A DNA stretch of 64,000 bases from Microcystis wesenbergii NRERC-220 (GTDB taxonomy: Bacteria; Cyanobacteriota; Cyanobacteriia; Cyanobacteriales; Microcystaceae). Of this stretch, positions 1 to 64,000 are shown piece after piece. The notes under the pieces were generated by a model. That model did no database searches, was not told where the DNA came from, and worked only from the letters and a program-made list of their open reading frames with translations. The stretch spans positions 2,617,501-2,681,500 of the forward strand of contig NZ_JAVSJA010000001.1 of NCBI RefSeq assembly GCF_032027425.1, written 5' to 3'. Position 1 is the first letter of the stretch, and each line of letters begins with the position of its first letter. The position numbers and the translations under genes are program-made.

Positions 1-111
1 AAACTCGCTGATAATTCCCTAGAAACTATTAAGAGATACCAACCCGCTACCGTGCAAACTAACCTACAAGCTTTGTTATCGAATCTAGGAATTGTTGCTA
101 AGGATAGTTAA
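1..111 (+). CDS. C-terminal end of an unidentified protein (partial)
   Basis: Frame 1 is open from the window edge to a TAA at 109-111 and encodes 36 residues ending in GIVAKDS. The stretch has ordinary cyanobacterial codon use and a plausible amphipathic composition (ETIKRYQPATVQTN). It is too short to assign a family, and its start lies outside the window. It could also be chance open frame, but the run to the edge without a stop and the normal composition favour a real gene end. Confidence 0.45.
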   Translation, partial: KLADNSLETIKRYQPATVQTNLQALLSNLGIVAKDS

Positions 112-362
112 CAAGAAAAAAGCTCATTTCTCCCACAGGTCTATTCTATGTCACCGCAACCAAATAAACTCTAGAATCCGCAATTTTGCAGAATTAAAAA
201 CCTATTGAGAAAGTCGGCGTTGCTGATTTGATAAACGCCAACTTTCTCTAGAAGGAATTCCTGACTATAATGCGCTCGTTTGCCTCGAAAAACTTGCAAA
301 GAAAAGTTAAAGTTTTGCTCACTTTTGTACTTTATATGCTACCTAAAAACTATAGGTAATCA

Positions 363-586
363 GGCAAAAAAATCCTCATGCTGGTGGGCGATTTCGTCGA
401 AGATTACGAAGTAATGGTTCCCTTTCAAGCTTTACAAATGGTTGGTCATCGGTGCGTACTGCCGTCCACGATTTTGAAGGATATCAAACCTATGGCGAAA
501 AAATCGGTCATAATTGCACCCTTAACGCCACTTTTGACGAAATTAACTCCGAAAACTACGATGCCCTCCTTATTTGTCCGAAGTAG
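363..586 (+). pseudogene. DJ-1/PfpI family protein, broken and truncated
   Basis: Two reading frames together spell one DJ-1/PfpI-like (ThiJ superfamily) N-terminus. The first runs from about 366 to 450 and gives [18 protein letters not shown] followed by [10 protein letters not shown]. The second starts near 455 and gives [20 protein letters not shown], then [16 protein letters not shown], and stops at TAG 584-586. Intact homologues carry about a dozen more residues between the two pieces, so I infer a small deletion plus frameshift. The GGRAPEY elbow and everything after it, including the nucleophile cysteine region, is missing. A TAA at 357-359 precedes the first frame with no upstream start. 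The gene is dead. Confidence 0.8.
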
Positions 587-708
587 TACCTTGTAGTTTT
601 GCTGCCAACTAAAAACTAGAGATTTTTTCAACGCAATTTTATCGACTGATTGACGAATTTTCTAAGATAAGCTAGACTGAACCCAGACAAAAATTCAGAC
701 AGTGATTA

Positions 709-1488
709 ATGAATAGTTATTGTTTTTGCGGTTTAGCTCTCGGCAAAAAGTATCGTTCCTGTGCAGTCAACGTAGCGCGGGATCTGGAAAAATACCATCC
801 CGGTATTCAATATCTGATATTGACTGATGAGCCAAGGGATTTTCAAGATTTAAGTAACGTAATTGCCATTAAACATATTCAGGATAGTATCATGTTTCCC
901 TATAATGACAGGCGTTTTGCTATTGAGAAAGCCTTAGAACGCTATGACATGACTATTCAAATTGATACGGATATTCGATTAATAAAATCCTTAGTGTTTC
1001 CTGAACAATTTAATAATCTTGACGGAGTTTTCGGCACAATCAAGAATCTAAAAGCTCATCTAACTCGTTATCAACCCGAAAATATTCCTTATTATGAGAA
1101 AGTGGCGCAGAAGTTGGATATAGATTTTGAAAACGCTCCCTATGTTGGGGAATTTATCTTTGCTGTCGGAAAAAATCGGAAAAAAGAACAAGAATTCATT
1201 TACTATTGGGGAATAATTGCCAAATATTTAGAAATACACCGCCTTCACGGTGCAGATGGTCCAGTAATGGGGTTAGCTGCGGCGAAAGCAGGTTTACCTA
1301 CCTATCCTAGCGAATGGTCTGACATAATCGAGCATGAATTTGTCGAACATCTTAAGTTTTCCTCTGGTAAAAACAGAATTCAAAAAAGCGACTGGGAAAA
1401 GTTAAAGTTTCGTGTGGCCTATCATTATCGCTTAAATAAGCAGAGAATATTAGCCTTAAAAGATTTTAACTTTTATTATACTGATTAA
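709..1488 (+). CDS. Glycosyltransferase-like protein (GT-A type DxD)
   Basis: A 259-residue soluble protein. The N-terminal half has the alpha/beta look of nucleotide-diphospho-sugar transferases: CFCGLALGKKYRSCAVNVAR, a strand ending YLILTD (about residues 35-40), and the acidic motif IDTDIR at 85-90. That motif is the likely DxD metal and sugar-nucleotide site. The C-terminal half contains RLHGADGPVMGLAAAKAGL, resembling the acceptor-side region of such enzymes. The ATG at 709 is preceded by a weak purine-rich stretch. It stands alone between the DJ-1 remnant and a MITE. Substrate is unknown; an exopolysaccharide or glycoprotein role is only a guess. Confidence 0.6.
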   Translation: MNSYCFCGLALGKKYRSCAVNVARDLEKYHPGIQYLILTDEPRDFQDLSNVIAIKHIQDSIMFPYNDRRFAIEKALERYDMTIQIDTDIRLIKSLVFPEQFNNLDGVFGTIKNLKAHLTRYQPENIPYYEKVAQKLDIDFENAPYVGEFIFAVGKNRKKEQEFIYYWGIIAKYLEIHRLHGADGPVMGLAAAKAGLPTYPSEWSDIIEHEFVEHLKFSSGKNRIQKSDWEKLKFRVAYHYRLNKQRILALKDFNFYYTD

Positions 1489-1714
1489 TGGGACAGTATA
1501 AACTTGATAAATTGATAAACTAGGCCTATGATTTTCAATTTTTAGATCAGCTTGTTTATCCGTAGCAGTTATCTTAATGGTGAAGCACAAAGTTTTCCTT
1601 TTGAGGAGTCGGTCGTCAACATCAAATTAGGTTACACTTTATCTTTAAGATAACCGCTGTATCAAGCATTTGTATAGGATCAATTTAGGACAAATTTTGA
1701 CTTTTTTATTCTAT

Positions 1715-1887
1715 AAACCTCTTGCATAATTAATTTTTGAGGTTTCAAAAACGGCACAAATAAGGATTAAATGGCATAAAATCTCTAAATAGACCATTTA
1801 ATTGCTTATTATTCATTCTTAATTCTCCTGACTACTGACTACTGACTCCTAACCCTAACAACAATTTTTGATTTTTACAAGAGGTTT
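1715..1887. repeat. MITE family B, copy 1 (CCTCTTG ends)
   Basis: The ends are inverted: AAACCTCTTG at 1715-1724 and CAAGAGGTTT at 1878-1887. The inner sequence (TAATTAATTTTTGA, TAAATAGACCATTTAATTG, CTGACTACTGACTCCTAAC) recurs at 10668-10850, with fragments at 3605-3648 and 36886-36914. There is no coding capacity. Its right end carries AGAGG, 10 nt before the ATG of the M48 gene, so the element probably supplies that gene's ribosome binding site. Confidence 0.75.
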
Positions 1888-1894
1888 TATTAAT

Positions 1895-2860
1895 ATGCCA
1901 ACTTATCCTGATATCTCCAGTCAAGCTTTTAAACATCCCCTAGATCAGCAAGCTGAACAGGCCTTAAGATCGGTTCCAGGGTTTGACTTATTAGCGAAAA
2001 GTTTTTCCGAATATCTCTATGAACGTCCCCAGCAAATTTTATTAATGGGCAATGATCTAAAAGTCGGCCCGCGTCAATACGCCACTTTATACGGTATCTA
2101 TCGCCAATGTCTGCGGGATTTAGATATGTCCCCAGAACCGAATCTTTATGTCAGTCAAAACCCTTCAGCGAATGCCTATTCTTTGGGTTCTGAACATCCC
2201 TACATTGTCTTTAATACTGCTCTTTTAGACCTCTTAGATGAAGAAGAAATTCGGGTAATTCTTGCCCACGAATTAGGACATTTAAAATGCGATCATAGTA
2301 TTTTAATTCAAATGTCTTTTTGGGTGATGGGGGCGGCTAATTTCCTTGGTGACATCACTTTAGGACTAGGAAAAGCCATTACTACCGGTCTAGTTTATGC
2401 CTTTTATGAATGGCGCAGAAAAGCGGAATTATCAGCAGACAGAGGCGCTTTATTAGTCACCGATGATTTAAATTTAGTCCTGAGAACTTTAATGAAATGT
2501 GCAGGAGGAAGTCAAAAATACCTGCATGAATGCAACTTAGAAGAATTTATTCGCCAAGGAGAAGCCTATCGACAATTAGACCAAGATAACTTAAACCAGA
2601 TTTATAAATTTCTCATTTATAATGGCGGTAATGGTTCCTTTTTAACCCATCCTTTTTCCGTAGAAAGAGTGCATTATCTACAGGAATGGTTTAACTCGGA
2701 ATCCTATCGTCAAATTCGCCGGGGAAACTATGCCAAAACAGGGGTAAAAAGCTCGATTAATGTTGATGCTAATGATAGCGAAAGCGAAAGATTGCAGCGA
2801 CAAATAGCAGAACTACAAGCAGAAATTGAACGGGCAAAAAGACAAAGAAACCCTGAATAA
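1895..2860 (+). CDS. M48 family zinc metallopeptidase
   Basis: A 321-residue protein counting from the ATG at 1895. An upstream TTG at 1868 extends the frame by nine residues but lies inside the MITE end, so the ATG with AGAGG 10 nt upstream is preferred. The zinc motif HELGH is at residues 125-129 and the third ligand Glu is in AELSADR, about 178-183, as in M48 (Ste24/HtpX-like) peptidases. A moderately hydrophobic stretch lies around 140-170. It lacks the multi-pass N-terminus of HtpX, so it is probably soluble or peripherally attached. The C-terminus (about 290-321) is a charged coiled-coil segment. Likely role: protein quality control. It is followed directly by the 15-bp tandem array. 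Confidence 0.9.
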   Translation: MPTYPDISSQAFKHPLDQQAEQALRSVPGFDLLAKSFSEYLYERPQQILLMGNDLKVGPRQYATLYGIYRQCLRDLDMSPEPNLYVSQNPSANAYSLGSEHPYIVFNTALLDLLDEEEIRVILAHELGHLKCDHSILIQMSFWVMGAANFLGDITLGLGKAITTGLVYAFYEWRRKAELSADRGALLVTDDLNLVLRTLMKCAGGSQKYLHECNLEEFIRQGEAYRQLDQDNLNQIYKFLIYNGGNGSFLTHPFSVERVHYLQEWFNSESYRQIRRGNYAKTGVKSSINVDANDSESERLQRQIAELQAEIERAKRQRNPE

Positions 2861-2870
2861 TCTATACGAA

Positions 2871-3035
2871 GGCGCTCATGCAAAAGGCGCTCATGCAAAA
2901 GGCGCTCATGCAAAAGGCGCTCATGCAAAAGGCGCTCATGCAAAAGGCGCTCATGCAAAAGGCGCTCATGCAAAAGGCGCTCATGCAAAAGGCGCTCATG
3001 CAAAAGGCGCTCATGCAAAAGGCGCTCATGCAAAA
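2871..3035. repeat. Eleven perfect copies of a 15-bp tandem repeat
   Basis: The unit GGCGCTCATGCAAAA repeats eleven times without a mismatch, beginning 10 nt after the M48 stop codon. The unit length is a multiple of three and contains no stop codon in most frames, so several frames stay open (KGAHA, HERLL and so on). These are artefacts rather than genes. Single or partial units occur at 8799-8815 and 11620-11634, and inverted units at 55677-55730. Confidence 0.95.
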
Positions 3036-3056
3036 GGCAAAAGGCAGCTTTGTTCT

Positions 3057-3096
3057 CCCCACACCCCACACCCCACACCCCACACCCCACACCCTT
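3057..3096. repeat. CCCCACA heptamer tandem repeat
   Basis: About five to six copies of a 7-bp C-rich unit follow the 15-bp array after the spacer GGCAGCTTTGTTCTCCC. The same composite (heptamers, spacer, 15-mers) is present in inverted orientation at 55617-55735. Confidence 0.9.
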
Positions 3097-3237
3097 TACT
3101 GATCACAGAAAATTCCCTCGTCTGTGTTTTGCCGATTTGGTGAGTACAATAGAGATAGCGGAGACCGAGAATAGCAATTCTCCCTACGATGATCCATAAA
3201 CACTTACCCCTACTCTCTCTTTTTTGTTCTACTGCCC

Positions 3238-3504
3238 ATGCTCCAAGATACCCAATCCATTCGTTACTATCAAAGACTAACCGATGACATGGTGGATCTT
3301 TGGCACCGTGGCTCGCGTTTTGATGAGATCCGGCTATATGTGGAAGGCTATTTAGCCTGTTTGCGCGATTCTAATTCCATAGAACCCTATCTAATTCATC
3401 GTCTTGAAGAAGAAATATTTCGCTTCTTGCGAGATCCTTCCAATTTTGAATATCTCTCCCCCCAAACCCAAACCCAAACTGAAGCAGATTATGGCTATTA
3501 TTAA
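3238..3504 (+). CDS. Small conserved cyanobacterial protein (DUF6761-like)
   Basis: An 88-residue, acidic, mostly helical protein with the features RYYQRLTDDMVDLWHRGSRF, LYVEGYLACLRDSN and HRLEEEIFRFLRDP. This matches my recollection of a small cyanobacteria-specific family (DUF6761), whose function is not known. The C-terminal tail is a low-complexity QTQTQTEADYGYY. The ATG at 3238 is the only sensible start. No signal peptide or membrane segment is visible. The family name is from memory and should be treated as moderate. Confidence 0.7.
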   Translation: MLQDTQSIRYYQRLTDDMVDLWHRGSRFDEIRLYVEGYLACLRDSNSIEPYLIHRLEEEIFRFLRDPSNFEYLSPQTQTQTEADYGYY

Positions 3505-3604
3505 CCCCAGTTCGGGTTAAGGGAATTTGGCCATCAGTTCCGGAAAAAGAATCGGATTGACTGGCTAGAATAGCCTCAGGATTAGACCTCCTGCACACAG
3601 CAGA

Positions 3605-3648
3605 ATTCAGGAGTTAGGAGTCGGGAGACAGGGCGATTTTTACAAGCG
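3605..3648. repeat. Fragment of MITE family B
   Basis: Contains only the right-hand end of the family, GGAGTTAGGAGTCGGGAGAC followed by GATTTTTACAAGCGGTCT. It ends 2 nt before the stop codon of the S13 carboxypeptidase on the minus strand. Confidence 0.5.
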
Positions 3649-3650
3649 GT

Positions 3651-4568
3651 CTACTGAGCTTGACAGGAACGAGATTCGGTCATCTGTAGAACAATAGTAT
3701 CGATCGCTTTCACCAGGGCCTGTCCAGAAACCCGTTGATTATTAACGATAATGCTAAATAACATCGGTCCTTGCTGGGGGTTTTCTAGATAACCCGATAG
3801 GGCCCGCACACCGGTGAGAGTGCCAGTTTTAGCGTAAACTGTGCCAGTAGCGGCCGTCTGACGCATTCGGTTTCTCAGGGTGCCACTAATTCCCGCTACC
3901 GGTAAGGAAGCATAGAAAGTATCGCGATTAGGAGAATAATACATCACCCGCAAAATTTCCACGATCGAGCGGGGAGTAGCGGTATTACGGCGGGATAATC
4001 CCGAACCATCGGCTAAACGAAAACCACTGGGATTGATGCCCAATTGTGCCAAGATGGCAGTAACATTTTTAGCACCGCCGATGAAGCGAAAAAGAGTTTC
4101 AGCGTAGAAATTATTACTTCTCTGATTAGTGATATTAACCCAATCGCGCAGGGATTTTTTCTGAATCGTCGTTTCCGGGTTCATCGCTTGTAAAGCGGCA
4201 GCCGTGGTAAATAACTTTGTATTAGAAGCAGGGATAAAATAGCGATCGGCGTTATGACTATAAATAACCGTTTGGCGATCAAGAGATTCGATTAATATAC
4301 CCCACTGATTGGGAGCTTGACTGATAATTTTATCGATATTTGCCCCAATCAATTGAGTACAGGTATTATCGATGTTATTGTTTTCCGGCGGGGGAACGTA
4401 TAATTCTATGGATTCGTTCGACGAGGAAGGAGCGGGATAAACAGACAGATTAACTTGAGCGATGCTGGGGTAGGACAAGGCGATAGTGGCTACACTGGCC
4501 ACTGTCAGGGAATTAAGGCAAGTGAGGAGTTGTTTCATGCTGTGTTTGTGTAAGAGTCTGGTTTTCAT
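3651..4568 (-). CDS. Compact D-Ala-D-Ala carboxypeptidase (peptidase S13-like)
   Basis: A 305-residue periplasmic penicillin-binding protein. Met1 is followed by a signal peptide ending near PSIAQ (about 34-38); Met11 is an alternative start. The three active-site motifs are visible: SxxK as SNTK at 115-118, SxN as SNN at 151-153, and KTG at 247-249. They define a DD-peptidase of the S13/PBP4 (DacB) family that would trim peptidoglycan stem peptides. Only about 33 residues separate SxxK from SxN. PBP4 has a large extra-domain insertion of close to 190 residues there, so this is a minimal form or has lost those domains. The sequence ends AKTGTLTGVRALSGYLENP and so on, as in the family. Confidence 0.85.
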   Translation of the reverse strand: MKTRLLHKHSMKQLLTCLNSLTVASVATIALSYPSIAQVNLSVYPAPSSSNESIELYVPPPENNNIDNTCTQLIGANIDKIISQAPNQWGILIESLDRQTVIYSHNADRYFIPASNTKLFTTAAALQAMNPETTIQKKSLRDWVNITNQRSNNFYAETLFRFIGGAKNVTAILAQLGINPSGFRLADGSGLSRRNTATPRSIVEILRVMYYSPNRDTFYASLPVAGISGTLRNRMRQTAATGTVYAKTGTLTGVRALSGYLENPQQGPMLFSIIVNNQRVSGQALVKAIDTIVLQMTESRSCQAQ

Positions 4569-4812
4569 AAGCGTTCGCCCTATTGTACCAGTTGCCGCTC
4601 AAGTGTCAACGTTACCTGTCTAACAGATTTTAGCCGCTAATTTTCGGCAATGCCAGAGAAGAAAGCTGGCAATAGCCCGCACTGATACCCCTTCTCAAGA
4701 CCGTTGGGAATTTTTCTGGGTTCCAAAATCGTGCTATTTTGATACTGTTGACATTGCTGCTGACAATTTGGGGATAATAAAAGCAAAGTATCGGAAAAGG
4801 GATATCAGACCC

Positions 4813-5793
4813 ATGTATTCTGTCTCAGATGATTCCAAAATAATGACGAATACCAGCCGTCAAACTGTGCTAGAGACGTTAAACTTACAAAAAACTTATC
4901 GGACGGGATTCTGGTTAGATAAAAAAATCGAATCCTTGAAAAACTGTACTTTAATTGTCCATGAGGGCGAAACCTTTGGATTATTAGGCCCGAACGGGGC
5001 CGGCAAAACCACGCTCTTAAAAACCCTTTTGGGGATTGTCCGACCCACTTCCGGACGGGCCTTGATTCTCGGTCAGCCAATTGGCGATCGCTCGGTCAGG
5101 CAACGCATCGGCTATCTTCCCGAAAATGCCTACTACTACGACTATCTCACCGGCTGGGAATTCCTACAATTAATCGGCGGCATTTTTCAAATTCCCTCTT
5201 CTGTGCAGAAAAAACGCATTCCTGAATTATTGGATTTAGTGGGATTAGACCGCAAAACTGCCCAGAAAAAGCAATTGCGTCAATATTCTAAGGGGATGAT
5301 GCAACGGATCGGTATAGCTCAAGCATTAATCAATGATCCAGAATTAGTCTTTCTCGATGAACCGATGTCGGGACTGGACCCTATCGGTCGCTATCAGGTG
5401 CGAGAAATTATTCACTCCCTCAAACAACGGGGGAAAACCATCTTTTTTAACTCTCATATTCTCTCCGATGTGGAACAAATTTGCGATCGCATTGCCCTGT
5501 TAGCCCGGGGAGAATTACTCTGTGTCGGTTCCCTCGATCAAATTCTCGGTCGTGCTGATGTCTATCAGGTGATTGTTCAAGGTGGTAGGGAGGATCAACT
5601 ACAGCAATGGCTCCTCGGTTTGCATTGGCGCGATAATTGTTGGCACGGACAACTACAGGGAGAACCAGATGCTTTTCTGGCTGCCCTGTCTAGTATCGAT
5701 GCTCGCTTGATTAGTCTTAATTTAGCTCGTGCTTCCCTGGAAGAATTTTTTATCGACCAATTACGTCAGCGCGGTATTACCTCTAGTCAATAG
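4813..5793 (+). CDS. ABC transporter ATP-binding protein (ABC-2 type)
   Basis: An ABC ATPase with Walker A GPNGAGKTT, a Q-loop region in IGYLPENAYYYDYLTG, a degenerate signature YSKGMMQRIGIAQAL and Walker B LVFLDEPMSGLDP, followed by an H-loop NSHILSDVEQ. The arrangement matches ATPases of ABC-2 exporters (NodI/CcmA/gliding type), and the roughly 90-residue C-terminal extension after LCVGSLDQI is typical of them. No permease is adjacent. Starts are possible at TTG 4768, ATG 4813 (AAAGGGA upstream, used here) and ATG 4843. Residues before LNLQKTYRTGF are not needed for the fold. Substrate unknown. Confidence 0.85.
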   Translation: MYSVSDDSKIMTNTSRQTVLETLNLQKTYRTGFWLDKKIESLKNCTLIVHEGETFGLLGPNGAGKTTLLKTLLGIVRPTSGRALILGQPIGDRSVRQRIGYLPENAYYYDYLTGWEFLQLIGGIFQIPSSVQKKRIPELLDLVGLDRKTAQKKQLRQYSKGMMQRIGIAQALINDPELVFLDEPMSGLDPIGRYQVREIIHSLKQRGKTIFFNSHILSDVEQICDRIALLARGELLCVGSLDQILGRADVYQVIVQGGREDQLQQWLLGLHWRDNCWHGQLQGEPDAFLAALSSIDARLISLNLARASLEEFFIDQLRQRGITSSQ

Positions 5794-5841
5794 GCACTCT
5801 CAGAGCAAATCCGTTTTTAATAGCAGCCCAGAAACATCCTC

Positions 5842-6474
5842 TCAGATTTGGTCAGGATTAATGCCCAATTCCCGCAGTTTGTTGGCTAATCGTTCCGCTC
5901 GTTGTTTTTCCTCGTTATAGCTGGTGAAAGCTTGTCCATCGGGATAAAAAAGCAACATTTCCGGTTCCCCTAACTGAAAACGAATGCCTAAACGGGGACT
6001 AACCCAATTATCGAGAGTTTCCAGAATTTCTAGCTGATTTTCCCCTCTTATCCCACCACTAGCATCATTTTTATGGGGATCATAAAGATAATATTCCTCG
6101 ACCCCATAACGGTCATAAAATAGCTGTTTTTTGGCCATTTCCGTGAGGGTGTTACCCGGAGAGAGGATTTCAAAAACCACCTGGGGACTAATGTTATTTT
6201 CTAGCCATTGTCGATAGGAACCTCTTTCCCCTTTTGGTCTCCCAAAAACCACCATGATATCCGGCGCTTGACGCAGTTTATGATCATTTTCCACGGGATA
6301 CCAAAGTAAATCCCCCGCAACAAAGACATCAGACTGCTGGCGAAATAGCCAGTCTAAATTAGTTTTAATTGTTGTGATCCAACGAAATTGCTGGGTATTA
6401 TCGGCCATGGGTTGACCATCGCTATCGGGGTAGATAATTTCAGTAACGTTAGTTTTATCTAGTTGTGAAACCAT
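5842..6474 (-). CDS. Uma2 family endonuclease-like protein (DUF820)
   Basis: A 210-residue protein of the very large cyanobacterial Uma2/DUF820 family, which has a restriction-endonuclease-like PD-(D/E)XK fold. Recognisable parts are QQSDVFVAGDLLWYPVEN, APDIMVVFGRPKG, VVFEILSPGN (the acidic catalytic strand) and KKQLFYDRYGVEEYYLYDP. The C-terminus, FTSYNEEKQRAERLANKLRE, is a short coiled coil. It is convergent with the ABC ATPase. Family members are abundant in mobile-element-rich cyanobacteria; their biological role is not established. Confidence 0.9.
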   Translation of the reverse strand: MVSQLDKTNVTEIIYPDSDGQPMADNTQQFRWITTIKTNLDWLFRQQSDVFVAGDLLWYPVENDHKLRQAPDIMVVFGRPKGERGSYRQWLENNISPQVVFEILSPGNTLTEMAKKQLFYDRYGVEEYYLYDPHKNDASGGIRGENQLEILETLDNWVSPRLGIRFQLGEPEMLLFYPDGQAFTSYNEEKQRAERLANKLRELGINPDQI

Positions 6475-6700
6475 AGGACTAAGTTAAAAGTGAAAAATAT
6501 AATTTTATAATAGCGGGCATTTATATTATATAGCAATTCGTAGGCTGGGTTAGCAAGGACTAAGCGACCATCTCTTGACAAATCGCATTAATTAATTATA
6601 TATTACTATATCTCGCTACATACTGATATTTTTCTGAAGCTAGAAGGGTATATTAAGAAGGTGAGAGATTCCGATCACCGCTTATTGAGATCAACCTATT

Positions 6701-7894
6701 ATGCTTATTTACTTTATTCATGGAGTGGCAACCAGAGATGCTAGTTATGCCAATAAATTAATCAAACTAATTGAAGAAGAATGTAAACGCAAAAATCGGA
6801 CAATTCCCTACTGTTATGCAGGATTTTGGGGAAATGTCCTCAAAGGAACCGAAAAATTATGGCGAGATATCGACCAAGAATTACAGATACAAAAACAGAA
6901 AAATAGTAATTTTAACCCCGAGCAATCCTTTCGCTATCAAAATTTTAGAAAAGAGTATTTATCTTATTTTATCGGTGACGCATTTAGCTATTTAGGCAGC
7001 GATCGAGGAAAACAAATTCGCCGCATTATTGCCGATCAATTAATCGATCTTGTTCAAGCTCATTCCCGGGAAACCGAATTACATATAGTCGCCCATTCTT
7101 TGGGTACTGTAATCCTTTGGGATCTGTTATTTTCTGAGCGTTTTGACCCTCAGGATCCCGCTTATGAAATTCGTGATATTATCGGTAAAGAGCGGGGCAA
7201 ACTTTCCCTATCTAGTGTAACAACAATGGGTTCACCGATCCCATTTTTAAATCTAACTCTAGGCATTGATACTAATCAAATTGAAAAATTTATTACCCAG
7301 CATCAAGGCCAGCGTTTGCTCTGGAATAATCTGATCAATTCCTCCGATATTATCGCTTATCCAATTCGTCCTCTTTTTGATTCTATAACCGATGTATCCA
7401 AGATTTTAATGAGCGATTATTATCTAGAAGCGACTGGCAATATTTTTGATTCTGTAGAAATTGCTGCCGTTGTCTTAAATTCCCTTAATGCTCATACCTA
7501 TTACCTAACATCAGATAAAGTGGCCAAAAATATCGTAGAGACAATTTATTTTGATCAGCACGATTATAATCATGGCAATAGTTACGGCAATAACACCTGT
7601 GTTGAGCTTGCCATAGAAAGAATAGCCAAAATATCTGGAGTGACTAAAGATGTGGTAAAAATGAAACCTTTAAAAGAAAAAATATTACTAGAAGGTAAAT
7701 TTAAAGATGCCAGTGGTTATATTTATTTAAGCTCAGATTTATATCGTGTTCATCATGTTTATATACAGGACAATCATCAAAATATTGTATATGCTGTATA
7801 TGTGGGTTGGATTCATGTAGAGGGATTGAAAAATTCTGTCACCGAAATCATCAGACAGCTATGTTATGTCAACGATGAAGCAAAGAATAGCTAA
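6701..7894 (+). CDS. Alpha/beta hydrolase-fold protein with GxSxG
   Basis: A 397-residue cytoplasmic protein. The N-terminus MLIYFIHGVATRDASY carries the oxyanion strand (IHG), and AHSLGT at 131-136 gives the nucleophile elbow with Ser133, as in lipase/esterase-like alpha/beta hydrolases. After about residue 240 it contains a less typical half with SDYYLEATGNIF and NAHTYYLTSDKVAKNIVETI, where the conserved His is plausible at HTYYLT. The last 100 residues do not resemble a known domain to me. AT-richer codon use than its neighbours hints at acquisition. Substrate unknown. It may form a unit with the HAD gene 42 nt downstream. Confidence 0.7.
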   Translation: MLIYFIHGVATRDASYANKLIKLIEEECKRKNRTIPYCYAGFWGNVLKGTEKLWRDIDQELQIQKQKNSNFNPEQSFRYQNFRKEYLSYFIGDAFSYLGSDRGKQIRRIIADQLIDLVQAHSRETELHIVAHSLGTVILWDLLFSERFDPQDPAYEIRDIIGKERGKLSLSSVTTMGSPIPFLNLTLGIDTNQIEKFITQHQGQRLLWNNLINSSDIIAYPIRPLFDSITDVSKILMSDYYLEATGNIFDSVEIAAVVLNSLNAHTYYLTSDKVAKNIVETIYFDQHDYNHGNSYGNNTCVELAIERIAKISGVTKDVVKMKPLKEKILLEGKFKDASGYIYLSSDLYRVHHVYIQDNHQNIVYAVYVGWIHVEGLKNSVTEIIRQLCYVNDEAKNS

Positions 7895-7936
7895 TAGCTG
7901 CGCTATACTGCCATTATTGAGATTAAACCAGCATTT

Positions 7937-8707
7937 ATGAGTCAATCCCCCCGTATTCTAGCACTCGATTTTGATGGTGTTCTTTGTGATGGCATGATCG
8001 AGTATTTTCAGATTAGCAAACGCACCTATGAAACCCTTTGGCCGGAAACAATTCCCGAGGATTTTTTCCCGAGGTTTTCGCAACTTCGTCCAGTTATCGA
8101 AACCGGTTGGGAAATGCCTTTACTGTTGCGATCGCTCGTTCTCGGTATTCCCGACGAGGAAGCTTTAAATAATTGGCCGTCAATTGCTCAAAATATACTA
8201 GAAAGGGAGAAAATAGCGAAAAAAGTTCTCTCAAATGCTCTCGATGGTCTTAGGGATCGATGGATTGAGTCGGATCTAGAGTCTTGGTTAACTTTACACC
8301 GATTTTATCAACCCGCGATCAATCGCCTCGCCTCTCTTTTAGACTCGGATTTTTTGGTTTATATCATCACTACCAAAGAAAGCCGTTTTGTCAAGCAATT
8401 GTTACAAAAAGTAGCAATTAATTTTCCGGCAGCGAGATTAATTGGCAAGGAAATTAAACAGCCGAAATACCTGACTATTCAGCAAATACTGGCTAATTTA
8501 CCCGAATCTCCCGCTAATTTGTGGTTTGTCGAGGATCGTCTCGATGCGTTGGAATTAGTGGAGCAACAAGCAGATTTAAACGATGTGGGCTTATATTTAG
8601 CCGATTGGGGATATAATACCGCTCAAATGCGCCAAAAGGTCGCTCAAGATACCCGCATTAAGCTGTTATCCCTATCTCAATTTGCGGCAGACTTTACCCA
8701 CTGGTAG
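7937..8707 (+). CDS. HAD superfamily hydrolase
   Basis: A 256-residue HAD-type phosphatase. Motif I is ALDFDGVLCDG, with nucleophile Asp11 and acid/base Asp13. Motif II is probably VYIITTKES (T/S after a hydrophobic strand), and motif IV is NLWFVEDRLDALE. The insert between motif I and II (about 25-125) is a helical cap. It is codirectional with the hydrolase upstream. Substrate is not predictable from sequence. The start at ATG 7937 gives the canonical short N-terminal strand SPRILALDFDG. Confidence 0.85.
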   Translation: MSQSPRILALDFDGVLCDGMIEYFQISKRTYETLWPETIPEDFFPRFSQLRPVIETGWEMPLLLRSLVLGIPDEEALNNWPSIAQNILEREKIAKKVLSNALDGLRDRWIESDLESWLTLHRFYQPAINRLASLLDSDFLVYIITTKESRFVKQLLQKVAINFPAARLIGKEIKQPKYLTIQQILANLPESPANLWFVEDRLDALELVEQQADLNDVGLYLADWGYNTAQMRQKVAQDTRIKLLSLSQFAADFTHW

Positions 8708-8758
8708 AGTCACTGACGAAAAATATTAAAACTTCGTCCATTACCCGATGGGGTTGTT

Positions 8759-8852
8759 ATACTAAATCCGTTGAGTATAGGCTACTTATGAAGACAGGCA
8801 CTCATGCAAAAGGAAGAATAAATAATCAGTCTTTAATAACCGGATTTAGTAT
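8759..8852. repeat. MITE family C, copy 1 (ATACTAAATCCG ends)
   Basis: A 12-bp perfect terminal inverted repeat, ATACTAAATCCG at 8759 and CGGATTTAGTAT ending at 8852. The interior shares GAGTATAGGCTAC and AATAATCAGT with the inverted copy at 16100-16227, and also contains one GGCACTCATGCAAAAGG unit. There is no coding capacity. From 8855 to 8896 follow short CTGATAACTGAT tandem repeats. Confidence 0.85.
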
Positions 8853-8942
8853 TACACTGATCACTGATAACTGATAACTGATCACTGATAACTGATGCTG
8901 CTATACTAAAAAGCGTAGTCGTTATGAGTTGCATTTACGGTT

Positions 8943-10301
8943 ATGACTGTCGAGAATTTAGTCATTATTGGTTCGGGACCGGCGGGATATACGGCGGCGA
9001 TTTATGCGGCGCGTGCGAACTTAAAACCCTTGATGTTTGAGGGTTTCCAAGCGGGAGGCATTCCGGGTGGACAATTGATGACCACCACAGAAGTAGAAAA
9101 TTTCCCCGGTTTTCCCGAAGGAATCACCGGTCCGAAGCTGATGGAAAGAATGAAGGAACAGGCCGAAAGATGGGGGACCCAATGCTATACCGAAGATGTT
9201 ATCTCGGTGGATTTAAGTCAGCGTCCTTTTACCATTCGTTCCACAGACCGGGAAGTGAAGGCCAATAGTATTATTATCGCCACGGGAGCCACTGCCAAAC
9301 GCTTAGGATTACCCAGCGAGGCCCAATTCTGGAGTAACGGGATTTCCGCTTGTGCTATCTGTGACGGTGCTACACCGATATTTAGAGAGGAAAACCTCGC
9401 TGTAATCGGTGGCGGTGACTCGGCGGCGGAAGAAGCCGTATATTTGACTAAATACGGCTCTCACGTCCATTTATTGATACGCGGGGAAGCGATGCGTGCC
9501 TCGAAAGCAATGCAGGACCGGGTGTTAAATAATCCGAAAGTTACCGTTCATTTTCACACCCAAGCACTGGATGTGTTCGGTACAGACAGTAAAATGGCAG
9601 GACTACGCATTAAAAACTCGCAAACGGGAGAAATCAGGGAATTAGCCGTTAGAGGGTTATTTTATGCCATCGGTCACACTCCCAATACTTCCCTATTCCA
9701 AGGACAACTAGAATTAGACGAGGTGGGTTATGTGAAAGTCAAACCGGGGACCGTTGCTACCAGCGTCGAGGGAGTTTTTGCCGCAGGAGACGTGCAGGAC
9801 CACGAATACCGTCAGGCAATCACTGCCGCAGGTACGGGGTGTATGGCGGCGTTATTGGCAGAAAGATGGTTATCGGAGCATAATTTAATCCAAGAATACC
9901 GTCAATCAGCCACTTCTGAACATTACGAGACGAAAACCGTTAGCGAAACCCCGGCCGATACGGAGGAAACTTTTGATATTAACAAAACCCGTCACGTTGG
10001 GGGTTATGCTTTACGGAAATTATTCCACGATGGCGATCGCTTGTTAATGGTAAAATATGTTTCTCCCACCTGTGGCCCCTGTAAAACCCTGAAACCGATT
10101 TTAGATAAAGTTGTCGATGAGTACGATGGCAAAATTTATTTTGTGGAAATTGACATCGAAGCTGACCCAGAAATTGCCAAAATGGGTCAAGTAACCGGGA
10201 CTCCCACGGTACAATTCTTTAAGGATCGGGAATTAGTAAAAGAAATGCGCGGAGTCAAACAAAAAAGCGATTTTCGTCAAGTAATTGAGAGTTATCAATA
10301 A
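8943..10301 (+). CDS. trxB: NADPH-thioredoxin reductase/thioredoxin fusion (NTRC)
   Basis: A 452-residue bifunctional enzyme. Residues 1-310 are an FAD/NADPH thioredoxin reductase ([17 protein letters not shown] at the FAD site, redox CAIC at 137-140, [10 protein letters not shown] for NADPH, AAGDV near the end). Residues from about 345 are a thioredoxin with CGPC at 377-380 and the cis-Pro loop GTPTVQF. In cyanobacteria and chloroplasts such fusions use NADPH to reduce 2-Cys peroxiredoxins and regulate metabolism in darkness. A 30-residue linker rich in E, T and S joins the modules. ATG 8943 is followed directly by the first beta strand, so the start is secure. Confidence 0.95.
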
Positions 10302-10342
10302 TCAGTTATCAGTTATCAGTTATCAGATGTGAGTTTTCAGTG
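10299..10342. repeat. CAGTTAT short tandem repeat
   Basis: Three to four 7-bp units (ATCAGTT) directly after the NTRC stop codon, ending in the frequent companion string GATGTGAGTTTTCAGT. Similar tracts lie near 39770, 41045, 41745, 55585 and 57850. Confidence 0.8.
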
Positions 10343-10385
10343 GACAGTATTAAATGGCAGTTTTCTGCTGTCTTTTCACTGTTTA

Positions 10386-10556
10386 AGTGGGTGGGTGGAA
10401 TTAAATATAAGATGAACGTAGGTTGGGCTTCGGCCGTGAGCTTTTGCGTTCGACAAAAGCTCACGCCGAGGTCCGAACGGTTGAAGCATGAAACCCAACG
10501 CCCGCATAGTTTACGCTACCGCTAACCCATCCTACAAATAATTGTGCCTCCCTACT
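10386..10556. repeat. MITE family A, copy 1, carrying an inserted hairpin
   Basis: The ends AGTGGGTGGGTGGAATTA and TAATTGTGCCTCCCTACT (imperfect inverted repeats) are flanked by TA on both sides. The copy at 57370-57487 is the same element but 53 bp shorter. The extra sequence here is a palindrome with arms CGTGAGCTTTTG (10435-10446) and CAAAAGCTCACG (10454-10465) around a 7-nt loop. TA target sites suggest an IS630/Tc1-type parent. The remaining bases to 10660 are CTGTTTACTGATCA tandem repeats without a gene. Confidence 0.8.
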
Positions 10557-10667
10557 TACTGTTTACTGATTACTGTTTACTGATCACTGTTTACTGATCA
10601 CTGTTTACTGATTACTGAAATAACACCTCCACTGCCATCTCCTCAAGCTTGAAAACCTCAATATCAT

Positions 10668-10850
10668 TAGAGTTCTTGCCTAATTAATTTTTGATAGTTC
10701 AAAAATGAGAAAAATAGGCATAAAATTGCGTAAAATCCCTAAATAGAGCATTTAATTGATTAATGCTCATTCTTAATTCTCCTGACTACTGACTACTGGC
10801 TCGGAGACTCCTCACCTAAGGTCAGATTTTTGATTTTTGCCAGAGGTCTA
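10668..10850. repeat. MITE family B, copy 2
   Basis: The ends TAGAGTTCTTGCC and GCCAGAGGTCTA form an imperfect inverted repeat. The interior matches copy 1 (1715-1887) in TAATTAATTTTTGA, CCCTAAATAGAGCATTTAATTG and CTGACTACTGACTACT. The last three bases are the complement of the TAG stop of the neighbouring minus-strand Lon-domain gene, so the element end supplies that stop codon. Confidence 0.75.
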
Positions 10851-11489
10851 TTGATTTAAAGCATCTTTAAGAGCCGTGCGAGCGGCCAGATGATTGCGAG
10901 TCGAGGTGAGAATTTCCGATTCTCGTTGCAGACGACTGACTGTATCGAGCATTTCTAATAAAGCTTGTTGTTCCCCGGCCACACCGTAGAGATTACCCGC
11001 CACCCAGTAGGATAATTCCAGGGGAAGACTGGGCAAATCGTCGGGGAGTTCAATTTTTTGAGCGGTTAATTTGGCTGATAGATGAACCACATCCCGCAGC
11101 AGTCGATCCACTTCTTTGGCCAGAGGTCGCAAATCTTGGGGGGTGGGGACATCTTCAATCCACTCCACTAAACCGACGCGATAGGGTTTTTCCCGGACGT
11201 ATTCTAGGACACGGAAGCGCTGTTGACCGATGGTGAGAATTTTTAACCGATCATCCGGGAGACGTTGACAACGGACAACTTCCGCACAACTGCCCACTTT
11301 AGCGATTTCTCCCGTGGCCGGATCTACCATTAAGACCCCAAAACGACGATCTTCTTCCAATATCGTATTCATCATAATCCGATAGCGAAACTCGAAGATG
11401 TGCAGGGGCAGAGGACGACCCGGAAATAAAACAACTTCGGGTAGGGGAAAGAGAGGTAATTCTCTAACGGCAATGGAAGAAGTGGCCAT
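10848..11489 (-). CDS. Lon N-terminal (substrate-binding) domain protein
   Basis: A 213-residue protein consisting of the Lon protease LAN/PUA-like N-terminal domain without AAA or protease domains. Diagnostic parts are ELPLFPLPEVVLFPGRPLPL and HIFEFRYRIMMN near the N-terminus, FGVLMVDPATGEIAKVGSCA, RLKILTIGQQRFRVLEYVRE and PYRVGLVEWIED. Such stand-alone proteins are universal in cyanobacteria and are thought to bind or present substrates; no biochemical role is established. The coding region ends flush with a MITE end. Confidence 0.9.
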   Translation of the reverse strand: MATSSIAVRELPLFPLPEVVLFPGRPLPLHIFEFRYRIMMNTILEEDRRFGVLMVDPATGEIAKVGSCAEVVRCQRLPDDRLKILTIGQQRFRVLEYVREKPYRVGLVEWIEDVPTPQDLRPLAKEVDRLLRDVVHLSAKLTAQKIELPDDLPSLPLELSYWVAGNLYGVAGEQQALLEMLDTVSRLQRESEILTSTRNHLAARTALKDALNQ

Positions 11490-12231
11490 AGGTTTAGTGA
11501 AAAAAAACCGATCTTCTCTTATTTTTACACAATCCCCCCTGAACCGCTAGGCAAGGGCAATAGACAGGAGGCAGCCTTGAATCAGTAAACAGTTATCAGC
11601 TTCTGAAGGCAAGAGGCAACAGGCACTCGTGCAAAAGACAGAATCTGACAATTCTCCTACCTAAAAAGAAGGTTAGAAACTAAGCACATCAAAGCTTTTA
11701 GCTTAACCAATTAGGTCTTAGATTCGGCCCTTGTTATCAGATGTGAGTTTTCAGTTCACTGATTACTGTTTACTGTTCACTGTTCACTGAAAATACTTCC
11801 CTCACTGATCGCTATGCAATCTAGATGAGAAAATTGCTGATTTTGTCATCTAGATTGCAGCCTGATCGGAAACCTCTGGGTAATCTATGAGTATAGATAC
11901 TCAAACCTCTCCTTCATCGGTGCGTTCCTGAGAGGGATGATTTTTTTTCTCATAAACTTTACAATATTTAATACTTGTTGTAATATTAGTTAAATAAACA
12001 AGGTTGTCACTACTTGCCATTTATGCCCATAAACTCTACATATAGCTAAAAACCGGACTATAGAGCCAATTAAATCGTCAATTAGATTTCTCTCTATCCT
12101 TGAGTAATCACTTACCGATCTCTTTACAAAACTAGAAAAAACCCTGATAGCATCTCCTTAACTGCCCCTGGGGAAGCGATCTTAAAAACGCCATCAATCC
12201 CTGAATATCAACCCTCAATCGACGCGCACTC
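11490..12231. other. Long gene-free region upstream of a sigma factor
   Basis: 742 bases with no credible reading frame. The first 320 hold short tandem tracts (CTGTTTACTGTTCACTG) and a single 15-mer-like unit (GGCACTCGTGCAAAAG). The middle (11815-11948) contains three hairpins described separately. The remainder up to the sigma factor ATG is AT-rich leader sequence. No riboswitch class could be recognised. Confidence 0.6.
11815..11948 (+). ncRNA. Candidate structured RNA ending in an intrinsic terminator
   Basis: Three structures lie in a row. The first is a long hairpin with perfect 14-bp outer arms TGCAATCTAGATGA (11815-11828) and TCATCTAGATTGCA (11846-11859), and a 5-bp inner stem AAAAT/ATTTT with a 5-nt loop. 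The second is a short palindrome GAGTATAGATACTC (11889-11902). The third is CCTCTC (11906-11911) paired with GAGAGG (11930-11935), followed within 6 nt by eight T (11941-11948), which looks like a Rho-independent terminator on the plus strand. I could not match it to Yfr1, Yfr2, 6S or any riboswitch. It could equally be a mobile palindrome plus a terminator. Confidence 0.4.
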
Positions 12232-13188
12232 ATGAAAACCTCGAAAAACCTCACCGATCCAGTTCGCGCCTATCTCAGAGAAATTGGCCGAGTTCCCCTT
12301 CTTTCCCATGAAGAAGAAATTCTCTACGCGAAACAGGTACAAAGATTAATTTTTCTGGAAAAAATCAAAGAATCCCTAAAAGCTAAACTCGGCAGCGACC
12401 CCAGCGATCGCCAGTGGTCAGAAGCGGCGGAAATTAGTGAAGAACAACTACGTCGAGAATTAGGGGCGGGGGATTTCGCCAAACGCAAGATGGTAGAAGC
12501 GAACCTGCGTCTAGTGGTTTCCGTCGCTAAAAAATACCTAAAACGCAATCTAGATCTATTGGACCTCATCCAAGAGGGAACCATTGGGATGCAAAGAGGG
12601 GTGGAAAAATTCGATCCCACCAAAGGCTATCGCTTTTCCACCTATGCCTATTGGTGGATTCGCCAAGCCATCACCCGGGCGATCGCAGAAAAAAGTCGCA
12701 CCATCCGTCTGCCTATCCACATCACCGAAAAACTGAATAAAATCAAAAAAGCCCAGCGTCAACTAGCTCAAGATAAAGGTCGCGCTGCCACCATTGCCGA
12801 ATTAGCCGAGGAATTAGACCTAACTCCCAAACAGGTGCGAGACTACTTGGAAAGGGCCCGTCAACCCCTTTCCCTTGACTTAAAGGTGGGGGACAATCAA
12901 GACACGGAATTAGGGGAACTCTTGGAAGATAAGGGACTTTCCCCCGAAGATTACACTGCCTATTCTTCCCTCCAAGTGGACTTAGAAAAACTGATGGCAG
13001 ACCTCACCCCTCAACAAAAAGAAGTGATTTCTCTGCGTTTTGGTTTAGATAATGGGCAGCCCCTCACCCTAGCAAAAATTGGCGTTCGACTCAATATCAG
13101 TCGTGAACGAGTCCGTCAGATCGAACGAGAAGCGATCGCTAAATTAAGAAAACGCAAGGGCAACATCAGAGAATATCTAGCTAGTTAA
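12232..13188 (+). CDS. Group 2 RNA polymerase sigma factor (RpoD/SigA family)
   Basis: A 318-residue sigma-70 protein. Region 1.2 is [21 protein letters not shown]. Region 2 contains [39 protein letters not shown] and [20 protein letters not shown]. Region 3 is [17 protein letters not shown]. Region 4.2, [20 protein letters not shown], is the -35-binding helix-turn-helix. The lack of a long acidic region 1.1 places it among the non-essential group 2 factors (SigB/SigC/SigD/SigE type), which reprogramme transcription under stress. It resembles the SigB/SigD class, but I cannot decide. The core contains GMQRGVEKF where GLERGVEKF is usual. Confidence 0.93.
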
Positions 13189-13281
13189 GCCAGAGATAAC
13201 TTAGAATTTGGGTCAAATTGATCGTCTGGATCACAGCGAGAAAAATGACCCACTTCTAGATTCATCGGCCACTTTTCTCGG

Positions 13282-14169
13282 CTATTTCTCTACTTCTTCA
13301 AGATATTTTTTCAACAGGAGAGCTAATTTTTCTTTAGTGGCGACGGGAACAGAATCTAGACGGGTAAGAATAGCGTATTTAAGGGCAGAATGAGCGGCAG
13401 AAACGGGAGGATTAGCTGCTAGACGGCGCACCGTTTCTTGGATGACTTTTTGGGCATTAATAGCGTTATGGTGCAGATTTTCGATCACCATTTCTACCGT
13501 GACATGATCGTGATCGGGATGCCAACAATCATAATCGGTAACTAGGGCTAAGGTAGCATAGGCAATTTCCGCTTCTCGGGCTAATTTGGCCTCGGTTAAA
13601 TTGGTCATACCGATCACGGTTGCCCCCCAACTTCTATAGAGATTTGATTCCGCTTTAGTAGAAAAAGCCGGCCCCTCCATGCAGATGTATGTACCGCCCC
13701 GATGCAAGGTAACTTCTGGCAGGTTTAAACTAGCGACGGCATCCCCCAAAATTTCGGCTAATTGGGGACAAACGGGATCGCCAAAGGCAACGTGAGCAAC
13801 AATTCCTTCCCCAAAAAAAGTCGCTATTCTCTCTTTAGTTCTGTCAATAAATTGATCGGGAATGACTAAATCTAGGGGTTTAACTTCGGCTTTTAGGGAA
13901 CCAACGGCCGAAGCGGAAATAATATATTCAACCCCTAATTGTTTGAGAGCGTGAATATTAGCTCGAAAGGGTAATTCGGTCGGTAAAAAATGGTGACTTC
14001 TGCCATGACGCGCTAAAAAGGCCACTTCTGTTCCCTCTAAAGTACCGAGAATTAAAGCATCGGAAGGAGAACCAAAAGGAGTATCGAGGGATACTTCCCG
14101 CACATCCTTGAGGGCATCCATTTTATACAAACCACTGCCGCCAATAATGCCAATTTTTACCGTCGTCAT
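13282..14169 (-). CDS. mtnP: S-methyl-5'-thioadenosine phosphorylase
   Basis: A 295-residue enzyme of the PNP/MTAP family that phosphorolyses methylthioadenosine, a by-product of polyamine synthesis, to adenine and methylthioribose-1-phosphate for methionine salvage. The signature is visible: [14 protein letters not shown] at the N-terminus, [20 protein letters not shown] (phosphate binding), [28 protein letters not shown] and [18 protein letters not shown], then VTDYDCWH. It lies 82 nt downstream of ureB and may be cotranscribed. The start at 14169 is followed at once by the first beta strand, so it is secure. Confidence 0.95.
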
Positions 14170-14251
14170 AGTCTTGGAAAGAATTAGTTATCGTTGCCTT
14201 GATGTTACCATAATTGAGCGATCGAACTATGATAATTTTTCTGTCAAGACC

Positions 14252-14578
14252 TTACTTTTTCTTTTTCTTGCCCTTGAGGGAACCATTAATTAAACCATTA
14301 AAGCCATAAATTTCTTCAGTTCCCGCGATGGCAACTAATTCCACCTCTTTCGTGTCTCCCGGTTCAAATCTAACTGATGTACCCGCGGGAATATTCAGAT
14401 GGGTTCCTTTGGTTAATTCGCGCTGGAACTCCAGGGCCTCGTTAACTTCATAAAAATGATAGTGGGAACCCACTTGAATCGGTCGATCGCCTGTATTAGC
14501 CACAGAAATACGCAGGGTGTCGCGACCGACATTAATCTCGATCGCCCCGGATGGTGTGATAATTTCTCCCGGAATCAT
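14252..14578 (-). CDS. ureB: Urease subunit beta
   Basis: A 108-residue urease beta subunit, the small subunit that assembles with UreA and the nickel-bearing UreC to hydrolyse urea to ammonia and CO2. Family landmarks are [11 protein letters not shown] at the start, [42 protein letters not shown] and [10 protein letters not shown]. The tail of six lysines after a glycine is poly-A rich in DNA. It follows ureA by 19 nt. No ureC follows; the next gene is mtnP. Confidence 0.97.
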
Positions 14579-14597
14579 AAGTGCTAAAAATCTCCTG

Positions 14598-14900
14598 TTA
14601 GTGAATGGGATTGTGAACGGTAACTAATTTAGTACCATCGGGAAAAGTCGCTTCGATCTGCACTTCCGTAATCATTTCCGGGATACCTTCCATTACCTCC
14701 TCGCGAGTTAATAAAGTCGTGCCGTAACTCATCAATTCAGCCACGCTACGACCTTCCCTAGCACCTTCGAGGATGGCGGCGCTAATATAGGCGATCGCTT
14801 CGGGATAATTTAACTTAATACCGCGGTTTTTGCGTCTTTCGGCGAGCAGTGCCGCCGTGAAAATGAGTAATTTATCTTTTTCTTGGGGCGAAAGTTGCAT
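14598..14900 (-). CDS. ureA: Urease subunit gamma
   Basis: A 100-residue UreA. The start is the ATG at 14898-14900, giving [14 protein letters not shown], exactly the canonical N-terminus. The frame remains open upstream to 15158 but that stretch is low-quality repeat sequence. Conserved parts are [40 protein letters not shown] and [24 protein letters not shown], the latter three being interface segments. It forms a two-gene unit with ureB. In cyanobacteria urease genes are commonly under NtcA control, but I saw no clear site here. Confidence 0.97.
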
Positions 14901-15040
14901 AGATGGGCCTTTTTTCACACAGATGCCTAGGGTTATTGTAGTTCTTGGCCGGGTAGTTGTAGCGATCGAGTTGTGAAAATTTATGTACTTAGCCAGCATT
15001 ATTGATAAAGATTGGGGAAAATACTCAAAAACTTTGCTAG

Positions 15041-15172
15041 GAAAGGGCGTTGTCAGATCAGAATAGGAAAGATGCCATGCAATCCTTGCTACCCTTCGAC
15101 TTGGCTCAGGGCAAGTCAAAGTAATTTCAGTTCCGGGCTGATTCGGGGCATCTTTCAATTTGACAACGCCTA
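15041..15172. repeat. MITE-like element with GGCGTTGTCA ends
   Basis: Near-perfect inverted ends: GGGCGTTGTCAGATC and AAAGATGCC on the left, GGCATCTTTCAATT and TGACAACGCC on the right, about 130 bp in all. The centre has CCCTTCGACTTGGCTCAGGG, a variant of a common TCGA-centred palindrome. It lies in the leader of ureA. Confidence 0.6.
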
Positions 15173-15173
15173 T

Positions 15174-15203
15174 TGTAGGGCTAATTCCGGAATTAGCCCT
15201 ACA
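15174..15203. repeat. Perfect 30-bp palindrome (family P, variant 1)
   Basis: The half TGTAGGGCTAATTCC is followed directly by its exact complement with no spacer. It shares the architecture GTAGGGYTRATTC and centre NN with the palindromes at 22603-22630 and 36916-36943. Confidence 0.9.
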
Positions 15204-15215
15204 CCTATTACCTAG

Positions 15216-15397
15216 CTATATTCCACTAGCCCAGATTCCCTTGGTTTTATCTAATAAGGTTTCAAAATCCGCTTCTGTCCTTTCATCCTCAACCACTTGA
15301 ATGTTAATGGCTAACTTTGTTGCTGCTTCAAAGGGTAAGTTAGAGAGGATAATCTTTTGAGAATTTCAATAGTTAAATAGGTTTGATAGGTATTCAT
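15216..15397 (-). pseudogene. Small antitoxin-like gene with a one-base frameshift
   Basis: ATG at 15395-15397 opens MNTYQTYLTIEI. One base further on the frame changes and continues as KIILSNLPFEAATKLAINIQ, then VVEDERTEADFETLLDKTKG, ending IWASGI and TAG at 15216-15218. Restoring a single A near 15364 joins both parts into a 60-residue protein with the look of small antitoxins that precede PIN or RelE toxins. No toxin follows; the next sequence is the palindrome at 15174. The family is inferred only from size and style. A sequencing error would produce the same picture. Confidence 0.6.
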
Positions 15398-15766
15398 AAT
15401 TATTGACAAGCAGAAACTGTTGATTTAGGATAGAAAAGACAATTATAATACTTTTTGATAACCGATAACTGTTTCATTTTCATTGTCCTTAACAAAATTT
15501 AACACTACCTCAATTTTCTCAAAAAAATCGAGGTAATGTTAGGCGGGAAAGATAGAAGAGCAAAGGGTTAAAGTCTTGGGGAGACACAGGCAACCCGAAT
15601 GATAAAGGTGGTGCGTTACGGCGGATTGTTAATTTGAGTTTTTTGACCGAATTGATAGCCGCAAACACGCACCCTAGACTCTACTAAAAGTGGGAGTTTT
15701 TCAACCCAAATTTTCTGGTAAAATGATTGAGGATAATTGGCCAAAACTTTATGGGGATTTAAGCCT
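15398..15766. other. Gene-free stretch between TA remnants
   Basis: AT-rich sequence with one hairpin, AACACTACCTC near 15500 pairing with GAGGTAATGTT near 15531, and a GGCGGGAAAGA tail similar to that behind the FGE gene at 17228. Nothing else recognised. Confidence 0.5.
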
Positions 15767-16093
15767 GTGATCATCAAAGAGTTAGAAGAGCAACTTCTTG
15801 CCCTCAAACCTAGCGAAAAAGTGCAGGTAATCCAGTTACTCGCTCAAAGTCTTGGTGGTAATTGGCAGGGAATTGAGAAAACGCCTAAAGTTTGTGGTGG
15901 ACAAGCCTGCATTGCCAATACAAGAATTCCAGTTTGGGTGTTAGTAGAAGCTCGTCGTCTTGGTTATAGTGATGCTGATTTATTAACAAGTTATCCAACT
16001 ATTAAAGCTACGGATTTAGCCAATGCTTGGGTATATGCGGCGGCTCATGAAGATGAGATTGATTTACTCATTGAGCAGAATCAGGCAGTTTAG
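15767..16093 (+). CDS. DUF433 domain protein, orphan antitoxin-like
   Basis: From the GTG at 15767 (GGGGA about 12 nt upstream) this gives 108 residues. An earlier TTG at 15737 is in frame but unlikely. The first part (KELEEQLLALKPSEKVQVIQ) resembles the helical N-terminus of addiction-module regulators. The second half is DUF433: TPKVCGGQACIANTRIPVWV, LVEARRLGYSDADLLTSYP and ATDLANAWVYAAAHEDEID. DUF433 proteins usually precede a DUF5615 PIN-like toxin, as at 27247-27787. Here the toxin is absent and a MITE begins 7 nt downstream, so the antitoxin is orphaned. Confidence 0.8.
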   Translation: MIIKELEEQLLALKPSEKVQVIQLLAQSLGGNWQGIEKTPKVCGGQACIANTRIPVWVLVEARRLGYSDADLLTSYPTIKATDLANAWVYAAAHEDEIDLLIEQNQAV

Positions 16094-16099
16094 GGGATG

Positions 16100-16227
16100 A
16101 TACTAAATCCGCTTATTAAAAACTGATTATTTATTCTCCGTTTTGCCTGTTGTCTGTTGCCTGTTGCCTGTTGCCTGTTGTCTGTTGCCTCTCCTGATAT
16201 GTAGCCTATACTCAACGGATTTAGTAT
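16100..16227. repeat. MITE family C, copy 2, with TTGCCTG tandem repeats inside
   Basis: Inverted relative to copy 1 (8759-8852), with the same ATACTAAATCCG ends. Between the arms sit about eight 7-bp units TTGCCTG/TTGTCTG (16140-16192). Tandem repeats thus differ between copies of one MITE. Confidence 0.85.
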
Positions 16228-16361
16228 TAGATTAAACTGCTCCCAAAAAGGCAAAAGCTGCCTGGGACGCACCCTAAGATATCTGAGGCCAGCAATGCTC
16301 TAAAGTTGATAATTTAATTGGGGACAATTTGCCGAAAAAGCTTTTACTTCGTCATCCCATT

Positions 16362-16589
16362 CTAACTTGAGCGGCGACTGGTATCCATTGTATCATCACC
16401 AATATCTTTCGGTCGTCCGCTCCAACGTTTTGCTAGACCGGGTTTTCGCGACAAGGTGACAACTTCTCTGCCACTTTCCGCTTGCTTCTTGCGTAGATCT
16501 GCAAAGATTGCATCCAAGTCATAGTTGAAGGACTTGGCATACTCTTCACGGATTCGGTGGATCTCTTCGACGATCTCATCATGAAACAT
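16362..16589 (-). CDS. Putative antitoxin partner of the PIN protein
   Basis: A 75-residue protein from ATG 16587-16589, starting MFHDEIVEEIHRIREEYAKS. The longer frame would overlap the toxin gene. It is helical and charged, with FNYDLDAIFADLRKKQAESG and a basic C-terminus (VTLSRKPGLAKRWSGRPKD). The pattern HDEIVEEIHRIREEYAK is common in small cyanobacterial genes next to PIN domain toxins. It begins 2 nt after the toxin stop codon, so the order is toxin first. Function inferred from context. Confidence 0.7.
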   Translation of the reverse strand: MFHDEIVEEIHRIREEYAKSFNYDLDAIFADLRKKQAESGREVVTLSRKPGLAKRWSGRPKDIGDDTMDTSRRSS

Positions 16590-16591
16590 AA

Positions 16592-17089
16592 TCAACCTCC
16601 TAACAGTTGGTTGGGTGTACAAAGAATCGGTAACTCGTATCCAAAATCAATGCTGATCTCTGCCAATTTTCTCTGAATTTGAGCATTAGCAATATGCTTA
16701 CAGTTCCACGTTAACAGATAATCCATACCGTGGACAGTTGCGGCGGCAATGTGGATCGCGTCAACTTTCGCTTTTGGAGGCAGATTACTGCGGGTTAAGA
16801 ATTGTTTAGCCAAACCTTGTGCAGCTTCGTTCAATGCTAACAAGGGAAAATCACGCAAAATATCCAGCCTTTCGGAGGCGATCGCTGTATCTCCTTTAGT
16901 TACTTCCTCTAGGACAGCCTCGGAAGTGTACAGAATAAAGTCGTTTCGACGAAATTCCCACCATTCCCTCGTTATCTCAATATTAGCCGCCACAATAATA
17001 TCTCTGCTGGGTCGAGCAGTTAGGTAGCCTAAGATACTGGTTTCAATATAGACGCTTTCGCTCACGGCAATAGGAGAAAATCTATCCAA
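16592..17089 (-). CDS. PIN domain protein, probable toxin
   Basis: A 165-residue PIN-fold nuclease. The first acidic residue is in VYIETSILGYLTARPS (E replacing the usual D), further acids are in SEAVLEEVTKGD, the third in AKVDAIHIAAATVHGMDYLL, and the last in TWNCKHIANA (N/D position). The four-acid pocket of PIN domains is thus recognisable. PIN toxins cleave RNA. It forms a two-gene unit with the downstream small gene, 2 nt apart. Slightly longer than VapC (about 130). Confidence 0.85.
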   Translation of the reverse strand: MDRFSPIAVSESVYIETSILGYLTARPSRDIIVAANIEITREWWEFRRNDFILYTSEAVLEEVTKGDTAIASERLDILRDFPLLALNEAAQGLAKQFLTRSNLPPKAKVDAIHIAAATVHGMDYLLTWNCKHIANAQIQRKLAEISIDFGYELPILCTPNQLLGG

Positions 17090-17201
17090 CGTCCATCATA
17101 CCCTATTTAATCTTGGTTCCGAGGGTGTTGGGTAACAGTCGTCAACCCAACTACGGGCTGCTGTCAAAAAGGCAAAAGCTGCCTGGGACGCACCCTAGAA
17201 A

Positions 17202-17233
17202 ATCTCAAAAAAATCGACCCGCCGCTAGGCGGG
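17202..17233 (-). terminator. Intrinsic terminator behind the kinase-FGE gene
   Basis: On the minus strand CCCGCC, loop TAGC and GGCGGG are followed by TCGATTTTTTTGAG. The hairpin is about 60 nt beyond the stop codon of the 1664-residue gene. It may also be the hairpin that follows many DGR target regions. Confidence 0.7.
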
Positions 17234-17292
17234 AAAAAGAGAAAAAGAGAAAAAGTAAAAAAGGGTAAAAAAGGGTAAAAAGAGAATAAGGG

Positions 17293-20200
17293 TTACAGAG
17301 TCCTCCCAGCACCGCACACCACCCGAAAACCGAAGTAGTTGACGATGTTGCCCCGGCGGTAGTTGAAGTTGCGGTAAGCGGAACGGCAGAGATTTGGAAG
17401 GCCGTACCAAGAACCGCCCCGCACTATTTGATAATCATTATCCTTTATCAGCCAAGCACTGCCGTCACTTGGCGCATTCTGATAGCTATTATGCCAATTG
17501 TCTTCGCACCACTCCCAGACATTTCCGTGCATATCGTAGAGGCCGAAAGCATTGGGCCTTTTCTGGCCCACAGGATGAGTTGTCTGCTGAGAATTTCCGC
17601 TATACCAAGCGTAATCTTCTAACTGATTAGCATCATCACCGAAATAATAGCGAGTAGTAGTCCCCGCACGACAGGCATATTCCCATTCCGCTTCTGTCGG
17701 TAGGCGATAGGTTTTCCCGGTTATTTGACTCAATTTCTGACAAAAGGCTTGAGCGTCATGCCAACTAACCATTTCTACCGGATTTTGGGGATTGTTTTTA
17801 AAATGAGAGGGATTTGTTCCCATTACTGCTTGATATTGTGCCTGAGTGACAGGATATTTCCCGATCGCAAAACTGTTTATTTTAACTGGGTGTTGAGGCT
17901 TTTCATAACTTGTAGCATCGGGATCACTATCAGGAGAACCCATGAGAAATTGACCTGCTGGTAAGCCTACCATTTCCAGTGTTATTCCCTTGGGTAGGTT
18001 TTCGGTAAAGTTTGTCAGTGGAGTTGGCACTACTTTAGGTAACGGTGTAGATGTCACAGTAGCGATAGGTAACTGTGTAGATGTCACAGTGGGGACGCAC
18101 ACCACCCGAAAACCGATGCTGAGGTTGAGGATATCGCCGTTGGAGCGATCGGTGGAACGGCAATACTCGGGAATGTCGTCCCAAGAGCCGCCACGTATTA
18201 TGTGAACATTACTATTATTTGTTACCCAGGCACTGCCGTCACTTGGCGCATTCTGATAGCTATTATGCCAATTGTCCTCGCACCACTCCCAAACATTGCC
18301 ACTCATGTCATAGAGTCCCCAAGCATTGGGCTTTTTCTGACCCACAGGATGAGTTGTATTTTGAGAATTTCCTTCATACCAAGCGTAATCTTCTAACTGA
18401 TTAGCATCATCACCGAAATAATAGCGAGTAGTAGTCCCCCCACGACAGGCATATTCCCATTCCGCTTCTGTGGGGAGACGATAGGTTTTCCCGGTTATTT
18501 GACTCAATTTCTGACAAAAGGCTTGAGCGTCGTCCGAACTAATCCTTTCTACTGGATTTTGGGGATTATTTGAAAAATGAGAGGGATTTGTTCCCATTAC
18601 TGCTTGATATTGTGCCTGAGTGACAGGATATTTCCCGATCGCAAAACTGTTTATTTTAACTGGGTGTTGAGGCTTTTCATAACTTGTAGCATCGGGATCA
18701 CTATCAGGAGAACCCATGAGAAATTGACCTGCTGGTAAGCCTACCATCTCCAGTGTTATTCCCTTGGGTAGGTTTTCGGTAAAGTTTGTCAGTGGAGTTG
18801 GCACTACTTTAGGTAACGGTGTAGATGTCACAGTAGCGATAGGTAACTGTGTAGATGTCACATTGGGGACGCACACCACCCGAAAACCGAGGATGAAGTA
18901 GTTGAGGTCGTAGCGGCGGACGTAGCTGTAGCGGAAAGCGGAACGGCAGTAATCCGGATTGAAGTACCAAGAACCGCCCCGCAGTATTTGATAATCATTA
19001 TCCCTTATCAGCCAAGCACTGCCATCCCTTGGCGCTCCGATATAGTTATCGTGCCAATTGTCTTCGCACCACTCCCAAACATTGCCACTCATGTCATAGA
19101 GTCCCCAACCATTGGGCCTTTTCTGGCCCACAGGATGAGTTGTCTGCTGAGAATTTCCGCCATACCAAGCGTAATCTCCTAACTGATTGGCATTATCACC
19201 GAAATAATAGCGAGTAGTTGTCCCTGCACGACAAGCATATTCCCATTCCGCTTCTGTCGGTAGGCGATAGGTTTTCCCGGTTATTTGACTCAATTTTTGG
19301 CAAAAGGCTTGAGCATCATTCCAACGAACCTTTTCTACCGGATTTTGGGGATTGTTTTTAAACCAAGAGGGATTGGTTCCCATTACTGCTTCATATTGTG
19401 CCTGAGTCACTGGATATTTCCCAATCGCAAAACTGTTGACTTTAACTTGGTGTTGAGGCTTTTCCGAATCCCTAGCATCGGGATCACTGTCAGGAGAACC
19501 CATGAGAAATTGACCTGCTGGTAAGCCTACCATCTCCAGTGTTATTCCCTTGGATATTTTTTCGGTAAATGGAGTTAGCTTTGCTGGGGGAGGTGGTGGC
19601 GAAGAGGGCGCTGGAGGCGCTACTTTAGGTGACGGTGTAGGTGTTACAGTAGCGACAGGTAACTGTGTAGATGTCACATTGGGGACGCACACCACCCGAA
19701 AACCGACGTAGTAGTAGTAGTCGCGGCGGAAGTAGGTGAAGTCGTAAGCGGAACGGCAGTAATTTGGAAAGTCGTACCAAGAACCGCCCCGCAGTATGTG
19801 ATAATCATTATCATTTGTCAGCCAAGCACTGCCATCCTTTGGCGCTCCGATATAGTTATTGTGCGAATTGTCTTCGCACCATTCCCAAACATTGCCACTC
19901 ATGTCATAGAGTCCCCAAGCATTGGGCCTTTTCTGGCCCACAGGATGAGTTTTATCCTGAGAATTTCCGTCATACCAAGCGTAATCTCCTAACTGATTAG
20001 CATCATCACCGAAATAAAAGCGAGTAGTAGTCCCCGCACGACAGGCATATTCCCATTCCGCTTCTGTCGGTAGGCGATAGGTTTTCCCGGTTATTTGACT
20101 CAATTTCTGACAAAAGGCTTGAGCATCATCCCAACTAACCTTTTCTACCGGATTTTGGGGATTGTTTTTAAACCAAGAGGGATTGGTTCCCATTACTGCT

Positions 20201-22287
20201 TCATATTGTGCCTGAGTCACTGGATATTTCCCAATCGCAAAACTGTTTATTTTAACTGGGTGTTGAGGCTTTTCATAACTTTTAGCATCGGGATCACTGT
20301 CAGGAGAGCCCATGAGAAATTGACCTGCTGGTAAGCCTACCATCTCCAGTGTTATTCCCTTGGATATTTTTTCGGTAAATGGAGTTAGCTTTGCTGGGGG
20401 AGGTGGTGGCGAAGAGGGCGCTGGAGGCGCTACTTTAGGTAACGGTGTAGATGTCACAGTAGCGATAGGTAACTGTGTAGATGTCACAGTGGGGACGCAC
20501 ACCACCCGAAAACCGTTGTTGTTGTAGTAGTTGTCGCGGCGATACGCAGAACGGCAGAAAGACGGATGGTCGGACCAAGAACCGCCCCGCACTATTTGAT
20601 CATTATCATTTGTCAGCCAAGCACTGCCATCCTTTGGCGCTCCGATATAGTTATCGTGCCAATCGTCTTCGCACCACTCCCAAACATTACCACTCATGTC
20701 ATACAATCCCCAAGCATTGGGCTTTTTCTGTCCAACAGGATGAGTTGTATCTTGAGAATTTCCGTTATACCAAGCATAATCTTCTAACTGATTAGCATCA
20801 TCACCAAAATAATAGCGAGTAGTTGTCCCTGCACGACAAGCATATTCCCATTCCGCTTCTGTCGGTAGGCGATAGGTTTTACCTGTTATTTGACTCAATT
20901 TTTGACAAAAAGCTTGAGCGTCGTCCCAGCTAACCTTTTCTACCGGATTTTGGGGATTGTTTTGAAACCGAGAGGGATTGTTTCCCATTACTGCTTCATA
21001 TTGCGCCTGAGTCACTGGATATTTCCCAATCGCAAAACTGTTGACTTTAACTTGGTGTTGAGGCTTTTCCGAATCCCTAGCATCGGGATCATTGTCAGGA
21101 GATCCCATGAGAAATTTACCTGCTGGTAAGCCTACCATCTCCAGTGTTATTCCCTTGGGTAGGTTTTCGGTAAATAGAGTTAGCTTTGCTGGGGGAGGTG
21201 GTGGCGAAGAGGGCGGTGGTGGCGATACTTTAGGTGACGGTGTAGATGTCACATTAGCGATACTTTTACCCGGAAAAATATCAAAATTTAAATCACTAGA
21301 TCGCTCACACCAATAACACTTTCCGTAACTGCGGTTGTAGTAATGATTATCAACTTTGCCACAGCGTATAACCTCTTTTAGTGCAGCTTCCAAAGTACCG
21401 CGCCATTCCTCAGCCGTCGGTCGTCTGTGGGGGAATTTATGTCCCTCATTGAAACAGCGCAAAAATAAGGCGTGTAAGTCGCGATGTAAAATATTTAATG
21501 GGATTGTTGTATTACTAGGTACAACCAATTTATCACCAGAAAAAGGCCAGAGTCCCCGTCGAATTAGTTCCGACTGTTCCAGGGAATCTCCTGCTCCTTG
21601 CCACAATCCCCGAAACGGCGGCCCGCTAAATAGTAGATAATAAATAACAACTCCTAATCGAAAGCGATCATGCACTTCTGTTTGATCTACATCTGCTATA
21701 TTCACTCCAATTAATTCCGCCGGTGTAAATCCTTCTGAGCCAACTAAACACCGATATATTTTACCGCTATAGGGATCTGATACTTGAAATGAATCTGTGT
21801 CAATAATTGTAGGTAATGCCCGATTATTTACTAAGATATTTTCTAGCTTGATGTCTCCCAAAACATAACCTTTAGCGTGAATTGCTTGGATAATAGCGGC
21901 TATATTCCGCGCTACTACATGAAGAAAATACCAATTAGCTTCTAACTTGTCTTGTCTTCTTAACTTGGGCGTACAAAGCTTTAATAATGTTTCTGAACCC
22001 ACCACTTCTGGCATTAAAAAACCAGCGACTTTTCCCTGGTTATCTTCCAAGATAGAATAGGGCCAAGCGAAGGAAATATGGTTAAGATGAGCATTAGGAT
22101 CCCCAGGACGATTTCTCACCATTAACTGTAATTTATCAACCCTTTCATTATGGGGATTGTGGTAGATTTTCGCTAAGTACCCATTAAAGTTAGTATGCCA
22201 TACTTTCGCCTCGCCACTGTTCGCCAATTCTTGCGTCAGGGTAATCAGGCGATTTTGTAGTTGACAGCGATAAGTTAAAGACATCAA
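17293..22287 (-). CDS. Protein kinase-like protein with five tandem FGE-sulfatase domains, candidate DGR target
   Basis: A 1664-residue protein. Residues 1-330 are a divergent protein kinase: lysine in YLAKIY (K40), catalytic loop LGDIKLENIL (D145), metal loop IIDTDSFQV. A CxxC (CYWC) and proline-rich linker (about 345-375) follow. Then five FGE-sulfatase (formylglycine-generating enzyme-like, C-type-lectin fold) domains at about 379-599, 644-870, 913-1140, 1175-1400 and 1433-1660. Each has MVGLPAG, GSPD, KYPVTQAQY, YRLPTEAEWEYACR, NVWEWCED, RGGSW and GFRVVC. The domains are nearly identical except for the segment between RGGSW and GFRVVC. Linkers are PTVTSTQLPIATVTSTPLPK type. Upstream lie PP2C and vWA genes, making a TerY-P-like signalling triad. 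No signal peptide is visible. The FGE domains are probably ligand-binding rather than catalytic. Confidence 0.92.
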   Translation of the reverse strand: MMSLTYRCQLQNRLITLTQELANSGEAKVWHTNFNGYLAKIYHNPHNERVDKLQLMVRNRPGDPNAHLNHISFAWPYSILEDNQGKVAGFLMPEVVGSETLLKLCTPKLRRQDKLEANWYFLHVVARNIAAIIQAIHAKGYVLGDIKLENILVNNRALPTIIDTDSFQVSDPYSGKIYRCLVGSEGFTPAELIGVNIADVDQTEVHDRFRLGVVIYYLLFSGPPFRGLWQGAGDSLEQSELIRRGLWPFSGDKLVVPSNTTIPLNILHRDLHALFLRCFNEGHKFPHRRPTAEEWRGTLEAALKEVIRCGKVDNHYYNRSYGKCYWCERSSDLNFDIFPGKSIANVTSTPSPKVSPPPPSSPPPPPAKLTLFTENLPKGITLEMVGLPAGKFLMGSPDNDPDARDSEKPQHQVKVNSFAIGKYPVTQAQYEAVMGNNPSRFQNNPQNPVEKVSWDDAQAFCQKLSQITGKTYRLPTEAEWEYACRAGTTTRYYFGDDANQLEDYAWYNGNSQDTTHPVGQKKPNAWGLYDMSGNVWEWCEDDWHDNYIGAPKDGSAWLTNDNDQIVRGGSWSDHPSFCRSAYRRDNYYNNNGFRVVCVPTVTSTQLPIATVTSTPLPKVAPPAPSSPPPPPAKLTPFTEKISKGITLEMVGLPAGQFLMGSPDSDPDAKSYEKPQHPVKINSFAIGKYPVTQAQYEAVMGTNPSWFKNNPQNPVEKVSWDDAQAFCQKLSQITGKTYRLPTEAEWEYACRAGTTTRFYFGDDANQLGDYAWYDGNSQDKTHPVGQKRPNAWGLYDMSGNVWEWCEDNSHNNYIGAPKDGSAWLTNDNDYHILRGGSWYDFPNYCRSAYDFTYFRRDYYYYVGFRVVCVPNVTSTQLPVATVTPTPSPKVAPPAPSSPPPPPAKLTPFTEKISKGITLEMVGLPAGQFLMGSPDSDPDARDSEKPQHQVKVNSFAIGKYPVTQAQYEAVMGTNPSWFKNNPQNPVEKVRWNDAQAFCQKLSQITGKTYRLPTEAEWEYACRAGTTTRYYFGDNANQLGDYAWYGGNSQQTTHPVGQKRPNGWGLYDMSGNVWEWCEDNWHDNYIGAPRDGSAWLIRDNDYQILRGGSWYFNPDYCRSAFRYSYVRRYDLNYFILGFRVVCVPNVTSTQLPIATVTSTPLPKVVPTPLTNFTENLPKGITLEMVGLPAGQFLMGSPDSDPDATSYEKPQHPVKINSFAIGKYPVTQAQYQAVMGTNPSHFSNNPQNPVERISSDDAQAFCQKLSQITGKTYRLPTEAEWEYACRGGTTTRYYFGDDANQLEDYAWYEGNSQNTTHPVGQKKPNAWGLYDMSGNVWEWCEDNWHNSYQNAPSDGSAWVTNNSNVHIIRGGSWDDIPEYCRSTDRSNGDILNLSIGFRVVCVPTVTSTQLPIATVTSTPLPKVVPTPLTNFTENLPKGITLEMVGLPAGQFLMGSPDSDPDATSYEKPQHPVKINSFAIGKYPVTQAQYQAVMGTNPSHFKNNPQNPVEMVSWHDAQAFCQKLSQITGKTYRLPTEAEWEYACRAGTTTRYYFGDDANQLEDYAWYSGNSQQTTHPVGQKRPNAFGLYDMHGNVWEWCEDNWHNSYQNAPSDGSAWLIKDNDYQIVRGGSWYGLPNLCRSAYRNFNYRRGNIVNYFGFRVVCGAGRTL
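17332..17406 (-). other. Candidate DGR variable region 5 (C-terminal FGE domain)
   Basis: 25 codons between TGG (RGGSW) and GGTTTTCGGGTGGTGTGC. Of these, 23 end in C or T (the exceptions are CCA and CGG), with TAC, AAC, TTC, ATC, GTC, GGC and CTC. This is expected when AAY codons of a template are mutated at adenines. It is followed by GGTGCTGGGAGGACTCTG and the stop codon, the position typical of a true DGR variable region at the 3' end of its gene. Confidence 0.75.
18115..18180 (-). other. Candidate DGR variable region 4
   Basis: 22 codons between TGG and GGTTTTCGGGTGGTGTGC, decoding DDIPEYCRSTDRSNGDILNL and so on, with nearly all codons ending in C or T. The surrounding FGE body is almost identical to that of domain 5, but this block is different and three codons shorter. 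Confidence 0.65.
18889..18966 (-). other. Candidate DGR variable region 3
   Basis: 26 codons, the longest of the five, with many TAC, TTC, ATC, CTC and GAC codons (YSYVRRYDLNYFIL) before GGTTTTCGGGTGGTGTGC. Confidence 0.65.
19705..19776 (-). other. Candidate DGR variable region 2
   Basis: 24 codons including a run of TAC codons (RRDYYYYV) before GGTTTTCGGGTGGTGTGC. Tyrosine TAC is one adenine substitution from AAC. Confidence 0.65.
20515..20574 (-). other. Candidate DGR variable region 1
   Basis: 20 codons ending GAC AAC TAC TAC AAC AAC AAC before GGTTTTCGGGTGGTGTGC. It is the least substituted block and may approximate the A-rich template repeat. Confidence 0.65.
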
Positions 22288-22352
22288 AAAATCTCCGAGT
22301 ATTTGTGCTGTTCAGAAAATTTTATCTAGTCGTTTCTAATAAGTTAGATATA
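22288..22352. other. Leader of the kinase-FGE gene
   Basis: AT-rich sequence upstream of the ATG (minus strand). It contains no obvious strong Shine-Dalgarno other than GGAG (complement of CTCC at 22293-22296) about 6-9 nt before the start. The promoter of the original operon would be upstream of the inserted repeats. Confidence 0.4.
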
Positions 22353-22491
22353 AGTAGCTGGTTATAATTAAATAGATTTTGGGTTCGATCCCCCCTGCCC
22401 CCCTTGATAAGGGAGGTGCCGATAGGCGGGGGGATCCCCCCTGCCCCCCTTGATAAGGGGGGTGCCTGACAACTTTTAACACCTACCTACT
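22353..22491. repeat. MITE family D, copy 1
   Basis: Starts AGTAGCTGGTTATAATTAAA and ends TTTTAACACCTACCTACT, flanked by TA on each side. The interior has two GATCCCCCCTGCCCCCCTTG / TTGATAAGGGGGGTGCC blocks that can fold back. Copy 2 is 42 bp away. Confidence 0.85.
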
Positions 22492-22500
22492 TATTATAAG

Positions 22501-22519
22501 TGTGAGCATCTTGCTCACT
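22501..22519. repeat. Small hairpin between two MITE copies
   Basis: GTGAGCA TCT TGCTCAC, a 7-bp perfect stem with a 3-nt loop, occupies the 42-bp gap between the two family D copies. Confidence 0.7.
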
Positions 22520-22533
22520 TACTAATAATATTA

Positions 22534-22674
22534 AGTAGCTGGTTATAATTAAATTAAAAATGGATTTTGCCTTTAATCCCCCCTTGATCCCCCCTTGATA
22601 AGGTAGGGTTGATTCATGAATCAACCCTACCCTTGATAACGGGGGTGTCTGATAATTTTTAACGCCTACCTACT
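22534..22674. repeat. MITE family D, copy 2, with a palindrome nested inside
   Basis: The same ends as copy 1 (AGTAGCTGGTTATAATTAAA and TTTTTAACGCCTACCTACT), flanked by TA. A 28-bp perfect palindrome (22603-22630) sits inside the CCCCCTTGATAAGG block, interrupting it. The element ends just after the stop codon of the orphan antitoxin. Confidence 0.85.
22603..22630. repeat. Perfect 28-bp palindrome (family P, variant 2)
   Basis: The half GTAGGGTTGATTCA is followed directly by its complement. Identical to 36916-36943 and related to 15175-15202. Confidence 0.95.
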
Positions 22675-22679
22675 TAGTA

Positions 22680-22913
22680 TCAATCAAATACTGGTTTGGC
22701 TGTGTCATCTTGAACGCGATCGAAGTCTGAATCGTTGCCAACGCTGGGAATCTGGCATAGCACCTCTGCTAGGGATTTTCGTTGCGGTTGCAGCAAGGCT
22801 TTTTCTAAGATTTGGCGGTGTTCGGCTTCGGCACTGATCCCGTGTTGGCTGGCTCGCTTTTTGAGAGCTTTGACGATGGCTTCATCGATATTGCGGACGA
22901 TTAAATCTGCCAT
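22680..22913 (-). CDS. FitA-like ribbon-helix-helix antitoxin, orphan
   Basis: A 77-residue protein from the ATG at 22911-22913: MADLIVRNIDEAIVKALKKR, then ASQHGISAEAEHRQILEKAL. This is the Arc/FitA-type ribbon-helix-helix with the beta strand LIVRNID and the characteristic AEAEHRQILE. The C-terminus (NDSDFDRVQDDTAKPVFD) would wrap a FitB-type PIN toxin. No toxin gene follows; the stop is succeeded by MITE D. The reading frame is open upstream to 23120 and fuses it in frame to a BrnA-like segment. Whether the long or short form is made is undecided. Confidence 0.8.
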   Translation of the reverse strand: MADLIVRNIDEAIVKALKKRASQHGISAEAEHRQILEKALLQPQRKSLAEVLCQIPSVGNDSDFDRVQDDTAKPVFD

Positions 22914-23066
22914 AGGTTGTATAGTTAATTGCTGCTTTGATGGCGAAAAAGATACTGTTTCTTGGGTAAAGAATTCATCACCTAACGGCGGAATATCAGA
23001 ATAATCGATATTCTCATCCGTCATCGCATCAATTCTCTTCAAGTCGCTTTTGATAGATTTTTTGCT
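22914..23066 (-). pseudogene. BrnA-like antitoxin remnant
   Basis: In frame with the FitA-like gene lies IVSKKSIKSDLKRIDAMTDE, then NIDYSDIPPLGDEFFTQETV and SFSPSKQQLTIQP. This is the N-terminal two thirds of a BrnA antitoxin (typically ending in a ribbon-helix-helix after KQQLTIRLD). The DNA-binding part is missing and replaced by the start of the FitA-like gene. No BrnT toxin is nearby. It begins inside a hairpin repeat (23099-23131) that supplies MFDKPSFW in the longest frame. Confidence 0.65.
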
Positions 23067-23098
23067 CACGATTGTTTTACCTGGGAACGCTATGATCC

Positions 23099-23131
23099 AG
23101 AAACTGGGTTTGTCAAACAAACCCGGTTTCT
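23099..23131. repeat. Hairpin repeat, divergent member of family H
   Basis: Arms AGAAACTGGGTTTGT and ACAAACCCGGTTTCT around CAA. Same 15-3-15 layout as the AGAAAACGGGTTTCT hairpins at 32.1-34.3 kb, with paired changes. Confidence 0.75.
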
Positions 23132-23139
23132 TAAACCCC

Positions 23140-23898
23140 TCAGTTTCTTAAACAAAAAGCTAGGAGTAAGGTTTTATCATCGGTTGTTAACTTATTTAAA
23201 TCCTCCCGCTCTAAAAATTCTTTGAGATCTTCCTGCAATGGCGTTTCTGTCTGTTGTAAATATTCCTCTAATGGCTGAAAAAAAGGCGGAAAAGGCTGCC
23301 AATTTTTATAATCGATCGATACCTTTTCCACTCCATCTGTCGCCACACAAATAAAGGCAACTGGCTCGGTTAAAACTTTTATTTGCATATCCTCCAAAGC
23401 ATTACTAGAAATAACAAAAGTGGTTTCATTGATGTATTCCCCCTTGTCAGGCTGCAACAATAACTGATAATTTCCACCCAGAGGTTTGAAGACAATAAAA
23501 CCATCTCCTATCTGCATCGCCGCTAACCGTTTTGAAGTAACCAAAACAACCAGTAAAGTTGTCGCTAGATCATTAATGTCTAACTGTTCTTTTTCGGTTT
23601 CTTCTTGGAGAATTTGCTGAACATAAGCCAACAGTCGCCGGAATATTTCCTCTAATTCTGCTTCAGTTTCAGTTGCCGCAAATGCTGTTTTTTTGAGATT
23701 TTCCTCTAAAAATTGCAGCGCTGCTTTAACTGTTATTTTCGCACCCAAATCCGAACGTTTGGCACTACCGGCCCCATCGGCCACGGCTCCAATCAAAACA
23801 TCCTGACCCAATAATTTATAAGCAGCATAATCTTGACAGGGTAATCCCCCTTGCACATGAAAACTACCGATTACCGATTGACACAACGTTCTCCACAT
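23140..23898 (-). CDS. PP2C-type serine/threonine phosphatase
   Basis: A 252-residue single-domain PP2C-like phosphatase. Metal-binding motifs are VQGGLPCQDYAAYKLLG (first Asp) and GAVADGAGSAKRSDLGAK (DGAG in place of DGMGG). A central region has LATTLLVVLVTSKRLAAMQI and GDGFIVF, and the last Asp is in FICVATDGVEKV. This shorter, PP2C_2 or TerY-P-type form is usually encoded with a vWA protein and a kinase. It lies 13 nt after the vWA gene and upstream of the kinase-FGE gene, separated from it by the inserted antitoxin and MITEs. It would reverse phosphorylation by the neighbouring kinase. Confidence 0.88.
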   Translation of the reverse strand: MWRTLCQSVIGSFHVQGGLPCQDYAAYKLLGQDVLIGAVADGAGSAKRSDLGAKITVKAALQFLEENLKKTAFAATETEAELEEIFRRLLAYVQQILQEETEKEQLDINDLATTLLVVLVTSKRLAAMQIGDGFIVFKPLGGNYQLLLQPDKGEYINETTFVISSNALEDMQIKVLTEPVAFICVATDGVEKVSIDYKNWQPFPPFFQPLEEYLQQTETPLQEDLKEFLEREDLNKLTTDDKTLLLAFCLRN

Positions 23899-23911
23899 AA
23901 TTAACTGTCCT

Positions 23912-24577
23912 CTAGGTGGTAATTTGTCCCCAATTCACTGGTGGTAAATCGATCGCCTCTCCAATTTTACCACCAGAAACTCGTTTCATTGAGTTACTTA
24001 ACCACTGAAATAAATCCCGAAAATCTAACCCATTGAGTAACACGGGGGGATTATTAGAAATCTGTTTGAGCTTCTCCATATCGGCCCCCTGAACACCTAC
24101 AGAAAAAAATAAAACCCGATTTTCTGCTTCTCCTTGTTTTACCCGTTGCGCCGCCAGATTCCATTGATCCGTAGGCGCACCATCAGTAATTAAAAATATC
24201 CAGGGACGATAATATTGGATACCATAACTTTTATAAATCGCCTTACGATCTTCGATTAAATCTAAAGCCAATTCAATCGCTTCTCCCATGGGGGTTAAGT
24301 CTCCTGCGGTTAAAGTCGGTGGCGTAAATTGGTCAATCCCGACAAAATCTTGCACGGTTTTAACCCCTCCATTACCAAAGGTGACAATGGCGGTTTCTAC
24401 ACTCAACGTCGCTTGGGTATCCCGCATCACATCCTGCTGAAAGGTTTTGATACCATGATTGAGAGCCTTAATCGGTTCCCCTGACATTGAACCAGAGGTA
24501 TCCAGTAGTAATACCACAGGACAGCGATTTTCCTGATTTTCGACAAATTCAGCCACACCAATCGGCATTTTTTGCAA
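23912..24577 (-). CDS. TerY-like von Willebrand factor A domain protein
   Basis: A 221-residue vWA protein. The metal-ion-dependent adhesion site is complete: DTSGSMSG (about 26-33), a central Thr in LTAGDLTPMGEAI, and ITDGAPTD. The length and the features KALNHGIKTFQQDVMRDTQA and NRVLFFSVGVQGADMEKLKQ are typical of TerY proteins. These join PP2C phosphatases and kinases in stress- or phage-related TerY-P triads. It is the first gene of the triad on the minus strand, 13 nt before the phosphatase. Confidence 0.9.
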   Translation of the reverse strand: MQKMPIGVAEFVENQENRCPVVLLLDTSGSMSGEPIKALNHGIKTFQQDVMRDTQATLSVETAIVTFGNGGVKTVQDFVGIDQFTPPTLTAGDLTPMGEAIELALDLIEDRKAIYKSYGIQYYRPWIFLITDGAPTDQWNLAAQRVKQGEAENRVLFFSVGVQGADMEKLKQISNNPPVLLNGLDFRDLFQWLSNSMKRVSGGKIGEAIDLPPVNWGQITT

Positions 24578-24744
24578 GCCTCCTAATTTTTTGAACTGGG
24601 GGAACTATGGGTATCTTAGGAATTGGGATTATCTACTTTTTGTCCTATTATATTATCTCTGCCAGTCCCATCAGAAAAGACATCTTTCCCTTAAGCTGAA
24701 CGCAGGATTTGAGGCTCTTCTCGACTTTGTGTGATAATTTGCGC

Positions 24745-25218
24745 TTATAGAATAGTGAAATGCTTATTGAGCAAGACTTCTAGGACTATTTTGCAGAAGA
24801 AACTCTCAGTATAGACCTCGTTCCCACACGGAAACGAGAAGAACCGGATTTGATTTTTGACTATTAGTCGCAGGGTTTGTTGCAATTCCTCGCGACTGTG
24901 AATTTCCTCCAGACGGTGAACGGGAACACCTTGATCGAAGAGAATTAAAGTAGGCAGACTACGCAGACGAAAACTATTAGCTAATTTAAAATTATTATCG
25001 GCATTGACACCGACTAATTGAATCGCACCTTGACAGTCATTTTGCCAAGACAAGAGGGTGGGTTGGATTAAACGACATAAACCACACCAGGGAGCCCAAA
25101 AATACACGAGGACGGGACGAGAAGACTCTAAAACTAGCTTGGGGAAGCTCTCTTCGTTGACAGATAGCATCATGTCTAAACCGATTTTATGAAAACTTAA
25201 TTTTGATATAGAAACCAT
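24745..25218 (-). CDS. Thioredoxin-like protein with CGLC active site
   Basis: From the ATG at 25216-25218 the product is 157 residues; ATGs at 25173 and 25170 are alternatives. The thioredoxin fold is clear: RPVLVYFWAPWCGLCRLIQP with CGLC instead of CGPC, VGVNADNNFKLANSFRLRSL, and PTLILFDQGV with the cis-Pro. After the last helix (LRLIVKNQ) comes a 30-residue tail IRFFSFPCGNEVYTESFFCK and so on. It is rich in Cys and aromatics and unlike thioredoxins, and its DNA contains the palindrome CTCGTT...AACGAG. I infer that the normal end has been replaced by repeat sequence. Confidence 0.8.
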   Translation of the reverse strand: MVSISKLSFHKIGLDMMLSVNEESFPKLVLESSRPVLVYFWAPWCGLCRLIQPTLLSWQNDCQGAIQLVGVNADNNFKLANSFRLRSLPTLILFDQGVPVHRLEEIHSREELQQTLRLIVKNQIRFFSFPCGNEVYTESFFCKIVLEVLLNKHFTIL

Positions 25219-25261
25219 CTTACACCAATCGGGATCAACAGGAAAGGGGTTGGGAGCCAAA

Positions 25262-25963
25262 TCACCAATAAATTTTACTTGTTGCTTGCATTAGCCAAGG
25301 ATGCGCCCACCAGAGGAGTAAAATAAACCCTGTTACTCCTAGATAGGCAGGACGAAGGAATTCTTGCCATTTTAGGCTTTGCCGACCATCGATAATCGCT
25401 AAAAAGGGAACCACTGAGGTGCGTTCTTTGACCTTTAAAAATGCCTCTCCGTAACGGTTCTCTAACCGGCGATCGCCATGCCAGACAGCAAAAAGATGAT
25501 GGGCAATTAAACCGAGGGAAGTTAATAGGGTAAAGCTTGTCCCTAACCAGAGGGTATGGGCAATACACCAGATCACCTGTCCTACCATCTGGGGATGACG
25601 GGTAACGCGCAGGATGCCGGTTTCGTAGAGATGAACCTGGGGTTTTTGGATAGCGGCGATCTCCAGCAGGTTAAAGGTGGCAGGATAGAGAAAGAAAAAA
25701 GAAATGGCCGAAAGTATCCAAACTAGGGTTTTAACTCCGGTTACTCCCTGCACTTGCCAGAGAAGCAAACCATCATAACGATGATTGAAGAAATAAACTA
25801 CTAAAATTACCGCTAGAGGGATACTAACAAGGGCAAATAATACCCGATACAGTCGCGCACCGATGATAGCTTCTCCCCCCATTCGTAAACTGGCTAATCC
25901 GCTATGGGCGACAGCAAAACCCAGTAATAAACCTAACATGATCCAATGACTAGCAAATGCCAC
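25262..25963 (-). CDS. NnrU family membrane protein
   Basis: A 233-residue protein with six or so hydrophobic segments: WIMLGLLLGFAVAHSGLASL at the N-terminus, YRVLFALVSIPLAVILVVYF, VWILSAISFFFLYPATFNLL, a central TRHPQMVGQVIWCIAHTLWLG, and a C-terminal FILLLWWAHPWL. The RHPQ...HTLW motif and conserved His residues define NnrU. The family includes plant zeta-carotene isomerase Z-ISO, which uses a haem. A carotenoid isomerase role is possible but is not shown by the sequence. The gene ends 43 nt before the start codon of the thioredoxin-like gene. Confidence 0.88.
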   Translation of the reverse strand: MAFASHWIMLGLLLGFAVAHSGLASLRMGGEAIIGARLYRVLFALVSIPLAVILVVYFFNHRYDGLLLWQVQGVTGVKTLVWILSAISFFFLYPATFNLLEIAAIQKPQVHLYETGILRVTRHPQMVGQVIWCIAHTLWLGTSFTLLTSLGLIAHHLFAVWHGDRRLENRYGEAFLKVKERTSVVPFLAIIDGRQSLKWQEFLRPAYLGVTGFILLLWWAHPWLMQATSKIYW

Positions 25964-26026
25964 TTTTACCCTCTTGATTGACTAAAACCTTTCATAGTAA
26001 CCGTTGGGGGGGTTGGGTTTTCTGCC

Positions 26027-26851
26027 TCAACCCAACCCATCTATCATATTACCCCCAACTCTGCCTGCTTCATCATTGACACTCCCGTCGCACTCATGCG
26101 AGGGATTCTTGGTTCCGCTGAGTTTCCTTAATCTGGCAGGACGTATCCAGCATTCGTCAGAGGGAATCTCCCCCCCGGGCGTCAAACGGCTTAATCTTTT
26201 TTCCGCCTTGCGATAGTATTGCGGTATCTCTACTGTTTCCCCATCACTGTTAGCGTAGAAAACTTTTAAACCTACATCCAATCCCACACATTTCTTTGTT
26301 GGTTCTAGAGGTTTTGCGTATTCCCGAATATCAACACTTAGACAGAATTGGACATAGTAACCATCCGCTCGTTTAACAATCCTAACTCGTTTAATTTGGT
26401 CTATAGGGTAAAAGTTCAGGTCTCTAGTTCCTTTCAGTTTAACCGTCCCAATATTTTTCTTATCCGTGAAAGTTATTTTCTTTCTCTCCTCTGATAATTT
26501 CCATCCAGAGTTTTTAGATTCCACAGAACGATTATTTTTCTGAAACTTGGGATAACCTTTTTTACCTTTAACCTTTTTCTTGCAATTGTCATAGAAACGG
26601 GCAATAGCTGACCAGGCCCGTTCGGCCGATGCTTGTCTAGCCCTAGAATTTAGAGTATCGACAAACTTGAACTGTTTGGCGAGAACTGCACAATATTTAT
26701 TGAGAGAATATTTATCAATTTTGTCTTCTCTCTTGGCATCCATCCAAAGCCTTAAAGCCTTATTACGGATGAATTGTACTGTACGAATAGCTTCATCAAT
26801 GGCAGAACACTGACTAGGCTTAAGCACGGCTTTCATTTCTAAGACAATCAT
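26027..26851 (-). pseudogene. tnpB: IS200/IS605 family TnpB with an internal deletion
   Basis: 274 residues against about 400 for intact TnpB. The N-terminal helical and WED-like part (AIRTVQFIRNKALRLWMDAK, RARQASAERAWSAIARFYDN, KKGYPKFQKNNRSVESKNSG) and the first RuvC catalytic Asp (CVGLDVGLKVF, D192) are intact. After KAEKRLSRL (about 223) the sequence jumps to TPGGEIPSDECWIRPARLRK and SGTKNPSHECDGSVNDEAGR, the extreme C-terminus of this family. RuvC II (Glu), the zinc ribbon and RuvC III (Asp) are gone, so nuclease activity is lost. No tnpA is adjacent. The 3' end, where the guide omega-RNA is encoded in such elements, appears retained. Confidence 0.85.
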
Positions 26852-26914
26852 TGTTTATCGACCTCAAACAATTTATTTTGTATTAAACTATACAGCACAG
26901 ATTGTCAAGATTTT

Positions 26915-27145
26915 AGTTGACACTGAGCCTTGTCGAAGTGTCGTGCTTCGTGTCACTGAGCTTTTACATTGAGCCTTGACATTGAGCCTTGACATTGAGC
27001 CTTGACATTGAGCCTTGACATTGAGCCTGTCGAAATGTGTCGAAATGTGTCGAAATGTATCGAAATGTGTTGAAATGTGTTGAAATGTGTCGAAATGTGG
27101 ACACTGAGCTTTTACATTGAGCGTGTCGAAATGTGTCGAAGTGCT
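26915..27145. repeat. Compound short tandem repeat array
   Basis: Five copies of a 13-bp unit CATTGAGCCTTGA (about 26965-27020) followed by at least seven 10-11-bp units TGTGTCGAAA (about 27025-27100), then a partial return of the first unit. The units derive from the common palindrome TGAGCTTGTCGAAGTG. Units lack the spacer/repeat regularity of CRISPR. Confidence 0.85.
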
Positions 27146-27246
27146 GTGTTATATTGGTCGGGGTTTCATCCCGTCGCTAAAATCGAGGGTCTTCACCCCG
27201 ACATTTGAGATAAAATATCAATATAGAACCCAGAGGTCAGAGATCT

Positions 27247-27465
27247 ATGCTTAAGAACTCCCCAATCATTAGCGCATCCCCTGAGATTATGGGCGGCACT
27301 CCAGTGTTTACCGGTACTAGGGTTCCTGCTCAAACGCTACTGGACTATCTTAAGGCAGGAGAATCCATAGACGATTTCTTAGATGGATTTCCAACTGTCA
27401 CCAGAGAGCAGGTCATCGCCTTACTGGAAGAGGCCGGGAAACGGGTTATTGGTATGACGGTATAG
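27247..27465 (+). CDS. DUF433 antitoxin
   Basis: A 72-residue DUF433 protein: IISASPEIMGGTPVFTGTRV, then PAQTLLDYLKAGESIDDFLD and FPTVTREQVIALLEEAGKRV. This is the compact winged-helix-like DUF433 fold that commonly precedes a DUF5615 PIN-like toxin. AGAGGTCAGAG upstream of ATG 27247 provides a ribosome binding site. It ends one base before the toxin start. Together they form a type II toxin-antitoxin module, inferred from family pairing. Confidence 0.92.
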   Translation: MLKNSPIISASPEIMGGTPVFTGTRVPAQTLLDYLKAGESIDDFLDGFPTVTREQVIALLEEAGKRVIGMTV

Positions 27466-27466
27466 C

Positions 27467-27787
27467 ATGAAGCTCCTGTTGGATGAGTGTATTGATCGCA
27501 AGCTTTCAAGAGAATTTCCTGGCTACGAAGTAAAAACAGTTCCGCAAATGGGATGGGCAGGAGTCAAGAACGGACAACTTCTTGCCCTTGCAGAGGCAGA
27601 GTTTGATATTTTCCTTACCGTTGATCGGAATCTCTCATTTCAACAGAATCTGCCACAGTTTGATATTGCGGTAATTGTTTTACAAGCACCCTCCAATCGT
27701 TTAGCTGATCTCAAACCTCTAGCACCTCAAGTTTTAGCTATTTTAGCTACCGTGGCTAAAGGACAAGCTACAGTGGTCAGTGCCTGA
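27467..27787 (+). CDS. DUF5615 PIN-like toxin
   Basis: A 106-residue protein of the Mut7-C/DUF5615 PIN-like family: MKLLLDECIDRKLSREFPGY has the first acids (DECID), then TVPQMGWAGVKNGQLLALAE, and AEFDIFLTVDRNLSFQQNL has the later Asp residues. Such proteins are presumed RNases. Separated by 1 nt from its DUF433 partner. Directly downstream begin two MITEs. Confidence 0.9.
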   Translation: MKLLLDECIDRKLSREFPGYEVKTVPQMGWAGVKNGQLLALAEAEFDIFLTVDRNLSFQQNLPQFDIAVIVLQAPSNRLADLKPLAPQVLAILATVAKGQATVVSA

Positions 27788-27860
27788 AAGTGTAGGTGAG
27801 CAATCTATTCTTGTGCCAGAAATTGTTAAACCAGGCTCTGTTTACTGGCGGGAATACATG

Positions 27861-27984
27861 ATACCATTTGTCACAAGTAATGGCAGAGATGGTTAATTGC
27901 CCTCACCCCTAACCCCCCTTGCCCCCCCGACATCGGGGGGGCAAGGGGGGTAAGATACCTGCCAAGAATAAAGAAAAATGATAT
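27861..27984. repeat. MITE family F, copy 1 (ATACCATTT ends)
   Basis: Left end ATACCATTTGTCAC, right end AAGAAAAATGATAT. The interior holds the palindrome CCCCCCCGACATCGGGGGGG and the string GTAAGATACCTGCCAAGAAT shared with 29291-29383. The same G/C palindrome recurs at 38795-38815. Confidence 0.8.
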
Positions 27985-27990
27985 GAGCAA

Positions 27991-28047
27991 GGTGCGTTCC
28001 CCAAAATCGATCGGTGCAGTAGTAGTACTTGCATTAGGGAACGCACC
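27991..28047. repeat. Hairpin element GGTGCGTTCCC, copy 1
   Basis: Arms GGTGCGTTCCC and GGGAACGCACC, 57 bp overall, inner loop ATCGGTGCAGTAGTA. Copy 2 is at 29628-29684 and half-copies GGGACGCACCCTA are near 16262 and 17186. Confidence 0.8.
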
Positions 28048-28103
28048 CTAGGGCGATCACAATAGGAGGCAATGCGATCGCTATGAACCGGAGCTAAAAC
28101 AAG

Positions 28104-29072
28104 CTACATCACGCGTAGTTTTGCCATCACTGGACGATGATCAGATACACCCAAAGGCAGTGTGATGACCTGATCAACCCTGACATTTTGGCTGACGAAA
28201 ATGTGGTCAATGGGAATTTTTAGAGCTTGTTTCCAATGATCGAGATGGGATAGTGATCGCGCTTCGTCAGTATAAAACCAGGTTGGATTTAGTCCATGCC
28301 CTAGATTGACACTGCGTAATCCTGAGTTAATGATAAATTTGCGAAAATAAATCGACCAGGAGGTGAGGTTAAAGTCACCCATTATTACGGTCGTGATTGA
28401 CTGCTGTGCTGCATAGTCTGCCAGGGCTACCATCGCCTGGTTACGATTGATAAAGTTAGGTATGAATATAGGGACAGGGGGATGGGCGACAACGACCCGA
28501 ATCGGATGTCCTTTGACATTAACGCTGGCGAATAGGCTATGGTGGCGGGTTCCCAAGTTATCAGTCGTTGCTTCTGTAATAGGATAGCGGCTAAATAAAC
28601 TCAGTCCGCCTCCCGTTGCGCGGTAATAGTAAGGATAAAGATCCTGCACATTGTCTAGTAGCTCTGCTGCCTGCTCCTTGAACGGTTCAACTAACCCGAA
28701 TACATCTACGGGATTTGCCCGAACCAGGTCAGTCACGGCACTGGTCTCCCAGAGTTGGTAGTTGACGTTATAGGTCATTACAGTTAAGGGGATACCACCA
28801 GTTCTAGCATCTGACAACCTCGGAACATACCAGGTACCAATTGTGCTGGCATAAAACCCCAGTCCGACAGCTAACGTGATCATCAATTTCCGGCGCGAAG
28901 GGCGGAACCTGGGTAAAAACAGAGCCAACAGCAAGATCAAAGTCAAGCCCGCAAACCAAAGATAGCCTGTCCCCAAAATCTCAAAAAACCACAGCTTGTA
29001 CCATACTCCAGGGGTGAAGCTGATTAGCAACAGGGTAAGTGCGATCGACCACAGCAAAATACTGGTCAGCAT
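28104..29072 (-). CDS. Membrane-anchored endonuclease/exonuclease/phosphatase family protein
   Basis: A 322-residue protein. Three N-terminal hydrophobic segments (LTSILLWSIALTLLLISFTP, LWFAGLTLILLLALFLP, LMITLAVGLGFYASTIGTWY) anchor it. From about residue 95 it has an EEP (exonuclease III/DNase I-like) domain: VMTYNVNYQLWE, VFGLVEPFKEQ (catalytic Glu), VAHPPVPIF, VIMGDFNLTSW (GDFN), and PLGVSDHRPVMAKL (SDH). All metal and catalytic motifs are present. Such proteins with this topology are phosphodiesterases of unknown substrate, acting outside the membrane. The gene lies between two MITE clusters. Confidence 0.88.
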   Translation of the reverse strand: MLTSILLWSIALTLLLISFTPGVWYKLWFFEILGTGYLWFAGLTLILLLALFLPRFRPSRRKLMITLAVGLGFYASTIGTWYVPRLSDARTGGIPLTVMTYNVNYQLWETSAVTDLVRANPVDVFGLVEPFKEQAAELLDNVQDLYPYYYRATGGGLSLFSRYPITEATTDNLGTRHHSLFASVNVKGHPIRVVVAHPPVPIFIPNFINRNQAMVALADYAAQQSITTVIMGDFNLTSWSIYFRKFIINSGLRSVNLGHGLNPTWFYTDEARSLSHLDHWKQALKIPIDHIFVSQNVRVDQVITLPLGVSDHRPVMAKLRVM

Positions 29073-29290
29073 AACATCTATTGAAAATCCAATGGCTTTG
29101 TCACTGGGGACTAACTAGATATTATAGGTCAACTTTCCACACATCACCCCCAATACACATTTTAAAAAAAATCTTTCTGTATATTACTCTCAAATAGAGC
29201 GATCGCAAGAAACTTTCCCAATAACACGACAATAAGTCACCCCTTGTGCAACTATATTTTTAGTCTTGATTTACAAGGCTTTCAGAAATT

Positions 29291-29383
29291 ATACCATTTT
29301 TCATCAGTAGGGTTTGCGGCAAAAAGTTTTTCGTGGGGGCAAGGGGGGGTAAGATACCTGCCAAGAATAAAGAAAAATGGTAT
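29291..29383. repeat. MITE family F, copy 2
   Basis: Perfect 12-bp ends ATACCATTTTTC and GAAAAATGGTAT. Shares GTAAGATACCTGCCAAGAAT with copy 1 in the same orientation. Confidence 0.85.
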
Positions 29384-29627
29384 TAGCAGAGATAAAGTAT
29401 CCTCTGGAACCCTGATTCTGTCGTTTTTAGTTGCAGATCGCGTTAAGTCTGTTATGCCGATTGGGGCATTCTTTTATGAACCCTCCACCACTACCAGAGC
29501 AGCGTACTGCTACGCCGTGCCTTCGGCATCGCATTAATGCAACAAGTAGATGATCTATCCCCAATTAGCTGCTAATCTGACAGAGGATATTAGATTATCT
29601 GGACTTACACCCTCAATGAATGAGCAA
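29384..29627. other. Gene-free spacer between MITEs
   Basis: 244 bases; frames are open for up to about 50 codons but match nothing I recognise. A short GC-rich palindromic patch (GCAGCGTACTGCTACGCCGT) lies at about 29502-29521. Confidence 0.4.
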
Positions 29628-29684
29628 GGTGCGTTCCCAACAATCTATCGGTGCAGTAGTAGGACTGACCTTAGGGAACGCACC
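29628..29684. repeat. Hairpin element GGTGCGTTCCC, copy 2
   Basis: Arms and inner sequence as in 27991-28047, same orientation. Confidence 0.8.
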
Positions 29685-29737
29685 CTAGGGCCATGGCGAG
29701 CGCACTGAAACAATCCACTACGAGAGCAGCAACTATT

Positions 29738-29857
29738 GTAGGTTGGGTTGACGCTAGGAAACCCAACCAAGAGTAACCTTTGGGGTGGTTGGGTTTCGCT
29801 TAAACAAGCGACTTGAGCTATTTTCGACCCAGTATTGTTGCGCTCAACCCAACCTAC
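29738..29857. repeat. MITE/REP with GTAGGTTGGGTTGA ends
   Basis: Perfect 14-bp inverted ends GTAGGTTGGGTTGA (29738-29751) and TCAACCCAACCTAC (29844-29857), with a second internal inverted pair AAACCCAACC / GGTTGGGTTT. It starts 6 nt beyond the stop of the LRAT-like gene and may act as its terminator. A related hairpin GGGTTGGGTT...AACCCAACCC lies behind tnpB at about 26011-26038. Confidence 0.85.
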
Positions 29858-29862
29858 GAGGC

Positions 29863-30336
29863 TCACCTGGAAAGACTAGGCTCAACCGCCTTCAAGTAAT
29901 CCTGAAAAATTTGGCGCGCGACCTTATGATCACCTTCTGGAGTCATGTCGCATAACCACCAGATGGGACTACTTTGATAACATCTCGGTTGATCTGTTGC
30001 AATTAATCGACCAAGGTGTTCGCAATTCCAGCCAGTCAAAGTGTACTCCCAGTCTGCAAAAACATGGAAAGCGTGTTTGAGTCGCTTAACTGTTTGAGCC
30101 GGCTTAAAAGCGATGTGGTCAATGTCAATTACAAGCTTTGCTTCTCTCTTTTCAAATGGACATAATCCACGACCTGTATCGAAGATGTGCAGATCTGACA
30201 AACCGATCCCATAATGCCAAAACGGATCGAATGGATTTTGCCAGTTGAGTAATCGCCCATATCGCTCACTTGAGGGATTAGCTAGGTAATCGATTTCTTC
30301 TATTGTCTTCTCAATCTGGTTCCGAGATAACGGCAT
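29863..30336 (-). CDS. LRAT-like (NlpC/P60 superfamily) protein
   Basis: A 157-residue protein from the ATG at 30334-30336; a TTG nine codons upstream is less likely. The family hallmarks are an N-terminal His segment in FDPFWHYGIGLSDLHIFDTG and the later catalytic Cys motif LTGWNCEHLGRLIATD (NCEH), as in lecithin:retinol acyltransferase-type thiol enzymes. Eukaryotic members are acyltransferases; for bacterial members an amidase or acyltransferase role is inferred. It has no signal peptide and no partner genes, and is surrounded by repeats. Confidence 0.75.
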   Translation of the reverse strand: MPLSRNQIEKTIEEIDYLANPSSERYGRLLNWQNPFDPFWHYGIGLSDLHIFDTGRGLCPFEKREAKLVIDIDHIAFKPAQTVKRLKHAFHVFADWEYTLTGWNCEHLGRLIATDQPRCYQSSPIWWLCDMTPEGDHKVARQIFQDYLKAVEPSLSR

Positions 30337-30475
30337 AGATAAAAGGGAAATGGAACTTGTCAATTGGATGTGTTAGTTTTCAATGTTTGTTGCTGATCCA
30401 AACCTAACACTTTTGCAAAATGATATCACTATAGCAATAATCATACTCGTGAGGGACAGAAGTTATCACTTTGAG

Positions 30476-30560
30476 GTAACAGGGAAGTGGGGGAATGGGG
30501 GAATGGGGAAATAGGGGAATAGGGAAGTGGGGGAATGGGGACATGGGGAAATTCAACTAA
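30476..30560. repeat. G-rich short tandem repeat
   Basis: Irregular 8-bp units GGGGAATG / GGGGAAAT / GGGAAGTG, about nine in a row, in a 345-base gene-free stretch (30337-30681). The rest of that stretch is CCTAACAGCTAACGC-type degenerate repeat. Confidence 0.8.
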
Positions 30561-30681
30561 AACCCTAAAACCCAATAGCCAACCGCCAAAACCTAAAGCT
30601 CAACAGTTAAACCCTAACAGCTAACGCACCGATCGAGCGATCAATTATCATAGAGACAGTAACAAATATTTATGAAACTTC

Positions 30682-32118
30682 ATGCTTATTAATCGCCTTG
30701 GCATCGATCGCGGGAAAAAATTCCTTAAAGAGAGTATCTTGTTCGGAAATGACCCTAATCCCGAATTAATTGGCATTTTAGGGGTTTATTTTGTGCAGGG
30801 CATTCTCGGACTCTCCCGATTAGCGGTTAGCTTCTTTTTAAAGGACGATTTGGCCTTAAGTCCCTCCCAGATGGGGGCATTAATCGGAGTGGCGGCGATT
30901 CCTTGGGTGATTAAACCAGCTTTTGGCTTTCTTTCGGATGGTTTGCCTATTTTCGGCTATCGTCGTCGGCCCTACCTAATTTTATCGGGAATTCTCGGGG
31001 TTTTAGCTTGGTTGGCCCTAGCCACTGTGGTGGAGAATGCTTGGCAAGCTACGGCTGCGATCCTGCTTGGTTCCCTTTCTGTCACCATTAGTGATGTCAT
31101 CGTCGATTCTTTGGTAGTAGAAAGAGCGCGCAAAGAGTCCTTCACTCAATCCGGTTCTCTACAGTCCTTAACTTGGGGAATATCGGCCCTAGGCGGCTTA
31201 ATTACGGCTTATCTCGGTGGTTGGTTACTGGCACACCTCGGTACTCGTCCTGTCTTCGCTCTCACGGCTATTTTTCCCCTGATTGCCTCAGCCATGGCGT
31301 TTTTAATCACAGAGGAAAAAGTCAAGAATAATGATGATACACAATCCACGCCCAAAGTCAAGGAGCAAATCGGGCAATTATGGTCAGCAATTAGACAAAA
31401 ATCAATTTTATTACCCACTGCCTTTATTTTTCTCTGGCAGGCTACCCCTAGCGCCGATTCTGCCTTTTTTTACTTCACCACCAACGAGTTAGGATTTGAA
31501 CCGGAATTTTTAGGACGAGTGCGCTTAGTCACCAGTTTAGCCTCGATCCTGGGCATCTGGGTATATCAACGGTTTTTAAAAGCGATTTCCTTTCGTTTAA
31601 TTTTGGGTTGGAGTACGGTGATTTCTGCGCTTTTAGGGATGACTACCCTACTCTTAGTTACCCATACTAATCGAGCGCTCGGTATTGACGATCATTGGTT
31701 TAGTTTGGGGGATAGTCTCATCCTCACCGTCATGGGACAAATTGCCTTTTTACCCGTCTTAATTTTATCGGCCCGTCTTTGTCCCGTGGGCATTGAAGCA
31801 TCTCTATTCGCTTTATTAATGTCTATCTGGAATATGTCAGGATTAGTTTCCCAAGAAATCGGCGCTTTATTAACCCATTGGTTGGGAGTCACCGAAACCA
31901 ATTTTGATAACCTTTGGTTATTGGTAGTGATTACTAATCTCTCTACTCTCCTACCTTTACCCCTAATTAAATGGCTACCTTCTACGGATCCGCAATCTCA
32001 GGAAGTCAAGAAAACTTTTCCCCCCGCAGAAGTCTTTGAACATCATGTTACCGGTTCTTTAGCTGAACCAGGTTTTATTCCTGAACTTGTCCCCGAATTA
32101 ATCGACACAAGAGATTGA
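30682..32118 (+). CDS. Folate-biopterin transporter (BT1/MFS family)
   Basis: A 478-residue, 12-segment membrane carrier of the FBT/BT1 family. Signature parts are GVYFVQGILGLSRLAVSFFL, SPSQMGALIGVAAIPWVIKP and AFGFLSDGLPIFGYRRRPYL, the loop with GxxxD and RRR, plus TISDVIVDSLVVERARKESF. Cyanobacterial and plant plastid members transport folates. A hydrophilic loop around 215-235 separates the halves, and the last 50 residues are a soluble tail. ATG 30682 is preceded by a short AT-rich leader. It is followed at once by a family H hairpin. Confidence 0.92.
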   Translation: MLINRLGIDRGKKFLKESILFGNDPNPELIGILGVYFVQGILGLSRLAVSFFLKDDLALSPSQMGALIGVAAIPWVIKPAFGFLSDGLPIFGYRRRPYLILSGILGVLAWLALATVVENAWQATAAILLGSLSVTISDVIVDSLVVERARKESFTQSGSLQSLTWGISALGGLITAYLGGWLLAHLGTRPVFALTAIFPLIASAMAFLITEEKVKNNDDTQSTPKVKEQIGQLWSAIRQKSILLPTAFIFLWQATPSADSAFFYFTTNELGFEPEFLGRVRLVTSLASILGIWVYQRFLKAISFRLILGWSTVISALLGMTTLLLVTHTNRALGIDDHWFSLGDSLILTVMGQIAFLPVLILSARLCPVGIEASLFALLMSIWNMSGLVSQEIGALLTHWLGVTETNFDNLWLLVVITNLSTLLPLPLIKWLPSTDPQSQEVKKTFPPAEVFEHHVTGSLAEPGFIPELVPELIDTRD

Positions 32119-32124
32119 CAGTCC

Positions 32125-32177
32125 AGAAAACGGGTTTCTTTGAGAGAAAACGGGTTTCTTTGAGAAACCCGTTTTCT
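32125..32177. repeat. Family H hairpin repeat, copy 1 (with one arm doubled)
   Basis: AGAAAACGGGTTTCT occurs twice followed by one complementary arm AGAAACCCGTTTTCT. It lies 7 nt after the BT1 transporter stop codon. Confidence 0.9.
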
Positions 32178-32234
32178 GCCATCTTCATCTTGCTCAATTG
32201 AGAACAGTTTTTAACTTTTCCAAGACAGAATTGT

Positions 32235-32456
32235 TTAACGTAATTTTTCCCATTCTTCTCTACTAATATTTGCTTGTTGTAAAATTTTAGCCAGCAAGCT
32301 TTTACTTATATCTCCTTGGTGTGGATTAGGAATCCAGATTTTTAATTTTCCCTGCACCATATATTGATGATTTCCTCCTACCAGAGGACCAGAAAATCCC
32401 AGCTTTCTCAACTGGCGAATTAACTCTTTCCTTTTGATGGGGGCAAAAGGTGGCAT
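32235..32456 (-). CDS. hicA: HicA family toxin
   Basis: A 73-residue HicA/YcfA double-stranded RNA-binding-fold mRNA interferase. KRKELIRQLRKLGFSGPLVG is the first helix, GGNHQYMVQGKLKIWIPNPH contains the catalytic His (NHQYM), and DISKSLLAKILQQANISREE the last helix. Its ATG overlaps the last base of the hicB stop codon (TGATG). The antitoxin gene precedes the toxin, the reverse of the E. coli hicAB order. Confidence 0.93.
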   Translation of the reverse strand: MPPFAPIKRKELIRQLRKLGFSGPLVGGNHQYMVQGKLKIWIPNPHQGDISKSLLAKILQQANISREEWEKLR

Positions 32457-32701
32457 CAGGCGATTTTTTCTTGAGGGGTTAGATTGATACCGTCAATAAT
32501 CGGTAACTGATGCTGTAAGCGTAATCCTAAAATAACCCAGCCTTCTAAAACTTCCTGTAACTGTTCCTTAGTAGCTTCGAGAGTTGTTTCATTAGCATAT
32601 ACTCCCTCAAATCCCGGAATTTCTCCATAAAAAGTACCGTCTTCTAGAACTTCATAAGTTGCCAGTTCCATTGCTTGTTTTAGATATTTTGTTAGCATCA
32701 T
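32456..32701 (-). CDS. hicB: HicB family antitoxin
   Basis: An 81-residue HicB domain: YEVLEDGTFYGEIPGFEGVY, ANETTLEATKEQLQEVLEGW and ILGLRLQHQLPIIDG, the partial RNase H-like fold that masks HicA. No C-terminal DNA-binding domain is present, so autoregulation may be weak. The double ATG at the start makes Met1 and Met2 equivalent. Confidence 0.92.
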   Translation of the reverse strand: MMLTKYLKQAMELATYEVLEDGTFYGEIPGFEGVYANETTLEATKEQLQEVLEGWVILGLRLQHQLPIIDGINLTPQEKIA

Positions 32702-32792
32702 TGACAGGAATAAAGCTCAGTGATTGTCTCGAAGATTCTCTATTGGATGATCAGTTGTTTTGAACCTGGCGATAATTTTGCCCTGTTTCTCC

Positions 32793-32825
32793 AGAAAACG
32801 GGTTTCTCAAAGAAACCCGTTTTCT
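32793..32825. repeat. Family H hairpin repeat, copy 2
   Basis: Perfect arms AGAAAACGGGTTTCT and AGAAACCCGTTTTCT around CAA. The reverse strand of this element encodes ENGFL and the TGA stop of the small gene 32807-33007. Confidence 0.95.
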
Positions 32826-33007
32826 AGGTTTTCTAGCTGCTGTCTTCGTCTTTGACGATTTTCCGCTTCTAAGCGACTAATCGCTTCTTCTAATTGTAAT
32901 CCAACTAATTCCATCTCTTGACAATTGCGGTGTGCTTTTGCCAAAGTTTGCTTAAGTTGATCAGAATCCTGGGGAAGCTGAGGAACAAAATCCATATTTA
33001 ACTCCAT
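32807..33007 (-). CDS. Small coiled-coil protein of unknown function
   Basis: 66 residues, MELNMDFVPQLPQDSDQLKQ, then a heptad-rich helix QTLAKAHRNCQEMELVGLQL and EEAISRLEAENRQRRRQQLE. The last five residues and the stop come from the hairpin repeat. It overlaps the preceding gene by 10 nt, so translation is probably coupled. It is likely to bind the product of that gene. I do not recognise a family. Confidence 0.6.
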   Translation of the reverse strand: MELNMDFVPQLPQDSDQLKQTLAKAHRNCQEMELVGLQLEEAISRLEAENRQRRRQQLENLENGFL

Positions 33008-33336
33008 TCAAGTTTAATTTCTTCGACACTACGCATCAAGGCAGGAATCCGCACTTGGGTTGTCTTAATGACTTCTTCTATAAATCTTAGCAAGTCAGGA
33101 GAAATCATCGGTTGAGATTGAGCGGCACGAATTTCTAAGTTTGATAGCTGAGAAAACCGAGATTCTGCTTGGAGGGCAATTTCTGTGGGTTGCTCTAAAC
33201 TGTCTAGGGTTTCTGCTGTTTCACCACAACGGTTTAAGATGGCAAATTCTACAGCTTTAGATTCGTCAACAATGTCTAATAGCCTATTTTTCAGATTGAT
33301 GATCAGTTGTTTTGACTCTGGCGATAATTTTGCCAT
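32998..33336 (-). CDS. Small helical protein of unknown function
   Basis: A 112-residue acidic helical protein, MAKLSPESKQLIINLKNRLL, DIVDESKAVEFAILNRCGET and RFIEEVIKTTQVRIPALMRS. It has no signal peptide or recognised motif. Together with the following overlapping gene it forms a two-gene unit that could be a toxin-antitoxin or partner pair, but nothing proves that. Confidence 0.6.
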   Translation of the reverse strand: MAKLSPESKQLIINLKNRLLDIVDESKAVEFAILNRCGETAETLDSLEQPTEIALQAESRFSQLSNLEIRAAQSQPMISPDLLRFIEEVIKTTQVRIPALMRSVEEIKLEWS

Positions 33337-33418
33337 TTTTCTCAGCTTACCATACTGGCCAATCTACTGATTCCAGTCTAGCGCGAGTTAGCAATCCCTA
33401 GCGATCGCATCTTATTCC

Positions 33419-33472
33419 AGAAAACGGGTTTCTCAAAGAAACCCGTTTTCTTCTCAAAGAAACCCGTTTTCT
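33419..33472. repeat. Family H hairpin repeat, copy 3 (one arm doubled)
   Basis: One AGAAAACGGGTTTCT and two complementary arms, mirror image of copy 1. It lies 10 nt beyond the stop of the PEP-CTERM gene on the minus strand. Confidence 0.9.
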
Positions 33473-33481
33473 ATGGCTGCC

Positions 33482-34195
33482 CTAATGGCGCCTAAATGCC
33501 GCTGCCGTTCCCAGTAAGCCTAGGGCCAGCAAACCTAAGCCAGAACTTGATTCAGGAACAGGAACAGTCTGGGCAAAGCGAACTTCAGAGAGACCAATAG
33601 GCCCTGGTGCTGTCCAACCAACGAACCAATTGTTTGCTACATCAATTCTAGCATATTGGGCTTGAATTAAAGGAAAGGAAAAAAGTGTGGCTGGTATGTT
33701 AGTTGCCGTACCTTCAGGTAGTGTTAGGGTTCCTGATACATAAACTGGACTGCTAAAGTCGGAGTTATTGGAGAGAATTAGTGTGAAATCCTTGATTCCG
33801 CGATCAGTAGCTGTGGTATTAAAAGCGTTGTAATTCCACAAAGCCAAGGTATCTAAGAACACAGAACTGCCAAAATCAAAATCAAGATTGACATCAGCAG
33901 GAGTCGTCCCGATTTCTAAACGTACTCCCCAGAAATTAGACAAATCGCTACCTGCGACGTGCTGTTGCTGCAAAGCGTTTCCAGGTCCAGTCAACCCATT
34001 GCCGTTGGCAGTGTTGACTAAGGCTCCAACGGTGAGAGTAGCAGTGCCTGCATTAAGCGTTAAGGTTGGAGTCGGATTGTAGATGATCGGCAGCGCTTGG
34101 ACGGGGAGGATAGTCAGTCCAGCGATCGCGCTAACTGTGCCAGCGAAGACAACACCAGCCAGAGAGAGAGATTTGAAGTTAGTTGTAAAATTCAT
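33482..34195 (-). CDS. PEP-CTERM sorting domain protein
   Basis: From ATG 34193-34195 the product has 237 residues: a signal peptide (SLAGVVFAGTVSAIAGLTIL, cut near VQALP), a beta-rich body (VRLEIGTTPADVNLDFDFGS, DFTLILSNNSDFSSPVYVSG, a discoidin-like pattern), and a C-terminal sorting signal VPESSSGLGLLALGLLGTAA with AFRRH. The motif is VPE-S rather than the usual VPEP, but the hydrophobic helix and basic tail are right. Such proteins are cut by exosortase and exported to the surface or matrix. Confidence 0.88.
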   Translation of the reverse strand: MNFTTNFKSLSLAGVVFAGTVSAIAGLTILPVQALPIIYNPTPTLTLNAGTATLTVGALVNTANGNGLTGPGNALQQQHVAGSDLSNFWGVRLEIGTTPADVNLDFDFGSSVFLDTLALWNYNAFNTTATDRGIKDFTLILSNNSDFSSPVYVSGTLTLPEGTATNIPATLFSFPLIQAQYARIDVANNWFVGWTAPGPIGLSEVRFAQTVPVPESSSGLGLLALGLLGTAAAFRRH

Positions 34196-34295
34196 GGGCA
34201 ATTTTGGGCAAATTCCACCAGCATTCTACCCCCCCCCCGATTTTGTCAAATATCGCTTTTTTATCGATTGCATAGATGTATAGAGTTTTATCTCC

Positions 34296-34327
34296 AGAAA
34301 ACGGGTTTCTCAAAGAAACCCGTTTTA
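34296..34327. repeat. Family H hairpin repeat, copy 4
   Basis: Arms AGAAAACGGGTTTCT and AGAAACCCGTTTTAT, one mismatch at the end. It interrupts a decayed minus-strand frame and lies 40 nt before the NtcA site of glnN. Confidence 0.9.
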
Positions 34328-34367
34328 TCAGTGCGATCGCTTGGGGAAGATCGGGTTTAGGATATTT

Positions 34368-34381
34368 GTAATGTTTGATAC
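34368..34381 (+). promoter_or_regulatory. NtcA binding site of the glnN promoter
   Basis: GTA, eight bases, TAC, inside the larger symmetric TTGTA...TACAA. A -10 box TAAGAT (TAN3T) starts 22 bases downstream at 34404-34409, the canonical spacing for NtcA-activated promoters. The predicted start of transcription is near 34416, leaving a leader of about 195 nt before glnN. Confidence 0.8.
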
Positions 34382-34403
34382 AAATCTCTCGATCATCTGT
34401 TCT

Positions 34404-34409
34404 TAAGAT
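34404..34409 (+). promoter_or_regulatory. -10 box of the glnN promoter
   Basis: TAAGAT, matching TAN3T, 22 nt after the NtcA site. No -35 box is needed when NtcA occupies this position. Confidence 0.7.
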
Positions 34410-34611
34410 TAAGGCTGGTGTTGCTAATTGATCGGAAAAGAGGCCGGCGCAAGCAGATAAAAACCGCAGAGAAGCTTGTGCCGTGGGATCAAAATTATTA
34501 AGCGGAGAATAGCCTCTGACCGGAATTCAACATCAAAGTTAGTAGGAAACTTGTCATCGCCTAAGTAAAGTAACCCTTTATCCACGACACAACACAATAG
34601 GAAAAATACTT

Positions 34612-36783
34612 ATGAGTTATGGAACCCGTGTTCAAGCTATCTCTCAAGTCACAGACCGTAAACCCCTACCGAGCAAAATTCCTCAACGTTTAGAGGCTCT
34701 GTGGGCAACCGATGTCTTTACCCTGAGCAAAATGCAGGCCAGTCTTCCGAAAGACGTATTCAAATCGGTCAAAAACACGATTTTAACCGGGGGAAAATTA
34801 GACGTTTCCATCGCCAGTACGGTAGCGGCAGCGATGAAGGATTGGGCCACGTCCAAAGGGGCGCTGTACTATGCCCACGTCTTCTATCCGATGACCAACG
34901 CCACCGCCGAAAAACACGATGGTTTTATCTCCGTGCAGAGCGACGGTTCGGTGATCACGGAATTTACGGGCAAAGTCTTAGTACAGGGAGAACCGGACGG
35001 GTCTTCCTTTCCTAACGGCGGCCTTCGCTCCACCTTTGAAGCGCGGGGTTACACCGCTTGGGATGTCACCAGTCCCGCCTACGTCATGGAGACGGATAAT
35101 GGTGTCACCCTGTGTATCCCCACGGTTTTCATCTCTTGGACAGGAGAGGCCCTCGACAAAAAAACGCCGCTTTTACGCTCGATTTCATCGATGAGTAAAG
35201 CCGCCACCAGGGTGCTGAAGCTCTTAGGACATACGGAGGTCGCCCCCGTTAACTCCAGCTGCGGTGCTGAACAGGAATATTTCCTAGTCGATGCTCATTT
35301 TGCCCATAGTCGCCCCGATTTACTGCTCACCGGTCGCACCCTATTTGGTAAACCCGCCGCTAAGGGTCAACAGTTCGACGATCATTATTTTGGCGCGATT
35401 CCCGAACGGGTTCAGGTGTTTATGCAGGAAGTGGAGGAAAGAATGTATCGCCTCGGCATTCCGGCCAAAACCCGCCATAACGAAGTCGCCCCCGGACAGT
35501 TCGAGATTGCGCCCTTTTTCGAGGCTGCTAACGTGGCCAGTGACCATCAGCAGTTAATTATGACTTTGCTGAAAAGTACGGCTAAAAAACACGGTTTTGT
35601 TTGCCTACTGCATGAAAAACCCTTTGCGGGAATTAATGGTTCGGGAAAACACGTTAACTGGTCCGTCGGCAACGCTACCCAGGGTAATCTGTTGGATCCG
35701 GGCGATACTCCCCACGCTAATATGCAGTTTTTGTTATTCTGTGGGGCGGTGATTCGTGGCGTTCACAAGTACGGGCCGCTTTTACGCGCAGTGGTGGCTA
35801 CCGCCAGCAATGATCACCGTTTGGGGGCAAATGAAGCTCCTCCCGCCATTATTTCGGTATATTTGGGCAGCCAGTTAGAAAAGGTATTCGACCAAATTAG
35901 CCAAGGCCGAATTGAGGGTTCTGATGCTCCGGGGTTGATGGATCTCGGTGTCGATACCCTGCCGGTATTCCCCAAGGATCCTGGCGATCGCAATCGTACC
36001 TCTCCTTTTGCTTTTACGGGCAATCGCTTTGAATTCCGCGCCGTGGGTTCTAATCAGTCAGTTTCTGGGCCGCTGGTGGCGATGAACACGATTCTAGCGG
36101 ATTCCCTGACTTGGGTGGCGGATAACTTAGAAAGCCGGATGAAAGCCGGGGAAGACCTCAATACTGCCGCCCAGGGTGTTCTCAAGGAGATCATGGACAA
36201 ACACAGAAATGTGATCTTCGGAGGTAACGGATATTCCCCGGAATGGCACAAAATGGCGGTAGAAGAGCGCGGTTTAGCGAATCTCCGCACCACTGCCGAT
36301 GCTTTACCCGTGCTGAAAGCCGATTATATTGAAGAACTGTTTACCCGCATGGGTGTGTTTACCCCCGTTGAACTGGAAAGTCGTTTTGATGTCTATGCGG
36401 AACAGTATTTGCTGGCCATCGAAGTGGAGGCGGAACTGGTGGTAAGTATGGCTAAAACGATTATTTATCCCGCTGCTGTTCGCTACTTGTCGGAATTGTC
36501 TTTGGCGATCTCTAATGCGGCGGCGATCGGCATCGAGATCAATAAGGAAAACGCCCAAACCCTCTCGAATCTGATTAAGTTAATGATGGATAGCGTTGGC
36601 AAACTGAGTGAGGCCATGGCTAAAGACGATTTTGACTCGATCGAGGAACATATGCAGTATTCTGCTCAAACAATCCGTCCCTTGATGGATAAGGTGCGCG
36701 AATATGCCGACACACTGGAAGGGGAAGTGGCCGACAATTTCTGGCCGCTGCCTACCTATCAAGAAATGTTGTTTGTTAAATAA
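34612..36783 (+). CDS. glnN: Glutamine synthetase type III
   Basis: A 723-residue GSIII (GlnN), clearly longer than the 470-residue GSI. The N-terminus SKIPQRLEALWATDVFTLSK is typical. Catalytic parts are NSSCGAEQEYFLVDAHF, RTLFGKPAAKGQQFDDHYFG, TRHNEVAPGQFEIAPFFEAA, INGSGKHVNWSVGN and NRTSPFAFTGNRFEFRAVGS. It condenses ammonia and glutamate with ATP. In cyanobacteria glnN is induced by nitrogen starvation through NtcA, and the site upstream (34368) fits. The hexamer/dodecamer C-terminal helices follow. An intrinsic terminator is at 36793-36842. Confidence 0.97.
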   Translation: MSYGTRVQAISQVTDRKPLPSKIPQRLEALWATDVFTLSKMQASLPKDVFKSVKNTILTGGKLDVSIASTVAAAMKDWATSKGALYYAHVFYPMTNATAEKHDGFISVQSDGSVITEFTGKVLVQGEPDGSSFPNGGLRSTFEARGYTAWDVTSPAYVMETDNGVTLCIPTVFISWTGEALDKKTPLLRSISSMSKAATRVLKLLGHTEVAPVNSSCGAEQEYFLVDAHFAHSRPDLLLTGRTLFGKPAAKGQQFDDHYFGAIPERVQVFMQEVEERMYRLGIPAKTRHNEVAPGQFEIAPFFEAANVASDHQQLIMTLLKSTAKKHGFVCLLHEKPFAGINGSGKHVNWSVGNATQGNLLDPGDTPHANMQFLLFCGAVIRGVHKYGPLLRAVVATASNDHRLGANEAPPAIISVYLGSQLEKVFDQISQGRIEGSDAPGLMDLGVDTLPVFPKDPGDRNRTSPFAFTGNRFEFRAVGSNQSVSGPLVAMNTILADSLTWVADNLESRMKAGEDLNTAAQGVLKEIMDKHRNVIFGGNGYSPEWHKMAVEERGLANLRTTADALPVLKADYIEELFTRMGVFTPVELESRFDVYAEQYLLAIEVEAELVVSMAKTIIYPAAVRYLSELSLAISNAAAIGIEINKENAQTLSNLIKLMMDSVGKLSEAMAKDDFDSIEEHMQYSAQTIRPLMDKVREYADTLEGEVADNFWPLPTYQEMLFVK

Positions 36784-36792
36784 CATGACGAC

Positions 36793-36842
36793 AAGGAGGG
36801 GGTGAATAAGCTGAAAAAATGATTAGTCACCCCCTTCTTTTT
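36793..36842 (+). terminator. Intrinsic terminator of glnN
   Basis: AAGGAGGGGGTGA pairs with TCACCCCCTTCTTT across a 21-nt loop and is followed by a T-rich run ending at 36842. It begins 10 nt beyond the glnN stop. Confidence 0.8.
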
Positions 36843-36885
36843 AGCTGTTATCGAAACAACCCTGGGTGCATCTCATTTTTGCCCT

Positions 36886-36914
36886 CTCAAAAATTAATTA
36901 TGCAAGAACTCTAT
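36886..36914. repeat. Fragment of MITE family B (end only)
   Basis: TCAAAAATTAATTATGCAAG and AACTCTATA reproduce one end of family B in inverted orientation. The palindrome at 36916 follows directly. Confidence 0.55.
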
Positions 36915-36915
36915 A

Positions 36916-36943
36916 GTAGGGTTGATTCATGAATCAACCCTAC
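36916..36943. repeat. Perfect 28-bp palindrome (family P, variant 2)
   Basis: Identical to 22603-22630: the half GTAGGGTTGATTCA followed by its complement without spacer. Confidence 0.95.
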
Positions 36944-37188
36944 CCAAACCCTAGAGCGCATTAGTTTTTCGGTGGGATGCTTACAGGCAGCTGCTGATAT
37001 ATCTGTAATAATTTAAGGGTCACTGATAATTGCTGATTGTCGGTATTTCTGCAAATGTGAGATGCACCCAACAACCCTTGTCTAAAACCTCGCCTTCTAG
37101 TCAGATTCTTCCCTCCTGCCTCCTGCCTTCGTTAGCTCTGGTAGTTTTAAGTTATGTTAAGAAAAGTAAATATAAATCTAAAACTACT

Positions 37189-38682
37189 ATGGTACTAACT
37201 CCGACAATTGGCGAAAAATCCTATAATCGTCAGGATTGGCAAAAAGGCTATCAATCCCAACCTAACGAGTATGATTACGAGGTAGAAGACATCGAGGGGC
37301 AAATTCCCCCCGATTTACAGGGTACAGTCTTTAAAAACGGCCCCGGTTTACTCGATATCGCTGGCACGGCGATCGCTCATCCCTTCGATGGGGATGGTAT
37401 GATCAGCGCGATTAGCTTCAACCATGGGCGCGTACATTATCGTAATCGTTTTGTTAAAACTGAGGGTTATCTCCAGGAACAGAAAGCGGGAAAACCCCTT
37501 TATCGCGGTGTTTTCGGCACGAAAAAACCGGGGGGAATTTTCGGCAATGCTTTTGATTTGCGTCTGAAAAATATTGCTAATACTAATGTTATCTACTGGG
37601 GTGATAAATTACTGGCACTTTGGGAAGCGGCCGAACCCCATCGCCTCGATGCTAAAACCCTTGATACTATTGGTTTAGACTATCTCGATGGTATCTTAGA
37701 AAAAGGCGATTCTTTTGCCGCTCATCCTCGCATCGATCCCGCTTGTATTTTCGATAATCATCAACCTTGTCTGGTAAATTTTGCCATTAAAACGGGTTTG
37801 TCTAGTTCAATTACTCTCTACGAAATTAGTCCCACGGGTAAGTTATTACGTCGTCATACCCACAGTATACCGGGCTTTTGTTTTATCCACGATTTTGTTA
37901 TTACTCCCCACTACGCTATCTTTTTCCAAAACCCGGTTGGTTATAATCCTTTTCCCTTTCTTTTTGGGTTAAAAGGTGCGGGAGAATGCCTGATCAATCA
38001 ACCGGACAAGTTAACTAAGATTATTATTATCTCCCGGGATCCTAACAAAAGAGAAGTGAAAGTTTTAGAAACTCCATCAGGTTTTGTCTTCCATCATAGC
38101 AATGCTTTTGAACAACTTGCCCCGAGCTACGTCGAAGGGGGGGAGAAAATTTATATTGATTCTATTTGTTATCAATCCTTACCACAACTGGATTCAAATA
38201 GCAGTTTTCAAGCGGTAGATTTTGATAGTTTAGCTCCCGGACATCTGTGGCGATTTACACTAAATTTATCAGAAAATACCGTTACAAGAGAATGTATTCT
38301 AGAGCATTGTTGTGAATTTCCCAGCATCAATCCGGCAAAAGTTGGTCGAGATTACCGTTATTTATACATCGCTGCCGCTCATCATGCCACCGGTAATGCT
38401 CCTTTGCAAGCAATCTTAAAACTGGACCTATTAACGGGAGAAAAACAATTACATTCTTTTGCTCCCCGGGGATTTGCGGGTGAGCCAGTTTTTGTGCCTA
38501 AACCCGATGGAATCGCTGAAGATGATGGTTGGTTATTGGTTGTCACTTACGATGCGGCTAGTCATCGATCGAATGGGGTAATCTTAGATGCTAAAGATAT
38601 CACTAATTCCCTAGGGGTTATCCATCTTAAACATCATATTCCCTACGGGTTACACGGTAGTTGGACCAGACAATGTTTTTAA
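37189..38682 (+). CDS. Carotenoid oxygenase (RPE65 family)
   Basis: From ATG 37189 the product has 497 residues; the frame is open upstream through intergenic sequence but the homologous part starts here (YNRQDWQKGYQSQPNEYDYE). Family features are GTVFKNGPGLLDIAG, HPFDGDGMISAISF, FCFIHDFVITPHYAIFFQNP with the second iron His, GFVFHHSNAF with the third, AAHHATGNAPLQAILKLD and the final YGLHGSW. An early His ligand is likely in SFAAHPRIDP. The enzyme cleaves carotenoids or apocarotenoids with O2. It resembles cyanobacterial apocarotenoid oxygenases; the exact substrate is unknown. Confidence 0.92.
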   Translation: MVLTPTIGEKSYNRQDWQKGYQSQPNEYDYEVEDIEGQIPPDLQGTVFKNGPGLLDIAGTAIAHPFDGDGMISAISFNHGRVHYRNRFVKTEGYLQEQKAGKPLYRGVFGTKKPGGIFGNAFDLRLKNIANTNVIYWGDKLLALWEAAEPHRLDAKTLDTIGLDYLDGILEKGDSFAAHPRIDPACIFDNHQPCLVNFAIKTGLSSSITLYEISPTGKLLRRHTHSIPGFCFIHDFVITPHYAIFFQNPVGYNPFPFLFGLKGAGECLINQPDKLTKIIIISRDPNKREVKVLETPSGFVFHHSNAFEQLAPSYVEGGEKIYIDSICYQSLPQLDSNSSFQAVDFDSLAPGHLWRFTLNLSENTVTRECILEHCCEFPSINPAKVGRDYRYLYIAAAHHATGNAPLQAILKLDLLTGEKQLHSFAPRGFAGEPVFVPKPDGIAEDDGWLLVVTYDAASHRSNGVILDAKDITNSLGVIHLKHHIPYGLHGSWTRQCF

Positions 38683-38784
38683 GTTAATTCCCTAGGGGTG
38701 GGTTTTCAATCCACCCTGACTAAACTTTACTCTTGAGAGCCTTCGACGCATTTTAAGCGCCTATCCTTAAATTAGCTGAATCTC

Positions 38785-38870
38785 CCCCCCTTGCCCCCCC
38801 GACATCGGGGGGGTTGGGGGGGCAAGGGGGGGGGTGTTGCCTATTGCCTATTGCCTCTTGCCTCATCTCA
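38785..38870. repeat. G/C palindrome and TTGCCTA tandem repeats
   Basis: CCCCCCCGACATCGGGGGGG at about 38796-38815, then G-rich sequence, then four to five TTGCCTA/TTGCCTC 7-bp units (38838-38867). The palindrome is the same as in MITE F copy 1. Confidence 0.8.
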
Positions 38871-38894
38871 ACAAGTAATTTAATGCTTAACAGC

Positions 38895-39761
38895 TTATTC
38901 TTCTTGTAGTAGCCAAAAACCAGCGAAGGATTCCGATTCAGGGTTAGATTGAATGGCTAAAAAATGCAGATTATTGGCTTTTTGTTTAGCTTCTTCAAAG
39001 TTTTTAGCTTCGTTTAAAGTCTCGGCATTAGTGACATTGACGAGAATCCAGCTATCACTAGCACCCGTTTCTAAACGTAGCAGAGGACGAGAACCAGTTT
39101 CTAACTTTAAATAGGCCATTTCTAACCCTGACATCCAACCAGCTAGGGGTAAAGCGCGGGGGGAAAAAATAACTAAACCGGGGATTTTTAGATTCTCATC
39201 TAATCTCATCCCTAGTATAGGCAAATTTTCTCCGAAGCTAATATCCCAATCTTTTAAATCATTAAAAGAAGACAATTCTAGCGTAACAAAAGCCCATTTA
39301 TCTGCCTTATCTCCCCGGACAGCATCGGGAAGGGGAACAGCATTTAAAGGAGGATAATTCACGGAAGCGGTTTTAGTTAAATTTTGATCATAACCAACTT
39401 CTTGAGGGTAGAAATTAACCATTCTTTCTTCTATCCATCTAGTGAGAGCATGAGTGCGACGACTAGGGGAAGCGGGAATACCGATATCCTCGCAAGCTTT
39501 GCTAATCATGTTATTCATCTGACGACGGAAAAAGCGAATTTTTTTGGGAGTTACCCCCGCTGCCTTGATAGCTGCAGTAATTGCTTCCCCTAACCATTGG
39601 GAATTAACCATCGTATTAGGACAATAACTGGCATATTTAAATAGTGTATCGGAGGAGCGATCGATTGTTGCCGGAGTTTCACAGATTAATAATTCCCATC
39701 TTTTTTTATTATTTTCATCCACCACCGGCCGCGAATAAAAATCAAGTTCCCAAATAGTCAT
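38895..39761 (-). CDS. Tab2/Atab2 family RNA-binding protein
   Basis: A 288-residue protein specific to oxygenic phototrophs. Family landmarks: MTIWELDFYSRPVVDENNKK, WELLICETP, KIRFFRRQMNNMISKACEDI, GIPASPSRRTHALTRWIEER, KWAFVTLELSSFNDL, GWMSGLEMAYLKLETGSRP and the C-terminal FAGFWLLQEE. In plants and algae Tab2/ATAB2 binds psaB mRNA and promotes its translation for photosystem I; the cyanobacterial function is less defined but assumed similar. ATG 39761 gives the family N-terminus exactly. Confidence 0.95.
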   Translation of the reverse strand: MTIWELDFYSRPVVDENNKKRWELLICETPATIDRSSDTLFKYASYCPNTMVNSQWLGEAITAAIKAAGVTPKKIRFFRRQMNNMISKACEDIGIPASPSRRTHALTRWIEERMVNFYPQEVGYDQNLTKTASVNYPPLNAVPLPDAVRGDKADKWAFVTLELSSFNDLKDWDISFGENLPILGMRLDENLKIPGLVIFSPRALPLAGWMSGLEMAYLKLETGSRPLLRLETGASDSWILVNVTNAETLNEAKNFEEAKQKANNLHFLAIQSNPESESFAGFWLLQEE

Positions 39762-39768
39762 ATTTTTT

Positions 39769-39807
39769 TCAGTTATCAGTTATCAGTTATCAGTTATCAG
39801 TTATCAG
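39769..39807. repeat. CAGTTAT tandem repeat
   Basis: Five 7-bp units TCAGTTA directly upstream of the Tab2 start codon. Confidence 0.9.
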
Positions 39808-39830
39808 ATTTGAGTTTTCAGTGAACAATA

Positions 39831-39931
39831 AGTACCTAAGCAAAATTAATTACACATATCTAACCCCCCCTTGCCTCTTGCCTTTTGCCTTTTGCCTTTC
39901 TTCACTAGGAAATTTATTTTGCACGACTACT
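39831..39931. repeat. MITE family E, copy 1
   Basis: Left AGTACCTAAGCAAAATTAAT, right TTTATTTTGCACGACTACT, flanked by TA. The interior has TTGCCTT 7-bp units. Copy 2 is at 43176-43276 and a right-end fragment at 55748-55775. Confidence 0.85.
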
Positions 39932-39981
39932 TATTAAGTGGCAAGTTCCGAGATTTCTTTTCACTGATTACTGTTTACTGT

Positions 39982-41001
39982 TTACTGCTCACTGAAAAAT
40001 CCCCTATTCCCGACAACAGTACGAACGCGGTAGATAGGACGTTTTTGGGATTCATGGTAAGTCCGCATCAAAATTTCTGCCAAAAGACCAAAACAGAGTA
40101 ATTGTACCCCGGTTAAAAAGAATAACACGGCCAGGATTAACAAAGGTCGATCGCCGATGTCTTGTCCGAAACCGAGTTTGAGAATAGTCAGATAAGTGCC
40201 TAAAATAATCCCCACTACCATGGATAACAGTCCGTAGAGTCCAAAAATGTGCATCGGACGGGTGAGGAACTTTTTCATAAAAAAGACAGTAAATAAGTCC
40301 ATAATCACGCGAATTGTGCGACCTAAACCATATTTACTCTGTCCGAACCGTCTAGCGTGGTGATTAACGGGAATTTCGGTTATTTTTGCCCCTTCAATAA
40401 AAGCCAATGCGGGTAAAAAGCGATGTAATTCCCCGTAAAGATTCATATCGGCCACTAATTCGGCTCGATAGGCTTTCAAAGAACAACCGTAGTCGTGTAA
40501 TTTGACCCCTGTTACCTTTGCTATTAGCCAATTAGCTATTTTTGAGGGTAAAAGCCGTTTTACCCGGTCATCTTGGCGATTTTTGCGCCAGCCACTCACG
40601 AGGTCATAACCTTCCTCTAATTTGGCCAATAATAGGGGTATATCATTGGGATCGTTCTGCAAATCGCCGTCAAGGGTAACGATGACCTGTCCCGCGGCAT
40701 AATTAAATCCGGCAGCCATGGCGGGGGTTTGTCCGTAGTTGCGTCGCAATATTACCGCCTTGAGATCATCGCGATTTTTGGCTAAATTAGTTAAAACCTC
40801 GGTGGAACCGTCCTTAGAACCGTCGTCAACACAGATAATCTCGTAGTTAATTTGATAAGAACGCAAAATCGTGGCGATACTCTCCACGAGATGGGGGATA
40901 CTGTCCACTTCGTTATAAATGGGAACCACTACCGATAAAGTCTGGATAGCAGCCTGCGGGTTTGGTTCATTGACACTGATGGACGGTGTAATCGGGGACA
41001 T
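39982..41001 (-). CDS. Family 2 glycosyltransferase, polyprenyl-phosphate type
   Basis: A 339-residue DPM1/GtrB-like enzyme. GT2 domain: LSVVVPIYNEVDSIPHLVES, IICVDDGSKDGSTEVLTNLA, LRRNYGQTPAMAAGFNYAAG, VTLDGDLQNDPNDIP (DxD) and HRFLPALAFIEGAKITEIPV. A C-terminal pair of membrane helices (FGLYGLLSMVVGIILGTYLT, LLILAVLFFLTGVQLLCFGL) places the active site at the inner face of the membrane. It transfers a sugar from UDP/GDP to undecaprenyl phosphate for surface polysaccharides or lipid modification. Confidence 0.93.
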   Translation of the reverse strand: MSPITPSISVNEPNPQAAIQTLSVVVPIYNEVDSIPHLVESIATILRSYQINYEIICVDDGSKDGSTEVLTNLAKNRDDLKAVILRRNYGQTPAMAAGFNYAAGQVIVTLDGDLQNDPNDIPLLLAKLEEGYDLVSGWRKNRQDDRVKRLLPSKIANWLIAKVTGVKLHDYGCSLKAYRAELVADMNLYGELHRFLPALAFIEGAKITEIPVNHHARRFGQSKYGLGRTIRVIMDLFTVFFMKKFLTRPMHIFGLYGLLSMVVGIILGTYLTILKLGFGQDIGDRPLLILAVLFFLTGVQLLCFGLLAEILMRTYHESQKRPIYRVRTVVGNRGFFSEQ

Positions 41002-41040
41002 AGTTGACTGACGCGGGGACGTTTTGGGGCGATTGTATCA

Positions 41041-41080
41041 CAATTCAGTGATCAGTTATCAGTTATCAGTTATCAGATGT
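41041..41080. repeat. CAGTTAT tandem repeat
   Basis: Four to five 7-bp units, upstream of the glycosyltransferase start codon. Confidence 0.85.
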
Positions 41081-41098
41081 GAGTTGTCAGTTCACTGA

Positions 41099-41422
41099 TT
41101 ACTGTTCACTGCTCCCTGCTCCCTGTTCCCCTTTCTCTGCTTGCTTTTTGGCTAAAATTGCCTGACGAAAACCTAGGACGACGAGAATATTGGAGAGGGT
41201 GAGGAAAAGTTCGGCGCTGCCGTGTAACCAATCGACGTTAGCTAATTCTTGACCATAGTGGATTTTGGCGTAGATACCGGCAGGAATGGTGATAAAAACG
41301 AAGATTAACAGCACATAAAAGCCAATTAGGGCTAAAAGTGGCATTTTTCCCGAACGAGTGATCAACCAGAGAAACCCCAGATAGGGAAACAGGGAAATGG
41401 CAAATAAACTCTCTTTATTCAT
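41099..41422 (-). CDS. DUF3593 membrane protein
   Basis: 107 residues from ATG 41420-41422 (MNKESLFAISLFPYLGFLWL), which overlaps the upstream gene by 8 nt. Three hydrophobic segments: LFAISLFPYLGFLWLI, LALIGFYVLLIFVFITIPAG and ELFLTLSNILVVLGFRQAIL. The pair DUF2499-DUF3593 is conserved in cyanobacteria and plastid-bearing eukaryotes. Function unknown, presumably thylakoid-related. The C-terminus (QAEKGEQGAGSSEQ) is encoded by repeat DNA. Confidence 0.88.
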   Translation of the reverse strand: MNKESLFAISLFPYLGFLWLITRSGKMPLLALIGFYVLLIFVFITIPAGIYAKIHYGQELANVDWLHGSAELFLTLSNILVVLGFRQAILAKKQAEKGEQGAGSSEQ

Positions 41423-41726
41423 TGTTAACGCTGATTTTACTGGAACGCCACAGCCACCAACCGGCAGCACAGAGGGTAAAATTTCCTAAGACAGTCATGG
41501 CTGCCTGTAGGGTGACTAACCAGGATAAGGCACTGATATTATCAAAAAAATGCCATGTACAGGCACACATTGCCCCAATTAAAGCGGGTAACATTCCCCA
41601 AGATAACATTCGCCACGATCGATCGCTACTGATGTCGCTATAGGTCCAGACTAACCAGATCGCCGCTATCCATTCTACGACACTCGATACATGAACTATC
41701 CACGTCGGTATTGATAAAGCATTCAT
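41415..41726 (-). CDS. DUF2499 (Ycf49-like) membrane protein
   Basis: 103 residues: MNALSIPTWIVHVSSVVEWI, AAIWLVWTYSDISSDRSWRM, LSWGMLPALIGAMCACTWHF, FDNISALSWLVTLQAAMTVL and GNFTLCAAGWWLW. This is the DUF2499/Ycf49 family with three membrane segments and conserved H and W residues. Translationally coupled (ATGAATAA overlap) to DUF3593. Function unknown. Confidence 0.92.
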   Translation of the reverse strand: MNALSIPTWIVHVSSVVEWIAAIWLVWTYSDISSDRSWRMLSWGMLPALIGAMCACTWHFFDNISALSWLVTLQAAMTVLGNFTLCAAGWWLWRSSKISVNNE

Positions 41727-41739
41727 TTTTTTTACAGGA

Positions 41740-41792
41740 GACAGTTATCAGTTATCAGTTATCAGTTATCAGTGGGTAAGTTATCAGTTATC
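41740..41792. repeat. CAGTTAT tandem repeat
   Basis: Six or so 7-bp units interrupted once by GTGGGTAAG, just upstream of the DUF2499 start codon. Four genes in this region have this repeat in the leader. Confidence 0.85.
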
Positions 41793-41883
41793 AGATTTGA
41801 GTTTTAAGTGAGCAGTATTAAATAGAAGTTTCCTACTGTCTTTTCACTGATTACTGTTTACTGATCACTGATCACTAAAAATA

Positions 41884-42855
41884 CTACCCATTTCCCGAAA
41901 AATTTTCTAGCCATTGAATTACCTGTTGACCTAAACTAACATTGTTTAATCGATCGATCTCGCGAATGCCAGTGGGACTGGTGACATTAACTTCGGTGAG
42001 GTAGCCACCAATCACATCTAATCCGACAAAATATAGGCCATCTTCTCGTAATTTTGGGGCTAAAGTGGCACAGATTTCTAATTCTCGATCTGTGATTTCT
42101 GTTTTTGCCACCCGTCCACCCACCGCCATATTACCGCGAAATTCCGAACCGGTGGGAATGCGATTAACTGCCCCGATGGGTTCACCATTGAGGACAATAA
42201 TGCGTTTATCTCCTTCTTGGGCAGCTGGTAAATAATCTTGAATCATTACCGGTTCTTGTCCCCATTTTGTGCTAATTTCAATCATTGAATTGAGATTGCG
42301 ATCTTCGGGACTAAGAAATAAAATTCCCTCCCCTGCTTTACCCCCTAAAGGTTTCATAACTGCCGCCCCTTTTTGGTTGACAAATTCCCTAATCGTTGCT
42401 TTATCTTGGGAAACAATTGTAGCGGGCATTACCTGAGCAAAGTGAATAGTATATAACTTTTCATTGGCATGGCGTAAACCCCTAGTTGAGTTAATTACTT
42501 GGGTTTTTTGGGGGTCGATCAGGTCTAATAAATAGGTGGCATAAAGATAGGCAATTGTCACGGGTGGGTCTTTTCGCATCCAGACAAAATCGAAGTTTTC
42601 TAAGCAGGTAAAAACTGTCTCTTGTCTTTGATACCATTGAGATACAGCCACCCAATGATTATCTTTTAACTCCACGGGAACCAGTTCAATTTTAGTTAGT
42701 TTTGCCCAAGCTTTTCCCGCAATCGCACTGAGATCCGTGATGGAAGTCATCCAGACTTCATGGCCTAATAATTGGGACGCTTCCATGATAGCTACACTGG
42801 TATCATGGCCCGGATCTAGATACTCGATCGGATCGATAATAAAGGCTAGTTTCAT
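41884..42855 (-). CDS. gshB: Glutathione synthetase
   Basis: A 323-residue ATP-grasp enzyme joining glycine to gamma-glutamylcysteine. MKLAFIIDPIEYLDPGHDTS is the standard N-terminus. ATP-grasp parts are VMKPLGGKAGEGILFL (glycine-rich loop), EPVMIQDYLPAAQEGDKRII, NRIPTGSEFRGNMAVGGRVA and GLDVIGGYLTEVNVTSPTGI (metal ligands E and N). It is cotranscribed with grxC, 15 nt apart. Confidence 0.97.
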   Translation of the reverse strand: MKLAFIIDPIEYLDPGHDTSVAIMEASQLLGHEVWMTSITDLSAIAGKAWAKLTKIELVPVELKDNHWVAVSQWYQRQETVFTCLENFDFVWMRKDPPVTIAYLYATYLLDLIDPQKTQVINSTRGLRHANEKLYTIHFAQVMPATIVSQDKATIREFVNQKGAAVMKPLGGKAGEGILFLSPEDRNLNSMIEISTKWGQEPVMIQDYLPAAQEGDKRIIVLNGEPIGAVNRIPTGSEFRGNMAVGGRVAKTEITDRELEICATLAPKLREDGLYFVGLDVIGGYLTEVNVTSPTGIREIDRLNNVSLGQQVIQWLENFSGNG

Positions 42856-42870
42856 TAATAGTTTTTATCC

Positions 42871-43131
42871 TTAATTCTGCAACAGGGGAGCTAAACCACC
42901 ACTTCTATCTAAAGCATAGATGTCATCGCAGCCCCCGATGTGTTGATCGTTTATGAAAATTTGTGGTACACTTGTACGACCATTGGCTCGATCGGACATT
43001 TTGGCTCGCGCTCCTTCATCACCATCGATACAATATTCAGTAAACTCCACTCCTTTTTTCTTGAGTAATGCTTTAGCGCGGATACAGAAAGGACAGGAAC
43101 TCCAAGTATAGATCTCAACATTAGCGGCCAT
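42871..43131 (-). CDS. grxC: Glutaredoxin 3
   Basis: 86 residues: VEIYTWSSCPFCIRAKALLK with the dithiol CPFC at 13-16, SVPQIFINDQHIGGCDDIYA with cis-Pro and the GG-C-D glutathione site, and ALDRSGGLAPLL at the end. A glutathione-dependent disulfide reductase, encoded just before gshB. Confidence 0.97.
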   Translation of the reverse strand: MAANVEIYTWSSCPFCIRAKALLKKKGVEFTEYCIDGDEGARAKMSDRANGRTSVPQIFINDQHIGGCDDIYALDRSGGLAPLLQN

Positions 43132-43175
43132 AAAATTTATCTTCCTTCTTTACATATCTTAAATTTTAGCCGATA

Positions 43176-43276
43176 AGTACCTAAGCAAAATTAATTACAC
43201 ATATCTAACCACCTCTTGCCTCTTGCCTCTTGCCTCTTGCCTATCTTCACTAGGAAATTAATTTTGCACGACTACT
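43176..43276. repeat. MITE family E, copy 2
   Basis: Same ends as copy 1, flanked by TA. Contains four perfect TTGCCTC 7-bp units (copy 1 has a TTGCCTT mixture). Confidence 0.88.
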
Positions 43277-43297
43277 TAACCGAGCAGTGATCTTCCT

Positions 43298-43891
43298 TCA
43301 GGTCAGAAAACGCCAATTAGGGCGATTCCACCGATATATTCCTTGTATTTCCCATTCTTCACCGTTTTGAAAGCGAATACGGCAACTAACAGGGGGGGAA
43401 TCATCTTCACTTTCATTTACTTCTATTACCTCACAGGGAAACCAGTCGCAACTATCGGCAGCGTCTGCGGGAATCCATTCCCATAATCCATTAGACACCT
43501 CGATCGTATCTCCCACCTGTAATTTTTCTCTGGTTAACCTTAATTTTTGTAAATATTCTTGCCAATGAATCGGTTTTATGCTATTCAACCAAGCCAAGCC
43601 ATACTGATCGCGGATAAATTGTACCGCACCGGAAGGGCGATCGTTAAGCCAATCATTGAGGAGAGAACTTTTCCAAGCTAAATTTTCCCGTTCTTGTTTG
43701 AGGATAAATTCCAGCAAAATCTCCCTTTGCATAGATGTTAATTCGTCGAGGGGATTGCCATCAGCGAGGGAATTTCGCTCAAAAAACACCTCTAACAAAA
43801 TTTCTTTTTGTTGTTGATTGAGAGGACAGGATAAAGCCTCACACTGGAGAAAAGCCGCTTTGAGAGTGGTTTCAATCTCATCTCGATCCAT
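43298..43891 (-). CDS. Conserved cyanobacterial protein of unknown function
   Basis: 197 residues in two parts. The first (1-130) is helical with LSCPLNQQQKEILLEVFFER and TSMQREILLEFILKQ, two related LxxxQxEILLE segments, and DWLNDRPSGAVQFIRDQYGL. The second (about 120-197) is a small beta barrel-like domain, KLQVGDTIEVSNGLWEWIPA, CDWFPCEVIEVNESEDDSPP and RIRFQNGEEWEIQGIYRWNR. No signal peptide. Function unknown. Confidence 0.75.
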   Translation of the reverse strand: MDRDEIETTLKAAFLQCEALSCPLNQQQKEILLEVFFERNSLADGNPLDELTSMQREILLEFILKQERENLAWKSSLLNDWLNDRPSGAVQFIRDQYGLAWLNSIKPIHWQEYLQKLRLTREKLQVGDTIEVSNGLWEWIPADAADSCDWFPCEVIEVNESEDDSPPVSCRIRFQNGEEWEIQGIYRWNRPNWRFLT

Positions 43892-43977
43892 CAGAGTCCT
43901 AAAAAAGCTGATTTCAAAGGGTGACGATCCACGATAATCTAAGTATTGGGGAAATCATACCGTAAAATCACTCATCT

Positions 43978-44418
43978 ATGACACCACGCTCGCTCACCGT
44001 TTTACTGCTTTCTGTTCTTTTCTGGCTGTCTAGCTGGCTTATCATCCCTACTGCTCAGGCTTTGACCCCAATTCAACTATTAGATGTATCTTATAAAGAC
44101 TGTCCCCCCGAATTAGCCGAGGGGAGTGTCACCAGTGGGGGAACCAGTTTTCCGGCTAATTGTTTTTTAATCACCGGCAAAGCTAAAAATAATTCTGGAA
44201 AAACCGTCTATGATGCCGATGTTTTTGGTCGGATTTACGATGCTAACGGGGAACCGGCTTTACAAAATCGTAGCCGAGTCGGGGCAATTCCAGAAGTGCC
44301 GCCGGGGATTAGTGATTTCGAGATCAGAATTTCTGTTTCTACCAATCAACCAACCCCCTTGCGACTGGAAAAATTCAAAGCTTCCGGTTTTACCAGTAGT
44401 GTGGATCCGCGGATTTAG
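43978..44418 (+). CDS. Exported protein of unknown function
   Basis: 146 residues. Signal peptide LTVLLLSVLFWLSSWLIIPT ending TAQA. The mature part, LTPIQLLDVSYKDCPPELAE and PANCFLITGKAKNNSGKTVY, contains two Cys that may form a disulfide. DADVFGRIYDANGEPALQNR and PPGISDFEIRISVSTNQP give an immunoglobulin-like FxLYD pattern. Periplasmic or lumenal. Its stop codon overlaps that of the convergent YggT gene (TTAG). Confidence 0.75.
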   Translation: MTPRSLTVLLLSVLFWLSSWLIIPTAQALTPIQLLDVSYKDCPPELAEGSVTSGGTSFPANCFLITGKAKNNSGKTVYDADVFGRIYDANGEPALQNRSRVGAIPEVPPGISDFEIRISVSTNQPTPLRLEKFKASGFTSSVDPRI

Positions 44419-44702
44419 AAACCGCTGCTGACCAGACTTTCGGCCCCTGTGGCTACGACACTCTGAACGACGTTGAGCAGCAGGAAAGCGAGAATCGGGG
44501 AAAAGTCCATCCCGCCTAGGGGTGGGATAATCGAGCGAAAGAGGTTTAAATAGGGATCGGTAATCGGGCTAAGAAAAGACATAATCTGATAGGCCCAACC
44601 GGCATTTTGGAACCAAGTCAGTAGAACCCTAATAATTAGGATTACCGAGTAAATTTGCAGGAAATTGTTGATTATCGTCAAAATAAACCCTATATCGCTC
44701 AT
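44415..44702 (-). CDS. YggT family membrane protein
   Basis: From ATG 44700-44702 the product has 95 residues with two membrane helices: IINNFLQIYSVILIIRVLLT and FSPILAFLLLNVVQSVVATG. The family core WFQNAGWAYQIMSFLSPITD / PYLNLFRSIIPPLGGMD is typical of YggT/Ycf19. Cyanobacterial and plastid members affect thylakoid nucleoid or membrane organisation; the exact role is uncertain. Confidence 0.92.
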   Translation of the reverse strand: MSDIGFILTIINNFLQIYSVILIIRVLLTWFQNAGWAYQIMSFLSPITDPYLNLFRSIIPPLGGMDFSPILAFLLLNVVQSVVATGAESLVSSGF

Positions 44703-44885
44703 AAATAAATCTTTCCTCAAGGGGGCGTGATGGTCAGTCTAGCTTTGATCTTACCAAAAAAATCGTCTTTAGTTACTCTCGCCGCCCTATCTTAGTGGTT
44801 TTAACCAGCTATCGGCCTTGCTCGGGGTTGACGGACACCGGGTAAGAAAACTGAATAACAATAGCATCGAAGCCGTCGTGAGAGC

Positions 44886-45062
44886 AATTACAAAGACAGC
44901 AGCACAATTAAAGCTTTTAACCGCAAAGGGTGGAGAATTAGGAAAATTTTAACTGATCTCCCCACCCCAAGCGCGATTAACGACTTTTAGCGAGGCGACG
45001 CACCACTAAACCACTACCTAGTATGCCTAATACGATAATACCAAAAAGTTCGGGAGTGGACA
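44886..45062. repeat. Direct repeat, left copy (177 bp)
   Basis: AATTACAAAGACAGCAGCAC through the PEP-CTERM coding end to GGGAGTGGACAC. The right copy is at 46886-47061 with about 85-90 percent identity by eye. The copies contain the end of an Rpn-type gene and the C-terminus of a PEP-CTERM-type gene. Confidence 0.9.
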
Positions 45063-45609
45063 CTGGCGGCTGACTCTCGCTGAATGCCTGTGCGCCATCG
45101 TTGTCGGCATCGGCTACATAGATATTATCACCGCTATCGACGGTGATACCACGGGGGCGATTGATCTGAACGTTCCCCGAACTGGAGCTACCGAAAGCGG
45201 ACTGTAAGACACCGCTGGGGTCGAATACCTGTACGCCATGGTTGTCGGCATCGGCTACATAGATATTATCACCGCTATCGACGGCGATACCGTTGGGGTT
45301 ATTGAACTCACCGTTCCCCGTACCCAAGCTACCGAAAGTGGACTGGAAGACACCTCTGGGGTCGAATACCTGTACGCCATGGTTGAACGAATCGGCTACA
45401 TAGATATTATCACCGCTACCGACGGCGATACCGTTGGGGTTATTGAACTCACCGTTCCCCGTACCGGAGCTACCGAAAGCGAAAGAAAAACTGGCTGCAG
45501 TGGCACTGGTGGCGATACTAATACATCCGATCGCAGTGGCCGTGACTAGGGAAAAGGATTTCAGCCGAGCCTTTGATAAGCTATGCTTCTCTAAACTTTT
45601 GTGATTCAT
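44977..45609 (-). CDS. NHL-repeat protein with C-terminal sorting helix
   Basis: 210 residues. A long N-terminus then a signal peptide (FSLVTATAIGCISIATSATA). Three NHL beta-propeller blades with the phrase FNNPNGIAVGSGDNIYVADS, then FNHGVQVFDP, repeated at a 47-residue period. A C-terminal sorting signal STPELFGIIVLGILGSGLVV with RRLAKSR follows. Three blades are too few for a closed propeller (usually six), so it may oligomerise or be shortened. The sorting signal is a PEP-CTERM variant with PEL. Surface or extracellular. Confidence 0.85.
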   Translation of the reverse strand: MNHKSLEKHSLSKARLKSFSLVTATAIGCISIATSATAASFSFAFGSSGTGNGEFNNPNGIAVGSGDNIYVADSFNHGVQVFDPRGVFQSTFGSLGTGNGEFNNPNGIAVDSGDNIYVADADNHGVQVFDPSGVLQSAFGSSSSGNVQINRPRGITVDSGDNIYVADADNDGAQAFSESQPPVSTPELFGIIVLGILGSGLVVRRLAKSR

Positions 45610-45866
45610 AAGCGTAGATAATTACATAAAACTTCATAAAATTAAACTGATTGTAACCTACCCCTTCCTCTAGCAATTGTCAAGAAATTTCTGGGAAGAT
45701 GTGACAAATTTGCCGATATCTATACAATTAGTCGATGAGTAGAATTGAATTTTGCCGATAATGTATTCCGCGCTACGATTCTCCTCGGCAACAGTTACGG
45801 CGAATACAGGATGTGAACACCGGCGACCGAGGGTATCCTAGGAGAAACGGAAAGTAATCCCTGAAG
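45610..45866. other. Divergent intergenic region
   Basis: 257 bases between the NHL gene and the Rpn gene. AT-rich with no repeat or known operator recognised; promoters for both genes must lie here. Confidence 0.4.
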
Positions 45867-46682
45867 ATGTTTGATAATATTTGTAAATTTATCGCCGAAA
45901 ACTTCTCCGATGATCTAGCCACTTGGTTATTGGGTTCTCCCCTCTCCTTAACCGTACTCGACCCGACAGAATTACAATTAGACCCCATTCGTGCCGATTC
46001 TCTGATTTTTTTGCAGTCAGAGCAACTAATTCTCCATACCGAATTTCAAACCGACCCCGACTCCAAAATTCCTTTCCGAATGCTCGATTATCGCATTCGC
46101 GTCTATCGTCGTCATCCCCAAAAACAAATGCGTCAAGTGGTAATTTATCTGCGACGCAGCGACTCTCCCCTAGTACAAGAAAATACTTTCCGTCTGGGGG
46201 AAACCTTTCATTCCTTCCAAGTCATCCGTCTTTGGGAAGAAAATACACCACAATTTTTCCATCATCCCGGTTTATTACCCTTTGCCGTCCTCAGCAATAC
46301 CGATGACCCCGAACAGGTGTTAAGTCAGGTGTCCCGTTCTTTAGAAACTATCTCTGAAAAACAGGTGCAAAGCAATCTCGCTGCCGCCACCAGTATTCTC
46401 GCTGGGTTAGTATTAAATCGAGAGACGATTAAAAAAATCCTTCGGAGTGACATTATGAGAGAATCCGTAATTTATCAAGATATTTTAGAGGAAGGCAGAG
46501 AGGAAGGCGAGGAGAAGGGACTACAAAAAGGACGACAAGAAGGATTGCAAGAAGGTAAAGAAGAAAAAGCCCGACAAATTGCCCTAAAAATGCTATCTGC
46601 TGGTTTTCCTATCCCAGAAATCGCCCGATTTACCGATTTATCCCCTGCAACTATCGAGGAATTACAATCGAGAGACGATTAA
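45867..46682 (+). CDS. Rpn-type PD-(D/E)XK nuclease-like protein
   Basis: 271 residues of the Rpn/DUF4351-type recombination-promoting nuclease family. MFDNICKFIAENFSDDLATW is typical. The PD-(D/E)XK core is RADSLIFLQSEQLILHTEFQ / TDPDSKIPFRMLDYRIRVYR (D...E-x-Q). The long C-terminal helix (EEGREEGEEKGLQKGRQEGL) and a last segment (MLSAGFPIPEIARFTDLSPA) follow. Its final codons come from the duplication boundary: the true end LQRQQHN is now in the downstream partial copy (46705), whereas this copy ends LQSRDD. Confidence 0.88.
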   Translation: MFDNICKFIAENFSDDLATWLLGSPLSLTVLDPTELQLDPIRADSLIFLQSEQLILHTEFQTDPDSKIPFRMLDYRIRVYRRHPQKQMRQVVIYLRRSDSPLVQENTFRLGETFHSFQVIRLWEENTPQFFHHPGLLPFAVLSNTDDPEQVLSQVSRSLETISEKQVQSNLAAATSILAGLVLNRETIKKILRSDIMRESVIYQDILEEGREEGEEKGLQKGRQEGLQEGKEEKARQIALKMLSAGFPIPEIARFTDLSPATIEELQSRDD

Positions 46683-46911
46683 AAAAATCCTTCGGAGTGA
46701 CATTATGAGAGAATCCGTCATCTATCAAGATATTTTAGAGGAAGGCAGAGAGGAAGGCGAGGAGAAGGGACTACAAAAAGGCAAAGAAGAAAAAGCTCGA
46801 CAAATTGCCCTAAAAATGCTATCTGCTGGCTTTCCTGTCCCAGAAATCGCCCAATTTACCGATTTATCTCCCGCAACTATCGAGGAATTACAAAGACAGC
46901 AGCACAATTAA
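46666..46911 (+). pseudogene. Duplicated 3' end of the Rpn-type gene
   Basis: A tandem copy of the last 250 bp of the preceding gene, starting ATCGAGAGACGATT (compare 46417). The frame from ATG 46705 would give 68 residues, MRESVIYQDILEEGREEGEE and so on to ELQRQQHN. It lacks the nuclease domain. It has a 24-bp deletion in the EGLQEG part and a few substitutions. Possibly translated but not an active nuclease. Confidence 0.85.
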
Positions 46912-47061
46912 AGCTTTTAACCGCAAAGGGTGGGGAATTAGGAAAATTTTAACCGTCTCCTCACCCCACACCGATTAACGACGTTTAGCTAGGCGACGCA
47001 CCACTAAACCACTACCTAGTATGCCTAGTCCGATAATACTAGAAAGTTTGGGAGTGGACAC
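46886..47061. repeat. Direct repeat, right copy
   Basis: See 44886-45062. Same orientation, about 2.0 kb apart. Confidence 0.9.
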
Positions 47062-47150
47062 ATTACCAATATCACCCGAAATATCAGAAGCAACAAGGCG
47101 AAAGTTATCCATTGCAGCATAACCACTGCTTAGAATATCGATTTGATCCC
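46975..47150 (-). pseudogene. C-terminal remnant of a PEP-CTERM-type protein
   Basis: The minus strand reads WDQIDILSSGYAAMDNFRLV, then STPKLSSIIGLGILGSGLVV and RRLAKRR, the end of an exosortase-type surface protein. The 5' part is missing. It runs directly into, and overlaps in another frame, the last codons of the aminotransferase. The sorting helix is nearly identical to that of the NHL protein. Confidence 0.8.
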
Positions 47151-48322
47151 AAAAAAGCCCCAATTTTCTCCACAGCAGCCTCTATAATATCGGGATCGTG
47201 AACTAGGGCAAAACGAACATAACCCTCGCCACCCTTACCAAAACCGGAACCGGGGGAAACAGCGACACCGGTTTGGGCCACCAATTGCCGACAAAAATCG
47301 ACGGAATTACCCGCCCAACTGGGGGGAATTTTCGCCCAAACGTACATAGTGGCGGCCGGAGTGGCAACTGGCCAACCGATGCGATTTAGGGCATTAATAA
47401 ACACATCCCGACGTTTTTGGAAGATAGCGACGGTTTCCTTGACTGAATCTTGATTACCGGTTAAAGCAGCGATCGCACCGTTGAGGATGCCCAAATACTG
47501 ATTAAAATCAACCATGGCTTTAATCTGTCGCAAAGCCATAATTAACTGCGGGTTGCCAATGGCGAAACCGATGCGAAAACCGCCCATATTATAGGACTTG
47601 GAAAAGGTAAAAAACTCGATCGAATTAGTTTTATCTCGATCGGCCTGTAAAATTGACGGGGGGGGCGATGTTCCCGCAAAAAAGATGTCTAGATAGGGAA
47701 AATCGTGGATTAAAACTAAATTATGCTGACGGCAAAAGTCAACCGCTTTTTGGAAAAATGCCAAAGGTGCGATCGCTGTAGTGGGATTATGGGGATAACT
47801 CAAGACCATCAGCTTCGATTGTGCCAGCACTGCCTCAGGAATGTCCTCTAAAACCGGCAGAAAGTCATTTTTTGCCAAAATTGGCATTCCGTACATTTGA
47901 CCGCCAGCAAGGGCAACACCGCCCAAATGGGAGGGATAACCCGGATCGAGGAGCAGAGCAAAATCCCCGGGGTTGAGAAGGGCCAAAGGTAGATGGGCCG
48001 TGCCTTCCTGAGAACCAATTAGGGGTAAAACCTCCGTTTCCGGATCGACGGGGACACCAAAGCGATCGCTATACCAGTTAGCGGCAGTTATTCGGAAGTC
48101 TCTGGTCCCATTATGGAGTAAATAGCCGTGGGTGTGAGGATCGTGGAGAGATCGCTCTATAGCATCGATAACATGGGGAGCAGCACCAAGATCGGAGGAA
48201 CCGAGCGAAAGATCGATAATGGTATTACCCGCTTCTCTACTGGCAGCTTTTGCCCGATCCATATCGGCAAAAACGTTGGATTGGAGTGCCTGTAAGCGGT
48301 GTGCTAGGGTTAAGTTATTCAT
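47105..48322 (-). CDS. Class I/II aminotransferase (LL-diaminopimelate aminotransferase-like)
   Basis: 405 residues from ATG 48320-48322. PLP-fold parts: NTIIDLSLGSSDLGAAPHVI, LIGSQEGTAHLPLALLNPGD, VLSYPHNPTTAIAP (NP binding), HDFPYLDIFF (Asp/Tyr) and FFTFSKSYNMGGFRIGFAIG with the Schiff-base Lys. Often annotated as LL-DAP or succinyl-DAP aminotransferase; the substrate is not certain. The last dozen residues SNRYSKQWLCCNG are encoded by sequence from the PEP-CTERM remnant, so the C-terminus is recombinant. The natural end is probably near VEKIGAFLGS. Confidence 0.88.
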   Translation of the reverse strand: MNNLTLAHRLQALQSNVFADMDRAKAASREAGNTIIDLSLGSSDLGAAPHVIDAIERSLHDPHTHGYLLHNGTRDFRITAANWYSDRFGVPVDPETEVLPLIGSQEGTAHLPLALLNPGDFALLLDPGYPSHLGGVALAGGQMYGMPILAKNDFLPVLEDIPEAVLAQSKLMVLSYPHNPTTAIAPLAFFQKAVDFCRQHNLVLIHDFPYLDIFFAGTSPPPSILQADRDKTNSIEFFTFSKSYNMGGFRIGFAIGNPQLIMALRQIKAMVDFNQYLGILNGAIAALTGNQDSVKETVAIFQKRRDVFINALNRIGWPVATPAATMYVWAKIPPSWAGNSVDFCRQLVAQTGVAVSPGSGFGKGGEGYVRFALVHDPDIIEAAVEKIGAFLGSNRYSKQWLCCNG

Positions 48323-48338
48323 AACCACAGATACCTAA

Positions 48339-48698
48339 TTAGCTGACATAGGTATCGATAAAAGATTGTAATTGTTGTTTGCCGATCGCCCCTTCATGAG
48401 TGGCAATAATTTCGTTATCTTTAAAGATGCGTAAAGCAGGAACACCTTTAACATCACATTTAGCCACCGAGTTGGGGTTAGGGTCCACCTCTAGTTTAAC
48501 TACTTTTAGCCGTTCGCCGTAGGTGTTGGCTACCCAATCGATCGAGGGGGATACCAAACGACACGGACCGCACCAACTCGCCCAAAAATAGACTAAAACG
48601 GGTTTTTCGACCTCAAAAACCTCTTGGTCAAACTTCTGATCGCTAATGACAGTTACGCTACTCACAGTATTTATTTCCTCGCCATCGTTACTGATCAT
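48339..48698 (-). CDS. Thioredoxin
   Basis: About 119 residues from ATG 48698, or 131 from a further upstream ATG at 48734. A GTG giving VSSVTVISDQKFDQ is also possible and matches the usual thioredoxin length. PVLVYFWASWCGPCRLVSPS has the classical CGPC, KLEVDPNPNSVAKCDVKGVP the cis-Pro loop, and an extra Cys is in the KCDV part. It reduces protein disulfides. It lies between the permease and the aminotransferase genes, 12-17 nt apart, in the same direction. Confidence 0.92.
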   Translation of the reverse strand: MISNDGEEINTVSSVTVISDQKFDQEVFEVEKPVLVYFWASWCGPCRLVSPSIDWVANTYGERLKVVKLEVDPNPNSVAKCDVKGVPALRIFKDNEIIATHEGAIGKQQLQSFIDTYVS

Positions 48699-48746
48699 CA
48701 TAGGGGTTCTGGGTAATTTTCGGCAATTATCCACTTCTACGCTTCC

Positions 48747-49625
48747 TTAAACATTAGGAGCAAAGACATCGCGTAAACCATCACCGATAAAATTAATACT
48801 TAACACCGTGATCACGATAGCTAGAGCGGGAAAAATGACCAAGTGGGGGGCAGTTGTCAAGTAATCTTTAGCTTTAAATAACATTTGTCCCCAAGTCGGC
48901 ACATCGGGGGGGAAACCCAAACCCAAAAAACTCAGGGTTGACTCGGTAATAATCGCATTACCCACGGCTAAAGTGGCCGCCACGATGATCATTCCCAAAA
49001 CATTAGGCAATAAATGCACCCAGATTAAACGGAAAGGAGTGGCCCCCAAAGCAATCGCAGCCGAGATAAACTCCATCTCGCGTAATTTTAAGAAATTTCC
49101 CCGCACCAATCGCGCCACCGACATCCAATTTAAACCCCCGATTACTAAAACCACGAGGATAAAAATACCCGTTTCCGGTCCGGCGATTTTTTTGATGCTA
49201 TCGCGAAATAGATAGACAATCAGTAAAAGTAGGGGTAATTGGGGCAAAGATAAGAATAAATCCGTTAATCGCATCAATAAGCCATCGATTGCGCCCCCGT
49301 AAAACCCAGAAATAGCCCCGATCGCTGTCCCTAGAATAATCGCAACTATCATAGCAGCAATCCCCACCGCTAGGGAAATTCGACCTCCCACCAAAATCCT
49401 CGCCAATTGATCCTGGCCCAGATCATTAGTCCCGAAAAGATGTTTTAAACTAGGGGGAGCCGTAGCTTGACTAAAATCAATGGTATCGATGGGGACCCGA
49501 TAGAAAATCGGACCGAATAGGACGGCAAGAATAATTATCATTAATGCGATCGCTCCTATTACTGCCAGGGGATCTCGGTAAAAACGTCGCCAAGTATCGA
49601 TAATTGCAGAAGACAGGGAAGACAT
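48747..49625 (-). CDS. Peptide/nickel-type ABC transporter permease (DppC/OppC family)
   Basis: A 292-residue inner membrane subunit. N-terminal TM helix VIGAIALMIIILAVLFGPIF, the OppC-type loop PPSLKHLFGTNDLGQDQLAR, then five TM helices and the EAA motif region VRGNFLKLREMEFISAAIAL / GATPFRLIWVHLLPN. The end FIGDGLRDVFAPNV is typical. Partner permease, ATPases and binding protein are not adjacent, as is usual for such genes in cyanobacteria. Substrate unknown. Confidence 0.93.
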   Translation of the reverse strand: MSSLSSAIIDTWRRFYRDPLAVIGAIALMIIILAVLFGPIFYRVPIDTIDFSQATAPPSLKHLFGTNDLGQDQLARILVGGRISLAVGIAAMIVAIILGTAIGAISGFYGGAIDGLLMRLTDLFLSLPQLPLLLLIVYLFRDSIKKIAGPETGIFILVVLVIGGLNWMSVARLVRGNFLKLREMEFISAAIALGATPFRLIWVHLLPNVLGMIIVAATLAVGNAIITESTLSFLGLGFPPDVPTWGQMLFKAKDYLTTAPHLVIFPALAIVITVLSINFIGDGLRDVFAPNV

Positions 49626-49847
49626 AAGCTGTTAAGTGTTTAAATTACTTTTTGAGACGAGACATTCTTGCATTGGGGGAGATTCCGCTAATCTAAGAAT
49701 AAACGGTTTAAATGAGTCTTAGCTTACCAAATGCGGAGAAAGTTTTTAGTCTGCTGTATTTTAGGTAAAATCTCAAGATGAGTCCCTTTATTGAAGGAAC
49801 CGTTGTGTTATAATATAACTCAAGTTCAGAAAATAGAGAGTAAAACT

Positions 49848-50081
49848 ATGACTGTTAAAGAACTTATTCAAACAGCAATTGATAATCTACCTGAAGAACA
49901 ACTGGATGAACTTTATCAATTAATTAAAAATTTCACCGCCAGCAAAAACAACTTATTAGAAGAAAAAACATCCTTATTTAAACGGCGTTTTCCAGTGGAG
50001 AATATGGTGGGTAAAGCTAAAATACTAGGTGATATAGTCAGTCCTATTGTAGATGAAGAAGATTGGGAATGTCTGAAGTAA
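49848..50081 (+). CDS. Antitoxin-like small protein
   Basis: 77 residues from ATG 49848: MTVKELIQTAIDNLPEEQLD, ELYQLIKNFTASKNNLLEEK, FKRRFPVENMVGKAKILGDI and VSPIVDEEDWECLK. The N-terminal helix pair resembles DUF2281 and related antitoxins (a LPEEQLDEL motif). The acidic C-terminus IVDEEDWE is typical of those that cover a PIN toxin's active site. It overlaps the next gene by 13 nt. A TATAAT at 49809-49814 may be its -10 box. Confidence 0.85.
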   Translation: MTVKELIQTAIDNLPEEQLDELYQLIKNFTASKNNLLEEKTSLFKRRFPVENMVGKAKILGDIVSPIVDEEDWECLK

Positions 50082-50479
50082 TTGTGCTTGATACTCATAT
50101 TTGGTTGTGGTTAATAAATGGCAATTTTGACAGATTTCCCGAGCATTGGCTAGAAAAATTTGAGTTAGCAGAATCTCTCGGAGTTTCCCCCATTTCTTGC
50201 TATGAAATAGCCCTTGCTAACCAACGGGGAAGATTAGAATTAAGTTATCCCCTTCAAGAGTGGATTCAACAAGCTTTAACAGTAGCTAAAATAGATATAT
50301 TTTCAATTACCCCAGAAATTGCCATTAGAGCCGTTAATTTATCTCCCATTCACAAAGATCCTTTTGACCGTATTATTATGGCTACAGCCTTAGCATACGG
50401 GGCAAAACTGGCTAGTATTGATAACTTATTTTCTAAATATGTCGAAATCAAAGATCATCTCATGGAGAGAGGGAAATAG
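50069..50479 (+). CDS. VapC-like PIN domain toxin
   Basis: 136 residues from ATG 50069 (overlapping the antitoxin gene). All four PIN acids are visible: VIVLDTHIWLWLING, SPISCYEIALANQRGRLELS, HKDPFDRIIMATALAYGAKL and SIDNLFSKY. A probable RNase toxin. This HxW variant (DTHIWLWL) is a well-known VapC subfamily. Confidence 0.93.
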   Translation: MSEVIVLDTHIWLWLINGNFDRFPEHWLEKFELAESLGVSPISCYEIALANQRGRLELSYPLQEWIQQALTVAKIDIFSITPEIAIRAVNLSPIHKDPFDRIIMATALAYGAKLASIDNLFSKYVEIKDHLMERGK

Positions 50480-50506
50480 TGATAAGTAAGAGGACAAAAT
50501 CAACAG

Positions 50507-51577
50507 ATGATTAAAATTTACACGGAAATCGAACAGGGGCAAAATTGGTTAGAGCGCCATCAAAAATCTTCTCCGATATTTGCCCTAGTTTTAGGCTTTA
50601 CCGAGACGGGATTAATCCCCGGAATCTCCACCGCCGGTGCTACCCCGGAAGATAGAAAATATACAGCGATCGCCGATGCCGAATTTATCGTTAAAGGAGT
50701 TTCACCCCATCCCCGTTATCCCCTACCACCCCTAACGGTGGGAGCCTCCCCCGCCTATATTACCCGCGCCGTGGTGGAAAAATTAGCCATTCCCGTCCTC
50801 GTTTTTAACGCCGGTTTACCCTTGCCCCCGGCCGTCGATTATATCGAACTGGGGGGACAACCGGCCCGTTGTCTCTCCACCGGCCGCGCCCTAGACCTGA
50901 CCATAGTAAAACACCTGTTCGCCCAAGGACTAACCTGGGGAGAAAAATTAGCCCGCGAGTCTAGTTATCTAATTATCGGCGAGTGTGTGGTCGGTGGCAC
51001 CACCACCGCCCTCGCCATCTTAACCGGATTGGGTTATCAAGCCAAAGGCAAAGTTAATAGCAGCCATCCCCATTGCAATCATGCTCAGAAACAGGCAATA
51101 GTTGAGCAGGGATTAGCCCGAAAAGAAATTTTTGATCCTTTTGAGGTAATCGCCGCCCTAGGCGATCCTCAGCAGATTTTCGTCGCTGGCATGGCGATCT
51201 CCGCCAGTGGGCAGGGTGGGGTACTCCTCGCCGGAGGAACCCAAATGTTGGCGGTTTTTGCCTTAATTAAAGCTCTAGTGGCTAAATATGCCTATCCGGT
51301 TAACTGGGAAAATATCGTCGTCGGCACAACTCGCTGGGTAGCGGAAGATAAAACGGGGGATACGGTGGGATTAGCCCGCATGATCGGAAAAGTGCCTTTA
51401 TTAGCCACACAATTAAACTTTTCAGCCTCTAAATACCCGGTTTTGCAAGCTTATGAACAGGGTTTCGTCAAAGAGGGAGTAGGTGCGGGGGGATGTGCGA
51501 TCGCCGCTTATCTGTACCAAAATTGGACTAATCAAGATTTGCTCAAAGCGATCGAAAATTTAATCGGGTTTCAATGA
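50507..51577 (+). CDS. CobT-like nicotinate-nucleotide phosphoribosyltransferase
   Basis: A 356-residue member of the TIGR00303-type CobT-like family. FALVLGFTETGLIPGISTAG, PHPRYPLPPLTVGASPAYIT and LLAGGTQMLAVFALIKALVA are characteristic, as are the central GECVVGGTTTALAILTGLGY and C-terminal KEGVGAGGCAIAAYLYQ. By family it activates the lower ligand base in cobamide synthesis (pseudocobalamin in cyanobacteria). I found no cobalamin riboswitch in the short leader. Confidence 0.88.
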   Translation: MIKIYTEIEQGQNWLERHQKSSPIFALVLGFTETGLIPGISTAGATPEDRKYTAIADAEFIVKGVSPHPRYPLPPLTVGASPAYITRAVVEKLAIPVLVFNAGLPLPPAVDYIELGGQPARCLSTGRALDLTIVKHLFAQGLTWGEKLARESSYLIIGECVVGGTTTALAILTGLGYQAKGKVNSSHPHCNHAQKQAIVEQGLARKEIFDPFEVIAALGDPQQIFVAGMAISASGQGGVLLAGGTQMLAVFALIKALVAKYAYPVNWENIVVGTTRWVAEDKTGDTVGLARMIGKVPLLATQLNFSASKYPVLQAYEQGFVKEGVGAGGCAIAAYLYQNWTNQDLLKAIENLIGFQ

Positions 51578-51656
51578 TAGCATTTGTCTTAATGATTTCG
51601 TTTGGGGGAGTCGGTCGTCGGATGTGAGTTTTTTAAATTTATCTAGCTCTAAAGTT

Positions 51657-54278
51657 TTATTTATCCTCTCCTGCTACAGATTGATAAAATCTTTCTAGAC
51701 TTTCTACAGAGGTTTGATCGTTAAATACTGTATCGATATTCACTTTAGTATAATCTTTGATTGTTTGTCGCCATTGATTATCTAAACCTAAACGGATAGC
51801 AATTTCAATATAGTGATTTTTATCCGTAGCAATTGTCTCGGTTATGCCCAACTTTTTCAAGATAGCATAGGAATGTCTTCCGCGCATAAATTCCCCCGGA
51901 CAGGTAACAACTGGAAGCTGACAGGCAATTGCTTCCAGGGTGGTATTTCCTCCCGACCAACTTAAGTTATCTAAATAGATGTCTGCTAGTAAGTTAAGCC
52001 GAAAATAATCATTTTGTTCTAATTGTGGCATCATTACCCCGTAATCTTGCCAATTGAGTCCATACTTATTAAAAGCTTGACTTAATCTCGACTGAAAGCA
52101 ATGGGTCACAAATTCACTACGATGACAGATAAAAATAAATTGGCTGTGGGGAACTTGTCGAGCAATTCTAGGAAAAATATCGTCATTTTCTGGCAGATAT
52201 TTAAATAAACTCTGACAGTTTAAATAGATGATTTTATCCTCGGCTAATCCCATCTCTAAACGAGTTTTTCTCTGGGGAGGAAGGGAAGGTTTGGGATAGG
52301 CAATACCTAAATTGGATAAGCGAATTAATTTTTCACTGTAGTGATTATCTCCCTCGGTGGGTTCCATTAATTCACTGGAGATAAAATAATCAATGGTTGG
52401 TAATCCTGAGGTGATTGGATGGCCCCAAGTTACACATTGTACTGGAGCTAAACGCAATCCTGCTAGTTGGGTAGTACGAGCATCCATACCAATATCTAAA
52501 TAAACGAGAATATGTAACTGATTATCTAAAATATGTTGAGCAATTCTTTCTATATTGACTAGATTATCAAACTGATAAAAATAATCACTTTGCTCTTGAT
52601 ATTCTCTCGTAAAATTATCGAAGGTGTTATTAATATCTATTCCATAACAATAAATTTCAAATTGTTCTCGATTTCGCCACTGCAACCATCCTTGAAAGAG
52701 TTTCGCTACCGTGTGATGACGCAAGTGAGCAGAAATATAGCCAAGGCGGATTTTTCCCGTAGGCATAGTTAGGTTTTTCACCCAATTAGGAAAGTTAGCC
52801 GAGGCAATTTTATAAACTAATTCTCCATATTTTTTTTGTAGTTCTAAATCATTTTTGGCTTGATATTGAAGATAAAAATTAGTTCTTAATCCAATACTTT
52901 TCCAAGCCTCTTGTTGTTGATTAGTAGTGTTTAAATCAAGATTGGACAAGATATTATCTAACCGTTTCTCGTAGTTCGATCGATATTGCATAATATCGGC
53001 TTGAGTTGTGTAAACTATTGGCATTAACCGCATTAATTCTAACTTCAGAGATAGGTGATCGGGAAGATACTCTAAAGCCGATTTAGTTGCTTGAATTGCC
53101 ACCTCGATCGGATAATTATTTTGCAGTAACCAAATTAGGCGCAAATGTAAATCAATATTTTTTGGATGATAGGCAATGCCTTTTTTATACACTTCTAAAG
53201 CTTGTTTTTCTTCTTTAAGAATGAGATAGCAATGGGCGCAATGTAAATAAAAATTGCTGTCCTCTATTTTAATTGCTAATAATTTTTGATAATAGTTTAG
53301 TGCTAATTGATAGAGTTTTCTTTGATAAAAATAATCACCTGAGTAAATATCGGCAATTTGTTGGTCAGCTTGCAGGATTTCCCAAAGGGAGAGATTTTGA
53401 CTAATTTCTCGTCTATCTCCTGCCAGTTGTTGGGCAGTTTTATAAGCATTTTTTGCTTCTGTCCAAGCTTGTTTAACTAAATAGACATTGCCTAAATTGA
53501 TATAGAAAGGATAAAAATCAGCCTGGTTATTAATTCCCTGCTGATAGAATTTTTCGGCTGACTCTAGCTGCCCTAATCGATAAAATAAATTGCCCAGTTT
53601 ATTATAAGCATCGACAAAATTAGCCTTGAGATCAATCGCTTTTTGATAAGCTGATAAAGCTAGATCTAAACGGGATTGTTTTTCTAGCACCATGGCCATA
53701 GTATAATGATATAAGGCTTGATTTTCCTCTAATTCTATGGCTCGTGCTAAACAGTTAAAAGATTCTGTTAGTCGGTTAATTATATAGTATAAATATCCTA
53801 AATCGTGCCAGATGTAAGCTAATTGTTCACGCCAAGATAAAATTCTTAAGTAAAAGTCCTCAGCTAAAGTATATTCTCGCCGATTAATTGCCTCTTGCAC
53901 CTCTTGAAGACAGGAGTTTATCGCAGTCAGGGCATAATTTTCTATCTCTTCATCGCCTTCTATTTCTTCTAATTCTAGCCCCTGGAGATAGATTAATTTA
54001 GCTTGGCCAAACTGCCAGCAATCGAGATTTCTAATTATCTCTTTTTTGAGCAGCACAATTAAATCCTGACTGGACTCTGATTCTAACAGCCAAAATAACC
54101 AAATTTCTTGCGCTGTTGCTTGCTGCCCTAGCAGCAGATAAGCTAATCCCAGATAGGGATAATAATCAGTCACTTCCGGATGAACCGCCAGCGCTTGTTG
54201 ACAAAATAACAATAATTGATTATGGTCTCCCGATGCTAACATTAGCTCGATCGCTTGTTGGTGATCACTGTTGATCAT
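51657..54278 (-). CDS. TPR protein with O-GlcNAc transferase (SPINDLY-like) domain
   Basis: 873 residues. Residues 1-430 contain about nine TPR units (for example YYPYLGLAYLLLGQQATAQE, AYNKLGNLFYRLGQLESAEK, FYINLGNVYLVKQAWTEAKN). From about 500 on comes a GT41 domain: IRLGYISAHLRHHTVAKLFQ, ILVYLDIGMDARTTQLAGLR, APVQCVTWGHPITSGLPTID, YLNCQSLFKYLPENDDIFPR and DIYLDNLSWSGGNTTLEAIA. GT41 enzymes transfer GlcNAc or other sugars to proteins. In cyanobacteria they are common next to surface-glycan genes. AT-rich and relatively divergent. Confidence 0.92.
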   Translation of the reverse strand: MINSDHQQAIELMLASGDHNQLLLFCQQALAVHPEVTDYYPYLGLAYLLLGQQATAQEIWLFWLLESESSQDLIVLLKKEIIRNLDCWQFGQAKLIYLQGLELEEIEGDEEIENYALTAINSCLQEVQEAINRREYTLAEDFYLRILSWREQLAYIWHDLGYLYYIINRLTESFNCLARAIELEENQALYHYTMAMVLEKQSRLDLALSAYQKAIDLKANFVDAYNKLGNLFYRLGQLESAEKFYQQGINNQADFYPFYINLGNVYLVKQAWTEAKNAYKTAQQLAGDRREISQNLSLWEILQADQQIADIYSGDYFYQRKLYQLALNYYQKLLAIKIEDSNFYLHCAHCYLILKEEKQALEVYKKGIAYHPKNIDLHLRLIWLLQNNYPIEVAIQATKSALEYLPDHLSLKLELMRLMPIVYTTQADIMQYRSNYEKRLDNILSNLDLNTTNQQQEAWKSIGLRTNFYLQYQAKNDLELQKKYGELVYKIASANFPNWVKNLTMPTGKIRLGYISAHLRHHTVAKLFQGWLQWRNREQFEIYCYGIDINNTFDNFTREYQEQSDYFYQFDNLVNIERIAQHILDNQLHILVYLDIGMDARTTQLAGLRLAPVQCVTWGHPITSGLPTIDYFISSELMEPTEGDNHYSEKLIRLSNLGIAYPKPSLPPQRKTRLEMGLAEDKIIYLNCQSLFKYLPENDDIFPRIARQVPHSQFIFICHRSEFVTHCFQSRLSQAFNKYGLNWQDYGVMMPQLEQNDYFRLNLLADIYLDNLSWSGGNTTLEAIACQLPVVTCPGEFMRGRHSYAILKKLGITETIATDKNHYIEIAIRLGLDNQWRQTIKDYTKVNIDTVFNDQTSVESLERFYQSVAGEDK

Positions 54279-54464
54279 TATCTTGACTCCCGCTGCTCTA
54301 ATTCCACAATACCCTCGATCGAGCTTCGGGTAACATCTCGGACTTATTGAATTTTAATAGCGATAGATTCGAGGATTTATTAGCCCTATTAAGGCAAAAA
54401 ATCCTCATTTTGCTGGGATTGTCTTGAATTGACTGCTCTAGTAAGGCAAATAATTTCTCACACA

Positions 54465-54483
54465 GATAAGAATTATTCTCAAT
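54465..54483 (+). promoter_or_regulatory. Candidate Fur box of futA
   Basis: GATAAGAATTATTCTCAAT resembles the 19-bp Fur consensus and is nearly palindromic around its centre. It lies 5 nt before a -10 box TACAAT (54489-54494) and about 43 nt before the futA ATG, where iron-dependent repression would be expected. Confidence 0.55.
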
Positions 54484-54525
54484 AGTTGTACAATAGGAAA
54501 AGACAACTTTGCCAAGAATCGAGCA

Positions 54526-55581
54526 ATGAACGATAAAATAACTCGTAGAGTCTTTCTAGGTGCGGGAACAGCCACCTTAGCGATAGCAGTGGGTCAATTA
54601 GGGAAAATAAACGAAGTTTCCGGCCAAACTAAACAATTAAACCTCTATTCCTCCCGTCACTACAACACCGACCGACGATTGTATGACAACTTCACCCGAC
54701 AAACGGGAATAAAAATTAACCTCGTGGAAGGGGAAGCGGACCCATTAATCGAACGGATTAAAAGCGAAGGCAGCAATAGTCCTGCCGATATACTCCTGAC
54801 GGTAGATGCGGGGAGACTATGGCGCGCCGACCAACAGGGAATTTTTGCCCCAGTCAATTCCCGCATTCTCACCCAAAGAATTCCCGCTAATTTGCGTCAC
54901 CCCAAAGGTCACTGGTTCGGGTTTAGTAAACGCTTGCGGGTAATCATGTATAACAAAGACAGAGTTAACCCCAGAGAAATCGATTCCTATGCAGATTTAA
55001 CCAATCCCAAATGGAAAGGAAAAGTCGTCACCCGGTCATCCAGTAACATCTATAGTCAATCTTTTACCGCTTGGTTAATCGACATCCAAGGGGAAGCGGC
55101 CGCAGAAAAATGGTGTCGAGGATTAGTGGCTAATTTTGCCCGTTCACCCCAGGGAAATGATAAGGCACAAATCGAAGCTGTCGCCGCAGGAATTGCCGAT
55201 TTAGCCCTAGCTAACACCTATTACTTAGCGGGGTATGCCGAAGAAAAAGACCCCGCTAAACGGGCAATTTATGACCAAGTAGGCGTAATTTTCCCCTACC
55301 AAAGAGGGCGCGGCGCTCACGTTAATATTAGCGGTGGTGGTTTAATTAAAACCGCCCCGAATCGAGAATCGGCCATTAAATTTTTAGAATATCTTTCTAG
55401 CAATGAAGCACAGAACTTTTTTGCTAAGGGTAATCGAGAATATCCCGTCGTTCCAGGGGTTGCTTTAGACCCTTTCCTAGCAAAACTCGGACGCGGTAAA
55501 GAAGATACCGTTAGTGTGGCTAATTACGGTCCTAATTTAGCCACAGCAGTACAGGTAATGAATCGCGCCGGTTGGAAATAA
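54526..55581 (+). CDS. futA: Iron(III) ABC transporter substrate-binding protein (FutA type)
   Basis: 351 residues. The N-terminus carries a twin-arginine signal, TRRVFLGAGTATLAIAVG. The binding-protein fold has LNLYSSRHYNTDRRLYDNFT (conserved Tyr ligands), LTVDAGRLWRADQQGIFAPV, GFSKRLRVIMYNKDRVNP, RSPQGNDKAQIEAVAAGIAD, LALANTYYLAGYAEEKDP with the double Tyr, and GGGLIKTAPNRESAIKFLEY. It matches FutA1/FutA2 of cyanobacteria, which bind ferric iron for the FutABC importer. The permease and ATPase are not adjacent, as in other cyanobacteria. Confidence 0.95.
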   Translation: MNDKITRRVFLGAGTATLAIAVGQLGKINEVSGQTKQLNLYSSRHYNTDRRLYDNFTRQTGIKINLVEGEADPLIERIKSEGSNSPADILLTVDAGRLWRADQQGIFAPVNSRILTQRIPANLRHPKGHWFGFSKRLRVIMYNKDRVNPREIDSYADLTNPKWKGKVVTRSSSNIYSQSFTAWLIDIQGEAAAEKWCRGLVANFARSPQGNDKAQIEAVAAGIADLALANTYYLAGYAEEKDPAKRAIYDQVGVIFPYQRGRGAHVNISGGGLIKTAPNRESAIKFLEYLSSNEAQNFFAKGNREYPVVPGVALDPFLAKLGRGKEDTVSVANYGPNLATAVQVMNRAGWK

Positions 55582-55618
55582 GTTATCAGTTATCAGTTAT
55601 CAGTTATCAGTTATCAGT
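55582..55618. repeat. CAGTTAT tandem repeat
   Basis: Five 7-bp units starting at the futA stop codon. Confidence 0.9.
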
Positions 55619-55735
55619 GGGGTGTGGGGTGTGGGGTGTGGGGTGTGGGGTGTGGGGTGTGGGGAGAACAAAGCTGCCTTTTGCATGAGTGCCTTTTGCA
55701 TGAGTGCCTTTTGCATGAGTGCCTTTTGCCTCCTG
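55617..55735. repeat. Inverted copy of the heptamer/15-mer composite array
   Basis: GGGGTGT heptamers (six), then GGAGAACAAAGCTGCC, then three to four units of the 15-mer in reverse complement (TTTTGCATGAGTGCC). It is the mirror of 2871-3096. It runs into the right end of MITE E. Confidence 0.92.
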
Positions 55736-55747
55736 TCTCCTGTCTTG

Positions 55748-55775
55748 ACTAAGAAATTAATTTTGCACGACTACT
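55748..55775. repeat. Right-end fragment of MITE family E
   Basis: TTGACTAAGAAATTAATTTT (beginning about 55745) then GCACGACTACT, followed by TA. The left end is absent, replaced by the composite array. Confidence 0.7.
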
Positions 55776-55781
55776 TAGGAA

Positions 55782-57169
<1,388 letters not shown>

Positions 57170-57224
57170 GCAGGGATAATGTTACATTAGGTTAAGAAAT
57201 ACTTGACAAAAGACTCCTAACTAT

Positions 57225-57369
57225 ATGTCTGCGCCAGTTTCCTGTCCCGAAATCTCGATCGCTGGTATCACGGAACCAATTATCTACCGCTATTTTCAAA
57301 GGCTAAACGCGGGCGAATTTGCCGAAACTGCTGGATTATTCGCCCAAGAGGCCATTTTAATCGGAACTA
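57225..57369 (+). pseudogene. NTF2/SnoaL-like protein cut by a MITE
   Basis: The frame starts MSAPVSCPEISIAGITEPII, YRYFQRLNAGEFAETAGLFA, QEAIL, a typical beginning of a cyanobacterial nuclear transport factor 2-like (SnoaL) domain. It is interrupted at the TA (57368-57369) where MITE A begins. The frame then runs through the MITE (KWVGGIKYKMNVGSVEA) and stops. No continuation of the fold is found beyond the MITE, so the rest has been lost. Confidence 0.85.
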
Positions 57370-57487
57370 AGTGGGTGGGTGGAATTAAATATAAGATGAA
57401 CGTAGGTTCGGTTGAAGCATGAAACCCAACGCCCGATCATGTTACGCTACCGCTAACCCATCCTACAAATAATTGTGCCTCCCTACT
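57370..57487. repeat. MITE family A, copy 2
   Basis: Ends AGTGGGTGGGTGGAATTA and TAATTGTGCCTCCCTACT, flanked by TA. Copy 1 (10386-10556) carries an extra 53-bp hairpin. The element interrupts the NTF2-like gene. Confidence 0.9.
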
Positions 57488-57667
57488 TATTAGCAATTCC
57501 TATCAAAGCTCTGTGAGAGATTCTTACTGAGTATTTTTGAAAAATCAAGGTCAGTTAACAAAAGTTAAAATTTGTCTGGGCATTTACTCCTATTTTGTTA
57601 ATATATATTGCAGATTACCTTAACTTTAGTAAAGAGAGGAGCTAAATCACCTAGTATTGCGTCCTTT

Positions 57668-57875
57668 TCAGTGAACAGTGATCAGTAACCAGTAAGCAGT
57701 AAGCAGTGATCAGTAACCAGTAACCAGTAACCAGTAACCAGTAAGCAGTAACCAGTAACCAGTAACCAGTGAAAAGACATTAGGAAAGTGCTATTTAAAA
57801 CTACTCACTTAATACTTATTACTTAAAACTCAAATCTCATAATTGATAACTGATAACTGATAACTGATAACTGCC
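57668..57875. repeat. Extended 7-bp tandem repeats (CCAGTAA and TGATAAC)
   Basis: About 14 units of CAGTAAC/CAGTAAG/CAGTGAT (57668-57772), then 60 bases, then four TGATAAC units (57841-57875). They occupy the leader of mrdA. 57488-57667 holds AT-rich sequence without a gene. Confidence 0.88.
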
Positions 57876-57908
57876 CTAATAACTTTTAAATTTTATAACT
57901 TTAAGCAA

Positions 57909-59783
57909 ATGCGTAATAGCGGACTCCTATCAAAAACCAAAGTCAAACTGAAACCGAAAAAACCGCTCACCTCGCCGACGCGGCCATCGCCGAATAAATT
58001 ACAGAATAAAATCAAAGACAAGGAGCGTCTAGTCGGTCGTCAGCGTCAGTCATGGCTAATTATGGGCTTAATTAGCCTTGTCCTGCTAGGAGGAGTCGGC
58101 TCACGATTGGCCTATTTACAACTGCAGCAAGGACAAATTAACCGAGAAAGGGCAGAAAATAACCGGATTCGCATTCTTCCCAAACCCCCAGTCCGGGGCA
58201 ACTTATTTGATCGCAATGGCAAAGTTTTGGCTACGGCCCGTTTAACCCATGCGGCCTATATTTGGCCCAAATCCCAGCGTAATCCTGCCCAAAAACTCAA
58301 TCTTGACCGTTTAGCCAGTATTTTAGCAATTCCCAGAAGCGACCTAGAAAAACGCATTAACGAAGCGGACGAAAACCCCTCCACCCTGATCCGCATCGCT
58401 AGGGGTTTAACTCCAGGCCAAATTATCGCCCTAGAGGAATACAAAGACGAATTAACCGGCATTGAAGTGGACGTGGAATCAGTGCGCTACTATCCCAATG
58501 GTAAAATTGGGGCGCATATTCTCGGTTATACTGGGGAACTAACCCCGGAGGAATATCAAGCCAAAAGACGACAGGGCTACCGATTGGGAGATGTCGTCGG
58601 TAAAATGGGTGTAGAAGCCGCCTACGAGTCAAAATTGCGGGGAGAATGGGGGGGAATGCAGTTAGAGGTCAACGGATCGGGACAAGTAATCCAAATTCTC
58701 GGCCAAAAAATTGCTAAACCGGGGCAAGATGTCACCCTGACACTAGATTTAAAACTCCAAAAAGCCGCCGAGGCCGCTTTAGGAAAACGCAAGGGTGCGA
58801 TCGTGGCGATCGATCCCCGGGATGGTTCCGTGCGGGCCATGGTCAGTTATCCTAGTTTCGATCCCAATGTTTTCTCGGCCCCAATTACCACCGCCACTTG
58901 GAAAAAACTACAAGCGGAGGGCAACCCGTTTGTTAACCGCGCTCTCCAAGGATTCCCCCCCGCTTCCACCTTTAAAGTCGTCACTGCCACTGCTGGCATG
59001 GAATCGGGTAAATTTCCCCCTAATACGGTCTTAAATACCTTTGCCGCCCTTTATGTGGGGGGGACAGCTTTTGGGGAATGGAATCGCGCTGGTTTTGGTC
59101 CGATGGGTTTTGTCCGGGCCATGGCCATGAGTAGTAACACTTTTCACGGTCAAATAGGTCGCGGAGTGGGGGGACCGGCTTTAATTGCCATGGCTCGGCG
59201 CTACGGTTTCGGTCAGAAAACCGGGATAGAATTAGCGGAAGAAACCCCGGGGTTAATTGCCGATCGCGATTGGAAGCTGCGTAATTTTAAAAACTGGGAT
59301 TGGTCCGTAGGGGATACGATTAATATGTCGATCGGTCAAGGATTTACCCTCGCAACTCCCCTACAGGTAGCTGTGATGTTTGCTGTCCCCGCTAACGGTG
59401 GTTTTTTGGTGAAACCGCACCTTTTACAGGATGCCCGGGATGTTAAGGAATGGCGAAAATCTTTGAACATGAAACCTAGCACCCTAGACACCCTGAGAAA
59501 GTCCCTGAGAGCCGTGGTAGCGGAAGGAACGGGGCGGGCCCTATCAGACCCCGCTTTACCGCCCGTAGCGGGCAAAAGCGGCACGGCAGAAGCACCCCCG
59601 GGGCAGTCCCACGCTTGGTTTGGAGCTTTTGCACCCTTCGACAAGCCCGAAATTGTCGTGGTCGCCTTTGCGGAACATTCCGGCGGTGGTGGTGGTAAAG
59701 TGGCCGCACCTATGGTACGTCAGGTAATGGAGGCTTATTTTAATGTCAAGCCGAAAGAAGAAAAACCTCGGCCGAAGCCTTAG
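57909..59783 (+). CDS. mrdA: Penicillin-binding protein 2 (elongasome transpeptidase)
   Basis: 624 residues of class B PBP2. A basic N-terminus (LKPKKPLTSPTRPS) then one TM helix WLIMGLISLVLLGGVGSRLA. The pedestal domain has NNRIRILPKPPVRGNLFDRN and YPNGKIGAHILGYTGELTPE. Transpeptidase motifs: SxxK as STFK at 353-356, SxN as SSN in AMAMSSNTFHGQIG, KxG as KSGTAEAPPG. Together with RodA it crosslinks peptidoglycan during elongation. Its stop overlaps that of the convergent radical SAM gene (TTAG). Conserved GYP-type surroundings suggest it is active. Confidence 0.95.
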   Translation: MRNSGLLSKTKVKLKPKKPLTSPTRPSPNKLQNKIKDKERLVGRQRQSWLIMGLISLVLLGGVGSRLAYLQLQQGQINRERAENNRIRILPKPPVRGNLFDRNGKVLATARLTHAAYIWPKSQRNPAQKLNLDRLASILAIPRSDLEKRINEADENPSTLIRIARGLTPGQIIALEEYKDELTGIEVDVESVRYYPNGKIGAHILGYTGELTPEEYQAKRRQGYRLGDVVGKMGVEAAYESKLRGEWGGMQLEVNGSGQVIQILGQKIAKPGQDVTLTLDLKLQKAAEAALGKRKGAIVAIDPRDGSVRAMVSYPSFDPNVFSAPITTATWKKLQAEGNPFVNRALQGFPPASTFKVVTATAGMESGKFPPNTVLNTFAALYVGGTAFGEWNRAGFGPMGFVRAMAMSSNTFHGQIGRGVGGPALIAMARRYGFGQKTGIELAEETPGLIADRDWKLRNFKNWDWSVGDTINMSIGQGFTLATPLQVAVMFAVPANGGFLVKPHLLQDARDVKEWRKSLNMKPSTLDTLRKSLRAVVAEGTGRALSDPALPPVAGKSGTAEAPPGQSHAWFGAFAPFDKPEIVVVAFAEHSGGGGGKVAAPMVRQVMEAYFNVKPKEEKPRPKP

Positions 59784-60586
59784 AGACCTGTGGCGGTAAG
59801 TGGCACACAGCGCACGGTAATTCCCGTCGCCGTGGCGATTTTTTCCGCCCAAATTGCCAATATTTCAGCGTTTACGGGTTTGAGAATTTGCATTCCGTCG
59901 GCAGCGGTGAGGGGATTATTACCGCGGGTTTCCAATTGTCTTTGTCTGGCCCGGGGACGGGTCGGGGTGTTAAGTTGAATTTCATCCGCTTGTAGCTGTT
60001 GCATCAAATCGATATACTGGTCTTGCTCTTGGGGCGACCAAGAGGCCAGCACCATGGTTTGAATTGCTAGTTTTCCCGACCATTCTTGGCGAAATTGTCT
60101 TAATCCCCACCAAAGACCCTGCCAATCCAGGCCGGGGACTGGACGGTTAACCCGTCGCCATTGGGCCTCGGAAACAGCATCGATTTTAGCGGCGACGATA
60201 TCAGCTTTGCTCAAGTCTTGACGCACTCGGGCATCTCCCAGGAGAGTACTATTGGTTAAGACCGCCACCGGCCGCCTGGTCATTTCCTTGACGGTGGCCA
60301 GTATTTCCCCTAAATTGAGGGCGAGGGTGGGTTCCCCGCTACCACTGAGAGTGACTATATCCACCTCCCAAGGAGCAAAAGCCCTTAAATCCCTGCTAAT
60401 TTGTTCGCTAGTGATAAAAATTTTTCGTTGCTCGGTTTTTTGCTCAATTTCTCCTAACTGACAGTAGGCACAGTTAAAGGAACAGGTGGAAACTAAACCA
60501 ATCGGATCAATGCCCAGGGAACTGCCGAAACGCCAAGAGGCAACCGGACCATATACGGAGCAGAAATAATCCTGGCGAGCAGTCAT
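59780..60586 (-). CDS. Radical SAM protein
   Basis: 268 residues from the ATG at 60584-60586 (Met4 of the longest frame). DYFCSVYGPVASWRFGSSLG is followed by the iron-sulfur motif STCSFNCAYCQLGEI (CxxxCxxC, Cys 38, 42 and 45 in the long form). Then VDIVTLSGSGEPTLALNLGE (SAM binding GGEP-like) and VAVLTNSTLLGD, and DEIQLNTPTRPRARQ. The GPVxSRRLGxSLGID pattern resembles uncharacterised family members (COG0731-like), here with WRFGSSLGID. Substrate unknown. Confidence 0.9.
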   Translation of the reverse strand: MTARQDYFCSVYGPVASWRFGSSLGIDPIGLVSTCSFNCAYCQLGEIEQKTEQRKIFITSEQISRDLRAFAPWEVDIVTLSGSGEPTLALNLGEILATVKEMTRRPVAVLTNSTLLGDARVRQDLSKADIVAAKIDAVSEAQWRRVNRPVPGLDWQGLWWGLRQFRQEWSGKLAIQTMVLASWSPQEQDQYIDLMQQLQADEIQLNTPTRPRARQRQLETRGNNPLTAADGMQILKPVNAEILAIWAEKIATATGITVRCVPLTATGL

Positions 60587-60606
60587 CGAACACACCGAAA
60601 GAAGAC

Positions 60607-60697
60607 GGAGAGGGAGGGATTCGAACCCTCGGTACGGTCTTACGATTCGTACAACAGATTAGCAATCTGCCGCATTCGACCACTCTGCCACCTCTCC
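60607..60697 (-). tRNA. tRNA-Ser (anticodon GCU)
   Basis: Minus strand. The 7-bp acceptor stem GGAGAGG/CCTCTCC is complete. The D-arm region GCAGAGTGGTCGAATGCGGC, anticodon loop ATTGCTAATC with anticodon GCT, a long variable arm (about 20 nt, the class II hallmark of Ser) and T arm GGGTTCGAATCCC are all present. No encoded CCA. Decodes AGC/AGU. It lies between the radical SAM and devA genes. Confidence 0.95.
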
Positions 60698-60758
60698 AAG
60701 ATGACATTATTTTAGTCTAACATAAAAGGCCGATTTTTGGCAAGTAATTTTTGGGCAG

Positions 60759-61478
60759 TTAATCGCCTAAACGACCATCCTCCATATTGACAATGCGATC
60801 GGCGATGTCGAGAATCCGGTTATCGTGGGTGACAAGTAAAATCGTGCAACCTTGTTCTTTTGCCAATTTCTGCATGATTTCCACCACATCGCGCCCGGAT
60901 TGTTTATCTAAGGCCGCGGTCGGTTCATCGGCGAGGACTAATTTGGGATGACTGACGAGGGCGCGAGCGATCGCAACCCGTTGTTTTTGTCCCCCCGATA
61001 GATCATGGGGATAATAATCAACGCGGTTGCCTAAACCGACTGACTCTAGAATTGCCGCCGCTTTTTGATCGAGATCTTGTTCTAAAAACTCCTCGTGCAG
61101 TTCCAAAGACATCCTTACGTTTTGTTTCGCTGTGAGGAATTTTAGTAAATTATGTGCTTGAAAAATATAGCCAATTTGTCGGCGAATTTTCAGCATTTTG
61201 CCCTTACTAATTCCTAACATTTCTTGGCCGAGAATTTTTAAACTGCCCGCTTGTGCCGATCGCAAACCTCCCATTAAACTCAATAAAGTAGTTTTCCCGG
61301 ACCCCGAAGGACCGGTCATAATTACTACTTCCCCCGCTTTAATTTCCAGATCGATATCGTATAAAACCTGTTTTCTTAATTCCCCCGTGCCAAAATAGTA
61401 ATTTAAGCCTTTAATAGCAATTACGGGTTCATTAGGGCTAAAATCGACTAATTCTCGCTCTTTTTGAAAAATCCGCAT
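60759..61478 (-). CDS. devA: DevA-type ABC exporter ATPase
   Basis: A 239-residue ATPase. AIKGLNYYFGTGELRKQVLY is characteristic of DevA. Walker A is GPSGSGKTTLLSLMGGL, Q loop GYIFQAHNLLKF, signature DLSGGQKQRVAIARALVSHP, Walker B LVLADEPTAALD and H-loop VTHDNRI. With DevB and DevC it forms a MacB-like exporter. In Anabaena DevBCA exports heterocyst glycolipids; in non-heterocystous species the substrate is unknown. 18 nt after devC. Confidence 0.95.
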   Translation of the reverse strand: MRIFQKERELVDFSPNEPVIAIKGLNYYFGTGELRKQVLYDIDLEIKAGEVVIMTGPSGSGKTTLLSLMGGLRSAQAGSLKILGQEMLGISKGKMLKIRRQIGYIFQAHNLLKFLTAKQNVRMSLELHEEFLEQDLDQKAAAILESVGLGNRVDYYPHDLSGGQKQRVAIARALVSHPKLVLADEPTAALDKQSGRDVVEIMQKLAKEQGCTILLVTHDNRILDIADRIVNMEDGRLGD

Positions 61479-61496
61479 TATTTCACCCTTGATAGC

Positions 61497-62684
61497 TTAA
61501 AAAATATCGGCTGGATCTGCTGTCCTTAATTTGCCCATGGCGACAATTCCAGAGGCAATACACATAATAATTGTCAGGATTAAAACTTCGATCGCCCTAG
61601 GGGTAGTCATCACTATCGGTAACAGTGTAGCGGAGGAAGCGAGATGATAAACACCGAGAGAGACGATAAACCCCGGTATATACCCCAAAACCGCTAGTAA
61701 TAAGGCCTCTTGCATCAAAACCCCGACTAAATACCAATCACCGTAACCCATAGCTTTTAGGGTAGCGTATTCGGGTAAGTGATCGGTGACATCGGAATAG
61801 AGAATCTGATAGACAATGACGATACCGACGATAAAACCGACTACTGTACCTAAACCAAAGATAAAACCAATCGCTGTACCATTTGCCCAATAGGTTTTTT
61901 CCCTTTCAGCAAATTCTTTTAAAGTAAGGACAATTACTTCATTTTTAGGGAAAAGTGCCTGTAAATTGACCTTAACTGCCTCGATATTTGCCCCCGGTTG
62001 CAGTTTCACCAGTCCTATATCGATTTCGTGGGGTTGACGTTCGGGAAAGAGCCTTAAAAAGGTAGAATCACTGCTAATGACGTTACCATCGGCAGCAAAG
62101 GAGGCACCAAGGGTAAAAATTCCCGCTACCTGTACCTCTTTTTTATTTAACTGAACTGTCAAATCGGGGTTTTTCTGGAGTAAATCGGCAATTGGACCGA
62201 ATTCTGGTCTTCCTGCTTGATCGTATAAGACGCGATTTAACATCTTTAGATCACTGGATTTTTGATTGACTTCTGGGAGGGTAAAAACCCGTTGACTGGG
62301 ATCAAAACCAAAGACTAAAGTAGTTCTTTCTAGGGCAGTTTCGGGATTGCGCCACTGGGCCGAAGCAATATAAACTGGGGCTATAGATTGAATGCCCTCG
62401 ACTCTTTTAGCTTGGTACAAGCGATCGCGTGAGAAACTTTTCACCGCAAAGAGGGTATCGAATTGGGGATTAATCAGGACTAAATCCGCATCGAGAACAT
62501 AATGGGGTTTAACGGAAGCGTCAAATAAGGCATCCCGAAACCCCAACTGTGTGAAGATTAAGAAGTCAGCAAAAGCAATCCCGGCAATAGCCACGATCAA
62601 ACGGGTTTTCTCTCGCGTCACCTGTAACCAAGATAGGGGCGTTTTTTTGAATAGATGGGTTAGTTTCATGGAAAACCTACTCAT
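61497..62684 (-). CDS. devC: DevC-type ABC exporter permease
   Basis: A 395-residue permease of the MacB/FtsX class. KTPLSWLQVTREKTRLIVAI / AGIAFADFLIFTQLGFRDAL is the first TM helix and DevC signature. A large periplasmic part (about 45-270) follows, then three C-terminal TM helices (IGFIFGLGTVVGFIVGIVIV, AVLGYIPGFIVSLGVYHLAS, VLILTIIMCIASGIVAMGKL) and LRTADPADIF. Start ATG 62684 overlaps the devB stop by 8 nt (ATGAGTAG). Met6 is an alternative. Confidence 0.95.
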   Translation of the reverse strand: MSRFSMKLTHLFKKTPLSWLQVTREKTRLIVAIAGIAFADFLIFTQLGFRDALFDASVKPHYVLDADLVLINPQFDTLFAVKSFSRDRLYQAKRVEGIQSIAPVYIASAQWRNPETALERTTLVFGFDPSQRVFTLPEVNQKSSDLKMLNRVLYDQAGRPEFGPIADLLQKNPDLTVQLNKKEVQVAGIFTLGASFAADGNVISSDSTFLRLFPERQPHEIDIGLVKLQPGANIEAVKVNLQALFPKNEVIVLTLKEFAEREKTYWANGTAIGFIFGLGTVVGFIVGIVIVYQILYSDVTDHLPEYATLKAMGYGDWYLVGVLMQEALLLAVLGYIPGFIVSLGVYHLASSATLLPIVMTTPRAIEVLILTIIMCIASGIVAMGKLRTADPADIF

Positions 62685-63960
62685 TGATAGTTACAGTTAC
62701 TTGGGAATTGGTTAAACCTGCCACTTTTTCACTGTTTTTGCGATCTAAGGCAATGCGGACAGAGATAACTTTGCGATCGAAGTTTTCCCCTGGTTGATTG
62801 CTGAAGATATTTTGTTGGTCAACTTTTAAAGCAATTAAGCGCACTTTTCCGCTAACTTCGCCCTTAAACGCCGATCCGGTAATCGTGGCAGTTTGTCCAG
62901 AGCGAATTTTCCCGATATCGCTTTGATAGATTTCGGCAATTACCTCCATGCGCTCGGTTTCAGCGAGGTCAACAATTCCTTGATCGCTGATTTGTTCCCC
63001 GATACGGGTATTGACTTTAATCACTTTGCCGGTAATTGGCGATCGAATATAAGCCTGATTTAACTCGGTTTGAGCCTTTTTAACGGCAACTAGGGCAGCA
63101 TTTACCTCCGCTTGGGCTGCCCGCACATCGACTCCCCGCACTTCTGAGACTTGATTTAAAGTGGATCTGGCCTCTTTGATCTGCTGTTGACCGGTGGATT
63201 CAATCCGGGCTAGGGTAGTCTTGGCTTCTTGTATCTGTTGTTTACCAGTGCGTTCAATTCTCTCTAGGGTAACTTTTGCTTCTGTTAGTTGTTGATTACT
63301 GGTTTCTAAATTCAGTCTTTTACTATCAAAACTAGAGGCGGAAATTGCCCCTTCTTGATAGAGTTTTTCGTAGCGATCAAATTCAGCTTTGGCATTGCGA
63401 TATTCTGCTTCTAATTTGCCAATTGTCGCTTTTTGGGCGGCTATATCCCCTTCTAATTGCGCTGTTAATCTTTGGATGGTTGTCCTTTGGGTTGCTTGAT
63501 CCCCTACCCATTGTGCCTCGATTTTTCGCACGTTAGCGGCATTAGCATCGATTTCACCGACTTTTGCCCCAGCTTTCACCTGTTCTAGTTTGGCTGCGGC
63601 TACTTTCACCTGTTCTTGTGCCTGTTGCAGGTTATCCTCTAATCTTTCCTGACTTTCGAGAATGGCGATTATTTGTCCCGTTTTGACGCTATCTCCTTCA
63701 TCGACTAATAATTGTATGACTCGATCGGAATTAAGCAACATCGGGGCAGATATGCTGATAATTTCTGTCCTCGGTTCAATTCTGCCTAAAGCGGTGATTT
63801 TTTGCGGTGCGGGCGAGGCAACTACAGGGGTTTTGGTTTCGGGTTTGGGGGCGACTTGGGAAAGACTATAAAAGGTGGTTATTCCTAATAATCCCGTGCC
63901 TAATACTATTAACCCGATTATTAACTTTTGATTTGGTTTCACAAAAGTTTTACCTTTCAT
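62677..63960 (-). CDS. devB: DevB-type membrane fusion protein (HlyD family)
   Basis: 427 residues. One TM helix, KLIIGLIVLGTGLLGITTFY, followed by a biotinyl-lipoyl half motif (ITALGRIEPRTEIISISAPM). A long coiled-coil hairpin with repeats QQIQEAKTTLARIESTGQQQ / IKEARSTLNQV follows. Then come the second lipoyl half AYIRSPITGKVIKVNTRIGE, and a C-terminal beta barrel (EVIAEIYQSDIGKIRSGQTA). It links DevC to an outer membrane channel such as TolC. First gene of the operon. Confidence 0.95.
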   Translation of the reverse strand: MKGKTFVKPNQKLIIGLIVLGTGLLGITTFYSLSQVAPKPETKTPVVASPAPQKITALGRIEPRTEIISISAPMLLNSDRVIQLLVDEGDSVKTGQIIAILESQERLEDNLQQAQEQVKVAAAKLEQVKAGAKVGEIDANAANVRKIEAQWVGDQATQRTTIQRLTAQLEGDIAAQKATIGKLEAEYRNAKAEFDRYEKLYQEGAISASSFDSKRLNLETSNQQLTEAKVTLERIERTGKQQIQEAKTTLARIESTGQQQIKEARSTLNQVSEVRGVDVRAAQAEVNAALVAVKKAQTELNQAYIRSPITGKVIKVNTRIGEQISDQGIVDLAETERMEVIAEIYQSDIGKIRSGQTATITGSAFKGEVSGKVRLIALKVDQQNIFSNQPGENFDRKVISVRIALDRKNSEKVAGLTNSQVTVTINE

Positions 63961-64000
63961 AATTTTTTAGTTAATAAGTGATTGTTGGGGGTTAACATTT

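Follow-up and report, generated by a model that had tools for sequence, protein, structure and literature searches.

The bloom-forming cyanobacterium Microcystis wesenbergii NRERC-220 encodes a kinase-like protein with a row of FGE domains, each of which contains a short variable block (VR). Were these VRs written by a DGR, and are they still being rewritten? We analyzed the 64,000 nucleotides of DNA that contain the gene (the window), the genome that they come from (G000), and related sites across 12 Microcystis genomes.

Five variable blocks in one kinase gene

The open reading frame encodes 1,664 amino acids, counted from the listed TTG start (the start codon is uncertain). Pfam matched it to Pkinase (35.4 bits; the cut-off is 31.7) and found five FGE-sulfatase stretches (PF03781). 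To describe the VRs, we compared each of them to the best of five templates, using codon-level alignments and symmetric scoring, and we counted the changed sites separately for template adenines (A) and for other template bases (non-A). The features are:

17293-22287, minus strand: kinase-like domain and five tandem FGE domains (C-type-lectin fold), from Pfam
21268-22287, minus strand: N-terminal kinase-like part (Pkinase, 35.4 bits), used as the query for orthologs
20497-21174, minus strand: FGE domain 1, internal
19687-20379, minus strand: FGE domain 2, internal
18871-19569, minus strand: FGE domain 3, internal
18097-18786, minus strand: FGE domain 4, internal
17296-18012, minus strand: FGE domain 5, C-terminal, matches PDB 2y3c
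20515-20574, minus strand: VR1, 20 codons; A 10/24, non-A 3/45 changed; 5 codons shorter than the NIES-2481 plasmid template
19705-19776, minus strand: VR2, 24 codons; A 16/30, non-A 2/51 changed; same DNA in strain G078
18889-18966, minus strand: VR3, 26 codons; A 18/32, non-A 1/52 changed
18115-18180, minus strand: VR4, 22 codons; A 12/26, non-A 12/49 changed with the best template; no fit to the five templates
17332-17406, minus strand: VR5, terminal, 25 codons; A 16/32, non-A 1/52 changed; same DNA, but internal, in G078
23140-23898, minus strand: PP2C phosphatase gene of the triad
23912-24577, minus strand: vWA gene of the triad

An earlier note on this DNA had described a kinase-like protein with five FGE domains and one variable block in each, and both Pfam and our recomputed coordinates agree. 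The blocks lie between RGGSW and GFRVVC, exactly where the note had placed them. Its observation about codons also stands: 110 of the 117 codons in the blocks end in C or T, as compared to 803 of the 1,548 codons in the rest of the reading frame (Fisher, 4e-22). In an ungapped comparison of the 468 nt upstream of the blocks, domains 2 to 5 are 86-95% identical to each other; domain 1 was left out of this range because an indel offsets the comparison.

The domains that carry the VRs belong to the FGE fold by sequence, both from Pfam (PF03781) and from similarity to PDB 2y3c. This structure is Treponema denticola variable protein 1, known as TvpA. It matches FGE domain 5 at E = 1.8e-35, and the VR lies within the matched query residues 96-233. 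AlphaFold2 gave a poor model of this domain (mean pLDDT of 52.7, and under 50 over almost the whole VR), so it was not used for a fold search and the assignment rests on sequence.

The PP2C and vWA genes are upstream of the kinase gene on the same strand, and the three genes make up a vWA-PP2C-kinase triad. (TerY is a name for this triad, but we found no paper under that name and we base no claim on it.) A gene for a FitA-like RHH antitoxin lies between the PP2C and kinase genes, at 22680-23120 of the window, and a PIN-domain gene lies just 3' of the array, at 16592-17089. Across seven neighboring reading frames, Pfam identified PIN, FitA-like RHH, PP2C, vWA, thioredoxin, NnrU, and a weak transposase match; it found no MoxR ATPase, and judging from these seven frames the locus does not look like a VMAP ternary conflict system (MoxR, vWA, VMAP).

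Related kinases are found in 17 loci from outside Microcystis, with vWA in 16 and PP2C in 15 of the 17. The window locus thus has the same gene set as other cyanobacterial vWA-PP2C-kinase triads, but a search with FGE domain 5 against the DNA of the 17 loci gave no match (at E = 1e-8), and in this comparison the FGE array was seen only in Microcystis. The array is probably a multi-ligand sensor that would control the kinase. For related targets, antigen sensing (PMC10907252) and regulatory tuning (PMC7517822) are proposed in the excerpts of those papers that we draw on.

Templates in other strains and none found in the genome

Across the five VRs, 72 of 144 template-A sites were changed, versus 19 of 249 other sites (Fisher, 2.5e-21). 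If VR4 is set aside, the counts are 60/118 and 7/200, with the NIES-2481 plasmid template. Third codon positions were seldom altered, except in VR1 and VR4. When we had only four templates, the VRs repeated the same non-A differences (31/255 over five VRs), so we expected that a slightly different template would exist. A fifth template cleared most of these recurrent mismatches (from 31/255 to 19/249). It is from plasmid p1 of Microcystis aeruginosa NIES-2481, where the reading frame beside it encodes an RT with the 5' part missing.

With this other strain's template, four of the five VRs show the differences expected of a DGR target, almost all of them at adenines. VR4 does not: 12 of its 49 non-A sites differ from the best of the five templates. 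Because of the template-A-specific differences, the FGE fold related to 2y3c, and a matching homing anchor (see below), we consider a DGR origin for the target to be strongly supported. The earlier note had inferred that all five blocks are or were diversified and had proposed to test whether the differences fall on template adenines; nearly all of them do so in four blocks, and block 4 fits none of the five templates.

To see how general this pattern is, we collected 104 sites from 12 Microcystis genomes, comprising 100 VRs (ten of them from G000) and 4 templates. Among the 100 VRs, 1,622 of 3,048 template-A sites were changed (53%), versus 120 of 5,181 other sites (2.3%); 42 VRs had no non-A changes and 90 had at most two. 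Because the sites were gathered by template similarity and fixed anchors, these counts are biased towards good matches, and 13 of 115 hits were missed. (The 115 hits lack two of the captured sites, namely the window's VR4 and the first G078 block.) Four of the missed sites were measured separately and had a higher rate of non-A changes (A 63/122, non-A 21/211). The nine unmeasured ones include seven with SFRV instead of GFRV or with another fixed letter absent, as well as G005:C1:683310, which is frame-shifted inside the block, and a remnant in G000 near 768 kb. This remnant and a degenerate block near 4.462 Mb are the two G000 sites outside of the set. At the loci of captured sites, the distance from the 5' anchor to the 3' anchor was divisible by three in 95 of 95 cases; two sites have no 5' anchor.

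Four of the 12 genomes (G002, G005, G006, and G010) contain intact DGR RTs with adjacent A-rich templates, and in G006 and G002 there are cassettes of target, Avd, RT, and template. The gene beside the RT of G006 is Avd (NF033474, 131 bits; the cut-off is 80). Templates and RTs are found on plasmids of strains FD4 and NIES-2481. The DGR of the M. aeruginosa FD4 plasmid p1FD4 has two avd genes, and genes for a MoxR ATPase, a TIR protein, and a SAV_2336-related protein lie near its RT on the same plasmid.

The genome with the five-VR kinase is 4.68 Mb in two contigs and is estimated to be 100% complete. It has four matches to RVT_1, namely two group II intron RTs (336 and 335 bits; NCBIfam cut-off of 300) and two group II fragments, and where these proteins could be aligned to a DGR RT, they were 28-33% identical. 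Since all of the RVT_1 matches are group II, we found no DGR RT in G000. Nor did we find Avd (no match with E up to 0.01) or a template repeat (the template core is absent even with up to 3 mismatches). A 1,681-base stretch of the G006 cassette that spans Avd, RT, and template matches G000 and G078, a strain of the same species, solely in the VR/template segment, and we found no DGR RT in either of these genomes. The earlier note had called for a search of the genome for a DGR RT and for the template, and had listed the lack of any template repeat among the outcomes that would count against its reading; only group II RTs and fragments turned up, and no template. We reject an active DGR within this genome, as no DGR RT, Avd, or template was found. 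Most likely, the target is an orphaned remote DGR target without machinery in its genome.

Other VRs in G000 fit the known templates closely. Two targets fit the FD4 plasmid template (0/56 non-A changes each), two fit the NIES-2481 template (0/52 each), and one fits the template of G002 (1/50). So VRs of three template families coexist in this genome, with none of the templates found there. Among distinct VRs, the non-A changes were 36/1343 in the RT-bearing genomes (26 VRs) and 75/3088 in the eight other genomes (60 VRs; p = 0.88), so we saw no decay of the captured VRs after RT loss. The equal decay with and without an RT implies that RT loss was recent or that the machines or targets move between cells.

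G000 also has a second kinase gene, with two FGE domains (L153, C1:4459000-4465000). Of its two VRs, the first is degenerate, with SSCW in place of GGSW (A 18/30, non-A 7/51), and the second fits the G002 template. Another VR, GYNP[NT]YCRSAIRYDYYFRRVNRINNY, is nearly unchanged in 8 of 12 Microcystis genomes, with 3' anchors that differ; in G000 it is on a TIR-FGE protein (C1:45025, L149). This VR was apparently written by a DGR and then fixed across the genus.

Probable freezing of blocks, probable shuffling of domains, and the end of the array

The earlier note had suggested comparing the blocks between strains. In the same-species strain G078, VR2 and VR5 have identical DNA, and VR1, VR3, and VR4 have no counterpart; G078 is a draft of 250 contigs, in which the kinase gene is split over contigs and the array is not fully resolved. 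The identity extends another 372 nt upstream of VR2. For VR5, the identical DNA covers 196 nt on the upstream side and 19 nt on the downstream side; past this point, at the anchor, the two strains differ, since the block is terminal in G000 but internal in G078. Of the VRs in other targets of G000, two are found unchanged in G078 and another has a single-base difference; for the two remaining remote targets, G078 has no identical VR. On its vWA-PP2C side, the locus has 96.7% identity between the two strains over 2,922 nt, so the shared VRs are no more variable than ordinary genes. The earlier note had written of an evolvable sensor array in the present tense. The present tense is not supported: we found no machinery in the genome, two VRs are identical in another strain, four blocks have no downstream hairpin (see below), and one block fits none of the templates.

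The kinase has an ortholog, or a fragment of one, in 8 of the 12 genomes. There are five FGE domains in G000 and G078, two in G007 and G009, and one in G002; the array is broken in G008 and is cut by a contig end in G004. By sequence comparison, the frameworks of the FGE domains look like mosaics. (Framework identities near 30% in that comparison are an artefact of ungapped offsets and were disregarded.) An extra copy of VR2 at G078:C77:46175 (L205) ends in a truncated linker, and its contig also matches 15175-15531 and 15683-16099 of the window, which suggests that the array of G078 is rearranged or misassembled at this point. Two pairs of sites (G000:C1:1069604 with G078:C126:64263, and G000:C1:45025 with G078:C83:33429) have the same or nearly the same VR but different families of downstream anchors, as if the anchors had been exchanged right at the end of the VR.

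The last block of the array differs from the others in what follows it:

17296-17331, minus strand: extended homing anchor (IMH-like), with 28 nt common to the G006 and NIES-2481 templates
17211-17233, minus strand: GC-rich hairpin CCCGCC-TAGC-GGCGGG plus TCGATTT, 98 nt downstream of where the VR5 anchor starts

The extended anchor GGTTTTCGGGTGGTGTGCGGTGCTGGGAGGACT is present at the C-terminal block (17332-17406) alone. This block runs on into the extended anchor GGTGCTGGGAGGACT and then a stop codon, while the other four blocks run into a proline-rich linker. The earlier note had every block ending in one shared 3' anchor; the four internal blocks do share 18-19 nt of it, but the extended anchor is restricted to the C-terminal block.

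The hairpin pattern CCCGCC-N(3-6)-GCGGGTCGATTT occurs four times in G000, each time 3' of a terminal VR; the other two of this genome's six terminal VRs have no such pattern. Across the genus set, we looked within 160 nt downstream of the VRs for GC-rich hairpins with stems of 6 bp or more. Terminal VRs had one in 48 of 87 cases, leaving 39 without, and internal VRs in 0 of 13; these counts are not independent, as the tails are homologous. As controls, we found such hairpins after 1 of 4 templates and 2 of 39 other reading frames of the window, and in 56 of 2,000 random 140-mers. In 41 of the 87 terminal VRs, a similar hairpin starts 70-102 nt past the start of the anchor. For BPP-1, the part of PMC3240598 that we draw on reports that efficient homing requires a 24-bp stretch with such repeats directly downstream. 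The hairpin in the window is farther away than that of BPP-1 and is followed by T residues, and it may be a terminator. As far as the sequences go, the terminal VR has both an IMH-like anchor and a hairpin, while the internal VRs have an anchor of 18-19 nt and no hairpin.

Four of 12 distinct internal VRs are also found at the end of a gene elsewhere, one of them in a truncated copy. Terminal-type anchors fused to the linker are found in internal domains of G002 and G009 (in two-domain genes of a second type) and in the first domain of G078. In the YDYPNL pair, the anchor of the terminal copy belongs to that copy's own template family. This suggests the terminal position as the older state. 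We also considered a gradient of degeneration along the array, with older VRs inside, and rejected it: the order is not monotonic, and non-A mismatches did not differ significantly between internal and terminal VRs (means of 2.08 and 1.16, p = 0.12).

VRs of this type are found in phages as well. The Microcystis myophages Ma-LMM01, MaMV-CH01, and MaMV-DC have FGE genes whose VRs are of the DGR type and whose anchors are of the host type. In Ma-LMM01, the VR of gp062 (L273, NC_008562 41679-42509) fits the template of the FD4 plasmid, with 18/28 A and 3/56 non-A sites changed, and those of MaMV-CH01 (L274) and MaMV-DC (L275) fit it less well (16/28, 7/56). The exact 28-nt host anchor is present in nine IMG/VR contigs (L264-L272); ten reading frames were scanned from one of these, and all match PHROGs, three at over 500 bits. 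Possible roles of the phage FGE genes are captured sensor modules, decoys, or shuttles for VRs. As carriers of the RT, both kinds of viral sequence were rejected: viral contigs gave only two relatives, at 34-36% identity, and 129 phage records had an RT match, all under 60% identity.

Explanations, precedents, and meaning

We think it quite probable that the gene is an orphaned remote target whose VRs were mostly written by a DGR, are now fixed, and have been recombined between positions and genes. A triad kinase would have gained the tandem FGE array within the Microcystis lineage. Judging from the substitution pattern, at least four of the five VRs are copies of adenine-mutagenized cDNA from a template of the NIES-2481 plasmid type. 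We take the VRs to be fixed because no template, DGR RT, or Avd was found in the genome, and the two VRs that are identical in the same-species strain support this. Present variation would arise as homologous recombination carries whole FGE modules from one position or gene to another, which is supported by VRs found at the terminal position in one strain but at an internal one elsewhere. Most likely, the writing took place at the 3'-terminal domain, with its long anchor and hairpin, and the internal copies would be older terminal ones. With such an array, one kinase could probably respond to several ligands.

The main challenge to fixed VRs is that itinerant plasmid DGRs might rewrite resident targets in trans, with the isolate or its assembly presently lacking the plasmid. 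We regard this as a serious idea, if not the one we favor. Templates and RTs are on plasmids in FD4 and NIES-2481 (the RT of the latter lacks its 5' part); only 4 of 12 genomes have intact RTs, yet VRs are no more decayed in the others (75/3088 versus 36/1343); and VRs in G000 fit three template families, with two of the FD4 type showing 0/56 non-A changes each. But the horizontal spread of target genes would give the same pattern, identical VRs occur in different strains, and no DGR RT was found in either same-species genome. That a trans-acting DGR is currently diversifying all five VRs in place seems very improbable to us. All five blocks do have at least 18 nt of anchor in common, two internal VRs (from G007 and G008) match a known template with 0 non-A mismatches (so internal VRs can look fresh), and for Thiohalocapsa the excerpts of PMC10907252 report both activity in trans and targets with three VRs. 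However, such a DGR would have to act without any RT, Avd, or template that we could find in G000, on an array in which two of five VRs are identical between strains, and at internal copies none of which (0/13) has a hairpin, the type of element that BPP-1 needs according to the same part of PMC3240598.

We give almost no credence to the idea that no DGR was involved and that ordinary diversifying selection and recombination shaped a surface loop of the FGE domain. The mosaic frameworks do indicate that recombination acts, and VR4 has many non-A changes. But about half of the template-A sites differ, versus 2-4% of other sites; third positions are rarely changed outside of VR1 and VR4; and the genus has genuine templates accompanied by RT and Avd. 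The template comparison refutes this idea for four blocks, and it is possible for VR4. Returning to the orphaned target, its history might have been that of an archive, in which the 3'-terminal FGE domain is the only one that a DGR writes, recombination appends a new writable domain, and older variants are stored read-only, while plasmid DGRs rewrite residents in passing and phages carry captured VR modules of the same families. We offer this only tentatively and consider it rather unlikely as a whole.

Several of these elements have precedents. In the excerpts considered here, Vallota-Eastman et al. 2020 (PMC7517822) describe kinase-CLec variable proteins of cyanobacterial DGRs, and the window gene resembles these in the fusion of an FGE/CLec module with a VR to a Ser/Thr-kinase-like domain and in its dispersed "remote" paralogs. 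One of the published paralogs has remnant TR-VR homology and is far from an RT. In those excerpts, the remote matches are exclusively near the 3' ends of genes, whereas four of the five VRs of the window gene are internal; and unlike those systems, the window genome has no DGR machinery that we could find. Similarly, the excerpts of Dore et al. 2024 (PMC10907252) describe DGR4 and DGR5 of Thiohalocapsa PB-PSB1, which have tandem three-CLec targets. These targets also have several VR-bearing CLec domains each, and diversification in trans is a feature of Thiohalocapsa. But they are fused to vWA, are part of VMAP ternary systems, and have DGR RTs in the genome, while the window gene has five VRs on a triad kinase and is orphaned. 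The T. denticola protein (2y3c; solved chain of 294 residues) has neither a kinase nor a five-fold array.

According to these two papers (PMC7517822 and PMC10907252), kinase-CLec and remote targets have already been published, as have activity in trans and targets with three VRs. The new aspects are the five VRs, the orphaning, and the archive-like arrays. Our literature search (most subscription papers were outside its scope) turned up no paper that treats this array, the archive idea, or DGR targets of Microcystis that are orphaned.

DGR targets are usually studied beside an active machine, and Microcystis has targets without one. With 100 VRs, and intact machines in 4 of 12 genomes, the freezing, stacking, and exchange of hypermutated sensors become testable. 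The five-VR kinase, along with the phage genes that have the same type of VR, are experimental objects for asking what the DGR targets of cyanobacteria sense. If sensors are indeed frozen, stacked, and exchanged, then this would be a form of heritable storage of sensor variants in bacteria.
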